A DNA stretch of 36,355 bases. It comes from Flavobacteriales bacterium. GTDB lineage: Bacteria; Bacteroidota; Bacteroidia; Flavobacteriales; UBA1820. The notes below the pieces were generated by a model. The model did no database searches. It saw only the letters and a list, made by a program, of their open reading frames with translations, and was not told the origin of the DNA. This document shows, in pieces, positions 1-36,355 of the stretch. The stretch spans positions 1 to 36,355 of the forward strand of contig JAFYKQ010000053.1 of the NCBI GenBank assembly GCA_017537565.1. Direction: 5' to 3'. Position 1 is the stretch's first letter; every line of letters begins with the position of its first letter. The translations under genes and the position numbers were made by a program.

Positions 1-1
1 C

Positions 2-745
2 AAAAATCTTCTACCTTGGCTAGATGGTCTTCTAGAAGCAGGTGAAGAGCATTTTGCACAGACAGGCAAACCTCTTTTCTCTTCTCATATGATAGACCTA
101 TCTACAGAAACCCTTAAAGACAACGTAGCTCTATGTAAAGAATACCTTAAACGTATGAGCAAAATGGGTATGACTCTGGAAATAGAGCTAGGTATCACAG
201 GTGGTGAAGAAGACGGTGTTGACCACTCAAACGTTGACTCTTCTCGTCTATACACTCAGCCAGAAGACGTAGCATATGCTTATGAAGAACTTCTTTCTGT
301 AAGTCCAAACTTCACTATCGCTGCTTCATTTGGTAACGTACACGGTGTGTATAAACCAGGTAACGTAGTTCTTAAACCTACTATCTTGCGTGATTCACAG
401 GAATATATAGAGAAAAAATATGGTACAGGTCACAACCCTGTAAACTTTGTGTTCCACGGTGGTAGTGGTTCTTCTCTGGAAGAAATACGTGAATCTATCT
501 CTTATGGTGTGGTTAAGATGAACGTAGATACAGACACTCAGTTTGCGTTTATGGAAGGCGTACGCAACTATATGGACGCCAAGAAAGACTACTTGCAGAC
601 ACAGATAGGTAACCCAGAAGGTCCAGATGCTCCAAACAAGAAATACTACGACCCACGCGTATGGTTGCGTAAGGGTGAAGAGACTCTTGTGGCACGTGTT
701 AAACAGGCTTTCTCTGACCTTAACTGCATAGACGCTCTTAAATAG
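2..745 (+). CDS. fbaA: Class II fructose-bisphosphate aldolase, 3' part (5' end outside window)
   Basis: Zn-dependent cytosolic enzyme that interconverts fructose-1,6-bisphosphate with DHAP and glyceraldehyde-3-phosphate in glycolysis and gluconeogenesis. The open frame runs in from the left edge (frame of position 2), so the ATG at 89 is internal; 247 residues plus stop are visible of about 350-360 in the family. The visible part contains the family blocks LLPWLDGLLEAGEEHF, MTLEIELG, SFGNVHGVYKPG, NFVFHGGSGSS, VKMNVDTDTQ and KKYYDPRVWLR. By alignment from memory to E. coli FbaA, the Glu in EIELG and the His residues in NVHG and VFHGG are metal ligands. It stops just before a strong terminator, so it ends its transcript. 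Isoleucine codons are mixed ATA/ATC, compatible with high expression. Confidence 0.97.
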   Translation, partial: KNLLPWLDGLLEAGEEHFAQTGKPLFSSHMIDLSTETLKDNVALCKEYLKRMSKMGMTLEIELGITGGEEDGVDHSNVDSSRLYTQPEDVAYAYEELLSVSPNFTIAASFGNVHGVYKPGNVVLKPTILRDSQEYIEKKYGTGHNPVNFVFHGGSGSSLEEIRESISYGVVKMNVDTDTQFAFMEGVRNYMDAKKDYLQTQIGNPEGPDAPNKKYYDPRVWLRKGEETLVARVKQAFSDLNCIDALK

Positions 746-783
746 TAGTCTTATTTAAAAGTAGATAATTTGTTCTCAATAGA

Positions 784-812
784 CGCTGCCGCCCACAGGG
801 CGGCAGCGTTTT
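784..812 (+). terminator. Intrinsic terminator of fbaA
   Basis: Perfect 11-bp GC-rich stem (784-794 with 798-808), 3-nt loop ACA, followed by TTTT. It lies 39 nt after the aldolase stop codon. Confidence 0.93.
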
Positions 813-833
813 GGTTTTAAATGTTATGGTAGA

Positions 834-863
834 ATAAAAAAAAACGCTCCCGCGGGAGCGTTT
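834..863 (-). terminator. Terminator for the leftward tadA/XRE transcript
   Basis: The 18-nt self-complementary core at 844-861 lies inside an A-rich left and T-rich right flank. Read on the minus strand, the hairpin is followed by a long U tract (the A run at 834-844 on the plus strand). The 184 bp between this hairpin and the XRE stop (864-1047) are AT-rich. I see no gene, tRNA or clear promoter there. Confidence 0.8.
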
Positions 864-1047
864 GTATAAGGGTTAGATTATATATCCTAATTATATAAAT
901 GAGATGTGTTGATGCTCTGCAAATTGCCGATTTATAAAATATTGAATTTTGTTTGCTGAAAATATGCTTTATTGTTTACTGTATAAACTCTCGTCTTTTG
1001 TGCTGGAGGTAAAGACATAACAGCCAATAGTGAAAGTACTGTCTTTT

Positions 1048-1428
1048 TTATTTGCCTAACAACGCTAATAAAGTTTGTATTTGTTTGTCTTTTTCTGCCA
1101 ATATATCGCGTACGAAGTTTTCGGATAGTATCGTCGTTTGCTGAGCAATAACTGTAGTGTTATGACTGTTTGCGTCAGTTGTATTTGTCGTTTTATACAT
1201 TTCTCCCGTTCCGCGTAGCAACCAATCTGCTGACACATCTTGGCAGGCATTGAGAACCCGCAGCACGCTATCTAATGAAATAGCCGTACCATGGCTTAAT
1301 TGGCTATTTAGTCGTTTTTGAGCTGGAGAGTCGCCAGCTGCTACCGCGTTTTGGGTAATCCCCTTTTCTTTTAGCAGTAGGTTTATGCGGTTGCGTACCT
1401 CAGCTGCTTCGTTTTCGTAGTCAATCAT
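1048..1428 (-). CDS. XRE-family helix-turn-helix protein, phage-repressor-like
   Basis: Small DNA-binding protein (126 aa). An N-terminal XRE/Cro-CI fold spans about residues 8-78, ending in the characteristic DVSADWLLRGTGEMY block seen in many Bacteroidota repressor-like proteins. A Thr/Asn/Gln-rich linker (about 78-102) leads to a short C-terminal helix (ILAEKDKQIQTLLALL) likely to be a coiled-coil oligomerisation element. There is no S24 peptidase or other effector domain. The start is the only ATG giving the full HTH. It lies 72 nt downstream of tadA on the same strand, and this gap has a weak inverted repeat (TTACT at 1478-1482, AGTAA at 1490-1494) that could be an autoregulatory site. 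There is no phage gene next to it, so it may be a relic or a domesticated regulator. The target is unknown. Confidence 0.8.
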   Translation of the reverse strand: MIDYENEAAEVRNRINLLLKEKGITQNAVAAGDSPAQKRLNSQLSHGTAISLDSVLRVLNACQDVSADWLLRGTGEMYKTTNTTDANSHNTTVIAQQTTILSENFVRDILAEKDKQIQTLLALLGK

Positions 1429-1500
1429 ACGCCAAAAAGTAGTTTTATCCTCGTCAAAAGGTGTATATTAATAGAGTTTACTTTTAACGAGTAAGTTTTT

Positions 1501-1941
1501 CTATCTCAATTTTTTGAAAAACTCATCTATGACAGCCTGACATTCACTAGCAAGTATGCCGCTGGTAGTCGTTGTCTTGGGGTGGAGACGGGCTCCCATC
1601 ACACGATATCCCCGATGTGTGTCATCGGCACCCCATACCACACGGGATATCTGTGCCCAATAGAGAGCTCCTGCACACATTTGGCAGGGTTCAAGTGTTA
1701 CATATAGCGTGCAATCATTGAGGTATTTCCCTCCCAATGTTTCGGCTGCACAAGTGATGGCTTGCATCTCGGCGTGGGCAGTAACGTCATTAAGTGTCTC
1801 GGTAAGGTTGTGTGTGCGGGCAATGATACGTCCTGCACCTACTATGACAGCCCCCACAGGGATCTCTCCTGCTTCGGCTGCCAGGTGTGCCTCTTGAAGG
1901 GCGGCCTTCATAAAATATTCATCACTGCCGTATTCCATCAT
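1501..1941 (-). CDS. tadA: tRNA(adenosine34) deaminase TadA
   Basis: Cytosolic Zn enzyme that converts A34 to inosine in the anticodon of tRNA-Arg(ACG); that tRNA is encoded at 21916-21989 in this window. The protein is 146 aa, normal for the family. The deaminase motif is complete: H56-A-E58 supplies one Zn ligand and the proton-shuttling Glu, and PC86-x-x-C89 supplies the other two Zn ligands (EPCQMCAGAL). The ATG overlaps the rnr stop by 4 nt (ATGA), indicating translational coupling. Guanine deaminase and other CDA-fold enzymes are alternatives, but the size, the TAHAEMQAI and EPCQMCAGAL blocks and the operon position favour TadA. Confidence 0.95.
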   Translation of the reverse strand: MMEYGSDEYFMKAALQEAHLAAEAGEIPVGAVIVGAGRIIARTHNLTETLNDVTAHAEMQAITCAAETLGGKYLNDCTLYVTLEPCQMCAGALYWAQISRVVWGADDTHRGYRVMGARLHPKTTTTSGILASECQAVIDEFFKKLR

Positions 1942-4217
1942 TTATTATCCTCTATTTGATTTGAGTATTCTTCGGCTGTACTTACAAATTCAAAATCTAT
2001 CTGTTTGCGTTCCAGGTCGGCTTTTTTAAGACGTACTATCACTTCATCGCCCAGTCGCAATACGTTTTGGCTGTTTTCTCCCACCAGAGCGTAATTTTTG
2101 GAATCAAACGAATAGTAGTCATCTCTTAAATCGCGTATGCGTACCATACCTTCACACTTGCTGTCTTCTATCTCTACATATATGCCCCATTCTGTAACAC
2201 CGCTTATGACACCTTTCATATCCTGCCCGGCAAAACGTGTGATGTATTTTACCTGCATATATTTTATAGAATCGCGTTCGGCGTCGGCGGCTATGAGTTC
2301 GCGTTCAGACGAATGTTTACATTTTTCCTCATAGGTTTCGGCATCTACGCTTTTACCGCCCTCCAAATAACGTGCCAGCAGACGATGTGCCATCACGTCT
2401 GGATAACGACGTATAGGTGATGTGAAATGTGAATAATAATCAAATGCCAGACCATAGTGGCCTATGTTCTGTGTAGAGTATTCGGCTTTGGCCATACAAC
2501 GCATAGCGAGGGTCTCCATCATATTTCCTTCCTTGCGTGTGTGGCTTTCCTTGAGTAGTTTGTTAAGCGAAGATGATATTGCACGACGGTCTTTGGTTGA
2601 TATCTTGTAGCCAAACTGACGTGCTATGCCCGATAAGGCAAATAGTTTGTCGGGATTTGGGTCATCGTGTACACGATATACAAATGTAGGGGCATTACCT
2701 TCGTAACGGCCACCTTCTTTGGCTACTTCACGGCCTATGTATGAGGCTACACGGCGATTGGCCAGCAGCATAAATTCCTCTATGAGTTTATGTGCGTCTT
2801 TGGATACTTTTATAAAGACTCCAGTGGGTTCGTTGTTCTCGTCTAGAGAGAATTTGACTTCTTCCTTATCAAACGAAATAGCTCCGTTTTTCATACGCAC
2901 AGCACGCATCTTTTTGGCCAGAGAGTCCAGTGTGAGTATCTCTTCTTTAAGAGCATCATCGCGGCCTTCTATTACTTCCTGTGCTTCTTCATATGTAAAA
3001 CGTCGTACCGAATGTGTTACCGTACGACCAAACCATTCGTTCTGAATTTCGGCTTTGGAGTTCATTTCAAATACTGCCGAAAACGTCAGTTTGTCTTCGT
3101 CTGGACGAAGCGAACATACGTTGTTACACAACACCTCGGGGAGCATAGGTACGACTCTGTCCACCAGATATACCGAAGTCCCACGCTCATATGCTTCCTC
3201 GTCCAGCAGAGTGCCTTCCTGCATATAGTGAGATACGTCGGCTATATGGACTCCTATGCGATAGTTTCCGTTGTCCAGTTTTTCAAACGATATAGCATCG
3301 TCAAAGTCTTTGGCGTCGGCAGGGTCTATCGTAAATGTCGTCGCACTACGCATATCGCGACGACGTGCTATTTCTTCGTCGCTTATCTCTATCGGTAGGT
3401 TTTCGGCTTCTTTTTCTACCGCCTCGTCAAAACGATAAGGTAGGCCATATTCGGCTAGTATGGAGTGTATCTCTACGTCGTGTTCTCCCGGTGTTCCTAG
3501 TACCTCGGTTATGCGACCTACTGGGCCTGCAGCCTTTTCTGGCCACGAAGCTATCTCTACTATCACCTTGTCTCCGTTTTTGGCATCTTTAAAGCCTTCG
3601 CGAGGGATGTAGAAATTGACGTGTATGCGGTTGTTGTCTGGTAGTACAAATCCATAATTACCAGAAATCTCTATGCGTCCTACGAAATGCTCTTTGGCAC
3701 GAGTGATGATTTCTACAACCTCGCCTTCGGGACGACGACCGCTCTTGCGTTTAAACACATATACACGTACCTTGTCCCCGTGTAGTGACTGGGCAGTGGA
3801 GTGAGATGGTATGTAAATATCATCTGTAAAGCGTTCCTTGTCATCGGGAATGAGGTATGCAGCCCCCGATGCTGTAAAGTCCATCGTGCCTACTATGTAT
3901 TGTGTAGTAGGAGCTGCTTTGTAACGTCCCGTTTCACATTCTTCTATCTGTTTCTCATATAGGAGATGGTTTATAGACGCACTTACCTTTTCCTGCATAG
4001 TCTGTGGTAGTTCCATACGTGCTGTAAGCTGACGTACGTTATACACGCTATGAGGATTGCGGTGGAATATTCCCAATACCTTTATGTCAAATTCTCCCAG
4101 AGTATTGCGAGAGGCAGGCTCGTAATGTTTTTCATTGCCTTTGGTATGTTTATCCAGCGAACGACGAGCAGCTTTGGTAGAATGGGAATGTTTATTATCT
4201 TTCTTCTTTTTTCTCAT
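1938..4217 (-). CDS. rnr: Ribonuclease R
   Basis: Processive 3'-5' exoribonuclease of the RNase II/R family, active in structured RNA decay and rRNA quality control. It has 759 aa. In order: a Lys-rich N-terminal tail (1-30), a winged-helix-like region (about 42-100), cold-shock OB domains (about 105-240), the RNB catalytic domain (about 290-620) and a C-terminal S1 domain (about 655-745). The catalytic acidic cluster is visible in TIDPADAKDFDDA: D298, D304, D306 and D307, with the spacing of the E. coli enzyme. Other RNB blocks such as SPIRRYPDVMAHRLL are intact. It starts 38 nt after rpiB and its stop overlaps the tadA start, so rpiB-rnr-tadA read as one leftward operon. The very basic N terminus is long compared with RNase II, which supports RNase R. 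Confidence 0.96.
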   Translation of the reverse strand: MRKKKKDNKHSHSTKAARRSLDKHTKGNEKHYEPASRNTLGEFDIKVLGIFHRNPHSVYNVRQLTARMELPQTMQEKVSASINHLLYEKQIEECETGRYKAAPTTQYIVGTMDFTASGAAYLIPDDKERFTDDIYIPSHSTAQSLHGDKVRVYVFKRKSGRRPEGEVVEIITRAKEHFVGRIEISGNYGFVLPDNNRIHVNFYIPREGFKDAKNGDKVIVEIASWPEKAAGPVGRITEVLGTPGEHDVEIHSILAEYGLPYRFDEAVEKEAENLPIEISDEEIARRRDMRSATTFTIDPADAKDFDDAISFEKLDNGNYRIGVHIADVSHYMQEGTLLDEEAYERGTSVYLVDRVVPMLPEVLCNNVCSLRPDEDKLTFSAVFEMNSKAEIQNEWFGRTVTHSVRRFTYEEAQEVIEGRDDALKEEILTLDSLAKKMRAVRMKNGAISFDKEEVKFSLDENNEPTGVFIKVSKDAHKLIEEFMLLANRRVASYIGREVAKEGGRYEGNAPTFVYRVHDDPNPDKLFALSGIARQFGYKISTKDRRAISSSLNKLLKESHTRKEGNMMETLAMRCMAKAEYSTQNIGHYGLAFDYYSHFTSPIRRYPDVMAHRLLARYLEGGKSVDAETYEEKCKHSSERELIAADAERDSIKYMQVKYITRFAGQDMKGVISGVTEWGIYVEIEDSKCEGMVRIRDLRDDYYSFDSKNYALVGENSQNVLRLGDEVIVRLKKADLERKQIDFEFVSTAEEYSNQIEDNK

Positions 4218-4255
4218 ATCTTATAGTTTATCTAGGGATAAGTGTGCAGGGAGGA

Positions 4256-4687
4256 TTAGCGGCAGGGGATTTTTTCTATGCGAGCCTGGTGGCGTCCTCC
4301 TTCAAATGGTTCTGTAAGGAATACATCTACCATACCTAGTGCATCCTGCAATGATACAAAACGTGCTGGTAGGTCTAGGATATTGGCGTCGTTGTGCTGA
4401 CGAGCTAGACGTACTATGTCTGTTCTCCAGCATAGTGCTGCACGTATGCCAGTGTGTTTGTTGGCAGTCATAGCGGCTCCGTTGCCTGTGCCGCATAGTA
4501 TGATACCGCGTTCTACTTCGCCGTTTTCTACAGCCGAAGCTACTGGGTGTATGTAGTCTGGGTAATCGACGCTAGCAGTAGTGGCAGGGCCGAAATCCTT
4601 TACTGTGTGGCCTTTTTCTTCTAGATGTTTTATGATGGCAGATTTGTATTCTACGCCTGCGTGGTCGCTTCCTATTGCTATTTTCAT
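4256..4687 (-). CDS. rpiB: Ribose-5-phosphate isomerase B
   Basis: Interconverts ribose-5-phosphate and ribulose-5-phosphate in the non-oxidative pentose phosphate pathway. The length (143 aa) is typical of the RpiB/LacAB family. It has SDHAG near the N terminus (D8, H9), the active-site Cys in LCGTGNG (C65), the conserved AMTANKH...RAALCW block, and His98 in ARQHNDANIL. It is the first gene of the leftward rpiB-rnr-tadA run and is divergent from desulfoferrodoxin. The start ATG is preceded by a TATCTTTG -7 element about 40 nt upstream. Confidence 0.95.
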   Translation of the reverse strand: MKIAIGSDHAGVEYKSAIIKHLEEKGHTVKDFGPATTASVDYPDYIHPVASAVENGEVERGIILCGTGNGAAMTANKHTGIRAALCWRTDIVRLARQHNDANILDLPARFVSLQDALGMVDVFLTEPFEGGRHQARIEKIPCR

Positions 4688-4727
4688 ATCGTTTAAATTT
4701 TATGTGTTAATCTATTTTAATGTGTAA

Positions 4728-4735
4728 CAAAGATA
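4728..4735 (-). promoter_or_regulatory. Bacteroidota -7 element for rpiB
   Basis: TATCTTTG on the minus strand matches the TAnnTTTG consensus of the primary Bacteroidota sigma factor. It sits 41 nt upstream of the rpiB ATG. No convincing -33 TTG lies at the expected distance, so only the -7 box is called. Confidence 0.55.
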
Positions 4736-4801
4736 GGTTTTATTTTGATGTGAGAGTATAATTTTTTTCAATTCTGTAATATGTAAAAACGATTTTGTTT
4801 T

Positions 4802-4832
4802 TTTGAAGGTAAGGAAAGGGTGCTTATATTTG
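4802..4832 (+). promoter_or_regulatory. Promoter of desulfoferrodoxin gene
   Basis: TTTG (4802-4805), 19-nt spacer, TATATTTG (4825-4832). This is a full match to the Bacteroidota housekeeping consensus. Transcription would begin near 4839, giving a leader of about 40 nt. Confidence 0.8.
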
Positions 4833-4879
4833 TGATAGAAAAATAAAGGAATTAAAAACCAATTAAAACATCTTAAATT

Positions 4880-5260
4880 ATGGCTACAAAATTTTTCAAA
4901 TGCCGTCATTGCGGTAATGTGATAGTAAAAGTGGTGGACGCAAACGTCCCAGTGGTATGTTGTGGAGAGAAAATGGAGGAACTCATACCAAATACAGTAG
5001 ATGCTAGCGGAGAAAAACACGTGCCGGTGGTTACTCGCCTAGCAGATGATAAGATAAAAGTGGAAGTGGGTAGTGTGGCTCACCCAATGTTGCCAGAACA
5101 CCACATATCATTTGTATATGTAGAAACCAAAACAGGCGGTGTGCGTGTGGACCTTAAAGATAAACCCGAAGCCGAAATAATAGTGCCTGTAAAAGATGTA
5201 GTAGCAGTTTATGAATACTGCAACCTACACGACCTATGGAAAGTAGATGTAAATCTATAA
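4880..5260 (+). CDS. dfx: Desulfoferrodoxin (superoxide reductase, two-iron type)
   Basis: Reduces superoxide to hydrogen peroxide without making oxygen, an oxidative-stress defence of anaerobes; cytosolic. It is 126 aa, as usual for two-iron desulfoferrodoxins. The N-terminal rubredoxin-like centre I ligands are C8, C11, C27 and C28 (CRHC and VVCCG). The catalytic centre II ligands are H47 (in EKHVP), H68, H74 (AHPMLPEHH), C114 and H117 (YCNLHDLWK). E45 and K46 sit where the family has its conserved Glu and Lys. It is monocistronic with its own strong promoter, divergent from rpiB and convergent with rpsA. No regulator gene adjoins it. Confidence 0.97.
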   Translation: MATKFFKCRHCGNVIVKVVDANVPVVCCGEKMEELIPNTVDASGEKHVPVVTRLADDKIKVEVGSVAHPMLPEHHISFVYVETKTGGVRVDLKDKPEAEIIVPVKDVVAVYEYCNLHDLWKVDVNL

Positions 5261-5286
5261 ATTGAGATTTTTTAAGGAAGTACGTT

Positions 5287-5318
5287 AAAAAAGCGACCCC
5301 GCCTCGTGGCGGGGTCGC
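5287..5318 (-). terminator. Shared hairpin between dfx and rpsA; terminator for rpsA
   Basis: Perfect 11-bp stem GCGACCCCGCC (5293-5303) / GGCGGGGTCGC (5308-5318) with a TCGT loop. The A6 run at 5287-5292 gives a U tract only on the minus strand, so it terminates rpsA best. On the plus strand the hairpin is followed by TCATTATA, a poor U tract for dfx. Confidence 0.9.
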
Positions 5319-5342
5319 TCATTATAGATAATGTATCAAGGA

Positions 5343-7115
5343 TTATTTACCTTCTTCCATTTTCTTTTTAAGTTCTACTAGAGCGTCTAGGTCTCCTAGT
5401 GTAGATTTAACTTCTGCTGTAACTTCGTTTACAGGAGCAGCTTTTTTGGCTTCTTTTTCAACGCGAGCAGGACGTTCTTCTTCCTTGAAAGTAGAAGTGT
5501 GAGAAACTACTATGCGTTTGAATTCTTTGTTAAATTCTATCACTTTGAAGTCTACGCTTTCGCCTTTGGCTAGTGTAGAACCGTCTTCTTTTGTAAGATG
5601 ACGTGGAGGGCAGAATGCTTCTAGGCCTTCGTGACCGTCAAAACCTACTGTAGCACCTTTTTCAAATACTTCTAGTACGTTACCTTTAACGGCAGAACCT
5701 ACTGCAAATGCTTTTTCATAAACGTCCCAAGGGTTTTCTGTAGTCTGTTTGTGACCCAAAGATAGACGACGGTTTTCAGTGTCTAGTTCTAGAACTACTA
5801 CGTCTAGTTTGTCACCTATTTTGCAGAATTCAGATGGGTGTTTGATTTTCTTTGTCCAAGAAAGGTCAGAAATGTAAACAAGACCGTCTATTCCTTCTTC
5901 CAATTCTACAAATACGCCAAAGTTTGTGAAGTTGCGTACTGTACCTTTCTGTACAGAGTTAAGTGGGTATTTTGCAGCGATGTTTTCCCATGGGTCTGGA
6001 GTAAGCTGTTTGATACCCAATGACATCTTACGTTCTTCGCGGTCAAGAGTCAAGATAACTGCTTCTACTTCGTCACCTATCTTAACAAAGTCCTGAGCTG
6101 AACGCAAGTGTGTGCTCCATGACATTTCTGAAACGTGGATAAGACCTTCAACACCTGGCATTACTTCTATGAAAGCACCGTAGTCTGCTAGAACTACTAC
6201 TTTACCTTTCACGCGATCGCCAACCTTGTATGTTTCAGAAAGAGCGTCCCAAGGATGAGCCTGAAGCTGTTTTAGACCCAACTGGATACGAGTCTTGTCT
6301 TCGTCAAAGTCAAGGATAACCACGTTAATCTTCTGGTCAAGTTCTGCAACTTCAGAAGGGTGGTTTATGCGGCTCCAAGAAAGGTCTGTGATGTGGATAA
6401 GTCCGTCAACACCGCCCAAGTCGATGAATACACCGTATGGAGTGATGTTTTTAACTGTACCTTCCAATACCTGGCCTTTTTCAAGTTTTGAAACGATTTC
6501 TTTCTTCTGTTCTTCGATATCGGCCTCGATAAGAGCTTTGTGAGAGATAACGACATTTTTGAATTCGTGGTTGATTTTAACAATCTTGAATTCCATAGTC
6601 TTATCTACATACTGGTCGTAATCGCGGATAGGTTTAACGTCTATCTGGCTACCTGGCAAGAATGCTTCGATACCAAATACGTCAACTATCATACCGCCTT
6701 TTGTACGGCATTTAACAAAACCGTTAACGATTTCACCAGCTTCGTACGCAGCATTAACGCGGTCCCAAGCCTTGATAGCACGAGCTTTTTTGTGAGAAAG
6801 AACCAACTGACCGTTTTTGTTTTCCTGACGGTCTACTAGGACTTCTACTTTGTCGCCTACGGCTAGAGCTGGGTTGTAACGGAATTCAGATGTAGGGATA
6901 ACGCCTTCGCTCTTTGCGTTGATGTCCACGATAACTTCGCGGTCATTTTTAGCAACAACGGTACCTTCTACTACTTCGTGTTCGTTTACGCCGCTTAGAG
7001 AAGCTTCGTACATTTCTTTCATTTTGTCCTGTTCAGCTTTTGAAACGGTAAGACCGCTTTCATATGCTTCCCAGTCAAAATCGGTATTACCTACCAATAT
7101 ATTTTCCTGTGACAT
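5343..7115 (-). CDS. rpsA: 30S ribosomal protein S1
   Basis: mRNA-binding ribosomal protein with 590 aa and six consecutive S1/OB repeats, at about 47-113, 130-193, 214-282, 299-369, 386-456 and 473-540. Repeats 3-5 carry the clearest signature (YGVFIDLGGVDGLIHITDLSW, YGAFIEVMPGVEGLIHVSEMSW and FGVFVELEEGIDGLVYISDLSW). The C-terminal tail is Glu/Lys-rich. In Bacteroidota, S1 takes on much of initiation because most mRNAs lack Shine-Dalgarno sequences. Isoleucine codons in roughly the first 200 codons are mostly ATC, unlike the ATA-rich neighbours, a sign of high expression. It is monocistronic, with a promoter at 7251-7280 and a leader of about 130 nt. Confidence 0.97.
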   Translation of the reverse strand: MSQENILVGNTDFDWEAYESGLTVSKAEQDKMKEMYEASLSGVNEHEVVEGTVVAKNDREVIVDINAKSEGVIPTSEFRYNPALAVGDKVEVLVDRQENKNGQLVLSHKKARAIKAWDRVNAAYEAGEIVNGFVKCRTKGGMIVDVFGIEAFLPGSQIDVKPIRDYDQYVDKTMEFKIVKINHEFKNVVISHKALIEADIEEQKKEIVSKLEKGQVLEGTVKNITPYGVFIDLGGVDGLIHITDLSWSRINHPSEVAELDQKINVVILDFDEDKTRIQLGLKQLQAHPWDALSETYKVGDRVKGKVVVLADYGAFIEVMPGVEGLIHVSEMSWSTHLRSAQDFVKIGDEVEAVILTLDREERKMSLGIKQLTPDPWENIAAKYPLNSVQKGTVRNFTNFGVFVELEEGIDGLVYISDLSWTKKIKHPSEFCKIGDKLDVVVLELDTENRRLSLGHKQTTENPWDVYEKAFAVGSAVKGNVLEVFEKGATVGFDGHEGLEAFCPPRHLTKEDGSTLAKGESVDFKVIEFNKEFKRIVVSHTSTFKEEERPARVEKEAKKAAPVNEVTAEVKSTLGDLDALVELKKKMEEGK

Positions 7116-7244
7116 ATTAGGAAAAAAGAGTTTTTTTTGTATCTCACCCCTCCTGTAAAAAACGGCGGCAGAAGTATGTGAGAGGGTTTTACTTTAATTA
7201 TTTTATATCAGTTATTTACGGTTTTACGAGCCACCTCCATAAAT
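7116..7244 (-). other. Long rpsA 5' leader
   Basis: Inferred untranslated leader between the predicted start site near 7244 and the rpsA ATG. On the RNA strand, TCTCAC and GTGAGA (plus-strand 7178-7183 and 7142-7147) can pair, enclosing a loop that holds an AGGAGG-like purine run about 35 nt before the ATG, too far to act as a normal ribosome site. Autogenous control is possible, but nothing more can be read from one sequence. Confidence 0.35.
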
Positions 7245-7250
7245 AGCGTG

Positions 7251-7280
7251 CAAATATAGTGATTTTCACGCTGATAGCAA
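7251..7280 (-). promoter_or_regulatory. Promoter of rpsA
   Basis: On the minus strand: TTG (7278-7280), 19-nt spacer, TATATTTG (7251-7258). Matches the Bacteroidota housekeeping consensus. Confidence 0.8.
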
Positions 7281-7310
7281 GTGTTTTTTTTTAGATTTTT
7301 GTGTGATGAA

Positions 7311-7342
7311 AAACAGGGCAGCCCGTGAGGGCTGCCCTGTTT
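7311..7342 (-). terminator. Terminator of the ptb-buk-rdgB-ybgC-DUF4923 operon
   Basis: 14-bp perfect stem (7311-7324 with 7329-7342), GTGA loop, followed on the minus strand by TTTTTCATC. It lies 16 nt after the stop of the last gene. Confidence 0.9.
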
Positions 7343-7358
7343 ATGAAAATAAAAGTCT

Positions 7359-7973
7359 TTATTTCTTCTTCAGCGTTATCCCTACCTTAAGACCATCGTA
7401 GCCTTGCAGGAGTGTGGATATGGATTGTAGGGTGGCGTTGGACGTTTTGGCGGTGATGGCCGTAAAGACATCTATCATACGACTTGCGTCCCACAAGAGG
7501 CTTATCTCCCCGTTCGACTCGCGTTTTACAGTAGCGGTAAGAGAACCGATGTTTTTAATATGTTTACCATTGCCATATTTTAATGTGAGTTTGTCTCCCG
7601 ACAGTGTGTACGTTCCTTTTTGGGTGGTCTTACCGGTAGAGCTTTCAAACGTACCGTCTTCCTTAAAGGTAAAAGTCCCAGCTTTGGCAGTAAGACCATA
7701 TTTTCCGCAGTATTCGTCTAGTTTACTCTCGGCTTTGGAAGCTGCTATTTCTCCTTCTGCCTTTTTAAGTATGTCATCTGTCTCCAGGTGTACGGCTGTC
7801 CCTTCAAATGTCCAACTTCCCGTCAAATCCTTCTGTGAAAGACTGTCTGACATTACCTGTTTGGCTACCTCTTGACCTATATTGCCTAGAAGGTCTATCC
7901 ACGATGATGCCTCCTGTGCATGAGAATTTATGCCTATCAGTGAGATAATAAAAAAGAATAGTCGTCTTTTCAT
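7359..7973 (-). CDS. Secreted lipocalin-like protein, DUF4923-type
   Basis: The function is not known. The chosen start gives 204 aa and a clean signal peptide: MKRR followed by a hydrophobic run and HAQ, with likely cleavage after SHA-Q, so it is exported to the periplasm or beyond. An earlier in-frame ATG at 8003 would add ten polar residues before the signal and overlap ybgC; the ATG at 7973 leaves a 19-nt gap and is preferred. The mature part begins with a helix-rich stretch, then GSWTFEGTAVHLE, a Lys/Glu-rich helical insert, and alternating beta strands such as GTFTFKEDGTFESSTG and GTYTLSGDKLTLKYGNG typical of lipocalin-like sheets. It resembles the Bacteroidales DUF4923 family. It is the last gene of the ptb operon. 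Confidence 0.7.
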   Translation of the reverse strand: MKRRLFFFIISLIGINSHAQEASSWIDLLGNIGQEVAKQVMSDSLSQKDLTGSWTFEGTAVHLETDDILKKAEGEIAASKAESKLDEYCGKYGLTAKAGTFTFKEDGTFESSTGKTTQKGTYTLSGDKLTLKYGNGKHIKNIGSLTATVKRESNGEISLLWDASRMIDVFTAITAKTSNATLQSISTLLQGYDGLKVGITLKKK

Positions 7974-7992
7974 TGCATCAAGGCTAATGTGG

Positions 7993-8433
7993 TTATTCAT
8001 CATATTCTGGGAAACACTTCATAAAGTATTCTGGGGCACGGCAAGGACGACGTGTAACAGAATCCACACAGGCAAGTGTTACGCTACCCGTACATATCAG
8101 TTCGTCGTTCTGGTTTGTGATGCGGTACCCAAATTTAACCCTCACCGATGGTTTTTCTTTCAGTGTAACCTCTACGTTGAGTACATCGTCATAGTATGCA
8201 GACTTGATATACTTTATCTGGATTTCAGAGACAGGAAGCATAACACCCATCTCTTCCATCTCACGATACACTAGGCCTCTTTCTCTTAACATTTCCAGAC
8301 GTGATATCTCAAAATACATAGGATAGTTCCCGTGATATACTATGCCCATGCGGTCTGTGTCGTTATAACGTACACGTACCTTGTTTACATATTTTACAAC
8401 GGGGCCTTTCGCTTTTTCTTCTGTTGTTTTCAT
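7993..8433 (-). CDS. ybgC: YbgC-type hotdog-fold acyl-CoA thioesterase
   Basis: Hydrolyses acyl-CoA (or acyl-ACP) thioesters; cytosolic. It is 146 aa with a single 4HBT hotdog domain. The signature VRYNDTDRMGIVYHGNYPMYFE holds the presumed catalytic D27 and the following H34 and Y37. The Bacteroidales members of this family are usually annotated simply as thioesterases, so the chain-length specificity is open. It starts 5 nt after the rdgB stop in the ptb-buk operon, where an acyl-CoA substrate would be available, so an acyl-CoA role is plausible though not shown. No Tol-Pal genes are nearby. Confidence 0.88.
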   Translation of the reverse strand: MKTTEEKAKGPVVKYVNKVRVRYNDTDRMGIVYHGNYPMYFEISRLEMLRERGLVYREMEEMGVMLPVSEIQIKYIKSAYYDDVLNVEVTLKEKPSVRVKFGYRITNQNDELICTGSVTLACVDSVTRRPCRAPEYFMKCFPEYDE

Positions 8434-8438
8434 TTTTT

Positions 8439-9029
8439 TTATTTTGTCTTGTAATGTTTTAAGAAGTCTATCATCTGTGCAAATGCACGCCCACGATGAC
8501 TTATCGATGCTTTTTCCTCCATCGTCATCTGTGCAAATGTACGATTGCTCTCCTGTGGGAGGAAGATAGGGTCATAACCAAAACCACCTTCGCCGCTAGA
8601 CGATGTGGTAATCTCACCTTCCACACTGCCCGTAAACGTGTATATCTCACCTTCCAATGACAGTGTGATGACAGTCGCAAAACGAGCTCCTCGTTCCTCT
8701 ATGCCATTCATCACCTCTAGTAGTTTGTTTACGTTGTCCTCATATGTGGCACTTTCTCCTGCGTAACGAGCCGAATAAACACCCGGTGCTCCACCCAATG
8801 CATCTACCATCAGGCCCGTGTCATCTGCAAAACAGTTACACGTGCAACGAGATAGTACATAGTCTACCTTCTGTCGAGAGTTTTCTTCCAGCGTGCTGCC
8901 TGTCTCTGGTATCTCGTCGTGTAGGCCTATCTCGTCCAATGTCTTCATCGTGTATCCAGCGGGTAGCATAGCTGCTATCTCGCGGGCTTTGTGAGCATTG
9001 TGCGTAGCAAATACCAATTCTATTGACAT
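8439..9029 (-). CDS. rdgB: RdgB/HAM1-family non-canonical purine NTP pyrophosphatase
   Basis: Removes dITP, ITP and XTP from the nucleotide pool by hydrolysis to the monophosphate plus pyrophosphate. It is 196 aa, the usual length. The nucleotide-binding N terminus ATHNAHK (T9, N11, K14), the acidic motif FADDTGL (D69, D70), the PGVYSARYAG block, GFGYDPIF and the C-terminal SHRGRAF base-recognition motif are all present. It starts 11 nt after buk stops and precedes ybgC by 5 nt, inside a fermentative operon; this looks like housekeeping cotranscription rather than pathway membership. Confidence 0.96.
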   Translation of the reverse strand: MSIELVFATHNAHKAREIAAMLPAGYTMKTLDEIGLHDEIPETGSTLEENSRQKVDYVLSRCTCNCFADDTGLMVDALGGAPGVYSARYAGESATYEDNVNKLLEVMNGIEERGARFATVITLSLEGEIYTFTGSVEGEITTSSSGEGGFGYDPIFLPQESNRTFAQMTMEEKASISHRGRAFAQMIDFLKHYKTK

Positions 9030-9040
9030 AGCAGTCTTTT

Positions 9041-10126
9041 TTACTCTTTCACATATGGGTATGGACGAGCAGGAACACCGTCGCGTACTACTTCCAAACC
9101 TGCACTAGCCAATGCCCCCAGTTCGTCTTCGCCAGGGTAGAGGTGTACAGGAGCAATGAATTCTATGCGAGGTACAAGGCGGTTCATCACTGCCGAATTA
9201 TAAGCTATACCACCTGTAAGCAGTATCGCGTCTACCTTTCCAGAAAGAACCGTAGCTGCTGCTCCTATCTCTTTGGCTATCTGGTAAGCCATTGCATCTA
9301 GTACCAATGTAGCCTTTGCATCGCCAGATTCTTCCATCGCAGCAACCTCTCTCATGTCGCTTATGCCCAGATATGAAGAAACACCACCGCGACCATTTAC
9401 CATAGCGAGCATTTCGGCACGGGTGTGGCTTCCATCATAGCACATACGTATCACGTCTCCCATAGGAAGTGTACCAGAACGTTCGGGAGAGAAAGGACCT
9501 TCACCGTCTATAGCTTGGTTTACGTCTATCACGCGACCATTGTAGTGTGTTCCTACCGAAACACCGCCGCCCATATGTACTACTATAAGCGAAAGACTGT
9601 TGTAGTCTTTACCCACCTCGCGAGCATATTTTTTGGCAGTAGCCTTTTGGTTCAGTGCGTGGAAACAACTCTTGCGTTCAAATGCTGCATTGCCCGACAC
9701 GCGAGCTACATCTTGCAGTTCATCTACACCCACAGGGTCGGCTATGTATGCAGGTATTCCACCCAGTTCACGAGACATAGAAAGGGCTATGATAGCTGCC
9801 AGATTTGACGCGTGGCGAGTAGCACCTGTACGCAAGTCTTCTACCATAGCGTCATTGACAGGATAAACACCTGAAGGTATAGGAGGCAATACTCCACCGC
9901 GTGCCATAATAAAATCCAGTGTATTTACGTCTATGTTCTCTTCGGCCAGGGTAGAGAGTATCATGCTCTTGCGGAATTCAAACTGGTCCAATATGTCTGC
10001 GTACGGAGCTAATTCTTCGGCCGTATGGCGAATGGTTTTTTCTGTTATCTGTTCCAGGTTTTTATATACACCTATCTTGGTAGATGTAGAACCAGGGTTG
10101 ATGATAAGGCTTATATATTCTTTCAT
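9041..10126 (-). CDS. buk: Butyrate kinase (acyl-phosphate kinase)
   Basis: ASKHA-fold kinase that makes ATP from butyryl-phosphate (or branched short-chain acyl-phosphates) and ADP. It is 361 aa, normal for Buk rather than the longer acetate kinase. It has NPGSTSTKIG (phosphate-1, residues 8-17), the Buk-type GGVLPPIPSGVY block, HMGGGVSVGTHYNG (phosphate-2 region) and LLTGGIAYN (adenosine region). Together with ptb 22 nt upstream it forms a complete acyl-CoA to acid plus ATP module. No butyryl-CoA synthesis genes are in the window, so the physiological acid (butyrate, isobutyrate or isovalerate) cannot be decided here. Confidence 0.95.
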   Translation of the reverse strand: MKEYISLIINPGSTSTKIGVYKNLEQITEKTIRHTAEELAPYADILDQFEFRKSMILSTLAEENIDVNTLDFIMARGGVLPPIPSGVYPVNDAMVEDLRTGATRHASNLAAIIALSMSRELGGIPAYIADPVGVDELQDVARVSGNAAFERKSCFHALNQKATAKKYAREVGKDYNSLSLIVVHMGGGVSVGTHYNGRVIDVNQAIDGEGPFSPERSGTLPMGDVIRMCYDGSHTRAEMLAMVNGRGGVSSYLGISDMREVAAMEESGDAKATLVLDAMAYQIAKEIGAAATVLSGKVDAILLTGGIAYNSAVMNRLVPRIEFIAPVHLYPGEDELGALASAGLEVVRDGVPARPYPYVKE

Positions 10127-10148
10127 TGTGGTAAGTGTTTTTTAATTG

Positions 10149-11057
10149 TTAAGCACCTGCTACAGCCAGTGCTATGGAAGATAGTTTTGTGTCCATCGTG
10201 TCTGCACGAGAGGTAAGAACAATAGGAGCGGCAGCGCCCAGTATCACAGCTCCGCCTCGAGCCCCCGCAAAGTAACCGAAGCACTTGTATAGGAAGTTTC
10301 CGCCTTCTATGTCTGGAGCTATGATAACGTCTGCATCTCCAGATACAGGGCTGTCAAATCCTTTTTCTTCCTTGCTCTCCATAGATATAGCTAGGTCAAA
10401 TGACATAGGACCATCTACCGTGCAGCCAGTAATCTCCCCGCGGGCATTCATCTGTTTAAGAGCATCGGCCTCTATCGTGGCAGGCATCTTTGGATTGACC
10501 TGCTCAATGGCTGCTATGGCTGCTACTTTAAGGTCTTCAAATCCTACCTTGCGTAAAAAGTTTACAGTGTTCTGCACTATGACTGCTTTCTCTTCCAGTG
10601 ATGGAGCTATGTTCATAGCAGCGTCTGTAAGGGTGAGAAGTTTGTGATATGCAGGTATATCAAATATCGCCAGATGTGATATCATACTACCTGTACGCAA
10701 TCCGTATTCTTTGTTAAGAACGCCTTTCATTATCTGTGGGGTAGTGATACCTCCTTTCATAAGAACGTCGCCATATCCATCGTGAACGGCACGTACTCCT
10801 ATCTCTACTGCTTCTTCGGGAGTAGAGGCTTCTAGGATTTCCACTCCTGTAAGGTCAAATCCTATACCGCTGGCAGTTTCTTCTATCTTTACTCTATCTC
10901 CTGTAAGGATAGGTGTTATGATGCCTTCGCGAGTGGCTAGCATTACGGCTTCCAGAGCGTGAGCATTGGCTGCCTGGCATAGAACTAGTTTTTTGGGTGA
11001 TGAAACAGATGATTTTTCTTTGGCTTTGACAAAAATGTCTTCTATTGTAGTAAGCAT
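10149..11057 (-). CDS. ptb: Phosphate butyryltransferase
   Basis: Transfers the acyl group of butyryl-CoA (or a similar acyl-CoA) to phosphate, feeding butyrate kinase. It is 302 aa, the usual Ptb size and shorter than full-length Pta. Conserved PTA_PTB blocks include LMKGGITT, LTDAAMNIAPSLEEKA, CTVDGPMSFDLAIS, DVIIAPDIEGGNFLYK and the C-terminal PIVLTSRADTMDTKL. It is the first gene of the leftward ptb-buk-rdgB-ybgC-DUF4923 operon, with a TAACTTTG -7 element about 47 nt before the ATG. Confidence 0.95.
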   Translation of the reverse strand: MLTTIEDIFVKAKEKSSVSSPKKLVLCQAANAHALEAVMLATREGIITPILTGDRVKIEETASGIGFDLTGVEILEASTPEEAVEIGVRAVHDGYGDVLMKGGITTPQIMKGVLNKEYGLRTGSMISHLAIFDIPAYHKLLTLTDAAMNIAPSLEEKAVIVQNTVNFLRKVGFEDLKVAAIAAIEQVNPKMPATIEADALKQMNARGEITGCTVDGPMSFDLAISMESKEEKGFDSPVSGDADVIIAPDIEGGNFLYKCFGYFAGARGGAVILGAAAPIVLTSRADTMDTKLSSIALAVAGA

Positions 11058-11103
11058 ATCGTTGGTTTTATCTAGTATGAAAATACAGTGATTTTATATA
11101 GAG

Positions 11104-11111
11104 CAAAGTTA
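11104..11111 (-). promoter_or_regulatory. -7 element for the ptb operon
   Basis: TAACTTTG on the minus strand fits TAnnTTTG. No TTG lies 19-21 nt further upstream, so the promoter may be weak or activator-dependent. Confidence 0.5.
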
Positions 11112-11180
11112 AGAATAATCGCTATAAAAAGGGATTATTTTTTGTGTCAATTTTAGAGTGAAATGATAAAATATGATAAA

Positions 11181-11209
11181 AAAATCCTCGCCCTGTGGGC
11201 GAGGATTTT
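11181..11209 (-). terminator. Terminator of clpP-clpX
   Basis: 13-bp perfect stem AAAATCCTCGCCC (11181-11193) / GGGCGAGGATTTT (11197-11209) with a TGT loop. It is followed on the minus strand by a further T run (A run upstream on plus) and lies 4 nt after the clpX stop. Confidence 0.93.
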
Positions 11210-11213
11210 ATCG

Positions 11214-12452
11214 TTAAGACTCTTGGCTCATAGCATATCTTGATAGTTTTTCGGCGGCATAACGTCGTGTCACACGGAACGTTTTTGGTGGGTTTTCTGG
11301 CAGAGAATACATCGCGTCTGAAAGTACTGCCTCACACAACGAACGTAATCCACGAGCTCCTATCTTGAATTCCAGCGCTTTTTCTACTATATAATCCAGA
11401 GCCTTGCCGTCTATCTTGAGTTCTATGCCGTCCATCTCAAAAAGACGAGTGTATTGTTTTATGATAGCATTGCGAGGTTCTGTAAGTATACGTTTAAGAG
11501 CCGCGGCATCTAGTGGTTCTAGGTGTGTGATAAGAGGTAGACGACCTATAAGTTCTGGAATAAGACCATATGACTTGAGGTCTTGCGGACTCACATACTG
11601 CATGATGTTATCCATAGAAATTACGCCGCGGTTTATGGCACTATAGCCTACCGTCTGCTTGTTGAGACGTTGGCTTATCTTGCGTTCTATCCCGTCAAAT
11701 GCTCCTCCTGCTATAAAGAGTATGTTGCGAGTGTTCACCTCTACAAATTTCTGGTCTGGGTGTTTGCGTCCGCCCTTGGGAGGGACGTTTACTACGGCTC
11801 CTTCCAGTAGTTTAAGCATAGCCTGCTGTACGCCTTCGCCGCTTACATCGCGGGTTATAGATGGGTTGTCGCTCTTGCGGGCTATTTTGTCTATCTCGTC
11901 TATAAATACTATACCGCGTTCGGCTTTTTTAACGTCATAGTCGGCCGCCTGTAACAGACGTGTGAGGATATTCTCTACGTCCTCGCCCACATATCCAGCC
12001 TCGGTAAGTACCGTAGCATCTACTATTGTGAACGGTACGTCCAGCATACGGGCTATGGTACGTGCTAGTAGAGTTTTACCAGTACCTGTGGGACCTACCA
12101 TTATCATATTTGATTTTTCTATCTCGACCTCTTCCTTACGGCCTTGGTTAAGACGTTTATAGTGGTTATAGACGGTAACGGCCATTGTGCGTTTGGCGGT
12201 GTCCTGACCTATTACCCACTGGTCTAGGAAGGCTTTAATCTCGGTAGGTTTTTTAAGTGTGGATAGGTCTTGTGATGGGCAGTCTTCTTCTTCTTCTGGG
12301 AGATGGGCATATATCTCATCTTTCAGTATGCCCATAGCCTGATTTATGCACTCATCACATATCCAAGCATCAAGTCCCTGTATGAGAACCTTTACCTCTT
12401 TTTTTGGTCTTCCACAGAACGAACAATACTGTGTAGGTGTATTTTTTGCCAT
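11214..12452 (-). CDS. clpX: ATP-dependent Clp protease ATPase subunit ClpX
   Basis: AAA+ unfoldase that delivers tagged proteins to ClpP. It is 412 aa. An N-terminal C4 zinc-binding domain has C10, C13, C32 and C35; the Walker A GPTGTGKT is at 120-127, the pore-1 loop GYVG at 153-156 and the Walker B FIDE at 183-186. The sensor and C-terminal small domain follow ([28 protein letters not shown]). In the loop that docks on ClpP, the usual IGF tripeptide reads VGY ([11 protein letters not shown]), which I believe is common in this phylum. It starts 33 nt after the clpP stop on the same strand, so clpP-clpX form an operon ending at 11181-11209. Confidence 0.97.
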
Positions 12453-12485
12453 ATATTGATGTATATATATAAGCTATGTGTCGTG

Positions 12486-13160
12486 TTATTTTTTCTTTTC
12501 CAGCACTTCGTCTATCATGCCATATTCCAGGGCTTCATATGAAGTCATCCAGTAGTCGCGGTCTGAATCGCGTTCTATGCGGTCAAATGGCTGTCCAGAA
12601 TGTGTAGATAGTATGCTGTATAGCTCATCACGCAATTTTTTTATCTCGCGGGCCGTTATTTCTATATCTGACGCCTGACCTTGTACTCCGCCCAGAGGTT
12701 GGTGAATCATTATACGCGAATGTTTAAGTGCCGAACGTTTGCCTTTTTCTCCTGCAGCCATCAGCACTGCAGCCATACTTGCTGCCATACCTGTACATAT
12801 AGTAGAGACATTTGGAGAGATGTACTGCATAGTGTCATAGATGCCTAGGCCGGCATACACCCCACCACCAGGAGAATTGATATAAATGCTTATGTCTTTG
12901 CTGCTATCTACCGATGATAAGAAAAGTAGCTGCCCCTGAATGATATTGGCTACATAGTCGTTAATGGCTGTGCCTAGGAATATGATGCGGTCCATCATAA
13001 GTCTGGAAAAAACGTCCATCTGTGCTACGTTCATCTGGCGTTCTTCTATCACGGTAGGGGATATGTATTCTCCATAGATAGACGCGTATGAGTCCAGTTG
13101 ATAGGAAGAAATGCCTAGATGTCCTGTGGCATATTTTCTGAATTCGTCTTTTATGTTCAT
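12486..13160 (-). CDS. clpP: ATP-dependent Clp protease proteolytic subunit ClpP
   Basis: Self-compartmentalised serine protease and partner of ClpX. The preferred start (ATG ending at 13160) gives 224 aa beginning MNIKDEFRKYATGH. A longer frame to 13211 would place the -7 box TACATTTG inside the coding region and add 17 residues with no family match. The catalytic triad is visible: S128 in GMAASMAA, H153 in IMIHQPLGG and D202 in DRDYW, with the 25- and 49-residue spacing of known ClpPs. INSPGGGVYAG is the conserved strand motif. It lies between tig and clpX in the classical tig-clpP-clpX order. Confidence 0.96.
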   Translation of the reverse strand: MNIKDEFRKYATGHLGISSYQLDSYASIYGEYISPTVIEERQMNVAQMDVFSRLMMDRIIFLGTAINDYVANIIQGQLLFLSSVDSSKDISIYINSPGGGVYAGLGIYDTMQYISPNVSTICTGMAASMAAVLMAAGEKGKRSALKHSRIMIHQPLGGVQGQASDIEITAREIKKLRDELYSILSTHSGQPFDRIERDSDRDYWMTSYEALEYGMIDEVLEKKK

Positions 13161-13186
13161 CGTCTTAATGTTTTGGTCTATGTGTG

Positions 13187-13194
13187 CAAATGTA
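13187..13194 (-). promoter_or_regulatory. -7 element for clpP-clpX
   Basis: TACATTTG on the minus strand, about 27 nt before the clpP ATG. The expected -33 position falls inside the tig terminator hairpin, with no clear TTG. This separates clpPX transcription from tig and supports the shorter ClpP start. Confidence 0.55.
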
Positions 13195-13201
13195 GAAAAA
13201 T

Positions 13202-13231
13202 AGAGCGGCATATCATAAGATTTGCCGCTCT
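13202..13231 (-). terminator. Terminator of tig
   Basis: 9-bp stem AGAGCGGCA (13202-13210) / TGCCGCTCT (13223-13231) with a 12-nt loop, followed on the minus strand by ATTTTTC. Weaker than the other terminators in the window, so some read-through into clpP is possible. Confidence 0.7.
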
Positions 13232-13257
13232 TATCTTTATTTTAATCCGCCGTGGGA

Positions 13258-14598
13258 TTATTTTCTTTTGGCGATTGCTTTTACAAATTCGTCCAGAGTA
13301 ACTTCTTTCTGTTTGTAAGTTATCTGCTCTTTGAATATTTCAAGCATCTTCTCGCGGATAATCATACTCTGCATACGAGAAACTTCTTCCTTGTTTTTAA
13401 GGATACGTTCCACGATAGGAGCTAGGTCTTCGTCGCTCATCTCCATCTGGCCGTACTGTGCCATCTGCATACGGATAAGAGATTTGGCACGTTCTGCTAT
13501 GTCGTTATATTCTATACGAACGTTGTTATCTGCCAAAATCTGTGTCTCTATAAGCTGATAACGCAATCCTTTCTCGCTCTGTTCTATTTCACGTGCAGCT
13601 TCCTCTTCGCTCATTGGTTTTTCGGCAGTAGCCATAAGCCAACGTTTCAAGAAGTCTAGTGGTAGGTCAAACTTGGTGTTTTCTATAAGGAAGTCCACCG
13701 TGTCGTTCATAACCTGTGAATCTGTCTCGGTAGCAAATGCGCTTTCGGCTTCACCTACTATCTTACCGCGGAATTCTTCTTCGGTAGTTACAACGCCTTC
13801 GCCATATATCTTGTCAAACAATTCCTGGTCTAGAGCGTGAGGTTCAACGTTTGATATTTTCTCGATAGTAAGGTGTAGTTCATCTGTAAAGCTTTCGCAT
13901 TCGTCGGCACTCTTACCTATGAACTGTGAAAGACGTGTAGTAGATTTGAAATCTTTTGGCTGTGCTACAACTACATCACCTACTTTTTTACCTACAAAGT
14001 TTTTGGCGTTTTTGATGTCGGCTACAACTACTATGCCCTGTTTGTAAGCACCTGGCTGGTAAAGTTCATCGCCTTCGCCTTTGGCTTCTATTTTTACTAC
14101 AACGTCAGAAATTTTTTCAACTTTTTCTACGTCACTTATCTTACCAAAACGTTTTGTAAGGCTAGATATGTGGTCGTTGATGTAATCGTCAGAAACCTTG
14201 ATAGTGTATTTTGTAACTTTTTTGGCAGCAGCCAAATCTATTTTAACCTCTGGAATAATTCCTATCTCAAAATCAAACGAAAGGTCTGTGGCGTTTGCCC
14301 AGTCTATCTCCTGCTGTGCTACAGGTAGTGGCTGACCAAAGATAGCTAGGTTTTCCTTACGAATGTAGTTGTCAAGTTCTGTCTGTACCAGTTTGTTTAC
14401 TTCCTCTACAGTGGCAGCTACACCATACTGTTTTTTAATCATGCCTGCTGGTACCATACCCTTGCGGAAACCAGGTACAGTGGCATTTTTACGCATATTT
14501 TCCAGTGCTTTTTCAACGCTGGGACGATAGTCTGCTTCTGCTATCTGAACGGTAATGATGGCGTTCAGTGCGTCTGTGTTTGTTTTTGAAATATTCAT
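13258..14598 (-). CDS. tig: Trigger factor, ribosome-associated chaperone
   Basis: Binds the ribosome exit tunnel and shields nascent chains. It is 446 aa. The ribosome-binding signature GFRKG is at 43-47 (VPGFRKGMVP), inside an N-terminal tail-like domain (1-115). The central region (about 150-250) does not show the usual FKBP active-site pattern and may not be an active prolyl isomerase; this degeneracy seems usual in the phylum. The C-terminal part (about 250-440) is helical and charged, as in the chaperone arms. It lies directly upstream of clpP. It is downstream of a phage portal gene with no terminator between them. Confidence 0.93.
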   Translation of the reverse strand: MNISKTNTDALNAIITVQIAEADYRPSVEKALENMRKNATVPGFRKGMVPAGMIKKQYGVAATVEEVNKLVQTELDNYIRKENLAIFGQPLPVAQQEIDWANATDLSFDFEIGIIPEVKIDLAAAKKVTKYTIKVSDDYINDHISSLTKRFGKISDVEKVEKISDVVVKIEAKGEGDELYQPGAYKQGIVVVADIKNAKNFVGKKVGDVVVAQPKDFKSTTRLSQFIGKSADECESFTDELHLTIEKISNVEPHALDQELFDKIYGEGVVTTEEEFRGKIVGEAESAFATETDSQVMNDTVDFLIENTKFDLPLDFLKRWLMATAEKPMSEEEAAREIEQSEKGLRYQLIETQILADNNVRIEYNDIAERAKSLIRMQMAQYGQMEMSDEDLAPIVERILKNKEEVSRMQSMIIREKMLEIFKEQITYKQKEVTLDEFVKAIAKRK

Positions 14599-14648
14599 TT
14601 TATTTCCTGTATGTTTTATTAAATGATTATCCTGTTTTTAACAAGTGG

Positions 14649-14656
14649 CAAAGATA
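14649..14656 (-). promoter_or_regulatory. -7 element for tig
   Basis: TATCTTTG on the minus strand, 51 nt before the tig ATG. The nearest upstream TTTG is 24 nt away, longer than usual, so only the -7 box is called. Confidence 0.5.
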
Positions 14657-14686
14657 AGCCATTTATTTTGTTTATAAAAGCAAAAT

Positions 14687-16117
14687 TTACATAGTGAAAT
14701 TAAGGCTGCCCTGCTGGATATCATTTATCTGTTTTTCTGATATGATGGTGTCATATTCTTCTTCTGGGTCGGTAGATAGACCAGATAGGCGTACAGCACT
14801 ACGCTGTGAGATAAGAGCCTTCCCACCAGATGCTATATTGAGAGCCTGGATATTGGCTGTGCGGTCATCTATCATATATGGTTGTATCTCTTGGCGTATT
14901 TCCAGTGAATCTATGTGTGGGGCTATGGCAGTATTGAGAACTTTCATATATGAGCGAATGATATTCATACGGCGTTCCAGATATTCGTTCCACATCTCAC
15001 ATTTGTTCTGTACTTTAAGGTGAGCGTCTAGGAACATCATTTTAAGTGCTATACCCGACGTATTGGCCAGTCCCTTAACACTATCAAACGAAATATCTGG
15101 TGTCTGTGTCGTGCTGTATATCATACCTAGTAGGGTGTTTATTTCCAGGCGAACGCTTTCGGGAGCTTGTTGCCAGGATAGATATTGTGCCGTGCTGTTT
15201 GCCTCGCCTTCTATGATGGCACCTGTTTCTCCCTTGCGGGCAAAACCGCGTATCTCTCCCGTTACAAAAATCTTGGGTGAGGAATGGTAGTCGTTTGTGT
15301 CGGCAAAGTTTGAAAGTAATTTTTCCAGTCGTTCTATAAGACACTGTACGTCTGCCCATTCGCTTTGTCGTTGGCTGGCATATATGACGGGAATTTTACC
15401 TATGCGGTTTTCTATATTGGCTGTCATTTCCCATTTGCCGCCTTTGGCTCTTGAAAAACGCAATATGCATCTGTCTGTGTAGGTCTCGTAATGTTCTGTG
15501 TCGTCATCGGCACTACTCCACATACGTGAGAAGGCTATCATATCTCCATACCCGTCAAATAGTGGATATAGTTTATCTCCTTGCGAAGGGCTGAATATAC
15601 ATACGCGTAGTTTGTGGGCTGGCTGTACACTTTTTACAAAGGAATATCTATCATCGCTGCCTATCTTATCCCAGAATCCGCGTTCGGGGACGGGATACCA
15701 TAGTTCGGCAACTTCGGTCTCGCTCATAAGGGTACGAGCCAGACGACGGTTAAGGCTACCCGTCTTGTTATCGGCTTGTGTTCGGCGTATGGCCTCCCAA
15801 GCACAGCCTGCTTTTTCGTCGTTGCGTGTGCAGGATATTTTTACTTCATTGCCAAAAAGAAAGGCTACGGCTCGTTCCACTATGATGCGTTGTAGGGGTA
15901 GGGCTATGCGTGCCACAGGTTCAAATCTCTCTATGTTCCCGTCCTGTCCTTTTACGGCCTTGTCTGGACGTAGAGAACTGTCGTTTATCTTGTGTCCCTG
16001 TGGGTAATACTCTTTTTCCAGAGTGTGTATATGTGGCTGTGGAGTAGAACGTCTGGATAGTTCTTCTATCATTTCATCGGCCGATTCTATGGCCAATATC
16101 TCATCTATGTTTTTCAT
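14687..16117 (-). CDS. Phage portal protein, SPP1 gp6-like, solitary
   Basis: Portal proteins form the dodecameric DNA channel at a tailed-phage vertex. This intact 476-aa frame matches the SPP1 gp6 portal family as I recall it: the wing-region FADTNDYHSSPKIFVTGEI (about 271-289), then GFARKGETGAII, YLSWQQAPESVRLEINTLL (312-330), MIYSTTQTPDISF (332-344) and the helical SGIALKMMFLDAHLKVQNK (354-372). The N terminus is arginine-rich with a hydrophobic patch, and the C terminus is acidic and Gln-rich. No terminase, protease, capsid or tail gene is present. The neighbours are tig (88 nt downstream, no terminator between) and tolC. It has its own consensus host promoter. It is either a lone prophage relic or a domesticated gene. 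Confidence 0.88.
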   Translation of the reverse strand: MKNIDEILAIESADEMIEELSRRSTPQPHIHTLEKEYYPQGHKINDSSLRPDKAVKGQDGNIERFEPVARIALPLQRIIVERAVAFLFGNEVKISCTRNDEKAGCAWEAIRRTQADNKTGSLNRRLARTLMSETEVAELWYPVPERGFWDKIGSDDRYSFVKSVQPAHKLRVCIFSPSQGDKLYPLFDGYGDMIAFSRMWSSADDDTEHYETYTDRCILRFSRAKGGKWEMTANIENRIGKIPVIYASQRQSEWADVQCLIERLEKLLSNFADTNDYHSSPKIFVTGEIRGFARKGETGAIIEGEANSTAQYLSWQQAPESVRLEINTLLGMIYSTTQTPDISFDSVKGLANTSGIALKMMFLDAHLKVQNKCEMWNEYLERRMNIIRSYMKVLNTAIAPHIDSLEIRQEIQPYMIDDRTANIQALNIASGGKALISQRSAVRLSGLSTDPEEEYDTIISEKQINDIQQGSLNFTM

Positions 16118-16146
16118 TGTTTTAAGGTTTATATGTTATTTATATT

Positions 16147-16178
16147 CAAATATAATCAAAAAGGAAATAAAAAGCAAA
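16147..16178 (-). promoter_or_regulatory. Promoter of the solitary portal gene
   Basis: On the minus strand: TTTG (plus 16175-16178), 20-nt spacer, TATATTTG (plus 16147-16154). A full housekeeping-type match. It implies a leader of about 24 nt before the portal ATG. Confidence 0.75.
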
Positions 16179-16200
16179 TTTTATTCCTTCATTATGGTAA

Positions 16201-16244
16201 ATACCCCAAAAAGGCGAGCCGCAGGCTCGCCTTTTTGGGGGTAT
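16201..16244 (-). terminator. Terminator of the acrA-acrB-tolC operon
   Basis: Very long near-perfect hairpin: a 20-nt left arm (16201-16220), GCA loop and right arm 16224-16244 with one extra G. The U run lies within the stem. It ends 20 nt before the tolC stop side and insulates the portal gene from efflux transcription. Confidence 0.92.
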
Positions 16245-16264
16245 ACTATATAGAGACTTTGTTT

Positions 16265-17584
16265 TTATTCTAGATAAAGCTGGATATCACCGCTTATCTG
16301 ACGCAGAGAGATTTCACATAGTTTGGTGTTGTATTTGGCAGAAAGCAGACGCTCTTCGGCGTCCAGTAGGCTCAGCTGAGCTTCACGCATTTCTATACCA
16401 GGTAGGTCTCCCAGCAGATAACGCTCTTTGGCTATTTCATAGTTTTCGCGGGCGGCGATGAGGTTCTGCTCTTCCAGAGAGATGACTTCTATGTTATTGC
16501 GATATGCCTGATAGAAATTTGCAAGGTCGGCCATAAGACCTTGACGGGTCTTTTCTACCGTAAGACGAGCGTTGTCTACCTCTATACGGGCATTAGTCTG
16601 CTCACGGCGGCGATTTCCGTCAAATATATTAAAGCCCAATTTAAGACCAAAGTCTGGGCTGAGCGTAGAGCGTTGTCTAGTGCTGCCACTGCCATAACGA
16701 TTGTAGTTATAGCCATAGCCCGCCGTAAGTCTCAAATAAGGATAGTTGCGGGAACGCACACTGCGTAGGTCCAGTTCAGATACTCGTATCTGGTTTTCGG
16801 CCATAAGCAGTTGGGCATTTGTTTTAAGTGTACCATCGTGTAGTTTTTCCCATATGAGGTCTTTGTTTACCTGTATGGAGGTGTCACGAGCTGTTATACG
16901 TTCGTTGATGTCTTGCAGTGCAATGAGTTCATTGATACGTATGCGTGACGCCATAACGGTTTCTTGTTGGGACATATAACGCGAACTATCGGCATTGAAA
17001 TCCACGCGGGCTTGCAGTAGGTCAAGACGAGAAAAACTACCTATCTTGAAACGTTCTTCGGTTATACGTAAACGTTCGCGGGATAGCTTTACTGCATAGT
17101 CGTAATTTTCCAATCGCAGTGTCTGCTGTACCAGATTATAGTATTCGGCTACTATCGATGCGATAAAATCCTCTATCGTTATGCGACTCTTGATATGTCC
17201 CATAGATTTGAGTTCTTGCAGGCGTTTATATGAGGTACGTAATTTCATACCCTCAAATATCGTCCAGTTAAGTGACACACCGGCATTGGCACTCTGGTCA
17301 AATACCCCGTATGAAGACGTCTTGACATCGTCTGTGGTAGTGCTATGAGTATCTGTTATTTTCCCGTTTACCCCAGCCGAAAGGTCCAGTGTAGGTAGAA
17401 GACCGGCAGCGGCCATCGTAGCATTATTGTCGCTTATCTTTTCCTCTCCGCGTACTATCTGTATGTCATAGTTCTGCTGTAATCCCAGTTCCAGACATTC
17501 ACGCAATGAGACTTCTTTCTGTGCATATATCATTCCCGATGTGAGGAGTATATATGCTATGGATAGTGTGATACGTTTTATCAT
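16265..17584 (-). CDS. tolC: TolC-family outer membrane efflux protein
   Basis: Outer-membrane channel of a tripartite RND pump. It is 439 aa with an N-terminal signal peptide (MIKRITLSIAYILL...MIYAQ). Two outer-membrane-efflux repeats are visible: LRECLELGLQQNYDIQ near the mature start, long amphipathic helices with FKIGSFSRLDLLQARVDF, and in the second half FDGNRRREQTNARIEVDNARLTV and RYLLGDLPGIEMREAQLSLLDAE. It starts 4 nt after acrB. The name tolC is by family; Bacteroidota papers often use other names. Confidence 0.93.
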   Translation of the reverse strand: MIKRITLSIAYILLTSGMIYAQKEVSLRECLELGLQQNYDIQIVRGEEKISDNNATMAAAGLLPTLDLSAGVNGKITDTHSTTTDDVKTSSYGVFDQSANAGVSLNWTIFEGMKLRTSYKRLQELKSMGHIKSRITIEDFIASIVAEYYNLVQQTLRLENYDYAVKLSRERLRITEERFKIGSFSRLDLLQARVDFNADSSRYMSQQETVMASRIRINELIALQDINERITARDTSIQVNKDLIWEKLHDGTLKTNAQLLMAENQIRVSELDLRSVRSRNYPYLRLTAGYGYNYNRYGSGSTRQRSTLSPDFGLKLGFNIFDGNRRREQTNARIEVDNARLTVEKTRQGLMADLANFYQAYRNNIEVISLEEQNLIAARENYEIAKERYLLGDLPGIEMREAQLSLLDAEERLLSAKYNTKLCEISLRQISGDIQLYLE

Positions 17585-17588
17585 ATCT

Positions 17589-20500
17589 TTATTGTTTTAC
17601 TAAAGTTTTAAGACTGCGGTCGGTAGATAGATAGCTATATATGGCAGGTACTATGTATAGTGTAAGGATAGTGGATACCACCATACCTCCTACTACTGCC
17701 ACACCCATAGCTACACGTCCTGCTGCACCTTCGCCCGTAGCAAATGTAAGAGGGATAAGCCCCAGTATGGTAGATACACTGGTCATAAGGATAGGGCGCA
17801 TACGTTGTAGTGATGCCTGTTCTATTGCTACTAGTTTTGGTGTTCCAGCCTCTTGTTTCTGGTTGGCAAATTCCACGATAAGGATACCGTTTTTGGCTAC
17901 AAGACCTATGAGCATAATGATACCTATCTGGCTGTATATGTTCATAGTCTGGCTGGTGCTGTACATAAATATAAGAGCACCTGCTATGGCCAGAGGTACG
18001 GTAAGCATTATAACCAATGGGTCCTTGAAACTTTCAAACTGACCTGCCAAGATGAGGTATATAAGTACTATGGCCAGCAGGAAGGCAAACATAAGACTCG
18101 ATGAACTTTCACGGAACTCTTTGGAGTCTCCCGATAGTGCCGTACGGAAGTCTTCTGGAAGGACTTCGCGGGCTATGCGGTCCATCTCTTCCAGACCATC
18201 GCCTATGGTTTTACCCTTGGCAAGACCTGCCGAAACCGTCGCCGAAAGAAAACGGTTATAGTGGTAAAGTTGTGGTGGGGCTACGTTTTCTGTAAGAGAT
18301 ACCAGGTTGTCCATCTGTATCATATCTCCAGTCGAATTTCGCAGGTAGATAGATTTAAGGTCGGCAGGTTTGTTACGCTGCTGACGATTTATCTCGGCCA
18401 GTATTTCATATTGTTTACCATTCATATAGAAGTATCCCAGACGCTGTCCGCTCAATCCATACTGGAGTGTCTGTGCTATATCGCGAGTGCTTACACCCAG
18501 CATATTGGCCTTGTCGCGGTTGATGACTATGCGAGCCTCGGGTTTACTGAATTTGAGGTTGACGTCTGTCATCTGGAATACGGGGCTTTCGGCTACGCGA
18601 GCCATAAATGTAGGCAGTACCTCTTGCAGTTTTTCAATGGTAGGGGCTTGTAGAACGTACTGCACAGGCATACCTCCACGACGTGCACCAAACGAACTCT
18701 GCTGCTGGACAAATGCACGGGCATTGGTCTGTTTGCGTACAGCTGCCGATAGTTCTTCGGCTATTTCCATCTGTGAACGTTCACGCTCGCTGATGTCTGT
18801 AAGGGCTATCTGTATGTTACCGCGTCCGCTGGATACACGAGCCGTTACGTTTTTGGCTTCGGGAACCAAAGAATCTATGCTTCGGTTTATAGATTCTGTG
18901 TAATCACGCATGTATTCATATGTCACACCTTCAGAACCACTAGTGCTTATGTTTACCTGTGAGCGGTCTTCCAGTGGAGCAAGTTCGGCAGGGATAGTGC
19001 TCCATAGTAGTCCTATGAGGAAGAACATGAGAACGGTAAGAGGTAGAGCCAACCATCTACGGTGTAAAAACGCCGAAAGTGTACGGCTGTAAAAGCCGTT
19101 TAGCCACTGGAAGAAAGGCTCTGTACGGGTGTAGAAAGCGTTGTGTTTTTCCTTGCGTACCAGGATTTTGGTACATAGCATAGGGGTGATAGTAAGGGCA
19201 CAGAATGATGATATAAGTACCGCTCCCGATATAACAAGCGAGAACTCGCGGAACAGACGTCCTGTCATACCCTCCATAAACACTATAGGGAAGAACACTG
19301 CTATAAGTGTGATAGACGTAGAAATAATCGCAAAGAATATTTCCTTGGCTCCTTCTATACCTGCATCACGTGGACGCATACCTTGCTCTATACGTTGGTA
19401 TATGTTTTCGGTCATAACGATGGCGTCGTCCACCACCAGTCCCACCGAAAGCACCACGGCAAGCATAGACAGTACATTTATCGAGAATCCCGCTATGTAC
19501 ATAAGGAAGAACGTACCTATGAGCGATATAGGTATGACTATACACGGGATAAGCGTTACACGCCAGTTTCTCAAGAATAGGAATATGATGATGATAACCA
19601 GTATGAATGCTTCGTAAACCGTATTTTTTACTTCATTGATAGATGAACGTATAAATCTGGTATTATCAAAACCATAGCTCGTAATGATATCATCTGGCAG
19701 GTCTTTACGCATAGTTTCCATACGTTCATATACGGCATCGGCTATTTCTATGTGGTTGGCACCGGGCTGTGGTACTACTACCACACCAACCATAGGTACG
19801 CCGTTCATCTTCATATAGCTGCGTGTGTCCTGTGGGCCAAGTTCGGCACGTCCTATGTCGCTCAAACGAATGATGCGTCCCTCGCTCTGGCGAATGACCA
19901 GACGATTAAACTCATCTGGGGTGTGCATAAGACCCATAGTACGTATCGTAAGTTCGGTAGTGTTACCCTCTATACTTCCCGATGGCAGTTCTACGTTCTC
20001 TCTATCCAATGCGCTCTTTACGTCCATAGGTGTTATTCCATAGCCAGCCATTTTTACAGGGTCTAGCCATAGACGCATAGAATATCTCTTCTCACCCCAT
20101 ATAGACACGCTACTCACGTCGCTTATGGTCTGCAATTGTTCCTTGATAGTGAGGTCTGCTATTTCACTTATCTCTAGCAGTGAACGTTTGGGGCTCTGTA
20201 CTGCAACCATAAGTATAGGCATAGCATCGGCATCGGCTTTGGATACGGTAGGAGGGTCGCAGTCTCGTGGTAAGAAACGCTGTGCACGTGATACTTTATC
20301 TCGTACGTCATTGGCGGCGGTTTCTAGGTCTACCGATAGTTCAAATTCTATCGTTATGCGGCTGCTACCCTGGCTACTTACGCTCGATAGCGAACGTATG
20401 CCTGGTATGCCGTTGATGTTCTGTTCCAGTGGTTCGGTTATCTGGTTTTCAATGACATCGGCATTGGCACCAGGGTATGAACACGATACAGATATTATAG

Positions 20501-20627
20501 GGTTGTCCACACTGGGGTATTCTCTCACACCCAGAGCTGTATATCCTATCACACCAAATACCAATATGATGATGATATATACGGTGGATAGTACGGGACG
20601 ACGTATACTCAGTTCAGATATGTTCAT
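17589..20627 (-). CDS. acrB: RND multidrug efflux transporter, AcrB/HAE1 family
   Basis: Inner-membrane proton-driven exporter with twelve predicted transmembrane segments. At 1012 aa it is slightly short for HAE1-type pumps (about 1030-1050). TM1 is at about 12-32, followed by a large periplasmic domain. TM4 carries the proton-relay pair D400 and D401 in GLVVDDAIV, and the TM10 Lys is present in GLVAKNGILIVEFANQ. The first periplasmic motif ALGVREYPSVDNPIISVSCSYPGA is typical of multidrug rather than heavy-metal RND pumps. It lies between acrA (12-nt gap) and tolC (4-nt gap). The substrates cannot be read from sequence. Confidence 0.94.
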   Translation of the reverse strand: MNISELSIRRPVLSTVYIIIILVFGVIGYTALGVREYPSVDNPIISVSCSYPGANADVIENQITEPLEQNINGIPGIRSLSSVSSQGSSRITIEFELSVDLETAANDVRDKVSRAQRFLPRDCDPPTVSKADADAMPILMVAVQSPKRSLLEISEIADLTIKEQLQTISDVSSVSIWGEKRYSMRLWLDPVKMAGYGITPMDVKSALDRENVELPSGSIEGNTTELTIRTMGLMHTPDEFNRLVIRQSEGRIIRLSDIGRAELGPQDTRSYMKMNGVPMVGVVVVPQPGANHIEIADAVYERMETMRKDLPDDIITSYGFDNTRFIRSSINEVKNTVYEAFILVIIIIFLFLRNWRVTLIPCIVIPISLIGTFFLMYIAGFSINVLSMLAVVLSVGLVVDDAIVMTENIYQRIEQGMRPRDAGIEGAKEIFFAIISTSITLIAVFFPIVFMEGMTGRLFREFSLVISGAVLISSFCALTITPMLCTKILVRKEKHNAFYTRTEPFFQWLNGFYSRTLSAFLHRRWLALPLTVLMFFLIGLLWSTIPAELAPLEDRSQVNISTSGSEGVTYEYMRDYTESINRSIDSLVPEAKNVTARVSSGRGNIQIALTDISERERSQMEIAEELSAAVRKQTNARAFVQQQSSFGARRGGMPVQYVLQAPTIEKLQEVLPTFMARVAESPVFQMTDVNLKFSKPEARIVINRDKANMLGVSTRDIAQTLQYGLSGQRLGYFYMNGKQYEILAEINRQQRNKPADLKSIYLRNSTGDMIQMDNLVSLTENVAPPQLYHYNRFLSATVSAGLAKGKTIGDGLEEMDRIAREVLPEDFRTALSGDSKEFRESSSSLMFAFLLAIVLIYLILAGQFESFKDPLVIMLTVPLAIAGALIFMYSTSQTMNIYSQIGIIMLIGLVAKNGILIVEFANQKQEAGTPKLVAIEQASLQRMRPILMTSVSTILGLIPLTFATGEGAAGRVAMGVAVVGGMVVSTILTLYIVPAIYSYLSTDRSLKTLVKQ

Positions 20628-20639
20628 AGGGTGTCTGTT

Positions 20640-21713
20640 TTATTTTACATAGTCTAGTTTTACAGGTAGGCCTTCGCGTAATTGAAGTGTACCCGATGTG
20701 ATGATGGTATCTCCCATTTCCAGTCCTTCTACTATATGTATAAGAGCATCTGTACGCAATCCTGTTTTAACTGGCACCGAAGTAGCCTTGCCCTTGCGGT
20801 AAAGGAATACCTTGTCTATACCCATTTCGGGAACGATGGCTTCGGTAGGAATGGCTATCGCACCGGCTATGTCCTGCATACGTATATGTGCTGTAACAAA
20901 ACGTCCTGGTTGAAGGCTTCCGTCTTCGTTGGGGTAGAGGGCACGTACTAGCATAGTGCGAGTTTCGGTATCTACTTTGGATTCTTTGGCATATACTTCT
21001 GCCTGCAATGTGTCTGTGCGACCTTCCACGTTAAATGACAGACCTGTGCCTTTCTGGACTTGGTCGGCATAGCGTTCGGGTACGTGCATCTCTATTTTGA
21101 GAGGGCGTATCTTGGTAAGGCGGGCTATCTCTACATTTGGCGAAGCATAAGTACCCTCGCTCACGTTGCGTATGCCTATCTTTCCATCAAATGGAGCACG
21201 AAGTTCTGTAAGTGCGATATTGGAACGTACTATCTCTATGTCTGCTTCCAGAGTAGCGAGTTCGGTTTTGGCCTGTTCATATGCTTCTTTACTTACGGCG
21301 TCTTTTTCCAGCAGTGCACTCTGACGATATACGCGGTCTTTGGCTAGTTTAAGCTGTGCTTGATAACGAGAAAGCTGTGCTTGTAGGGTCTTGTCATTTA
21401 CTTTGGCCAGTAGCTGACCTTTTTTTACCATAGAACCTTCGTTAAAGTAAATGCCTACTATCTTACCCGATGTTTCAAACGTAAGGTTTACCTCTTCGTC
21501 TGGTAGAAGACTACCTACCATAGTTATGCCATCTGTAAGACTTTGTGGGCGTATTACTAGGCCGTTTACGTTGAGAATGTTGCGAGCGTTACGTGCGGGA
21601 GTCTGTGCCATAGAGGCGGCCTTGGCATCGCTTTGGCATTGTTTGTAGATAAATGCTGCAGCACAGAATGCTGCCAAAATAGATAGGGTTACAATCCACT
21701 TTCTCTTTTTCAT
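20640..21713 (-). CDS. acrA: RND efflux periplasmic adaptor (membrane fusion protein)
   Basis: Links the RND pump to the outer-membrane channel. It is 357 aa. The N-terminal hydrophobic stretch (about 6-24) has no good lipobox, so the protein is probably anchored by an uncleaved helix or secreted rather than lipidated. A biotinyl-lipoyl-like half is followed by an alpha-hairpin of about 60 residues (LQAQLSRYQAQLKLAKDRVYR...), the second lipoyl half with LRAPFDGKIGIRNVSEGTY, and beta-barrel segments ending in QPGRFVTAHIRM and an IPTEAIVPEMG strand. It is the first gene of the operon. The start ATG is preceded by a -7 box and a palindrome. Confidence 0.94.
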   Translation of the reverse strand: MKKRKWIVTLSILAAFCAAAFIYKQCQSDAKAASMAQTPARNARNILNVNGLVIRPQSLTDGITMVGSLLPDEEVNLTFETSGKIVGIYFNEGSMVKKGQLLAKVNDKTLQAQLSRYQAQLKLAKDRVYRQSALLEKDAVSKEAYEQAKTELATLEADIEIVRSNIALTELRAPFDGKIGIRNVSEGTYASPNVEIARLTKIRPLKIEMHVPERYADQVQKGTGLSFNVEGRTDTLQAEVYAKESKVDTETRTMLVRALYPNEDGSLQPGRFVTAHIRMQDIAGAIAIPTEAIVPEMGIDKVFLYRKGKATSVPVKTGLRTDALIHIVEGLEMGDTIITSGTLQLREGLPVKLDYVK

Positions 21714-21770
21714 GTTTTTATAAAGTGAGAGTTAATATTTTATTTAATTACTATTCCTGTTTTTAAGAGG

Positions 21771-21778
21771 CAAATGTA
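21771..21778 (-). promoter_or_regulatory. -7 element for acrA-acrB-tolC
   Basis: TACATTTG on the minus strand, about 58 nt before the acrA ATG. The -33 position lacks TTG and instead lies in the palindrome at 21796-21814. Confidence 0.6.
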
Positions 21779-21795
21779 CGGTAAAAAACGATTGC

Positions 21796-21814
21796 CGTCT
21801 TACTTTGTAAGACG
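21796..21814 (-). promoter_or_regulatory. Palindromic candidate operator upstream of acrA
   Basis: Perfect inverted repeat CGTCTTAC-TTT-GTAAGACG (8-bp arms, 3-nt centre), 17 nt upstream of the acrA -7 box and so covering the -33 region. There is no U tract, so it is not a terminator. Its size and symmetry suit a TetR- or MarR-type dimer. No regulator gene is adjacent. Confidence 0.55.
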
Positions 21815-21881
21815 AATCTTTGACGGGAAAGTTTAATCTATAGAGTGTTAAATTTTTATTAAAAATGATTGTGGGATAAAA

Positions 21882-21910
21882 AAAAGACCTCTGCTGTGCA
21901 GAGGTCTTTT
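21882..21910 (-). terminator. Terminator after tRNA-Arg
   Basis: 13-bp perfect stem (21882-21894 / 21898-21910) with a TGT loop and T run on the minus strand. It begins 5 nt after the tRNA 3' end. Confidence 0.92.
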
Positions 21911-21915
21911 CCTTG

Positions 21916-21989
21916 TGACCCCGGAAGGATTCAAACCTTCAACCTTCAGAGCCGTAATCTGATGCTCTATTCAGTTAAGCTACGGGGCC
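21916..21989 (-). tRNA. tRNA-Arg (anticodon ACG)
   Basis: 74-nt cloverleaf on the minus strand: acceptor stem GGCCCCG/CGGGGTC with discriminator A, D arm GCTTAACTGAATAGAGC, anticodon stem TCAGA/TCTGA enclosing loop TTACGGC (anticodon ACG), and T arm AAGG-TTTGAAT-CCTT. CCA is not encoded. A34 should be converted to inosine by the TadA at 1501-1941, allowing CGT, CGC and CGA to be read. It is monocistronic, with its own promoter and terminator. Confidence 0.95.
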
Positions 21990-22008
21990 GTGTCATTTAA
22001 GACGAGTG

Positions 22009-22040
22009 CAAATGTATGGCGGTTTTTTGAAATATGCAAA
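22009..22040 (-). promoter_or_regulatory. Promoter of tRNA-Arg
   Basis: On the minus strand: TTTG (plus 22037-22040), 20-nt spacer, TACATTTG (plus 22009-22016). A full housekeeping match, just before the tRNA 5' end. Confidence 0.8.
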
Positions 22041-22064
22041 TAAAATAAATGAAAAATTTTAAAA

Positions 22065-22337
22065 TTATTTTATCTCACACTTTAATCCTCCGTCTGTGAG
22101 GGATTTATACATCACATCGAGAGTGCCTCTAGAGGCGGTTTTAACCACACAAGAACCCCTATGATGAGCTATCGTTGCACACTGTAATGCTTGCAGGGGA
22201 GAATGGTGGCATACTTTTATAAGCATATATATTACATAGTCAAAACTATGTATCATATCATTGTACAAGTATAACCTATCTCCTCTATCTATGCTATGTG
22301 CATAGGGTGAACATTCTTCTTTTATATGAGAATTCAT
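22065..22337 (-). CDS. clpS: ClpS, N-end-rule adaptor of Clp protease
   Basis: Adaptor that hands proteins with N-degron residues to ClpAP (or ClpCP). It is 90 aa, with a short N-terminal extension (1-20) and then the ClpS core. N26-D27 lie in LYLYNDMIHSFDYVI, matching the NDD region that binds the substrate alpha-amino group, although the second Asp is Met here. H58 in TIAHHRGSCVVK matches the conserved pocket His, and the C-terminal LTDGGLKCEI strand is typical. F32 occupies the gatekeeper position that is Met in E. coli. No clpA or clpC is in the window. The start ATG lies only 8 nt after the hairpin that terminates the hexosaminidase gene, and no promoter is visible in between. Confidence 0.88.
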   Translation of the reverse strand: MNSHIKEECSPYAHSIDRGDRLYLYNDMIHSFDYVIYMLIKVCHHSPLQALQCATIAHHRGSCVVKTASRGTLDVMYKSLTDGGLKCEIK

Positions 22338-22345
22338 AGTTGAAA

Positions 22346-22377
22346 AAAAGGTCGTGAAGCACTCTTCACGACCTTTT
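22346..22377 (-). terminator. Terminator of the GH20 gene, immediately before clpS
   Basis: 14-bp perfect stem AAAAGGTCGTGAAG (22346-22359) / CTTCACGACCTTTT (22364-22377), CACT loop, and a seven-T run on the minus strand. It lies between the GH20 stop and the clpS start, and could act as an attenuator for clpS. Confidence 0.93.
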
Positions 22378-22388
22378 ATTATAAAAGT

Positions 22389-24992
22389 TTATTCTGTGAT
22401 GTATTCAGAAACCGAACTTTCCTTGCCATAACCTATCGTGATGGCTTTAAGGGTAGTTACCGATACAGGTACAGGGCCTTCATAACGAGCAGATGCTGCC
22501 GTAGGTGTGCTGCCGTCTGTCGTGTAGAATACGTCTGTGCCAGGAACACTGTTGCTTATGTGTAGAGAATCATTTATGATTTCTATTCCAGGAGGAGCTA
22601 TACGGAAGTTCACTCCCAACGAAGCAAGAGTAGGAAGTTCCTTGCGGCCTATGATAGTAAGATATTTGCCTAGTTCGGCATTGTATGCAGCGTTGCGTTC
22701 TGCTGCCAAATCGCGTGTTGCGTTTTCCTTTTTAATGTGTTTTTTCTGTGCTTTTTTGTCTATAACAGGTTCTGTCAAATCTGCCCAAGCTGGTGTTGCG
22801 TTCCAAGCACGTTCTGCAAGACCAAACATTTTTGGGAAGATGTAGTACTGCATCATCTCTTCGCTCTTGATAGTCTCACTCCACAACTCACCCTGTAGAC
22901 CTTTTATGTGTTTGCGGCCTTCTTCTGTGAGCATTTCTTTTGGAGTGCCGTCGGCCTTGTAAGGAGCCTTGTCCCAATCCATCACCGCACCCTGCAATCC
23001 TAGACGTACCGAATGATATGCATCATATGGCAGAAGGTCAAATGAAAGGCGTTCGCCGCCCCAGCCGCCCCAGTAGAGGCCTGGTTCATATGCACTCTTA
23101 CCGTATGCTAGGTCAAAGTATAGGTTAGGGCAGTTACACAATATGATGTCATATCCAGCATTTGCCAAGATATAAGGTATCTGTTCGCCACCCCATTCGC
23201 CTACCGTATCCCAACAATAAGCCATAAATCCTTGGTTCATAAATTTAGGATTTGGTTTGCCTTTTTTGGAAGCAATCTCCATCCAGCCATAGTATCTCAA
23301 ACCTTTGGCGTCCAGTATTTCTTTGAAACGCTGTGTGAAGTAATCGCGTAGGTCGGCAAGAGATTCTATCGTTCCATTATCTACCAATGCGTGGCACATA
23401 GGGCTGCCCAACCAGCTACCACGTGGAACCTCATCGCCACCTGTCTGTATGCCTTCCAGACGTGCTCCAGCCTCGTTATACATCAGCTGTATTTCTGTTA
23501 CCACCTTGTCAAGGAAGCGATATACGCCTTCGCGAGCTACACACATCACGTTGTCGTGGAATGCCTGTGCCGATGTGTATTTTGATGTGTCTTCTGGGTC
23601 GTGAAGAGCATATTCTTCGGCTTTGGCTATATCGATGTCTTTGTATTTGTCATAGCGGTGTTTCATAGAGAACACAGCAGCACGAGCGTGTCCTGGAGTT
23701 TCTATTTCTGGAATGATGTCTATATGACGGTCTTTGGCATAGCGTAGCAGTTCTATGAATTCGCTGCGAGTAAAGAAACCGTTACCGCGAGATTTAGGGT
23801 CATAGGCATCGTGTCCAGAACCATAAGCAGCGTGCAAGAATTCTTTTTCATCTAGTGTGTGACCACGACGAGAACCATATTCTGTAAGTTCTGGTAATCC
23901 TGGTATTTCCAAACGCCAAGCTTCGTCATCGTTAAAGTGGAAGTGGAATTTGTTCAGTTTATAGTATGCCATCACGTCCAGTACCTTCATAATGGCTTCC
24001 TTGGTCTGGAAGTTACGTGCTATGTCGAGCATAAATCCACGATATGGGAAATCTGGTGAGTCTTCTATCGCTACGCTCTGTGTAGTAAGAGGAAGAGATT
24101 TTCTATCCATTATACTACGCAATGTCTGTATACCGTAGAACACACCTGCGGTTGATGCACCTTTTATCTCTATGCCTTCGCCGTTGATGTTAAGCGTGTA
24201 TGCTTCGCTGTTGCTGCTCAATGCTTCATCTACCACCAGAGTGATAGGGAAACCACCTTCGCCTATGATAGCACCGTGTTTCTCTTTAAGCATCGTAGAT
24301 AGGTATCCGCTCTCATTAGCCAAGTCTTCACTGCTATTTATGCTCACCTCTTTCTTTATCTCTACCACTTCTTCTGTCGATGTAACTTTTTTAACCGATG
24401 GAATGATGTCGTGTGCTGCTAGTGGAGTGTCTAGTACCAGGTCTTTGTCCTGTGAGTATAGGTATTGTCCTGTAGGGAATGGGTATTTGTCGCGGCTGCT
24501 ACGCAATAGGGAGTTAGGCGTGTTGTTGAGCCATTTTTTGACAGGAGCCATAGCCATAGGAGTGAGTTCTTTACCGTCCTTGTCGCAAGGTACAAAATAC
24601 ATACCCATAGGAGCTTCGGTTATTTTAAGGGCCGAACCTCTCATATATATATTTACCACCATAGAATCCCCAGGAGCAAGAGTCTTGTAGTCTTCGGTAG
24701 GGTAGATACGATAAAAATCGGCTATTACCTGTTGTAGTTTAACAGGGGTTCCCTCTTCGTATTCGGCACGACGAGAGAATTGGTTGTAGTAAAGAAGCCA
24801 GTCTGATTTTAATGAATCTGACGAAACGTTCTTAAATGTCCATACGGTCTTAAAACAAGAGTTGTCTTTTCCCATACGGTTGCCCTCCATTCTCCACGAT
24901 ACTTCTAGTGGAGCAGGGTATTCGGCCTTTGTCCCTTGGCAAGCACACAAGAGGGCTATAAAGGCAAATGGTATAATCAATTTTTTAAGCAT
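22389..24992 (-). CDS. Beta-N-acetylhexosaminidase, GH20, lipoprotein
   Basis: Releases terminal GlcNAc or GalNAc from glycans. It is 867 aa. A lipoprotein signal has lipobox LCAC (C18), so the enzyme is membrane-anchored and possibly surface-exposed. An N-terminal CHB_HEX-like beta domain (about 28-150) is followed by a GH20b alpha/beta domain (about 195-310) and the TIM barrel starting at DFPYRGFMLDIARNFQ (314-329). The catalytic pair D520-E521 lies in QTGGDEVP, with HFHFNDDEAWRLEI and PEIETPGHARA as substrate-pocket strands. A CHB_HEX_C-like module closes the protein (about 800-867, TDVFYTTDGSTPTAAS). It starts 75 nt after the TPR gene on the same strand and may share its transcript. Confidence 0.95.
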   Translation of the reverse strand: MLKKLIIPFAFIALLCACQGTKAEYPAPLEVSWRMEGNRMGKDNSCFKTVWTFKNVSSDSLKSDWLLYYNQFSRRAEYEEGTPVKLQQVIADFYRIYPTEDYKTLAPGDSMVVNIYMRGSALKITEAPMGMYFVPCDKDGKELTPMAMAPVKKWLNNTPNSLLRSSRDKYPFPTGQYLYSQDKDLVLDTPLAAHDIIPSVKKVTSTEEVVEIKKEVSINSSEDLANESGYLSTMLKEKHGAIIGEGGFPITLVVDEALSSNSEAYTLNINGEGIEIKGASTAGVFYGIQTLRSIMDRKSLPLTTQSVAIEDSPDFPYRGFMLDIARNFQTKEAIMKVLDVMAYYKLNKFHFHFNDDEAWRLEIPGLPELTEYGSRRGHTLDEKEFLHAAYGSGHDAYDPKSRGNGFFTRSEFIELLRYAKDRHIDIIPEIETPGHARAAVFSMKHRYDKYKDIDIAKAEEYALHDPEDTSKYTSAQAFHDNVMCVAREGVYRFLDKVVTEIQLMYNEAGARLEGIQTGGDEVPRGSWLGSPMCHALVDNGTIESLADLRDYFTQRFKEILDAKGLRYYGWMEIASKKGKPNPKFMNQGFMAYCWDTVGEWGGEQIPYILANAGYDIILCNCPNLYFDLAYGKSAYEPGLYWGGWGGERLSFDLLPYDAYHSVRLGLQGAVMDWDKAPYKADGTPKEMLTEEGRKHIKGLQGELWSETIKSEEMMQYYIFPKMFGLAERAWNATPAWADLTEPVIDKKAQKKHIKKENATRDLAAERNAAYNAELGKYLTIIGRKELPTLASLGVNFRIAPPGIEIINDSLHISNSVPGTDVFYTTDGSTPTAASARYEGPVPVSVTTLKAITIGYGKESSVSEYITE

Positions 24993-25067
24993 AATGTAAA
25001 TATGGAATGTGTTATTATTTTTATGTGTTTCTATCCTGTGGTTTTTCTATGTGTGGGGCGTGAATCA

Positions 25068-26483
25068 TCAATTCTTTTTCTCGCTGTCCCCTATGGGGAA
25101 ATACTGTTTAAGTAGAGGTATTCGGTCTATCAGTTCGGGGTAATTGTCCTCTATAACGTGCAGTAGTTCTGGTGCCAAAGATAATGCTTTTTTCAACATA
25201 TTGCTACCTTTTTCATAATCCCCTATACCAAAATAAATAGAACTCATATGATAAAACGCCTCGTGGCATTTTTCATTTATCTGACGCAGGTTTTTGAGAA
25301 TGTCCAGTGCCTTGGTGTATTCGCCTCTTTCATATAGAAAATAGGCGTAGTCCATATAGTCCTCTTCGTTGCTTTCGGGGTGTTCTATCAGGCTTGATAG
25401 GTGAGCGTCGGCCTCCTCCCACATATGTAGAGATTCTTCTATCTCCCACGCCAGACGCAGGCACTCCACGTCGTTACTGTCACATTCCAAGCCCTGGTAT
25501 ATGTATTCCAAAGCCTGACGCTTATATCCAGATGTAAAATGTGCCAAAGAAAGATTATACCAGCCTTCGGCATTGAGTGGGTCGTAATGTATGGCTCGCA
25601 GAAAATGTTCACAGGATTTTTCTATCTCTCCCTTCTGGTGGTAGCATTTACCCAACATAGAATATGGATATGGGTCTTCTATCGTGTCATATGACAGTAA
25701 TCGTTGCAGGCAGGATATGATGTCATCATAACGCTCTTCCTCCCATAAAATCTCAGATAGGTCATAGTACGGTGTGCTCCACTGTGTAGATATGTATGTA
25801 GCGTACTCCAACGCTTGTATAGCCTCCTGTATGTCGCCTCTCCTGTATAAAAAGAAACCGCACAGACGCCATAGTTTTGCATTGTATGGGTCTTTTTCTA
25901 TAAGACGTTTAAAGAAATGTGCGCCCAGTGTATGGCTTTCGCTCTTGATATATACTTCCACCAGCATATCTATGACTCTATCATCGCTGTGGTCTGTGAT
26001 GATGGATTTCTGGAAATAACGTATAGCCATGCCGTAGTTCTCGATAGACGAATACTCTTCCCCCAGTAGGATATTAAGACGATACGAGTCCTCATATTCT
26101 TCATATGCTGAAAGGTAATATTCGATGGCTTCTTTGGGTTCACCCGTAGAGGATAGATACATGCCATACAGAACTCTCACAGCTGCCATTTCGCTATGTC
26201 TGGAAGTGAGGTCTTTTATTATAGGTATGGCCTTCGGTGAGTTTTCTGTGTATATGTAAACCTCACAACGAGAAATGTTTACCGCTATATTGTCGGGGTA
26301 TGTATCTCCTGCATCGTCTGCCGCACTCACGGCCAGCGTGTACTGCATACCTTCCATAAAATGTTCCATCAGTTCTATCCACTGTGAGGCATCTAGAAAG
26401 ATACTCTCGCCGCTATCGTGGGCTTCGGTATAGCGTTTGGCTATGATGGATATGTCTGATTCTGGGGCTTGTGATGCGTACAT
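25068..26483 (-). CDS. Tetratricopeptide-repeat protein, cytosolic
   Basis: No enzymatic domain is visible. The chosen ATG (ending at 26483) gives 471 aa; an upstream TTG at 26519 would add 12 residues and overlap a likely leader. There is no signal peptide or membrane helix. About ten or more TPR-like units run through most of the protein, for example EAIEYYLSAYEEYEDSYRLNILLGEEY, GMAIRYFQKSI, DPYNAKLWRLCGFFLYRRGDIQEAIQ, DPLNAEGWYNLSLAHF and GDYEKGSNMLKKALSLAPE. This implies a scaffold for protein-protein contacts. It is unusually rich in Asp, Glu and Tyr. It lies between gldD and the GH20 gene, same strand, with short gaps. Its function is unknown; similar TPR proteins are common in Bacteroidales. 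Confidence 0.85.
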   Translation of the reverse strand: MYASQAPESDISIIAKRYTEAHDSGESIFLDASQWIELMEHFMEGMQYTLAVSAADDAGDTYPDNIAVNISRCEVYIYTENSPKAIPIIKDLTSRHSEMAAVRVLYGMYLSSTGEPKEAIEYYLSAYEEYEDSYRLNILLGEEYSSIENYGMAIRYFQKSIITDHSDDRVIDMLVEVYIKSESHTLGAHFFKRLIEKDPYNAKLWRLCGFFLYRRGDIQEAIQALEYATYISTQWSTPYYDLSEILWEEERYDDIISCLQRLLSYDTIEDPYPYSMLGKCYHQKGEIEKSCEHFLRAIHYDPLNAEGWYNLSLAHFTSGYKRQALEYIYQGLECDSNDVECLRLAWEIEESLHMWEEADAHLSSLIEHPESNEEDYMDYAYFLYERGEYTKALDILKNLRQINEKCHEAFYHMSSIYFGIGDYEKGSNMLKKALSLAPELLHVIEDNYPELIDRIPLLKQYFPIGDSEKKN

Positions 26484-26566
26484 ATTATCGTGTATGTTTT
26501 CCAGCGAGTAAAAATACAAAGAAAAATACTAGATATTCCCCCTCCTACCAAATAGTTATCAACAAT

Positions 26567-27178
26567 TTACAGCGAATGGTAACTCTCTATGAGTCGTTTT
26601 ATGTCATAGTGCAGGTATTCTATGGAGGGTAGCAGGGAGTCATAAGATGGACGCAGGTCAAAATATGCCACGCCATACATATAATAATCATCGCTCCTGC
26701 TAGTGAGATGAAAGGCTAGTGGTATGGCAACATCACCCTTTATGGTGTATATCGAAGCCTTTATCCCCCGATACTCGTCATAGTAGTCTTGTGTAGATAT
26801 ACTATATGCATTGGTGGATAGGCGGGATATGTTTTCTTTGATGTCTTGCTCTATGGAAAATGTACTGTCTGTCTCTATGCTGTGGCGTATGTTTATGTGG
26901 GCTTTCATAGACGGGTAGTAAAGGCATAATAGTTCTTCCTGTGGGGTAGAGACTATGCAGTGTGATGATATTTCTATCTCCCAATCATGTAAGTGGTATG
27001 TGTCGTATGAATGTATGGGGAGTTCTGTGTGTAGATACCCTATGGGGCGAGGATAATACCTGCTCCTGTGCTGTGGGAGATAGTAAAATACAAATGATAA
27101 AACGCATAGTGGCACTATGATACAAAGTGCCTTTTTAATCTTCTTTGCTGTCTGTGACTGTCGTGGTAGCAGGAGCAA
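26567..27178 (-). CDS. gldD: GldD-like gliding-motility-associated protein, no lipobox
   Basis: 203 aa if the TTG at 27178 is the start. No ATG is available near the front, and a GTG at 27115 would fall inside the membrane helix. It matches the GldD family by YYPRPIGYLHTELP (41-54), CLYYPSMKAHINIRHS, the HxxxxDEYRG-like middle region, and the C-terminal GVAYFDLRPSYDSLLPSIEYLHYDIKRLIES. GldD proteins are normally lipoproteins; here the N terminus is KKIKK followed by an 18-residue helix (about 17-34) with no acceptable lipobox Cys, so it would be membrane-anchored. It overlaps the end of gldE by 44 nt in another frame, implying translational coupling. GldD is needed for gliding in Flavobacterium; its role in Bacteroidales is unknown. 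Confidence 0.85.
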   Translation of the reverse strand: MLLLPRQSQTAKKIKKALCIIVPLCVLSFVFYYLPQHRSRYYPRPIGYLHTELPIHSYDTYHLHDWEIEISSHCIVSTPQEELLCLYYPSMKAHINIRHSIETDSTFSIEQDIKENISRLSTNAYSISTQDYYDEYRGIKASIYTIKGDVAIPLAFHLTSRSDDYYMYGVAYFDLRPSYDSLLPSIEYLHYDIKRLIESYHSL

Positions 27179-28499
27179 TTTCCAGTTTGATTTCTTTTAT
27201 ACGTTTACGGTCTATGGCAGAAATCGTGAATGTGTAACGCTCCATAAACGATATGGTCTCGCCGCGTTTTGGGAAGGCACCGTTTTTCTCTAGTATAAAT
27301 CCGGCCAATGTATCGGCTTCGCCTTTGTTTTCTTCCCACATTTCTTCCTCTTCTGCTTCTATGTCCAATATACGATAAAAATCTACAAGTCGTGTACTTC
27401 CTTCAAACGTAAAATGATTTTCGTCGTCGCGTGTATATCCGTCGCCACCTTCTGTGTCAAATTCATCTGATATGTTGCCCACTATCTCCTCCAGAATGTC
27501 GTCCATAGTGATTATGCCGCTTGTTCCGCCATATTCATCTACCACTATGGCCATATGGTTTTTCTTTTCTTGGAAATCGACCAATATGTCGTCTATCTTG
27601 CGATTTTCTGGCACAAAAAACGGTGTGCGTATCATCTTCTGCCACTGGTAGTCTTTCTCTGCCAGATAAGCCAATAGGTCTTTGATATACAGCACGCCAC
27701 GTATGCAGTCTGGGTTACCGTGATATACCGGTATTCGAGAGTAGCCTTGTCGTAATATGAGGCGTTTAAGACGTTCAAACGTGCAATCATCTGCCACCGA
27801 AAAGACTTCTGTACGTGGTGTCATCACCTGTTTGGCGTCTGTCTTGCCAAAAGACACGATGCCTTCTAGTATTCTTTTTTCATCGTCGTCCTCTGTCTCG
27901 TCCTGTGTCATTTCCAGTGCTTGTGATAGTCCATCTACCGAAAGATGCCCTGTGCGTGTACGGTAAGAGAAAATCTTTTCTATGCCCTTGTTGAGAAGTA
28001 GGAAAGGAACGCTCACTATACGCAATAGGAACGACATAACCTTGATGATAGGAGCGACCATTCTACTGGCACCTATGTAGTTTCCCGTGGCATATACTTT
28101 GGGCATTACCTCCCCAAATAACAGTAACAGGAATGTTGTCATTACTACCGATATGAATACGCGTAATAAGTCATTGTCTCCAAAATCCACGTATGTCCTA
28201 AGCAAGTATTCCAGAATGAGGACTATGGCTATGTTTACAAAATTGTTGGCTATAAGAATAGTTGCCAGCAGGCGGTCTGGACGTTCCAGTAGTGAAGCAA
28301 TCATTCTCTCGCGAGGGTCGCGGGAGTTTTTGAATTCTTCTTTTTCTGCTCCTGTGATAGAGAAAAGAGCTGTTTCAGAACCCGATATAAGGGCAGATGT
28401 CATAAGTAGTAAAATAACAGCGATAGAATACCATAGAGCACTACTGCTGGCTATGGTGCATATGTAATCTATTATGTTGCCGAGTGGGTCTGCTTCCAA
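27135..28499 (-). CDS. gldE: GldE-like hemolysin-C/CorC-type membrane protein
   Basis: 454 aa. An N-terminal DUF21/CNNM transmembrane domain (about 20-180, with ALISGSETALFSI) is followed by a CBS pair (about 205-325, VMTPRTEVFSV, YSRIPVYHGNPDCIRGVLYIKDLL) and a C-terminal CorC_HlyC domain (about 345-440, IVVDEYGGTSGIITMDDILEEIVG). The start is TTG: the frame closes at a TAA six codons upstream with no ATG, and the residues begin MEADPL as expected for GldE. The conserved gldE-gldD pair supports the assignment over generic HlyC/CorC. In Flavobacterium gldE is linked genetically to gldD. The family may transport or sense divalent cations. It has its own consensus promoter at 28573-28604. Confidence 0.92.
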   Translation of the reverse strand: MEADPLGNIIDYICTIASSSALWYSIAVILLLMTSALISGSETALFSITGAEKEEFKNSRDPRERMIASLLERPDRLLATILIANNFVNIAIVLILEYLLRTYVDFGDNDLLRVFISVVMTTFLLLLFGEVMPKVYATGNYIGASRMVAPIIKVMSFLLRIVSVPFLLLNKGIEKIFSYRTRTGHLSVDGLSQALEMTQDETEDDDEKRILEGIVSFGKTDAKQVMTPRTEVFSVADDCTFERLKRLILRQGYSRIPVYHGNPDCIRGVLYIKDLLAYLAEKDYQWQKMIRTPFFVPENRKIDDILVDFQEKKNHMAIVVDEYGGTSGIITMDDILEEIVGNISDEFDTEGGDGYTRDDENHFTFEGSTRLVDFYRILDIEAEEEEMWEENKGEADTLAGFILEKNGAFPKRGETISFMERYTFTISAIDRKRIKEIKLEIAPATTTVTDSKED

Positions 28500-28572
28500 A
28501 GTATAAAGTGTTGGTTAATAATGATTTTATGGGTGGAGACAGCGTGTGATAGTCGTCCACTTTTTAATCTTG

Positions 28573-28604
28573 CAAATGTATTACTTATGTCCCACATAGC
28601 CAAA
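28573..28604 (-). promoter_or_regulatory. Promoter of gldE-gldD run
   Basis: On the minus strand: TTTG (plus 28601-28604), 20-nt spacer, TACATTTG (plus 28573-28580). A full match. Leader of about 65 nt to the TTG start of gldE. Confidence 0.78.
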
Positions 28605-28753
28605 TGTTTTATTTCTAATGCCATATATCTAGATTCTTTTGTGTAAAAAATGAGAAAAAGGGAGATAGTATGAAAAAAATGTCGTATTTTCGCAAATTAA
28701 TAGTAATGACTATTTTGTAAACAGATAAATAACACGCATATATATAACGTAGA

Positions 28754-31700
28754 ATGGATAACAAGAAAAAATTTAATGAGTATGACCATTTGAGTCTTAC
28801 GGGTGTGGTAGATGAAATGTTGGCTTTTTGGGAGCAGGAAGATATATTTGCTCGCAGTGTGAAAAACCGCGAAGGAGCTACTCCTTTTGTGTTTTTTGAA
28901 GGGCCTCCATCAGCCAATGGACTACCTGGTATTCACCACGTTATGGCTCGTACCATAAAGGATATATTCTGCCGTTATAAAACCCTGAAAGGTTTCAAGG
29001 TAGGGCGTAAGGCTGGTTGGGATACACACGGTCTGCCTGTGGAACTGGGTGTGGAAAAAGAACTGGGAATAACCAAGGAAGACATAGGTAAAAAGATATC
29101 GGTAGAGGAGTATAACGACTACTGCCGCAAGGTGGTAATGCGTTATACAGACCGCTGGAACTCTCTTACACGACAGATGGGTTATTGGGTAGATATGTCA
29201 GACCCATACATCACTTATAAGTCCAAATATATGGAAAGCGTATGGTGGCTTCTATCCCAGATATATGCCAAGGGACTGCTTTATAAGGGATATACCATAC
29301 AGCCATATTCGCCAAAGGCGGGTACGGGTCTTTCTTCACATGAGCTTAACCAGCCTGGTTGTTACCGTGATGTGTCTGATACCACGATGACTGCACAATT
29401 CAAGGCTGTTAAGGACACTCTTCCAGAGGGTCTTAAAAAGGACGATGCTGCGGTTTATTTCTTGGCTTGGACGACTACTCCTTGGACTCTTCCTTCCAAT
29501 ACAGCACTGGCCGTAGGTGAAAAAATACAGTATGTGATGGCTCGCACGTTTAACCAATACACTTTTGAGCCAGAATATGTGATATTGGCTAGTGATTTGG
29601 TGCAGAGCGTGTTTGCAGGTAAATTCTATGCGGCAGAAAGCGAAGAGGATTTTGCGGCCTACACTCCCGAATCCAAAAAGATACCTTACGCGATAGTAGG
29701 AGAATTTGATGGTAAGACATTGGTAGGGGCACGTTATGAACAGTTGATGCCATTCTATCTGCCTTATGAAAATCCAGAAGGTGCATTCCGTGTTATACCG
29801 GGGGACTATGTTACTACGGTAGATGGTACGGGTATAGTGCATATAGCTCCTACGTTTGGTGCAGATGACGCACGTGTGGCTCGTGATGCTGGTGTGCCTG
29901 CTATGTTGGTAAAAGATAAGAATGACAACTTGGTGCCATTGGTTGACCTACAGGGTCGTTTTATAGATGGTATGGGAGAGTATTCGGGTATGTATGTAAA
30001 GAACGCATACTATGCAGCTGGTGAAGAACCAGAACGCAGCCTAGATGTACAGATAGCTATACGTCTTAAAGAAGAAAACAAGGCGTTTTCGGTAGCCAAA
30101 CATACTCACTCATATCCTCACTGCTGGCGTACAGACAAACCTGTGTTGTACTATCCGCTAGATTCTTGGTTTATACGTGTGCCAGAAGTGCGTGATCGTA
30201 TGAGTGAACTCAATGCTACTATAAAATGGAAACCAGAGGCTACGGGTACGGGACGTTTTGGTAACTGGTTGGCAAGTGCCAATGACTGGAACCTGTCACG
30301 TTCACGTTACTGGGGTATCCCGCTACCTATATGGCGTACAGAGGACGGTCGTGAAGAGATGATAATAGGCAGTGCAGCCCAACTTAAAGCCGAAATAGCA
30401 CGTTCCATAGAGGTTGGATTTATGGAAAGCGACCCATATCCAGACTTTAACCCAGGGGATATGAGCGATGAGAACTATGAAAAGATAGACCTTCATAAAC
30501 ATATAGTGGACAATGTGGTGTTGGTATCACCTACGGGACGTCCTATGCGTCGTGAGGCCGACCTTATAGACGTGTGGTTTGATTCGGGTTCTATGCCATA
30601 TGCACAGTGGCACTATCCGTTTGAAAATAAAGAACTGATAGATGGTGGCGAGGGCTTCCCTGCCGATTTCATAGCCGAGGGCGTGGACCAGACACGTGGT
30701 TGGTTCTATACGCTGCACGCTATATCTACGATGGTAAAAGATAGTGTGGCATATAAAGCTGTTATGTCAAACGGTCTAGTGTTGGATAAAAATGGACAGA
30801 AGATGTCAAAACGTCTGGGCAACGCCGTAGACCCATTTGAAACGCTGGGTAAATATGGAGCCGATGCTGTACGTTGGTATATGATATCAAATGCACAGCC
30901 TTGGGATAACCTTAAATTTGACGTGGAGGGTATAGAAGAGATACGTCGTAAGTTCTTTGGTACGTTGTACAACATATATTCGTTCTTTGCCCTATATGCC
31001 AACCTGGACGGATTTACATATAGCGAAGAGGACGTACCATATGCAGAACGCCCAGAGATAGACCGCTGGATACTTTCAGAACTCAATACGCTGGTACATA
31101 AGGTAGAGGAGGCACTGGACGATTATGAGCCTACACGTGCTACACGTCTTATCCAGTACTTCACGGGAGAGAACCTTTCCAACTGGTTTGTACGATTGTC
31201 ACGTCGTCGTTACTGGAAATCAGATGCATCATCACTGGATAAACTATCGGCATATCAGACACTTTACACCTGCATAGAAACATTGTCACGTCTTATAAGC
31301 CCATTTGCACCGTTCTATGCAGACCGTCTGTTCCGTGATCTTAATGCTGTGACGGGTAAAGACACCAGTGCATCGGTTCACTTGGCAGATTATCCTGTGT
31401 ATAACGCCGCGATGGTGGACAAGGCTCTGGAAGAGCGAATGGAACTGGCACAGAAGGTATGTTCTATGGGACTGTCGTTGCGTAAACGCGAGATGATACG
31501 TGTACGTCAGCCACTGCCAAAGATAATGATACCTTGCCTTACAGAAGATTTTGCAGGAAAGATAAAGGCTGTGGAGAACCTTATACTTTCTGAACTTAAC
31601 GTCAAGGCTGTAGAACTGCTTTCAGACACATCGATGTTTGTAAAACAGATAAAACCAGACTTCAAGAAGATGGGACCTCGCTACGGCAAGGATATGAAGG

Positions 31701-32164
31701 CTGTGGCGGCCTACATACAGGCGATGAGCCAGGAAGAGATAGCGAGTCTGGAAAAAGACGGCAGTCTGGCAGTCGTGGTGGGAGAGAAAGAATTTACTAT
31801 ACAGGTGGAGGACGTTAATATCTCTACACAAGACGTAGAAGGTAGCGTTGTTCTGTCATTGGACGGTCTTACGGTGGCTCTGGATATAGTGATAGATGAA
31901 AAATTGAAGGGCGAAGGTATAGCTCGTGAGGTAGTGAATCGTATCCAGAATATGCGTAAGGAGGCAGATTTTAATGTAAGCGACCGCATAGATGTAACTA
32001 TTTGTGCAGAAGATGAAATAAAATGTGCTATTGATACAAATAATGATTATATTTGCTCGGAAACATTGACTCATTCTCTGGTGTTTGCAGACACTATTTC
32101 AGATGGTGAAAGTGTAGAGTTTGACGATGTTAAAATGATTATAAACATTAAAAAACACGATTGA
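28754..32164 (+). CDS. ileS: Isoleucyl-tRNA synthetase, long (type 2-like)
   Basis: Charges tRNA-Ile; cytosolic class I synthetase with CP1 editing domain. It is 1136 aa, much longer than E. coli IleRS (about 940). The first signature, normally HxGH, reads G59-I-H-H62 in PPSANGLPGIHHVMA. The second signature is K683-M-S-K-R687 in GQKMSKRLGN. The editing region includes TTTPWTLPSNTALAVG and the GTGIVHIAPTFGADD block. The tRNA anticodon-binding and C-terminal parts follow FAPFYADRLF. Isoleucine codons are overwhelmingly ATA (18 of the first 20). The dksA-like gene starts 3 nt after its stop, so the two are coupled. A type-2 IleRS is usually linked with reduced mupirocin sensitivity. Confidence 0.97.
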   Translation: MDNKKKFNEYDHLSLTGVVDEMLAFWEQEDIFARSVKNREGATPFVFFEGPPSANGLPGIHHVMARTIKDIFCRYKTLKGFKVGRKAGWDTHGLPVELGVEKELGITKEDIGKKISVEEYNDYCRKVVMRYTDRWNSLTRQMGYWVDMSDPYITYKSKYMESVWWLLSQIYAKGLLYKGYTIQPYSPKAGTGLSSHELNQPGCYRDVSDTTMTAQFKAVKDTLPEGLKKDDAAVYFLAWTTTPWTLPSNTALAVGEKIQYVMARTFNQYTFEPEYVILASDLVQSVFAGKFYAAESEEDFAAYTPESKKIPYAIVGEFDGKTLVGARYEQLMPFYLPYENPEGAFRVIPGDYVTTVDGTGIVHIAPTFGADDARVARDAGVPAMLVKDKNDNLVPLVDLQGRFIDGMGEYSGMYVKNAYYAAGEEPERSLDVQIAIRLKEENKAFSVAKHTHSYPHCWRTDKPVLYYPLDSWFIRVPEVRDRMSELNATIKWKPEATGTGRFGNWLASANDWNLSRSRYWGIPLPIWRTEDGREEMIIGSAAQLKAEIARSIEVGFMESDPYPDFNPGDMSDENYEKIDLHKHIVDNVVLVSPTGRPMRREADLIDVWFDSGSMPYAQWHYPFENKELIDGGEGFPADFIAEGVDQTRGWFYTLHAISTMVKDSVAYKAVMSNGLVLDKNGQKMSKRLGNAVDPFETLGKYGADAVRWYMISNAQPWDNLKFDVEGIEEIRRKFFGTLYNIYSFFALYANLDGFTYSEEDVPYAERPEIDRWILSELNTLVHKVEEALDDYEPTRATRLIQYFTGENLSNWFVRLSRRRYWKSDASSLDKLSAYQTLYTCIETLSRLISPFAPFYADRLFRDLNAVTGKDTSASVHLADYPVYNAAMVDKALEERMELAQKVCSMGLSLRKREMIRVRQPLPKIMIPCLTEDFAGKIKAVENLILSELNVKAVELLSDTSMFVKQIKPDFKKMGPRYGKDMKAVAAYIQAMSQEEIASLEKDGSLAVVVGEKEFTIQVEDVNISTQDVEGSVVLSLDGLTVALDIVIDEKLKGEGIAREVVNRIQNMRKEADFNVSDRIDVTICAEDEIKCAIDTNNDYICSETLTHSLVFADTISDGESVEFDDVKMIINIKKHD

Positions 32165-32167
32165 CGT

Positions 32168-32557
32168 ATGGCAGGAAATGTAGTAAAAGGGCCTCGATAC
32201 AGCGACGCCGAACTAGAAGAGTTCAAGGCTCTCATAGAGGAAAAAATCGCCAAAGCTGAACGAGATTTGGCTATCATACGTGATTCTTACCTTAATCATT
32301 CGGGTAATGGTACAGATGATACTTCTCCTACGTTTAAGACGTTTGAAGAAGGGTCTGAAACTATGTCCAAGGAAGCTAATGCACAACTGGCAGCTCGTCA
32401 AGAAAAATTCATAAGAGACCTCAAGGCTGCACTTGTACGCATAGAAAACAAGACATATGGTGTGTGTCGTGTGACGGGAAAACTTATCCCAAAGGAAAGA
32501 CTACGCGCTGTACCACACGCTACACTATCGATAGAAGCCAAACAACAGCGTCTATAA
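32168..32557 (+). CDS. DksA/TraR-family protein with degenerate zinc finger
   Basis: 129 aa. The helical N-terminal half has a coiled-coil pattern (DAELEEFKALIEEKIAKAERDL...) and the C-terminal block YGVCRVTGKLIPKERLRAVPHATLSIEAK matches the DksA/TraR finger region. Only the first of the four zinc Cys of E. coli DksA is kept; the others are replaced by Thr, Ser and Ala. The acidic DxxDxA tip motif of DksA is not evident either. It probably still binds RNA polymerase through the secondary channel, but this is inference. The pairing with ileS is common in Bacteroidota, where lspA often follows; here lspA is not next. Confidence 0.85.
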   Translation: MAGNVVKGPRYSDAELEEFKALIEEKIAKAERDLAIIRDSYLNHSGNGTDDTSPTFKTFEEGSETMSKEANAQLAARQEKFIRDLKAALVRIENKTYGVCRVTGKLIPKERLRAVPHATLSIEAKQQRL

Positions 32558-32676
32558 TTGATAGGGGGGATAGAATAAGGAGACAGAAGACTCTGCTGCC
32601 GTTATGTATATAGAGGGGAGGGAGTCGTTGTGTCCATATAAAATAGCTATATATAACAATTAACACTTATAGATAT

Positions 32677-34392
32677 ATGAAAAATAGATTATTGACTTAT
32701 ATGATGGCATTGGTCGTGTCATTTGTGGTGGCGTCTTGTTCCAAGGGAGAAGACCCATTCTTGCAAGCGGGACCAGCCAGAATAGAAATAGCAGCCGATG
32801 CTACAAGTGCAACGTTTGCTATCAGTTCAAATGTACAGTGGACTATCTCTTCGTCAGACACGTGGGCAACAGTTAGTCCTACGTCTGGTCAGGGTAATGC
32901 TACGGTAAACATCACATCACAGACACAGACGACACATTCGTCTCGTTCTATGACTTTTACTATTAAAAGTAAAGATGTTCCAGAAGGTGGAGCTACTGTG
33001 ACTCTTACACAGAAAGAAGCTCCAAACGTAGTGCCTACGGCACCGGTGCTGGTTTCTCCTGCCAATGGTGAGACAATAGCAGGACTTGTGCCTACGTTTA
33101 CTTGGCAGGCATCACAGGACGCCAATGGCGATGCTATTGCATACACCCTTAAAATATCCAAAGACCAGCAGACGTGGAGCTCTTATAATACTCGTGAGCT
33201 TACATACACCTTGTCAGACAAACAGGAAATGGGCGCTACTTACTATTGGAAGGTAGAGGCTACAGATGGTATGTCAACAGATGTAATATCGAGTGAAGTG
33301 TTCTCATATACTACACCTAGTGTAACTTACCACGGTGAGGGAGAATATAAGGCGTATGAGATAAATACCGATACCAATCCTATTAACATCGTACTGATGG
33401 GTGATGGATTTATACAGGAAGATTTGGTAGAGGGTGCAGCTTATGACCAGGCGATGGAGGATGCGGTAGAAGCATTCTTTGATATAGAGCCATACCGCTC
33501 ATACAGAAACAAATTCAATATCTATTTTGTTTATTCTGAAAGCCAACACCGTGGTGCTATGTATGGTCACGGTCACGATGGTTCTCAGAGTGCAAATTTT
33601 GCTACGTTTAGACCTTCTACGTCTTTCCGTGCTACATTTGATGCTACGTCTTCCAATAGCACAAGCACCACGTGTGATTATTACAAGGTGATGAACTATG
33701 CCCGTAAAGTGCCAGCACTGGCCGTTGGTGAAGATGTAAGAGAAGAAGGCGGATACATATATGGTGCATTGGCAGATGAAGCTAACCCTATAAATCATAG
33801 TATCTTGATTCTGGTGATAAACGATAAACGTTATGCGGGTACTTGTACTATGTGGTCAGATGGTGCCTGTGTAGGTATGTGTCCTATGTCACGTGCGTTT
33901 GAAGCTACATTGCGTCACGAGGTAGGTGGACACGGTTTCCCAAAACTGGGTGATGAATATACATATTCGGGAGCTCCTTCACAAGATGATATAACTAGAA
34001 TAAAGACTTGGCAGAATCGAGGTTTCTATAAAAACATATCTGTTACACCAGAGCCTTCGCTCGTACCTTGGAGTATGTTTATAGGCGATAGCAAATATCC
34101 AGAAGTAGGTGTCTATGAGGGGGCTATGACATTCCCTACTGGTGTATGGCGTAGTGAGCAGATATCTTGTATGATTGATAACCGTTCATATTTCAATGGT
34201 ATATCTCGCTATACTATAGTGGAACGCATTATGAAGATTTCTACTGGTAATGCGACAAATGATAATTATAAATATTCTTACGAAGCCTTTAAGGCACAGG
34301 ATAAAAAAGATCCAAATGTGGCAAATGGTCTTACCAAGGCTGGAGAGAATTATCCTCCACTTGCCCCACCTATACTTATTGAAGTAAAATAA
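32677..34392 (+). CDS. M64-family (IgA-peptidase-like) zinc metallopeptidase lipoprotein
   Basis: 571 aa. Lipoprotein signal with Cys at 21 (VVASCSKGED). A BACON domain (about 33-112, SSNVQWTISSSDTWATVSPTSGQG) is followed by a fibronectin-III-like beta domain (about 118-212) and an M64 peptidase domain (about 230-540). The zinc site is H414-E415-x-x-H419 (TLRHEVGGHGFPKLGDEY), with D426 the likely third ligand. The M64 family includes peptidases that cleave IgA, but whether this one does cannot be read from sequence. It is probably exposed at the cell surface. No terminator is seen between the dksA-like gene and this gene, and no consensus promoter in the 119-nt gap. Its own terminator follows. 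Confidence 0.92.
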   Translation: MKNRLLTYMMALVVSFVVASCSKGEDPFLQAGPARIEIAADATSATFAISSNVQWTISSSDTWATVSPTSGQGNATVNITSQTQTTHSSRSMTFTIKSKDVPEGGATVTLTQKEAPNVVPTAPVLVSPANGETIAGLVPTFTWQASQDANGDAIAYTLKISKDQQTWSSYNTRELTYTLSDKQEMGATYYWKVEATDGMSTDVISSEVFSYTTPSVTYHGEGEYKAYEINTDTNPINIVLMGDGFIQEDLVEGAAYDQAMEDAVEAFFDIEPYRSYRNKFNIYFVYSESQHRGAMYGHGHDGSQSANFATFRPSTSFRATFDATSSNSTSTTCDYYKVMNYARKVPALAVGEDVREEGGYIYGALADEANPINHSILILVINDKRYAGTCTMWSDGACVGMCPMSRAFEATLRHEVGGHGFPKLGDEYTYSGAPSQDDITRIKTWQNRGFYKNISVTPEPSLVPWSMFIGDSKYPEVGVYEGAMTFPTGVWRSEQISCMIDNRSYFNGISRYTIVERIMKISTGNATNDNYKYSYEAFKAQDKKDPNVANGLTKAGENYPPLAPPILIEVK

Positions 34393-34401
34393 TGAAAATA
34401 T

Positions 34402-34426
34402 AACTCCACCGCAAGGTGGAGTTTTT
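34402..34426 (+). terminator. Terminator of the M64 gene
   Basis: 9-bp stem AACTCCACC (34402-34410) / GGTGGAGTT (34415-34423) with a stable GCAA tetraloop and a T run. It lies 10 nt after the stop codon. Confidence 0.88.
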
Positions 34427-34458
34427 AGATAAATCATTCAAAATAAAAACGATAGGAT

Positions 34459-36231
34459 ATGAAAGAATTTTTAAAAATGTTTTTTGCAGCATTGCTGGCA
34501 GGAGTGGTGCTTACTTTCCTCCCATTTTTTATGTTTATGGGAATGGTGTCTATGATATCTGCTCTGTCTGAAGATGAGGTAGCGGGTGTTAAAGATAATT
34601 CGATGTTGGTCGTGGACCTGTCAACTCCTATTATGGACTGTGTGGTAGAAGACCCTATGTCTCGTTTTTCTCCAGAGTTTTTGATTTTGGGTGGCGGTGT
34701 TCAGGACGAAAATACACTGGCTCTTAAAGACCTGACAGATGCTATTACTCGCGCAGCTACTGATGACCGTATAAAAGGTATGGTGCTTTCTGGTAGTGGT
34801 TTTGGCGGAGGTATGGCACAGCTTATGGCTGTAGAAAAAGCTCTTAAAGAGTTCAAGGAATCTGGTAAGCCAATAGTGTCATATGCCGAAAATTATACAC
34901 AGGGAGAATATATACTGAAAAGCCTATCTACCAAACTGTTCCTCAATCCAAACGGTGGTGTTGACCTTAAAGGTCTTGCTACACAGATGCCGTTCTATAA
35001 AGGATTTTTGGAAAAATATGGCATAGACGTGCAGATATTCCGCGTGGGTAAATTTAAGAGTGCTGTAGAGCCTTTTATAGAAACCAAAATGAGTGAAGCC
35101 AACCGCGAGCAAAACCTGCGTATGTTGGAAACTGTATGGGATACTGTCTCTACTATCATAGCAGAAAATAGAGGCCTGTCTCGTGAAGAAATATGTGCAG
35201 CGGCTGCTTCTCGTGCTGGAATGTTCTCACAGGAGGCTCTCGGTGCAGGATTGGTAGATACACTTTCATACTATGAAGGATATGCGTCTTATATAAAAGA
35301 TACATTGGGTGTGAAAAATAAAATATCCATAGTGGACTACATAGCTCAGCCATCTATGGTGATAGAAACAGCCAAAAAGAAAATAGCTATCATCTATGCC
35401 GAAGGTGAAATAGTAGATGAACCAGAGGTAGGTAGCATAAGTACCAAGAGCATACGTAAGGACGTAGAAAAAGTCATAAAAGATACCAATGTGGTGGCTG
35501 TCGTTTTGCGTGTAAACTCACCTGGTGGTTCGGCATTGGCGTCAGACAATATATGGTATTCGCTAGAAAAATTGCAGAAGGAAAAACCTGTAGTAGTATC
35601 TATGGGTGACTATGCTGCCAGCGGAGGTTACTATATCTCTTGTGGTTCAGACTATATATTTGCAGAACCTACTACTCTTACAGGTAGTATAGGTGTGTTT
35701 GGTGTTATACCAAATGTATCCAAATTGGCTTCAAAACACGGTATCACGATAGATGAGGTGGCTATCTATCCAAATTCTATCGACCCATCGTTGTTGGCTC
35801 CTGTAAGCAAAGGATTGGCTCCTATTATACAGAAAAACATAGAGAGTGTTTATACTCAATTCCTCTCTCGTGTAGCCGAAGGTCGTGGAAAGACCACAGA
35901 TGAAATCCACGAGATAGCACAGGGACGCGTATGGACTGGTAGCGACGCCATAGAAATAGGACTTGTGGACGAGATAGGTGGTCTTTATGATGCGATAGAA
36001 AAGGCTGCATCGATAGCTGGTGTAGAGGAATATCGCGTCATACAAACTACAAACCCTAAAAAATCTATAGATGCGTTTATGGAGCTTTTGGGAGGAAGTA
36101 AAGATGACGAGATACGTGCCGTGGTAGGTGATGAACTGGCAGATATGCTGGGAGTGATGCGTGAGATAAGCGATGAAGATAAACCACGCGTGATGGCTCG
36201 TATGCCATACGGATACAGAATAGATTTCTAA
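34459..36231 (+). CDS. sppA: Signal peptide peptidase SppA, long (67K) type
   Basis: Membrane-anchored Ser/Lys protease that degrades cleaved signal peptides. It is 590 aa, the tandem-domain (SppA_67K) length. One N-terminal membrane anchor (about 5-30) precedes two S49 halves. The catalytic Lys is K200 in VGKFKSAVEPF in the first half, and the nucleophile S388 is in GDYAASGGYY in the second half, as expected from E. coli (K209, S409). RVNSPGGSALASD and GSIGVFGVIPN are the conserved oxyanion and strand elements. It follows the M64 gene after a terminator. No clear TAnnTTTG promoter is in the 35-nt gap. Confidence 0.95.
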   Translation: MKEFLKMFFAALLAGVVLTFLPFFMFMGMVSMISALSEDEVAGVKDNSMLVVDLSTPIMDCVVEDPMSRFSPEFLILGGGVQDENTLALKDLTDAITRAATDDRIKGMVLSGSGFGGGMAQLMAVEKALKEFKESGKPIVSYAENYTQGEYILKSLSTKLFLNPNGGVDLKGLATQMPFYKGFLEKYGIDVQIFRVGKFKSAVEPFIETKMSEANREQNLRMLETVWDTVSTIIAENRGLSREEICAAAASRAGMFSQEALGAGLVDTLSYYEGYASYIKDTLGVKNKISIVDYIAQPSMVIETAKKKIAIIYAEGEIVDEPEVGSISTKSIRKDVEKVIKDTNVVAVVLRVNSPGGSALASDNIWYSLEKLQKEKPVVVSMGDYAASGGYYISCGSDYIFAEPTTLTGSIGVFGVIPNVSKLASKHGITIDEVAIYPNSIDPSLLAPVSKGLAPIIQKNIESVYTQFLSRVAEGRGKTTDEIHEIAQGRVWTGSDAIEIGLVDEIGGLYDAIEKAASIAGVEEYRVIQTTNPKKSIDAFMELLGGSKDDEIRAVVGDELADMLGVMREISDEDKPRVMARMPYGYRIDF

Positions 36232-36250
36232 TGATATAATTATCTCAATA

Positions 36251-36280
36251 AAAAATCACGCCCCACGGGGCGTGATTTTT
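36251..36280 (+). terminator. Terminator of sppA
   Basis: 14-bp stem AAAAATCACGCCCC (36251-36264) / GGGGCGTGATTTTT (36267-36280), with the T run continuing to 36281. The last 75 bases of the window (36281-36355) contain no recognisable feature. Confidence 0.93.
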
Positions 36281-36355
36281 TATTGGCCGTAGGGCATTTG
36301 TCCCCATATAATTGAATTTAGTCGAAAAAAATATGGTGGTTTCATTAAAATTTTG

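Follow-up and report, generated by a model that had tools for sequence, protein, structure and literature searches.

What keeps an intact phage portal gene among housekeeping genes, with no other phage gene beside it? Such a gene lies in the window analysed here, the whole 36,355-nucleotide stretch, which is contig C49 in a genome of 1.71 Mb and 97% completeness. The original prediction offered two answers: either the rest of the phage had recently been lost or the portal had kept a function, for example as a channel or as a decoy against phage assembly. It also placed the organism in the Bacteroidales, which is wrong, as its relatives are Flavobacteriales MAGs that put it in that order, within a genus that includes Candidatus Merdimorpha stercoravium.

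Comparisons within the genus were carried out on four genomes, all drafts: the host's own (G000) and three others, apparently from a sample called Sandtown (G001), from water deer colon (G002) and from Ca. M. stercoravium (G003). The genomes were covered by gene searches and by reading of selected stretches, with neighbouring genes outside the window named by eye. Contig ends cut the genes HT1, MuF and TMP in G000, MuF in G002 and Dit in G001.

Results

The portal gene and its surroundings

The portal gene (14687..16117, minus strand) is an intact open reading frame encoding a 476-aa protein. Its product matches the Pfam SPP1_portal family (E = 1.6e-44) and PHROG 64 portal (3e-63), and the top PDB matches of its AlphaFold2 model (pLDDT 76.9, pTM 0.71) are the portals of SaPI1, 80alpha and SPP1 (gp6), so that reading frame, profiles and predicted fold all confirm an intact portal of the SPP1 gp6 type. 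It is flanked by tolC (16265-17584) and tig (13258-14598), with clpP, clpX and an RND efflux system further out, and no other phage structural gene was found in the window. The description of the portal as solitary holds to that extent, but its partner genes are spread over six further sites beyond the window, and the idea that the remaining phage genes were lost recently must be dropped. The portal gene is probably an old resident, because its GC content (0.453) and GC3 resemble those of the adjacent genes, which are only a little closer to host genes in codon usage than it is.

A strong terminator had been proposed to insulate the gene on its upstream side, and a long GC-rich inverted repeat with A/T tracts (16201..16244) does close the tolC unit there and insulate that of the portal. 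The repeat was found by direct reading and is absent from the output of a simple promoter-terminator scan; G002 carries a different hairpin at the matching position. Continuation of the portal unit into tig, also proposed, is not established, because tig may have its own promoter: a possible -7 element, TATCTTTG, was read from the sequence at 14649..14656 (minus strand), with a poorly spaced -33 match that is off-consensus at 24 nt from it.

One portal copy was found in each of the four genus genomes, with 84%, 69-70% and 66% identity to the window copy in the three relatives, none of which has phage genes beside it. In all three genomes that are readable on that side the portal is followed by tig, and its upstream neighbour varies, being tolC in G000 and G002, a small lipoprotein-like ORF and then galK/galT in G001, and an ogt-like gene in G003. 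In the original test, whether the portal recurs alone between the same neighbours, the constant side is that of tig. Among 75 other genomes of the order a single portal match was obtained (35%), with an MCP match ~6 kb away, as in a prophage. Outside the genus, the portal relatives are accompanied by a minor capsid gene at no more than 6 kb in 99 of 104 loci, and in 54 of 73 the MCP is no more than 12 kb away. Orthologues always embedded in full prophages would have spoken for a simple relic; the relatives examined outside the genus do lie in phage clusters, but the genus copies do not, and no portal of the genus is part of a block of phage genes.

Particle genes at seven loci

Profiles built from contiguous phage relatives were searched against the four genus genomes, with prophage-bearing genomes as controls. 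About 17 phage genes, together ~17 kb, were located in seven loci (A to G) that lie on separate contigs or far apart and are flanked by housekeeping genes. They include the gene set for a complete tailed particle, namely TerS, TerL, portal, MCP, MuF, connectors, MTP, TMP, Dit and tail tip. The phage-built MCP profile matched once in each genome (E = 1e-112 to 1e-116), the tail-tip protein (Tal) was present in all four (E = 1e-186 to 1e-202), and profile matches to MTP, the MuF motif, the C-terminal part of TMP and Dit were likewise obtained in 4 of 4. A TerL profile made from the portal's closest phages gave no match in the genus; the genus has a TerL of a different type (Terminase_3), which came to light when the MCP locus was read. 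No integrase or replication genes were found in the stretches read around the loci.

Locus A, between psd and lysA (C30 and C99 of G000), has the order o83-o88-TerS-TerL-170aa-MCP-HT1-HT2-HT3-MTP, that of a phage head operon from the middle of which the portal and MuF are missing. All ten of its genes have orthologues in the four genomes, with MCP 82-94% identical, and the Walker A (GGAGGGKS), Walker B (FIDEC) and conserved acidic nuclease residues of TerL are intact in every one. HT1, HT2 and HT3 are taken as three connector genes, and the 170-aa protein, assigned by position or eye, as a putative scaffold. Divergent from locus A is an 87-aa gene (L166:1830-2093(-), L170:57-320(+)) with matches to phage-repressor PHROGs and a dN/dS of 0.086; its repressor-like product is a candidate regulator of the system.

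The portal in the window constitutes locus B (C49 of G000). Locus C (C114) encodes a MuF-type minor head protein of 838-1211 aa (L171:1-2556(-), L174:4815-7331(+), L176:427-4062(-)), of which the part C-terminal to the motif is long and fast-evolving; the protein weakly matches phage head proteins that bear an ADP-ribosyltransferase and may be carried inside the particle. Locus D (C78) encodes a shortened tape measure of 482-498 aa, compared with ~1360-1450 aa in related phages, and the tail should therefore be short. Loci E (C84) and F (C121) encode the tail-tip and distal tail proteins.

Locus G (C8) is probably a lysis module, whose three genes encode a coiled-coil protein of 150 aa with weak similarity to Rz, a protein with a DUF5675 match (E = 7.8e-29) and a lipoprotein-like protein of 147 aa; the 150-aa and 147-aa products are assigned by position or eye. 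The corresponding locus in G003 is non-homologous, in that the promoter element described below precedes an unrelated protein of ~200 aa (L319:9115-9750(-)), peptidase-like by eye and perhaps a substitute for the lysis enzyme. This protein, the 147-aa lysis protein and the 87-aa regulator have no match to a Pfam family. In three genomes the lysis locus has a conserved TetR-family gene in divergent orientation beside it (L314:4666-5280(-), L315:7215-7829(+), L316:798-1427(-)), which may act on the locus as a host regulator or be a mere neighbour.

A common element in the promoter spacer

As originally predicted, the portal gene has a consensus Bacteroidota-type promoter, TTTG-N20-TATATTTG (16147..16178, minus strand), in which TTTG at 16178-16175 and TATATTTG at 16154-16147 are 20 nt apart; it was recognised by sequence reading and comparison across loci. 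The spacer of such promoters is usually free, and at the portal it is filled by a conserved regulatory element found by cross-locus comparison, TTTATTTCCTTTTTGATTATATTTGA (16146..16171, minus strand), with the core TATTTCCTTTTTGATTAT at 16152-16169. Upstream of the portal 26 of 26 positions are kept in G000, G002 and G001 and 24 of 26 in G003. The element is common to the portal, MuF, TMP, Dit, Tal and lysis loci, and the upstream DNA of these unlinked loci is unrelated apart from TTTATTTCYTTTTTGATTATATTTGA.

The exact 18-bp core, TATTTCYTTTTTGAYTAT, occurs at 21 sites in the four genus genomes, every one of them at a phage-derived locus (19 promoter-oriented, 2 inverted), and at 1 site in 115 other Flavobacteriales genomes; a reversed-pattern control gave 0 sites in the genus and 1 elsewhere. 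Loci B to G carry the element and locus A a partial one (TTTTTTGATTAT core), with the qualification that locus E lacks it in G000 and G002 and has it in G001 and G003. Searching with the element revealed two new loci, the distal tail gene (Dit) and the three-gene lysis locus, and Dit was later confirmed by profile, including in G000 and G002, where its element has 2 mismatches. The inverted exact copies lie just before MCP (G000:C30:5305-5322(-)) and where the MuF gene begins (G001:C92:4794-4811(-)), positions that suggest a second operator.

Selection and descent

Values of dN/dS were calculated by NG86 between G000 and G002, leaving out clpP because of a frame error. The portal gave 0.076, far below 1, with MCP and MTP at 0.051 each, TerS at 0.065, TMP at 0.091, TerL at 0.107, MuF at 0.149, Tal at 0.164 and the lysis genes at 0.07-0.21. 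All particle genes are under purifying selection. Their ratios range over 0.05-0.21 and those of host genes over 0.03-0.09, at comparable dS (~0.7-2.5 and 0.5-1.6, respectively); the ratios are rough because several dS values are near saturation.

In trees of up to 140 sequences, the genus copies of portal, MCP, MTP, TerL and Tal each form a single clade apart from phages (support 0.999-1.0), with the subtrees within the genus weakly resolved for MCP and TerL. Presence in all four genomes and single clades, together with purifying selection, indicate vertical inheritance. The phage nearest to the portal and MCP in the trees is the IMG/VR contig L061, which has portal, MuF and MCP within ~7 kb. 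No close MCP outside the genus was found among 396 genomes of the order, and a single-sequence MCP search of viral contigs found no relative, which reflects a limit of the pattern method. Two contigs of G001, C96 (L173) and C114, belong to related siphophage and carry a long tape measure, a capsid-like gene, a second MTP and a second Dit; being genuine siphophage contigs, they indicate that related phages still enter the genus.

Discussion

The part of the original prediction that spoke of a retained function is strongly supported by the presence of the portal throughout the genus, its low dN/dS and its conserved regulatory element. The explanation we favour, at a probability of about 80%, is a domesticated, dispersed and co-regulated siphovirus that acts as a gene transfer agent (GTA)-like system, of which particle formation, packaging of host DNA and delivery are the parts that we infer. 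A siphovirus would have been domesticated in the ancestor of the genus and split into seven loci. A regulator binding TATTTCYTTTTTGAYTAT in the promoter spacer would turn on loci B to G jointly, in some cells; the procapsid would assemble around the portal and be filled with host DNA by the terminase, connectors and a short tail would join the filled head, and the lysis genes would release particles that bring host DNA to relatives. The genome holds virus-derived genes for a complete tailed particle and, in the stretches read, no self-contained phage genome able to excise or replicate. The gene set, its genus-wide retention, apparent joint control and dispersal appear, at the level of sequence, to make up the genetic side of the definition of a GTA.

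Siphovirus descent and scattered parts, with the faster evolution of MuF and the 147-aa lysis protein, might also be expected of old prophage remnants that were broken up by rearrangements and are decaying without a joint function. Decay, however, predicts frameshifts and random loss, whereas the genes are intact in all four genomes where fully readable, their dN/dS and the identity of MCP are those of constrained genes, and the 18-bp element is preserved at unlinked loci. The reading as a prophage relic, largely refuted by dN/dS and the element, was rejected on these grounds as quite improbable. Another reading is a particle without host DNA, built from capsid or tail parts, for instance a tailocin-like one that kills or a capsid that delivers protein; the short tape measure and fast-evolving tail-tip protein would fit a tail for killing or delivery. 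Yet both terminase subunits (TerL with its motifs intact), MCP, the portal and the connectors are among the most conserved components, and since a tailocin would need none of them this reading is disfavoured and considered unlikely.

That the portal is alone within the window fits a lone retained protein with a new cellular role, but at least 10 partner genes are retained, several of their loci with the same promoter element. Neither the single-protein channel nor the decoy against phage assembly is supported, given that genes for terminase, capsid, connectors, tail and lysis are also kept, most with the element of the portal; the lone-channel reading was rejected for this reason, and a lone role of either kind is very improbable. 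Equally hard to credit is a satellite, or a phage that is fragmented yet infectious and packages its scattered genes itself. It could draw on the contigs of a genuine related phage in G001 (L173), but the loci lie among housekeeping genes on different contigs, their copies are passed down with the host, the stretches read contain no integrase or replication gene, and ~17 kb dispersed over seven places should not be packageable as one unit.

A GTA-like system of this kind can be compared with RcGTA of Rhodobacter capsulatus (Rhodogtaviriformidae), likewise a domesticated tailed phage that is vertically inherited and has scattered genes. RcGTA also has a short tail, and its lysis genes are under common control. 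Its structural and regulatory genes occupy five loci of ~20 kb in total (PMC9662315). The present host belongs to a different phylum, and the closest sequences, which are those of Bacteroidota phages, point to a probably independent origin; furthermore, each of portal, MuF, tape measure, Dit and tail tip stands apart from the others here, at loci with a common promoter element. PBSX, a defective prophage of Bacillus, is also a domesticated phage particle that packages host DNA, but it is one contiguous prophage, in contrast to the seven loci found here. Brachyspira VSH-1 (Brachygtaviriformidae) is similar in belonging to a gut bacterium and in having a GTA genome that is likely dispersed across multiple loci (PMC9662315), and differs in its spirochaete host; none of the comparisons made relates the two systems.

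Bacteroidota siphophages and prophages, among them Porphyromonas phage005b, the Riemerella phages RAP44 and PJN03, Flavobacterium phage 11b and the IMG/VR contig L061, are the source families of these genes, with identities of 44-50% for the portal, 48% for TerL (to phage 11b) and 50% for MCP (to L061). In these phages the genes are contiguous (terS-terL-portal-MuF-MCP-tail-lysis) and lie beside integrase or replication genes, whereas here they are scattered. Few lineages, most of them Alphaproteobacteria, are known to have GTAs. The known ones are listed in a 2026 gut study, in which only lateral transduction is prominent for Bacteroidota (PMC12946183). The open-access papers searched, a set without preprints that leaves priority unproven, yielded no GTA of the Bacteroidota. 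We consider it likely that this is the first GTA of the Bacteroidota, independently domesticated, and the most fragmented known, with seven unlinked loci under one promoter-spacer element.

If this is true, animal-gut Bacteroidota with small genomes (~1.7 Mb) have evolved host-controlled DNA exchange anew, and the promoter-spacer element defines a GTA regulon whose missing members can be found from sequence alone. A general method is thereby suggested, that of looking for stray single phage genes under one common promoter element. Prophage finders are blind to such unlinked machines, and solitary portal, capsid and tail genes that have been called prophage debris may belong to a machine that works although its parts are unlinked.
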